From Peptococcaceae bacterium BRH_c23 (GTDB lineage: Bacteria > Bacillota_B > Desulfitobacteriia > Desulfitobacteriales > Desulfitobacteriaceae): a stretch of DNA of 12,073 bases. This document shows, piece by piece, positions 1-12,073 of the stretch (its first letter is position 1; each line of letters begins with the position of its first letter). The position numbers and the translations under genes are program-made. Below the pieces are notes generated by a model. It was given only the letters and a program-made list of their open reading frames with translations, was not told the origin of the DNA and did no database searches. Location of the stretch: assembly GCA_000961805.1 (NCBI GenBank), contig LADV01000233.1:1-12073 (forward strand), in the 5' to 3' direction.

Positions 1-707
1 TAGATGCTCGTGATAATACCGCTAAGCAAATCAGCGATATTGAAGATTTGATTCAGAAAAAAGTCAGTGTGATTCTGATTAACCCAACCGACAGTGCAGC
101 GGTTGTATCAGCCGTCGAATCGGCTAACAAAGCCAACATCCCTGTGATCACGGTTGACCGAGCTTCCAATGGCGGCAAAGTGGTTTCCCATATCGCCTCT
201 GATAACGTCAAAGGTGGCAGCATGGCGGCTGATTATATCCTAAAAACCTTAGGCGATAAAGGAAACCTTGTCGAGTTACAAGGGATTGCCGGAACATCAG
301 CAGCACGTGACCGGGGTCAAGGTTTCCATAATGTTGTGGATGGCAAAGCTGGAGTGAAAGTCGTAGCTTCTCAACCTGCCGATTTCGATCGTGCAAAAGG
401 ATTAAAAGTTATGGAAAACATCCTTCAAGGAAATAAAGACATCCAAGCTGTATTCGCCCATAACGATGAAATGGCTCTAGGAGCTCTCAGTGCCATTCAA
501 GCAGCGGGTAAAAGTGACATCATGATGGTCGGTTTCGATGCTACTGATGACGCTGTGAAAGCTGTTAAAGACGGAAAAATGGCAGCCACAGTCGCTCAGA
601 AACCTGATCTGATTGGTAAAACTTCGTTAGAGATCGCCCTGAAAGTAGCTAAAGGGGAGAAAGTCGACGCGAGTATCCCAGTTGAGTTAGAGTTGGTTAC
701 GAAGTAA
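1..707 (+). CDS. rbsB: Ribose ABC transporter substrate-binding protein RbsB, 5' end outside window
   Basis: Periplasmic-binding-protein-type sugar receptor that delivers ribose to the RbsA/RbsC ABC transporter; in a Gram-positive it would be a lipoprotein on the outer face of the membrane. The frame is open from the first bases of the window (first whole codon at base 3), so the CDS enters from upstream; the ATG at 48 is internal. About 234 residues are visible against roughly 296 in E. coli RbsB, so the signal peptide and first strands are missing. Recognisable stretches are LINPTDSAAVVSAV, PVITVDRAS, ASDNVKGG, LQGIAGTSAARDRGQGF, ASQPADFDRAKGL, FAHNDEMALGAL and VGFDATDDA, all typical of RbsB and in the right order. 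It ends in a TAA followed closely by a strong terminator, so it is the last gene of its operon. Its GC content is higher than that of the genes further right. Confidence 0.95.
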   Translation, partial: DARDNTAKQISDIEDLIQKKVSVILINPTDSAAVVSAVESANKANIPVITVDRASNGGKVVSHIASDNVKGGSMAADYILKTLGDKGNLVELQGIAGTSAARDRGQGFHNVVDGKAGVKVVASQPADFDRAKGLKVMENILQGNKDIQAVFAHNDEMALGALSAIQAAGKSDIMMVGFDATDDAVKAVKDGKMAATVAQKPDLIGKTSLEIALKVAKGEKVDASIPVELELVTK

Positions 708-738
708 TCGGGAACAAGAACAAGTATACGAACTAGAG

Positions 739-774
739 AAGAGGTTGGAGCAAATGCTTCAACCTCTTTTCTTA
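739..774 (+). terminator. Rho-independent terminator of the rbs operon
   Basis: A 13-bp stem (739-751 with 756-768, one G-U pair) closes an AAAT loop and runs into TTTTCTTAT. It starts about 30 bases after the rbsB stop, and marks the right edge of the sugar-transport block. Confidence 0.9.
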
Positions 775-1040
775 TAAATGGGAAATAAACTCAGCAGATA
801 ACTGCGATACAAGGGAAGGAGTAGTTCTATTCGATCGGGAAAGACTACCCGCACTTGAGTTTGGTATGTATCTTGATAAAGGGAAGAGTTTGTCGTGAAG
901 AGGAGAGATTACTTGACAGCTATCAGCCATTAATGACTGCTCTGTTAAAAAAAATTATAAACTACTTCATTTAAGTGGGTTTAAGACAAAACCAACTTTA
1001 TTTTATATTGCCAGCCATGGGAGTTGTCTTATGAGGTAAG
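775..1040. other. Non-coding stretch with no recognisable gene
   Basis: No open frame with a ribosome site or a recognisable protein was found on either strand. Composition is mixed, with an A-run near 946-953. It may be decayed DNA between the rbs terminator and the intron-like fragment. Confidence 0.5.
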
Positions 1041-1200
1041 AGTCCTCGATGGTAAAGGTAGCATTAGACTGTAGCATAAAGCAAGGATATCCGTCGCGAG
1101 GTGGAATCTGAAGGTAGGCAGCGTCAAATCCCCGGTCTGAGGACCACTGACCAAGTTGATAAGCCGAGAGGAGCTTACGTTCATCTATATAATCATGAAA
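1040..1200 (+). mobile_element. Probable group II intron 5' (domain I) fragment
   Basis: The stretch around 1088-1175 (ATCCGTCGCGAGGTGGAATC, then TGAAGGTAGGC, CCGGTCTGAGGACCACTGA, ATAAGCCGAGAGGAGC) resembles from memory the domain I region that precedes the reverse transcriptase in many Firmicutes group II introns. No reverse transcriptase or domain V follows; the downstream sequence switches to a regulator gene within about 150 bases. This would be a dead intron remnant. The 73-codon frame running through it (1101-1322) has no ribosome site and no family resemblance and is not called as a gene. Recognition is by pattern only; a structured RNA of another kind is possible. Confidence 0.4.
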
Positions 1201-1263
1201 TTGTCAAGACTTTTTTACGCCGTCATATCATGCACTCGATGTCTTTTCCTCGCCCATCTTTCC

Positions 1264-1292
1264 TTGACATCATTGACAAAACAGTTTTAAAT
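1264..1292 (+). promoter_or_regulatory. Possible sigma-A promoter for the truncated tetR gene
   Basis: Consensus TTGACA at 1264-1269, a 17-base spacer, and TTAAAT (4 of 6) at 1287-1292, about 50 bases before the TTG start. A second TTGACA lies at 1273-1278 but has no well-spaced -10. Confidence 0.35.
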
Positions 1293-1342
1293 ATACATAG
1301 CCATAAGGTGGCACAGGATTAAGAAGAAATGGTGGGATAACA

Positions 1343-1663
1343 TTGGTAAAGTCTGAAGAAATAATCGGGACCCGAGATAGAATAATTTATGCTGCTTTAA
1401 CTCTATTTTCTCAAAATGGATTTAGTGCTACCTCCGTCAGACAGATTGCGCAGGAAGTTGGTATTCGTGAAAGCTCTATATATAACCATTTTAGTAGTAA
1501 GGATGAAATTCTTAAGGAAGTACTGTCCAGCTTCGGATTCGGTTTTGTAAAGACAATATTAGAAAAAGATTATTTAAAAGGGGAAATCAAAGATCCCCAT
1601 GCCTTGTTATCCTCAATTATTGACGACATCAGCCAGATCCCGACCTGTTTCTTAGGGTCGTAG
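1343..1663 (+). pseudogene. TetR/AcrR-family regulator, truncated after the DNA-binding domain
   Basis: The N-terminal 45-55 residues are a clear TetR HTH: an ARDRI-type first helix (TRDRIIYAALTLFSQNGF), TSVRQIAQEVG, then the recognition-helix and wing signature SSIYNHFSSKDEIL. The start is a TTG at 1343 with GGTGGG at 1331-1336 as ribosome site; no ATG or GTG is available upstream in frame. The frame stops at 106 codons, against about 190 for the family. From about 1622 the DNA belongs to an unrelated gene read in another frame, so the ligand-binding and dimerisation domain is lost. What is left could at most make an HTH-only protein; I call it a deletion or fusion relic. The truncation may be real or, less likely, an assembly join. 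Confidence 0.8.
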
Positions 1664-1733
1664 AGAAGCGCGAGGACGAAATTATTGTCAACGGGCCAAG
1701 GCTCACACCATCAGTGCTCCAGTGCAGCTTTGC
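1624..1733 (+). pseudogene. Fragment of an HpaB / 4-hydroxybutyryl-CoA dehydratase-type flavoprotein
   Basis: Read in the frame starting at 1636 (not the TetR frame), the sequence gives DPDLFLRVVEKREDEIIVNG, the stretch in 4-hydroxyphenylacetate 3-hydroxylase and 4-hydroxybutyryl-CoA dehydratase relatives that precedes the GAKAH motif. One missing base near 1693-1697 then shifts the frame; in the corrected frame it continues as AKAHTISAP, as in the family, before the similarity ends. Only about 35 of some 480 residues are present, so this is an internal scrap joined to the tetR stub. Assignment is by motif memory; the exact family member is unclear. Confidence 0.6.
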
Positions 1734-2038
1734 TTAACTTCATTCTAATACCCTTGCTGGCTATGGGGATCAAAGGAGGCTTGATCCGATAGGGTTCTTT
1801 GATGATTATGCTATGGAACATGTTAATCATTTATGACGAACTATGCTTAGGAAAAATCATTGACGAATCAAGAGCCAGATATAAAGCATCAACCAATTAA
1901 TACCCCGTCAAACTCTACAGTATAAGCTGAAAATGTTTAACTTATCATCCCCTGCTAATCGCCAATGAACATCATGGAATCCAATGGGATCACCAAAGGG
2001 TCAATGGTTCACTGAGTAATATCGGTGGAAAGATGCAC
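1734..2038. other. Degenerate stretch, no intact gene
   Basis: Short open frames (for example the one ending in TAA near 1902) have no good ribosome site and no recognisable family. It probably holds the decayed end of whatever gene the following terminator once served. Confidence 0.5.
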
Positions 2039-2089
2039 AAACCAGTAGGTCAATTGCATTAAAATTGACCTACTGGTTTCATTTTTTTC
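2039..2089 (+). terminator. Strong orphan intrinsic terminator
   Basis: A perfect 17-bp stem (2039-2055 with 2063-2079) with a 7-base loop is followed by CATTTTTTTCT. No intact gene ends upstream, so it is left over from a lost gene and now insulates dsdA from read-through. Confidence 0.9.
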
Positions 2090-2127
2090 TATGTGTCTTT
2101 TTGATTGCTGTTTACATAGAAGGAGAA

Positions 2128-2157
2128 TTGACACAATAATGCAATCCGTAGTAGTGT
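2128..2157 (+). promoter_or_regulatory. Possible sigma-A promoter of dsdA
   Basis: Consensus TTGACA at 2128-2133 and TAGTGT (4 of 6) at 2152-2157 with an 18-base spacer, about 48 bases before the dsdA ATG and just after the upstream terminator. The -10 is weak, which would fit an activator-dependent promoter, but no DsdC-like LysR gene is seen nearby. Confidence 0.4.
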
Positions 2158-2204
2158 TATCACAAACGTAAAGAAAGTAAAAATAGAATAGTGAGGGGAT
2201 CAAT

Positions 2205-3551
2205 ATGATTTTAGGAAAAAGTATTGAACTATGGCAGCAGGAGTATCCATTGCTAACTGAAATGATCAATACTAAGGAAGTATTCTGGACAAATCCGAAC
2301 TATCAAGCATATACCGATGCCATTTCAAAGATTCCTTTAACTGAAGAGGATTTATTGGATGCGGAGGAACGACTAAAAAGATTTGCACCTTACATAGCAA
2401 AAGCATTTCCGGAAACAAACGAAAGAAACGGGATTATAGAGTCGCCTACAATCAGAATTCCTCGAATGAAAGAGCATATGGAGGAAATGTTTAACCAAAA
2501 AATAATATGTAAAAACTTGTTGCTAAAGTGTGACAGTCATCTCCCTATTTCTGGGTCAATCAAGGCAAGAGGCGGAATTTATGAGGTGCTTAAGCATGCG
2601 GAAGATTTAGCTTTCGAATTTGGAATGCTTACCAGGGAAGATGATTATTCAATTTTAGACAGCGATAAATTTAAAGAGCTCTTTTCTCACTATTCGATTG
2701 TAGTTGGTTCAACAGGAAATTTGGGATTAAGTATTGGCATAATGAGTGCTAAACTCGGGTTCAACGTAACTGTACACATGTCGGCAGATGCCAAGCAATG
2801 GAAAAAAGACCTTCTCGGAAGTATTGGGGTCACTGTGATTGAATATCTGTCGGACTACAGCAAAGCAGTAGAAGAAGGTAGAAAACAGGCCAAGAAAGAC
2901 CCTAATAGCTATTTTGTAGATGACGAGAATTCTAAATATTTATTCCTAGGATATGCAGTTGCAGCACTTAGATTAAAAGATCAGCTTCAAGAGTTAAATG
3001 TTACTGTGGATGAAAACCACCCGTTATTTGTATACCTGCCCTGTGGTGTCGGAGGAGGACCCGGCGGAGTGGCGTTTGGACTAAAACAAATTTATAAGGA
3101 TCATGTGCATTGCTTCTTTGCTGAGCCCACTCATTCACCTTGTATGTTGATTGGATGCATGATCGGGGAACACGATAAAGTAAGTGTACAGGATTTTGGA
3201 ATTGACAACATCACTGCTGCGGATGGACTAGCCGTGGGCAGAGCGTCAAGATTTGTTGGAAAAACAATGGAAAATTTGTTAAGTGGCATTTACACTGTAA
3301 ACGACAATACGTTATATAGGCTGTTAAGCGCTCTGGCAGATACAGAAGACATATACGTTGAACCTTCAGCACTGGCAGGTGCCCCAGGGGTATTTAAGTT
3401 GTTTATGACGGAAGCAGGGCAAAGATATCTAGAAAATCAAGGTTTAAAAGGCAAAATGCTGAATGCTTCCCATATTGTATGGGCAACTGGCGGCAACATG
3501 GTGCCGGAAGCAGAAATGAATCAATACTACCGAAAAGGTCTAGTACTGTGA
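2205..3551 (+). CDS. dsdA: D-serine dehydratase (D-serine ammonia-lyase), PLP enzyme
   Basis: Cytoplasmic enzyme converting D-serine to pyruvate and ammonia, used to detoxify or feed on D-serine. The 448 residues match the usual DsdA length of about 440. The PLP Schiff-base lysine is K120 in [14 protein letters not shown], close to the equivalent lysine of the E. coli enzyme. Other family marks are the GSTGNLGLS segment, the glycine-rich CGVGGGPGG phosphate-binding loop, [17 protein letters not shown], and the C-terminal [12 protein letters not shown]. The start is the ATG at 2205, preceded by GAGGGG at a good distance. It stands alone, between a terminator and a duplicated non-coding block, rather than in a dsdXA operon. 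No frameshift or missing key residue was seen, so it should be active. It fits functionally with the D-aminoacylase further right. Confidence 0.96.
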
Positions 3552-3650
3552 TTTGAGGTTATTTTTGCTATGTTTAGAGAGAATACATTGCATAGACAAG
3601 AGAAATTATTTATTAATTTGAGTGCAATGGACCCCCGCTATAAAAAGAGA

Positions 3651-3741
3651 CTGTGTAGTCATGAACAATGGAGAAAATGAGTCTTTCTTACAGAAAAGAG
3701 ATAAGATTGGGCTTTGGAGCTATTTTGGAAAAAAGGCATAA
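3651..3741 (+). pseudogene. Relic 3' end of a MerR-Trm112-methyltransferase fusion gene
   Basis: The frame ending at the TAA 3739-3741 reads CVVMNNGENESFLQKRDKIG and then LWSYFGKKA, matching residues 378-406 of the intact protein at 5529-6749 with L-to-M and G-to-R changes. Nothing of the gene remains upstream of 3651, where sequence similarity stops abruptly. It is an untranslated tail left by a duplication or deletion. Confidence 0.9.
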
Positions 3742-3748
3742 AATAGGT

Positions 3749-3801
3749 AAACATAAAACAAAAAACCTGAAAGTTAACTTCAGGTTTTTTGTTTTATGTT
3801 T
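3749..3801 (+). terminator. Terminator hairpin, repeat copy 1
   Basis: A perfect 23-bp stem (3749-3771 with 3779-3801) with a 7-base loop and A-rich and T-rich arms, so it can act in both directions. It differs from the copy at 6757-6808 but stays fully paired, because a T and an A that pair with each other replace an A and a T. Confidence 0.85.
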
Positions 3802-3823
3802 ATAATTATCTTAATTTTACTAA

Positions 3824-3852
3824 TTGACTTAAAGCAAACTTCATGATTTATA
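3824..3852 (+). promoter_or_regulatory. Promoter-like sequence, repeat copy 1
   Basis: TTGACT at 3824-3829, a 17-base spacer, and TTTATA at 3847-3852 with an upstream TG (extended -10). The counterpart at 6831-6859 precedes the D-aminoacylase gene. Here it could drive the hydrolase at 4129. Confidence 0.4.
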
Positions 3853-3898
3853 CTTTATAAAAGGATAGTTAGGATTTTCAATAAGAGGACTGGAATAA

Positions 3899-4004
3899 TC
3901 TGGGTGGCATCTACGGCCGTAAAGTAGGGAACCAGGAGGCTCCTAGGTTTATTAATGTAGGTGCAGCTTCCAATGAAGAGGCGGAAGCTATGAGTTGTGG
4001 ATAA
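3899..4004 (+). other. Conserved GC-richer leader segment, copy 1
   Basis: Counterpart of 6907-7010, with about six differences over roughly 105 bases. The AGCTTCC/GGAAGCT stem is unchanged; the AACC...GGTT stem is kept while its inner bases change. See the entry for copy 2 for interpretation. Confidence 0.45.
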
Positions 4005-4032
4005 AAATACAAAGTAAATGGGAGATTAATAA

Positions 4033-4092
4033 ATGTTTGATATTTTAATTAAGAACCCTTTAATTTCAACGGTTACAGCATTTTTAAAATAA
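4033..4092 (+). pseudogene. Relic 5' end of a D-aminoacylase gene, 19 codons
   Basis: ATG plus MFDILIKN match the first eight residues of the D-aminoacylase at 7039 (MFDIIIKN), and the GGGAG ribosome site is also copied. After AAGAAC (4056) the sequence diverges to PLISTVTAFLK and a TAA. It could still be translated as a 19-residue leader peptide upstream of the hydrolase, but I see no sign of selection for it. Confidence 0.8.
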
Positions 4093-4128
4093 CTATATAA
4101 CAATAAAAAATACAAGGAGGTTCCCCCC

Positions 4129-5305
4129 ATGATAGTCGAAACCACCCTTTACGTCCTCTCCGCCGTCGCAGTGACAGCCGGTGTCGCCGCCGGTGTGCTC
4201 AAAGTCAGCCGTAACAAGATCAAGCGCGAACTGAAAATCGACACACCGAACGGCATCCAGATTAGCGAAAAGGTCATGATCGGTGGCATCCCGCAGTGGA
4301 TTCAGATCCGCGGCGAAGACCGCGGCAATCCGATCCTGTTCTTCCTCCACGGCGGGCCGGGCGGTGATCAATCTGACACATTTCTACCAGAAGGAATGGG
4401 AAAAGCATTTCACCGTCGTCAACTGGGACCAGCGCGCCTCCGGCAAAACGCGGTTCGAGTCGGATGCGGAGGAAGTGAAGAAGACCATTACGATGGAGCG
4501 CATGATCGAAGACGCATGCGAGGTCGCGAAATACATTCGCAAGCGCATCGGGCAGGATCGCATCGTTGTCCTCGGCCAGAGCTGGGGCAGCGCGCTCGGC
4601 TCGCAGCTCGTGTTGAAATACCCGGAGCTCTTCTCCGCGTTTATCGGCACCGGACAGGTCGTCGACACCACAAAGAATTTTCAGCTCGGCTATGAGCGCG
4701 CGCTGGCCATGTCCGAGGCGGCCGGTGATGAGGCGATGAACAAGAATCTCATCAAGGTCAAGCAACTCGAACGCGAGGGCAAGATCTCCTTCCACGACAA
4801 GGAGTTTCAGAAGGTCTACATCTCCGCAATTACGAAATACGGCATTGCCTCGTTCAAGTTCCGCAACCGCGTAAAGGCTATGCTTTTGTTTCTGCGCATC
4901 ATGCTCACCTCGCCGGAAAACACGGTGTGTGAGGTGCTGCAGCGCAGATTCGGCAAAAAGAACACCGTCAATCTGTTCCTCGATTTCTGCAAGAGCCCTG
5001 AGTTTGATAAGTGGAGGCTGGACGAGCTCGGCACGGAGTTCGCCGTCCCTTATTATCAGATTAACGGCGACAACGACTGGCAGACGCCCTATCCGCTGGC
5101 ACGGGAGTATTACGACCGCGTCGAAGCGCCAAAGAAGTGCTGGTATACGTTGAATGATGCCGGACATGCGGTGCAGTTCGACAACCTAACCGACTTCACA
5201 CGGTATCTGATAGAGATCCGCGCCGAGCTCTTCGGTCAAGATAACCTCATCGGCAAGCTGGGGATGCATCAAGAGGATACCAGGTTGGGCTTGTTGACAA
5301 ACTGA
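4129..5305 (+). pseudogene. Membrane-anchored alpha/beta hydrolase (proline-iminopeptidase-like, S33), frameshifted
   Basis: Alpha/beta hydrolase with catalytic elements in the usual order: oxyanion-hole HGGPGG (4348-4365), nucleophile serine in GQSWGS, an acid in NGDNDWQTP and the histidine in DAGHAVQF. Residues about 5-25 form one hydrophobic segment followed by a basic patch, suggesting an N-terminal membrane anchor. The start is the ATG at 4129 behind an excellent AAGGAGGT. The coding frame changes between 4360 and 4369, right after HGGPGG: the upstream half runs in frame 1 and the rest, from INLTHFYQKEWEKHF on, in the next frame. A 2-base loss or 1-base gain explains this, leaving about 391 residues if corrected. 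Unless it is a sequencing error, the active-site serine is not translated from this start. Its GC is far higher than its neighbours, indicating transfer from another genome. The last residues (from about 5271) are insertion-sequence DNA, so the native C-terminus is probably lost. Substrate unknown. Confidence 0.85.
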
Positions 5306-5406
5306 ATAAAAAGGTACATGCTGAATCATAGTGTTCCGAGTATTTAAAACTCCAGAACACTCTTTTTTTGTGCTATTTGTCAACAAGCCCGGTTAGCTAT
5401 CCTCTT
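5271..5406. repeat. Imperfect long inverted repeat: paired insertion-sequence ends or MITE
   Basis: Two 31-base arms face each other: 5271-5301 and 5376-5406. Each has a 9-base perfect outer part (AAGAGGATA / TATCCTCTT), a 7-base mismatched middle, and a 15-base perfect inner part (GGGCTTGTTGACAAA / TTTGTCAACAAGCCC). The mismatched middle contains GGTT next to the inner repeat on both sides in the same orientation. Either two ends of the same IS type meet here in opposite orientation, or a roughly 104-base MITE bounded by the 15-base repeats (5287-5390) sits between GGTT target duplications inside a small hairpin. The right arm continues into a transposase C-terminus. Confidence 0.75.
5330..5369 (+). 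terminator. Hairpin terminator inside the inverted repeat
   Basis: AGTGTTC (5330-5336) pairs with GAACACT (5355-5361), with an inner GAG/CTC pair, followed by C and seven Ts. It would stop transcription of the hydrolase. Being central in the inverted repeat, it may also be part of the mobile element. Confidence 0.7.
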
Positions 5407-5466
5407 TAAATTTACTGCCAATGCAGTTAGCTTTGCTTGTATTACTCCGTCCCTGTGACATGCAAA
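5383..5466 (-). pseudogene. C-terminal relic of an IS transposase (IS1182-like)
   Basis: On the minus strand this reads HRDGVIQAKLTALAVNLKRI followed by ANRAC and a stop inside the terminal repeat. An IQAxLTAxAxNLKR ending is characteristic of DDE transposases of the IS1182/IS5-like type. The frame runs on upstream to about 5574 without further similarity and overlaps the regulator promoter region, so only the last 25-30 residues remain. Family assignment is by motif only. Confidence 0.5.
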
Positions 5467-5474
5467 TTCGGGTA

Positions 5475-5503
5475 TTGTTAATAATGTCTGGAAATGATAA
5501 AAT
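5475..5503 (+). promoter_or_regulatory. Likely promoter of the MerR-type fusion gene
   Basis: TTGTTA at 5475-5480, a 17-base spacer and TAAAAT (5 of 6) at 5498-5503, with an extended TG at 5495-5496, 26 bases before the ATG. The spacer has MerR-usable length but not the long 19-20-base spacer typical of MerR-activated promoters. Confidence 0.5.
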
Positions 5504-5528
5504 AAACATAATCGTACGGAGGGATGAC

Positions 5529-6749
5529 ATGAAGATACGTAGCTTTGCCAAAAAGCATAATGTATCCGAATCAACTGTCAGGTATTATATGAAACAGGGA
5601 TTATTAATGCCTAATAGGAAAAACAAACAATATGACTTCGACGAAGAGTGTTCCAAAAACCTCGAGAATGTAAAATTGCTCAAAGATCTAGATTTTTCGC
5701 TTGCAAAAATAAAGAGTATCATTTTATATCAAGTCATAAATGAAAGCTTTAACTTTGGAAATAATGAGTATTTTCTCAAGATGTTTAGAGACAAAAGAGA
5801 AATTCTTCTATTGGAGCGGAATAAACTGGATGATAAAATTACTAAATTGTGTACGAAAATTGAAGAATCAAAAACCCACCACTCCCAACAGAACAAAACA
5901 GTGGGAGTACCAATAGATTTTCTGGAATATCTTTATTGCCCTACATGTCTGGTTCCTCTGGTGATTATTGAGGGAAAAATAGAGAATGGAGAGATCAACT
6001 GGGGGACATTAAGTTGCCCTTGTGGATTCTCGGCCAGAATTGATGATGGAATCTTAATAGTAGATGATCTGGATAAACAGTCAAACCGACCTAACCCCGA
6101 AGAGATAAAAATGAGTGTTGCTACTAATAGTGACCTAAATGTTGTCAAGCTTATCTGGGGCACCATAAAATGGTGTTTTAATAGATATGAATCTGTAAAA
6201 GTGTCCAGTAAAATTATCCTAAAGCATGATATAGGAATCGGGGTCTTAGACATTAAACTATGTTCTTTATTGCCCGAAGGTTATTATTATATAATGGTGG
6301 AAGAGGAGATTGAATTTCTCCGTGATAGTAGAAAAAACATAGAAATGAATGGATCCAAGGCAAAATTGATCTATATGTGCACTAAATTTACCCAGGTGCC
6401 TCTTAAAAATAATTCCGTGGATTTGATCATCGATAAAATATGCAGTCCCACTGTGGATCTTACCCAAGAAAAATACGCCATAGAAATCTTACAAGAGAAA
6501 CTAAAAGTTGGGGGCAGCTATCTAGGTGTTTATTTGTATTTAGCAGGAAATGGGGTACCGAAACTGATGAAGTGCGGTCTTTCCCCTTATTTTAAACTAG
6601 ATAAGATCAAAAATAGCTTAGCAAACATCTTTACGGAAGTGGATTGCCAGGATTTTGGCTGTGTGGTCTTGAACAATGGAGAAAATGAGTCTTTCTTACA
6701 GAAAGGAGATAAGATTGGGCTTTGGAGCTATTTTGGAAAAAAGGCATAA
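5529..6749 (+). CDS. MerR-type HTH / Trm112-like zinc ribbon / methyltransferase-like fusion protein
   Basis: A 406-residue cytoplasmic protein, probably a transcriptional regulator. Residues 1-65 are a MerR-type winged helix (MKIRSFAKKHNVSESTVRYY, MKQGLLMP, then QYDFDEE). Residues about 80-118 are charged and helical, the usual MerR dimerisation coiled coil. Residues 131-180 form a Trm112-like zinc ribbon: LYCPTC (C137, C140), then LSCPCGF (C163, C165) and IDDGILIVDD. Residues about 195-345 look like a class I SAM methyltransferase fold: VPLKNNSVDLIID fits the segment after motif II, and EILQEKLKVGGSYLGVYLYL the late strand. The glycine-rich motif I is not evident, so activity is uncertain. 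The start is the ATG at 5529 behind GGAGGG; the frame is open further up to 5421, but that part is IS-derived. A relic of its 3' end lies at 3651-3741. It sits before the D-aminoacylase genes, separated by a terminator, and is their likely local regulator. Confidence 0.8.
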   Translation: MKIRSFAKKHNVSESTVRYYMKQGLLMPNRKNKQYDFDEECSKNLENVKLLKDLDFSLAKIKSIILYQVINESFNFGNNEYFLKMFRDKREILLLERNKLDDKITKLCTKIEESKTHHSQQNKTVGVPIDFLEYLYCPTCLVPLVIIEGKIENGEINWGTLSCPCGFSARIDDGILIVDDLDKQSNRPNPEEIKMSVATNSDLNVVKLIWGTIKWCFNRYESVKVSSKIILKHDIGIGVLDIKLCSLLPEGYYYIMVEEEIEFLRDSRKNIEMNGSKAKLIYMCTKFTQVPLKNNSVDLIIDKICSPTVDLTQEKYAIEILQEKLKVGGSYLGVYLYLAGNGVPKLMKCGLSPYFKLDKIKNSLANIFTEVDCQDFGCVVLNNGENESFLQKGDKIGLWSYFGKKA

Positions 6750-6756
6750 AATAGGT

Positions 6757-6808
6757 AAACAAAAAACAAAAAACCTGAAGTTAACTTCAGGTTTTTTGTT
6801 TTTTGTTT
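6757..6808 (+). terminator. Terminator of the MerR-type fusion gene, repeat copy 2
   Basis: A 52-base perfect palindrome (26-bp arms, centre GTTAAC) with A-rich and T-rich arms, beginning 8 bases after the TAA. It separates the regulator from the D-aminoacylase operon and can terminate in both directions. Confidence 0.88.
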
Positions 6809-6830
6809 ATAATTATCTTAATTTTACTAA

Positions 6831-6859
6831 TTGACTTAAAGCAACCTTCATGATTTAAA
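6831..6859 (+). promoter_or_regulatory. Likely promoter of the D-aminoacylase/dpp operon
   Basis: TTGACT at 6831-6836, a 17-base spacer and TTTAAA at 6854-6859 with an extended TG at 6851-6852. It is followed by a leader of about 170 bases before the ATG at 7039. TTGACT is unchanged in copy 1. Confidence 0.45.
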
Positions 6860-6906
6860 CTTTATAAAAGGATAGTTAGGATTTTCAATAAGAGAACTGG
6901 GGCAAT

Positions 6907-7010
6907 CTGGGTGGCATCTACTGCCGTGAAGTAGGGAACCAGGAGGCTCTCAGGTTTATTAATGTAGGTGCAGCTTCCAATAAAGAGGCGGAAGCTATGG
7001 GTTGTGGATA
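6907..7010 (+). other. Conserved GC-richer leader; candidate structured RNA or relic of a TnpB tail
   Basis: This block in the 5' leader of the D-aminoacylase operon is richer in G than its surroundings. It can form several short stems: CTACT/AGTAG (6918-6922, 6930-6934), AACC/GGTT (6937-6940, 6953-6956) and AGCTTCC/GGAAGCT (6972-6978, 6990-6996). The last is unchanged in copy 1 although its loop changes. It fits none of the riboswitch classes I recognise. Both copies also hold an open frame from about 6890 to 7010 (GNQEA, then RFINVGAASN) ending in a stop, which loosely recalls the tails of IS200/IS605 TnpB genes, whose 3' ends encode omega-RNA. Neither reading is secure. Confidence 0.35.
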
Positions 7011-7038
7011 AAAATACAAAGTACTGGGAGATTAATAA

Positions 7039-8631
7039 ATGTTTGATATTATAATTAAGAACGGGATTATTGTAGATGGAACAGGAGAAAAAAGATATAA
7101 AGGAAATATAGGGATAAAAGATGGAAAGATTACATTTGTAGGAAGTTGCTGCGAAAATGAAATAAGTGAAGCAAAAGAAATTATTAATGCAGAAGGGCTA
7201 ATAATTACTCCTGGATTTATTGATTTTCATAGCCATAGTGATTTTGTTCTATTAGTGGAAACAAGAGCAACAAATATGCTGAAACAAGGTATTACAACTG
7301 AAGTTACCGGTCATTGCGGCTTATCCCTGATACCATTATCTGATGAGATAGTAAGACAAATGAAACCGTATATTCCAAGTGAAAAATACAATGAGTTGGC
7401 TGTAATTTCTCGAAGGCCTCCAGACATTATTAGCAAAATAGAAAAAAGTAATTTAGGAACAAACATTGCATTTCTGGTTGGACATGGGACAATAAGAGCC
7501 GAAGTTATGGGATATGAAGATAGAAAGCCGAGCGATAAAGAACTGGAGAAAATGAAAGCTTTAATCAGGGAGGCAATGGAAGCAGGGGCAATAGGCATGT
7601 CATCAGGGCTTATTTATCCACCGGGAGTATATGCAAAAGAGGAAGAATTGACAGAATTATGTAAAATAGTCTCTGAGCACGGTGGCATATATACTTCACA
7701 TATGAGAAGTGAATCCAATTTTGTGATTGATTCCGTAAAGGAAACTATAAGAATAGGCGAAAATGCTAAATTGCCTGTAGTTATTTCTCATCATAAAATC
7801 GCAGGAAAACAAAACTGGGGAAAATCAAAAGAAACATTAAAACTGATTGAAGAAGCTAATTTTAAGGGAATTAAGGTCAGATTGGACCAATATCCATATA
7901 AAGCAGGAGCTACATCTTTAATGAGTGCACTTCCTCCTAATTATGCAGTTGATGGATTCTCAAAACTGCTTGAAAAGCTTCAAGATAAAAAAATCAGACA
8001 TGAAATAAAACAATTGCTAATGAGCAATCAAGTCGATTTTGAGAATCTTATTTATGGCTGTGGACTTGACGGCGTTCTTATAGTTGAAGCGCCAACGACG
8101 AAAGAATTGTGTGGGAAGACAATAGCTCAACTAGCAAAAGAATTAAATAAAGATCCATACGATACAATATTTGATTTGCTAATTGAAAATGAAGGCAATG
8201 TAGGTGCTGTATATTTCATGATGGACTATGAAGATATAGAAAGAATCATGGCATACAAATTTACAATGGGAGGAACTGATGCCATATACATTAACGAGCA
8301 ATTGCCTGCAGGACATCCAAGATTTACAGGAACATTTACTAAAATACTAAGTGAATATATAAGAGATAAAAAAATAGTTTCGTTAGAAGAAGGAATAAGA
8401 AAATTGACTTCAATGCCTGCAGATATAGCAGGATTTAGCACTAAAGGGATAATTAAAGAGGGTTATGATGCAGATTTAGTTATTTTAGATTATGAAAATC
8501 TTAAAGCAAATTCAGACTTTATTAATCCATCTGCTCCAAATGAAGGAGTAAAGTATGTTCTGGTAAATGGTAAAATTGCAGTAAAAGATGACACTATAAC
8601 AGGTATATGTGCTGGAAAAGTAATTAGATAA
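7039..8631 (+). CDS. N-acyl-D-amino-acid deacylase (D-aminoacylase), amidohydrolase superfamily
   Basis: Cytoplasmic zinc amidohydrolase that splits N-acyl-D-amino acids into a carboxylate and a free D-amino acid. At 530 residues it has the family length. The metal-binding set is visible: HxH in DFHSHSD (H64, H66), cysteine C93 in TGHCG, H221 in TSHMRSE, H251 in ISHHK, and the catalytic aspartate D414 in GGTDA. These lie close to the equivalent positions of the Alcaligenes enzyme (C96, H220, H250, D366), apart from the last, which is displaced by a longer central insert. The N-terminal strand (IIKNGIIVDGTG) and C-terminal GYDADLVILD are the usual small beta domain. The start is ATG 7039 behind GGGAG. 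It leads a run with dppBCD in the same direction and short gaps, so it is probably the first gene of that operon. Related D-glutamate and D-aspartate deacylases cannot be excluded. Confidence 0.92.
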   Translation: MFDIIIKNGIIVDGTGEKRYKGNIGIKDGKITFVGSCCENEISEAKEIINAEGLIITPGFIDFHSHSDFVLLVETRATNMLKQGITTEVTGHCGLSLIPLSDEIVRQMKPYIPSEKYNELAVISRRPPDIISKIEKSNLGTNIAFLVGHGTIRAEVMGYEDRKPSDKELEKMKALIREAMEAGAIGMSSGLIYPPGVYAKEEELTELCKIVSEHGGIYTSHMRSESNFVIDSVKETIRIGENAKLPVVISHHKIAGKQNWGKSKETLKLIEEANFKGIKVRLDQYPYKAGATSLMSALPPNYAVDGFSKLLEKLQDKKIRHEIKQLLMSNQVDFENLIYGCGLDGVLIVEAPTTKELCGKTIAQLAKELNKDPYDTIFDLLIENEGNVGAVYFMMDYEDIERIMAYKFTMGGTDAIYINEQLPAGHPRFTGTFTKILSEYIRDKKIVSLEEGIRKLTSMPADIAGFSTKGIIKEGYDADLVILDYENLKANSDFINPSAPNEGVKYVLVNGKIAVKDDTITGICAGKVIR

Positions 8632-8681
8632 TAGGAAACTAATATTATATGTAATAAAACAAAATAAGGAAGTGGGAAAAT

Positions 8682-9611
8682 ATGCATAAGTACATTTTAA
8701 AACGTATAATATTACTGATTCCAATAATTTTAGGGGTATCATTCATAGTGTTTTCAATTATGTCTTTTACACCCGGGGATCCAGGAAGGTTAATCTTGGG
8801 CCAAACGGCAAAGCAAGAAGCAGTTGATAGCTTAAATAATGAGCTTGGTTACAACAAACCATTCCTTGTAAGATACGTAAACTATGTAGCCAAAGCAGCA
8901 ACAGGAGATTTCGGGAATTCATACAGGACAGGCAATCCTGTATTTAAAGAAATATTTACCCGATTTCCAACAACAATGACAATAGCACTTTTAGCAGTAA
9001 TTACAGGAGTAGTGTTGGGTATACCGTTAGGAATTCTATCAGCAGTAAAGCAATATTCAACTGTAGATTTTATAAGCACAGTAGCAGCGATGCTAATGGC
9101 ATCAATACCTGGATTTTGGCTTGGACTTATGATGATCATATTATTTTCACTGAAGCTAGGATGGCTTCCATCAAACGGAGTAGGAAGTTTTGCACACTTC
9201 ATAATGCCCACAATAATACTCTCAATACCTTTTGCAGCCCAATTATTAAGAATGACAAGAACAACCATGCTTGAAACAATAAGGCAAGACTATATAAGAA
9301 CTGCCAGAGCAAAGGGAGCAACTGAAAGAACAGTTATTTGGAAACATGCACTAAAAAATGCATTGTTACCGGTAATAACTGTAGCTGGAATGGAATTAGG
9401 AGCCTTGCTGGGAGGAACTGTTGTAGCAGAGGCGGTCTTTTCCATCCCGGGAATAGGGACGCTTATATTGACAGCAATAAGGATGAAGGATATCCCGCAG
9501 GTAATGGCGACAGTTATATTTTTAGCATCATTATTCTGCATTATTATGATGTTGGTAGATATACTTTCTTCATTTATTGATCCAAGAATAAGAGCAAGGT
9601 ATGTTAAATAA
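8682..9611 (+). CDS. dppB: Peptide ABC transporter permease, DppB/OppB type
   Basis: One of two transmembrane subunits of a Dpp/Opp-family importer. It has 309 residues, the family length, starting with the typical first helix (ILKRIILLIPIILGVSFIVF) and FTPGDPG, then hydrophobic segments spread to the C-terminus. The EAA loop that contacts the ATPases is DYIRTARAKGATERTVIWKH followed by ALKNALLPV. It ends with FIDPRIRARYVK, the normal DppB ending. The start is ATG 8682 after a purine-rich GGAAGTGGG, 50 bases behind D-aminoacylase. Dpp, Opp, App and Nik permeases cannot be separated by sequence alone; the neighbour suggests peptides or acyl-amino acids carrying D residues. Confidence 0.93.
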   Translation: MHKYILKRIILLIPIILGVSFIVFSIMSFTPGDPGRLILGQTAKQEAVDSLNNELGYNKPFLVRYVNYVAKAATGDFGNSYRTGNPVFKEIFTRFPTTMTIALLAVITGVVLGIPLGILSAVKQYSTVDFISTVAAMLMASIPGFWLGLMMIILFSLKLGWLPSNGVGSFAHFIMPTIILSIPFAAQLLRMTRTTMLETIRQDYIRTARAKGATERTVIWKHALKNALLPVITVAGMELGALLGGTVVAEAVFSIPGIGTLILTAIRMKDIPQVMATVIFLASLFCIIMMLVDILSSFIDPRIRARYVK

Positions 9612-9667
9612 ATCATATGCTGGGCATAAACTGAAAGCTCACAGCCAACATTAAAGGAGCTAAAATA

Positions 9668-10543
9668 ATGAGTCAAATCGAAAGTAAATACAAGAAAAAA
9701 AGTCAAGTAGGAGAAATATGGAGACGATTGAAGAAAAACAGAGCAGCAATGGTAGGATTGGTAATATTAAGTATATTTGCACTATCTGCTATATTTGCAG
9801 ACGTTTTAGCAAATTACGATAAAATGGTAATAGCTCAAAATGTCAGAGAAAGATTACTGCCGCCAAGCAGTCACCATTTGTTTGGTACGGACGAATACGG
9901 AAGAGATGTTTTCGCCAGAATAGTACATGGGGCGCGGGTATCCCTGACAATAGGATTATCAACCGTGAGCATATCAATACTAATAGGAGGCATAATCGGA
10001 TCAATGGCAGGATTCTACGGCGGAATCATTGACACCATTATAATGAGGATAATGGATACAATGCAGGCTATACCTCCAATATTATTAGCGCTTGCATTAG
10101 TATCGGCATTGGGGCCAGGAATGACAAATCTGCTAATTGCAATTACCGTTGCAACTTTTCCGGGATATACCAGAATAATTAGATCAGTAATATTGCCGGT
10201 GGTAGGTCAGGAGTTTGTTGAAGCGGCAAGAGCATGTGGTACGGGTGACAGAAGAATTATTTTGCGACATATTTTACCAAATGCAATAGGGCCAATAATT
10301 GTACAATCAACAATGGCAGTAGCTCAGCTGATAATAGCTACGGCGGCGTTAAGTTTCATAGGAATGGGAATACAGCCGCCAAAGCCTGAATGGGGAGCAA
10401 TGCTGGCAGGATCAAGAGAATATATGAGAACTTCGCCTTATCTTGTTATATTCCCAGGATTAGCTATCGTACTCGCTGCACTGTCACTTAATCTGTTGGG
10501 CGATGGACTAAGAGACGCTCTTGATCCGAGGCTAAAGAACTAA
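9668..10543 (+). CDS. dppC: Peptide ABC transporter permease, DppC/OppC type
   Basis: Partner of the preceding permease, with 291 residues. It has the long cytoplasmic N-terminus ending in RLKKNRAAMVGLVILSIF, the HHLFGTDEYGRDVFARIVHG motif that is diagnostic of DppC/OppC, and the EAA loop FVEAARACGTGDRRIILRHI with LPN following. The C-terminal LNLLGDGLRDALDPRLKN is canonical. The ribosome site AAAGGAG precedes ATG 9668, and the 56-base gap after dppB holds nothing notable. All parts needed for function appear present. Confidence 0.95.
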   Translation: MSQIESKYKKKSQVGEIWRRLKKNRAAMVGLVILSIFALSAIFADVLANYDKMVIAQNVRERLLPPSSHHLFGTDEYGRDVFARIVHGARVSLTIGLSTVSISILIGGIIGSMAGFYGGIIDTIIMRIMDTMQAIPPILLALALVSALGPGMTNLLIAITVATFPGYTRIIRSVILPVVGQEFVEAARACGTGDRRIILRHILPNAIGPIIVQSTMAVAQLIIATAALSFIGMGIQPPKPEWGAMLAGSREYMRTSPYLVIFPGLAIVLAALSLNLLGDGLRDALDPRLKN

Positions 10544-10564
10544 TACGATGAAAGGAGTTAATAA

Positions 10565-11530
10565 ATGAGCGAACAACTCTTGAAAATAGAAGATTTGTGG
10601 GTACAATACAAAACAAATGAATGTATTAATAATGCAGTAAACGGGATATCGCTGGTTCTGAACAAAGGTGAAAATATTGGATTGGTTGGAGAAACTGGAG
10701 CTGGTAAGACAACAACAGCACTGAGCATATTAAGTCTTTTACCAAAAGGCATTGGAATAATAACAAAAGGAAAAATTGAATTTGAAGGGCAAGACCTATT
10801 GAAACTCAAAGAAGAAGATAAGAGAAGTATAAGAGGCAGTAAAATAAGCATGATATTTCAAGACCCTATGACTAGTCTGAATCCTGTCCAAACTGTAGGT
10901 GAACAAATAGCAGAAGTATTGTCGTTGCACAATCAAAGCAATGACACGAAAGAACAAATACAAAAAAAAGTAGACGCCTTATTAGAATTAGTGGGGATAC
11001 CTTCAAAAAGAAAAACAGATTATCCACATCAATTTAGTGGAGGTATGAAACAACGAGTAGTAATAGCAATTGCAATAGCATGCGATCCCAAATTATTGAT
11101 AGCAGACGAACCGACAACAGCATTAGACGTAACAATACAAGCTCAGGTATTGGAAATGATGAATAAACTGAAGAAAAAGTTAAATACATCAATGATACTT
11201 ATAACCCATGATTTGGGAATAGTAGCAGAAATGTGCGATAAAGTGGCAATTGTATACTCTGGAGAAATCATTGAATTCGGAACACTGGAAGATATATATG
11301 AAGCTGAAAACCATCATCCATATACAATAGGACTATTTGGATCAATTCCAAACCTGTCCAAGGAAGCACACAGACTAAACTCAATTGGAGGATTAATGCC
11401 TGATCCTACAAATTTACCTTCGGGATGCAAGTTTCATCCAAGATGTCCAAAATGTATGGATATATGCAAAAAAGAAGAACCAAATGTAATAGATAATAAT
11501 GGACATAAAATTAAATGCCATCTCTTTTAA
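10565..11530 (+). CDS. dppD: Peptide ABC transporter ATP-binding protein, DppD/OppD type
   Basis: ATPase subunit with 321 residues. Walker A is GETGAGKTT (residues 42-50), the Q-loop FQDPMTSLNP, the signature FSGGMKQR, Walker B LLIADEPTTALD and the switch histidine in ITHDLG. The C-terminal oligopeptide-transporter extension is present (LPSGCKFHPRCPKCMDICKK, then KCHLF); its cysteine pattern matches the one that binds an iron-sulfur cluster in structurally known DppD/OppD proteins. The start is ATG 10565 after AAAGGAG. Transporters of this type need a second, different ATPase (F), which is broken immediately downstream. Confidence 0.95.
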   Translation: MSEQLLKIEDLWVQYKTNECINNAVNGISLVLNKGENIGLVGETGAGKTTTALSILSLLPKGIGIITKGKIEFEGQDLLKLKEEDKRSIRGSKISMIFQDPMTSLNPVQTVGEQIAEVLSLHNQSNDTKEQIQKKVDALLELVGIPSKRKTDYPHQFSGGMKQRVVIAIAIACDPKLLIADEPTTALDVTIQAQVLEMMNKLKKKLNTSMILITHDLGIVAEMCDKVAIVYSGEIIEFGTLEDIYEAENHHPYTIGLFGSIPNLSKEAHRLNSIGGLMPDPTNLPSGCKFHPRCPKCMDICKKEEPNVIDNNGHKIKCHLF

Positions 11531-11555
11531 GAGAAAAAAGTCAGGAGATGAAAAG

Positions 11556-11621
11556 GTGACGCAGCCTTTATTACAAACAAAAAACCTTAAAAAGTATTTT
11601 AAAACATCGACTGGAAAGTAA
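11556..11621 (+). pseudogene. dppF: dppF/oppF stub: 21 codons of the second ATPase, cut by IS66
   Basis: GTG at 11556, 8 bases after AGGAG, starts VTQPLLQTKNLKKYFKTSTG then K, the characteristic N-terminus of DppF/OppF (pLLxxxNLKKYF). The expected continuation into the Walker A region is missing: the reading frame hits TAA at 11619-11621, which is itself within the first bases of the IS66-type end. A 25-base gap after dppD shows it belonged to the operon. The rest of the gene is presumably beyond the element, outside the window. Confidence 0.85.
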
Positions 11622-11644
11622 TTGTCAAATGCTACGCACGTAAG

Positions 11645-11674
11645 CAAAGAAAAAGCCCAACCCTAAGGTTGGAC
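11645..11674 (-). terminator. Terminator of the IS66 transposase gene
   Basis: On the minus strand CCAACC (11672-11667) pairs with GGTTGG (11662-11657) around a TTAG loop, followed by GC and TTTTTCTTT. It lies just after the transposase stop. Confidence 0.75.
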
Positions 11675-11682
11675 ATGAATTT

Positions 11683-12073
11683 CTAATTTTTAGTTTTGTA
11701 GCAGTTAGCTGGTAGCTCTTTCGACCAAGGAACAAACTTTTCAATCAGTTCCGGAGATTGGTTGAAATCTGTATTCGGCATCTGTTTCAATAAATAGACC
11801 AGATATTCATAAACTTTTAGGTCGTTGGCCAATGCAGTTTGTATGATGCTGTAAACCATGGAGCTACCGACTGCACCGCGATCCGTTTTCATTGTAACCC
11901 AATTCTTGCGTCCGATTGTAAAAGGACGTATACTTCGTTCGACCAAATTGTTTGTCAGGTCTAGGCGACCGTCTAAAAGGATGTTTTCAAAATACGGCCA
12001 CTGGTTCAGCGCATAATTCACGGCTTCATAAGCATGGGATTTGGGAACGGTAAGGGGCTTTGTCTCTTTAAGC
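11683..12073 (-). CDS. tnpC: IS66-family transposase (TnpC/ORF3), C-terminal part
   Basis: DDE transposase C-terminus, 130 codons visible, frame open to the window edge, so the N-terminal zinc-finger and most of the catalytic core lie outside. The motif LDLTNNLVERSIRPFTIGRK carries the catalytic glutamate of IS66 transposases, followed by NWVTMKTDRGAVGSSMVYSI, then QTALAND and the conserved tail ending in PWSKELPANC. The GTG at 12019-12021 is internal, since matching sequence (PKSHAYEA) continues upstream of it. No break is visible in this part. Confidence 0.93.
   Translation of the reverse strand, partial: LKETKPLTVPKSHAYEAVNYALNQWPYFENILLDGRLDLTNNLVERSIRPFTIGRKNWVTMKTDRGAVGSSMVYSIIQTALANDLKVYEYLVYLLKQMPNTDFNQSPELIEKFVPWSKELPANCYKTKN

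What the first reader, a model, noticed from the sequence alone, without database searches (positions are those of the whole stretch)
3651..4056. A regulator/aminoacylase junction duplicated 3 kb away beside dsdA
A 405-base block is present twice in the same orientation (3651-4056 and 6659-7062), with sharp ends inside two coding genes. Only the 3' tail of the regulator, the whole intergenic control region and the first eight aminoacylase codons were kept in copy 1. Either a tandem copy of the gene pair existed and collapsed, or the control region was copied to drive another gene. Substitutions show the event is old, yet the terminator pairing, promoter -35 and leader stems persist. Between the copies lie a foreign hydrolase and IS ends, and homologous recombination between copies would delete both plus the regulator.
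Basis: seen in the sequence. Interest (0 to 1): 0.7.

Follow-up and report, generated by a model that had tools for sequence, protein, structure and literature searches.

The report
Duplicated control region before foreign hydrolase
A bacterium carries a second, 405-base copy of the on-switch of a D-amino-acid operon directly in front of a foreign hydrolase gene; it is most likely the scar of a gene duplication that once switched that newcomer on, after which the hydrolase decayed.

Summary
The repeat is real: 3651-4056 and 6659-7062 align with 19 substitutions and 2 one-base indels, same orientation, sharp ends. It holds the last ~29 regulator codons, a hairpin terminator, a promoter-like pair with a 19-bp spacer, a ~170-base leader and eight aminoacylase codons. 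Copy 2 joins two intact genes. Copy 1 lies between dsdA and a GC-rich, frameshifted hydrolase, with a 19-codon fusion ORF ahead of it. Best reading: promoter capture by tandem duplication of a ~3-kb unit [hydrolase-regulator-control region-aminoacylase start], joined at 4056|4057; a later deletion removed the first hydrolase and most of the first regulator. This is the known rnk-citT anatomy (passages of PMC5918244), but the history is inferred: no genome with the ancestral order was reached. The regulator is a rare MerR protein with an RlmA-like zinc-ribbon/methyltransferase fold; the 19-bp spacer fits MerR control. The leader matches no Rfam family and was not found elsewhere; it may pair with its own start codon, a modest hint of an unrecognised regulatory RNA. 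Overall: a natural example of a known process, moderate interest.

The parts
2205..3551 (+). dsdA, D-serine ammonia-lyase
   Evidence: NCBIfam PRK02991.1 703 bits and TIGR02035 700 bits, both above cut-off
3651..4056 (+). copy 1 of the block: regulator 3' tail, terminator, promoter, leader, eight aminoacylase codons
3748..3802 (+). hairpin terminator, copy 1 (24-base perfect arms)
3824..3854 (+). promoter-like pair copy 1: TTGACT, 19 bp, TATACT; imperfect dyad 3831-3856 centred in the spacer (9 of 13 symmetric positions)
   Evidence: hexamers by eye; dyad counts
3863..4032 (+). leader copy 1; bases 3948-3956 complementary to 4025-4033 at the start codon
4033..4092 (+). 19-codon ORF: eight aminoacylase codons run on into hydrolase upstream sequence
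4056..4057 (.). proposed tandem-duplication join (aminoacylase codon 8 | hydrolase upstream sequence)
   Evidence: alignment ends here; inference
4129..5305 (+). foreign alpha/beta hydrolase (closest named families: proline-iminopeptidase type), frameshifted near 4360-4380; GC 0.56 (4129-5260), third-position GC 0.77 (4370-5260)
   Evidence: ORFs 4129-4695 and 4283-5305; Pfam Abhydrolase_1 54.3 bits, cut-off 25.8; NCBIfam TIGR01250 41.2 bits, below its cut-off 167.65; relatives aligned; GC
5271..5406 (.). 136-base inverted-repeat element with an inner terminator-like hairpin, overlapping the hydrolase 3' end
5529..6749 (+). regulator: MerR DNA-binding domain plus RlmA-like zinc ribbon and methyltransferase fold
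6659..7062 (+). copy 2 of the block, between the intact regulator and the intact aminoacylase
6756..6809 (+). hairpin terminator, copy 2 (27-base perfect arms)
6831..6861 (+). promoter-like pair copy 2: TTGACT, 19 bp, TAAACT; dyad 6838-6863 (7 of 13)
   Evidence: hexamers by eye
6870..7038 (+). leader copy 2; bases 6955-6963 complementary to 7031-7039
7039..8631 (+). N-acyl-D-amino-acid deacylase (D-aminoacylase)
   Evidence: Pfam Amidohydro_3 96.6 bits, cut-off 29.7; homologues named D-aminoacylase; best NCBIfam model 198 bits, below its cut-off 340
8682..11530 (+). oligopeptide-type ABC transporter genes (OppB-, OppC- and OppD-like)
   Evidence: Pfam BPD_transp_1 and oligo_HPY; NCBIfam Opp/Dpp models match below their cut-offs

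Best explanation
Copy 1 is the remnant of a promoter-capture tandem duplication. Ancestral order (inferred): dsdA - foreign hydrolase without a good promoter - MerR-type regulator - control region - aminoacylase - opp genes. A segment of about 3,006 bp, from just upstream of the hydrolase (4057) to aminoacylase codon 8 (7062), was duplicated in tandem. The new join (4056|4057) put the promoter, the leader and a truncated aminoacylase start in front of the second hydrolase copy, so the hydrolase came under the same control as the D-amino-acid/peptide operon. A later deletion (join 3650|3651) removed the first hydrolase and all but the last ~29 codons of the first regulator, leaving only the 405-bp repeat and so a more stable arrangement. 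The hydrolase has since taken a frameshift between its HGGPG motif and the rest of the fold, so the captured promoter probably drives nothing useful today. Shown: the repeat, its limits, the joins, the foreign composition, the frameshift, the gene order. Inferred: order of events, selection, and MerR control of both promoter copies.
For: The right end of copy 1 passes straight into hydrolase upstream sequence in the coding direction, with the hydrolase ATG 36 bases after the short ORF. The anatomy - promoter, truncated fusion ORF, then the gene gained - is what passages of PMC5918244 describe for rnk-citG/citT, a configuration that 'readily collapses' by recombination without selection. Abstract and passages of PMC11111574 report tandem duplication by illegitimate recombination activating transferred genes in E. 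coli, and a construct built on it working in B. subtilis. Hydrolase GC 0.56 and third-position GC 0.77, against third-position GC 0.22-0.37 for dsdA, regulator, aminoacylase and oppB: a transferred gene. Copy 1 keeps the -35, the 19-bp spacer, a -10 one base closer to TATAAT, the leader and the start codon. Copy 2 is flanked by both complete genes, so it is the likelier source. The regulator has a MerR domain; abstract and passages of PMC1526738 give 19-20-bp spacers with a palindrome as typical of heavy-metal and some other MerR-family promoters; the spacer dyad reaches 9 of 13 in copy 1 (0.54% of shuffles) and 7 of 13 in copy 2 (5.9%) at the fixed centre.
Against: No genome with the ancestral order or with two full units was found, so the two-event history is untested. 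No microhomology can be shown at either join, because the partner sequence is lost. One event (a templated 405-bp insertion) would be numerically simpler. The hydrolase is broken, so a present benefit is absent, and about 5% divergence between copies makes the event old. The dyad is not striking when every centre in the region is allowed (35% of shuffles reach it for copy 1 and 99% for copy 2). The promoter hexamers are by eye and the automatic scan gives no excess over shuffles. MerR binding is not tested.
Confidence: 0.5

Rival explanations
1. The regulator-aminoacylase pair was duplicated in tandem without the hydrolase; the first pair then decayed by deletions, and the hydrolase plus the inverted-repeat element entered later, replacing the rest of the first aminoacylase.
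For: Both flanking genes are represented in copy 1; an inverted-repeat element and an IS66 transposase at the window edge show mobile DNA nearby.
Against: Needs a duplication, at least two deletions and an insertion landing exactly after codon 8; apart from the block, the repeat scan lists no direct repeat above 28 bases in the window, so no further regulator or aminoacylase fragment is visible.
Confidence: 0.25
2. A 405-bp stretch was copied by template switching or gene conversion into the dsdA-hydrolase gap in one step, without a tandem intermediate.
For: One event explains both ends; long perfect hairpins such as the one in the block can provoke template switching (general knowledge, recalled).
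Against: Such short ectopic copies are thought rarer than tandem duplications (recalled); the copy happening to hold a whole control region and to face the hydrolase would be luck or selection.
Confidence: 0.17
3. The block is a member of a dispersed repeat or mobile element family.
For: Hairpin and sharp ends; own genome not available.
Against: Ends fall inside two genes that are whole beside copy 2; no exact pattern match in viral contigs or genome contigs, no leader-model hit in 391 genomes (no positive control), no convincing plasmid match.
Confidence: 0.04
4. Assembly artefact: a chimeric or collapsed repeat.
For: Window source unknown; the hydrolase differs sharply in composition.
Against: Copies differ at 21 columns, so they are not one read set placed twice; the hydrolase cluster stands for 4 sequences on 6 contigs, the regulator cluster for 2 on 12, the aminoacylase cluster for 1 on 15.
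Confidence: 0.04

Closest known systems
rnk-citG tandem duplication of the E. coli long-term experiment (promoter capture of citT; PMC5918244, passages seen)
   Same: A promoter plus a truncated fusion ORF placed in front of a gene by tandem duplication
   Different: Here the duplication is old (about 5% divergence), trimmed to a 405-bp repeat, in an unnamed bacterium, and the gained gene is now frameshifted; the duplication itself is inferred
Activation of horizontally transferred genes by spontaneous tandem duplication (Li and Bock 2019 as cited in PMC11111574; abstract and passages of the latter seen)
   Same: Foreign gene, host promoter, illegitimate join
   Different: Those are laboratory selections with known ancestors; here no ancestor is available
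MerR-family promoters with 19-20-bp spacers (PMC1526738, abstract and passages seen)
   Same: MerR-domain regulator next to a promoter-like pair with a 19-bp spacer and an imperfect spacer dyad
   Different: The effector part is an RlmA-like zinc ribbon and methyltransferase fold; ligand unknown

Membership tests
Promoter-capture tandem duplication | Promoter region repeated in direct orientation upstream of another gene | tested here: met
Promoter-capture tandem duplication | Join fuses the start of the promoter's own gene to sequence upstream of the gained gene | tested here: met
   19-codon ORF 4033-4092 ahead of the hydrolase at 4129
Promoter-capture tandem duplication | Ancestor with a single control region and the gained gene upstream of it | tested here: inconclusive
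   Own genome not held; none of 80 loci with an aminoacylase, many with short flanks, holds the regulator or the hydrolase at E 1e-15; these 80 are only distant relatives
Promoter-capture tandem duplication | Gained gene expressed from the captured promoter | not testable with these tools
   No expression data
MerR-regulated promoter | Neighbouring regulator with a MerR DNA-binding domain | tested here: met
   PF13411 46.7 bits against cut-off 21.6
MerR-regulated promoter | 19-20-bp spacer between -35 and -10 | tested here: met
   19 bp in both copies; the -35/-10 assignment itself is by eye, and one search does not cover this spacing
MerR-regulated promoter | Strong palindrome in the spacer | tested here: inconclusive
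   9 and 7 of 13 symmetric positions; 0.54% and 5.9% of shuffles at the fixed centre, but 35% and 99% when any centre is allowed
Known riboswitch or leader family (Rfam 15) | Covariance-model match of the leader | tested here: not met
   No match up to E 2 in 6800-7045; no match of the whole-window search reached its gathering score

The most novel reading that the evidence does not exclude
The ~170-base leader shared by both copies is an undescribed cis-regulatory RNA that switches translation of a D-amino-acid/peptide operon: bases 6955-6963 can pair perfectly with 7031-7039 at the start codon, or instead join an upstream helix. Its whole module (terminator, promoter, leader, start codon) was then moved by duplication in front of a foreign gene, enlarging a regulon by copying both its DNA and its RNA control at once.
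Probability: 0.13. Interest if true: 0.6.

Novelty: new member of a known kind. Interest (0 to 1): 0.36.

Why it matters
Promoter capture by tandem duplication is best known to me from laboratory evolution. A natural, aged case with its joins still legible, including deletion of the redundant half and decay of the gained gene, would show what becomes of such events in nature. It would also be a case in which a foreign gene was put under a specific metabolic regulator and leader, not a generic promoter. If the leader is a real switch, it would be a new regulatory RNA candidate in D-amino-acid metabolism.

Tried and rejected
Dispersed-repeat reading: a leader pattern gave 0 matches in viral contigs (23 fixed bases) and 0 in genome contigs (a different 23-base pattern); exact matching would miss diverged leaders. 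The block against plasmids at E up to 10 matched 41 records; the ten listed cover 8-15% of the query at E 0.01 to 6 and were judged noise; 31 were not listed. A covariance model of the two leaders found only the two copies and two chance-level hits (E 8.2 and 9.8) in 44 of the 101 sources then held, and 0 of 391 genomes (stricter filters, and the tool notes that an empty answer without a positive control shows nothing).

Of these 80 loci, 1 has dsdA within the held flank, 4 oppB, 3 oppC, 11 oppD, 0 the regulator and 0 the hydrolase at E 1e-15. Searches with the aminoacylase at E 1e-130 matched 2 of 391, 1 of 22, 3 of 150, 1 of 148 and 1 of 6 genomes, 42-43% identical. The regulator profile hit 6 of 391 genomes, 24-27% identical to the window's protein; next to 3 of these 6 lies an MFS transporter, next to 1 (divergent) a sodium:solute symporter, and next to the other 2 an FAD-binding protein and a cellulase-family protein: only weak support for a local regulator.

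T-box, cobalamin and c-di-AMP leaders were considered for the leader by eye (recalled consensus) and dropped. Tying the 136-base inverted repeat to an IS failed: 12 viral contigs hold one 17-base end, and none of the 12 fetched stretches (one of them only part of its contig) holds the 15-base inverted partner; against plasmids only one 20-base match appeared. Paper searches that gave nothing useful.

Full report
Observation. The repeat exists as described. An unguided repeat scan of the window returns it as three adjoining families spaced 3006-3008 bases, and a global alignment shows 19 substitutions and 2 single-base indels in 406 bases. The longest exact runs are 56, 41 and 36 bases. Identity stops abruptly on both sides. 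Copy 2 (6659-7062) connects the end of an intact regulator gene (5529-6749) with the start of an intact aminoacylase gene (7039-8631); copy 1 (3651-4056) has neither gene whole, so copy 2 is the source or nearest to it.

Contents. From left to right: the last ~29 codons of the regulator; a hairpin with 24-base (copy 1) or 27-base (copy 2) perfect arms that folds far better than shuffles and is listed as terminator-like; a promoter-like pair TTGACT-19 bp-TATACT in copy 1 and TTGACT-19 bp-TAAACT in copy 2, assigned by eye; a leader of about 170 bases; the aminoacylase start and eight codons. Differences per part: 3 of 90 in the regulator tail, 3 of 55 in the terminator, 2 of 32 around the promoter, 12 of 171 in the leader, 1 of 23 in the aminoacylase codons, none in the other 35. 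One terminator difference is compensated in the opposite arm; in a palindrome this can also arise by template switching (recalled), so it is not proof of selection.

Neighbours. Upstream is dsdA. Downstream of copy 1 is an alpha/beta hydrolase: Pfam Abhydrolase_1 above its cut-off; the best NCBIfam match is the proline-iminopeptidase type, well below its cut-off. Its GC (0.56) and third-position GC (0.77) stand apart from the neighbours' third-position GC of 0.22-0.37. It is broken: the first frame carries the N-terminus and HGGPG motif, a second frame the rest, whereas the 13 relatives found (34-42% identity) have the motif and the rest in one frame. The protein database holds the 313-residue downstream frame as a cluster of 4 sequences on 6 contigs and, among 14 hits, no near-identical longer form. 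A 136-base inverted-repeat element follows. The aminoacylase is followed by opp-type transporter genes.

History. If the ancestor had the hydrolase between dsdA and the regulator, a tandem duplication of the segment 4057-7062 puts aminoacylase codon 8 next to 4057, exactly the join seen. A second event, deletion from the dsdA flank into the first regulator's tail (3650|3651), gives the present order. The join yields a 19-codon fusion ORF and then the hydrolase start 36 bases on. This is the arrangement that passages of PMC5918244 describe for citT under the rnk promoter, including instability of the full duplication, and the process that the abstract and passages of PMC11111574 describe for transferred genes. 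The rivals (pair duplication with later insertion; one-step copying) are not excluded, because no related genome with this neighbourhood could be reached and the window's genome is not held. One indirect hint of strain variation: the longest contig is 112 kb for the regulator and aminoacylase clusters but 79.5 kb for the hydrolase cluster; contig ends or gene calling could also cause this.

Leader. No Rfam family matches. Single-sequence folding is unremarkable (z -0.85 for copy 2, -1.63 for copy 1). Two results point the other way. First, the 10 differences in 153 aligned leader bases (9 of them transitions) preserve the consensus fold better than random ones: 1.5% of 400 simulations from copy 2 and 6.8% of 400 from copy 1 do as well; no pair is broken, but none covaries, and the fold was derived from the same two sequences. 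Second, nine bases of the leader are exactly complementary to the nine bases ending at the start codon's A in both copies; 0.55% and 0.8% of 2000 shuffled leaders match as well. That pairing is in the best fold of copy 2 but not of copy 1, and the start region is paired only about 60% on average. Both looks were made after seeing the data. A translation-controlling leader is a fair hypothesis and no more.

Verdict. A confirmed, old, partial duplication of a regulatory region, best read as a decayed natural case of promoter capture. Kind known; details instructive; the leader is the part most likely to hold something new.

Noticed in passing
window 5529-6749: Rare MerR regulator fused to an RlmA-like zinc ribbon and methyltransferase fold; only 9 proteins at E 1e-3 in the word-based protein search, while a profile finds distant members in 6 of 391 genomes, 3 of 6 beside an MFS transporter. 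Ligand unknown.
   Followed up: partly
window 5271-5406: 136-base near-perfect inverted repeat with an inner terminator-like hairpin (z -5.84), overlapping the hydrolase 3' end; MITE-like, no IS identified.
   Followed up: partly
window 1343-1663: TetR-type DNA-binding domain in an ORF of only 106 residues, probably truncated.
   Followed up: no
window 1090-1181: Sub-threshold group II intron match (RF02001, 30.3 bits against 32).
   Followed up: no
window 2039-2079: Strong 17-pair terminator-like hairpin between the TetR fragment and dsdA.
   Followed up: no
window 11683-12072: C-terminal part of an IS66 transposase on the minus strand, cut by the window edge.
   Followed up: no
L012 10001-14435: In a Lachnospiraceae MAG a D-aminoacylase (39%) lies about 1.5 kb from a dsdA homologue (60%), the only such pair in 80 loci.
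   Followed up: no
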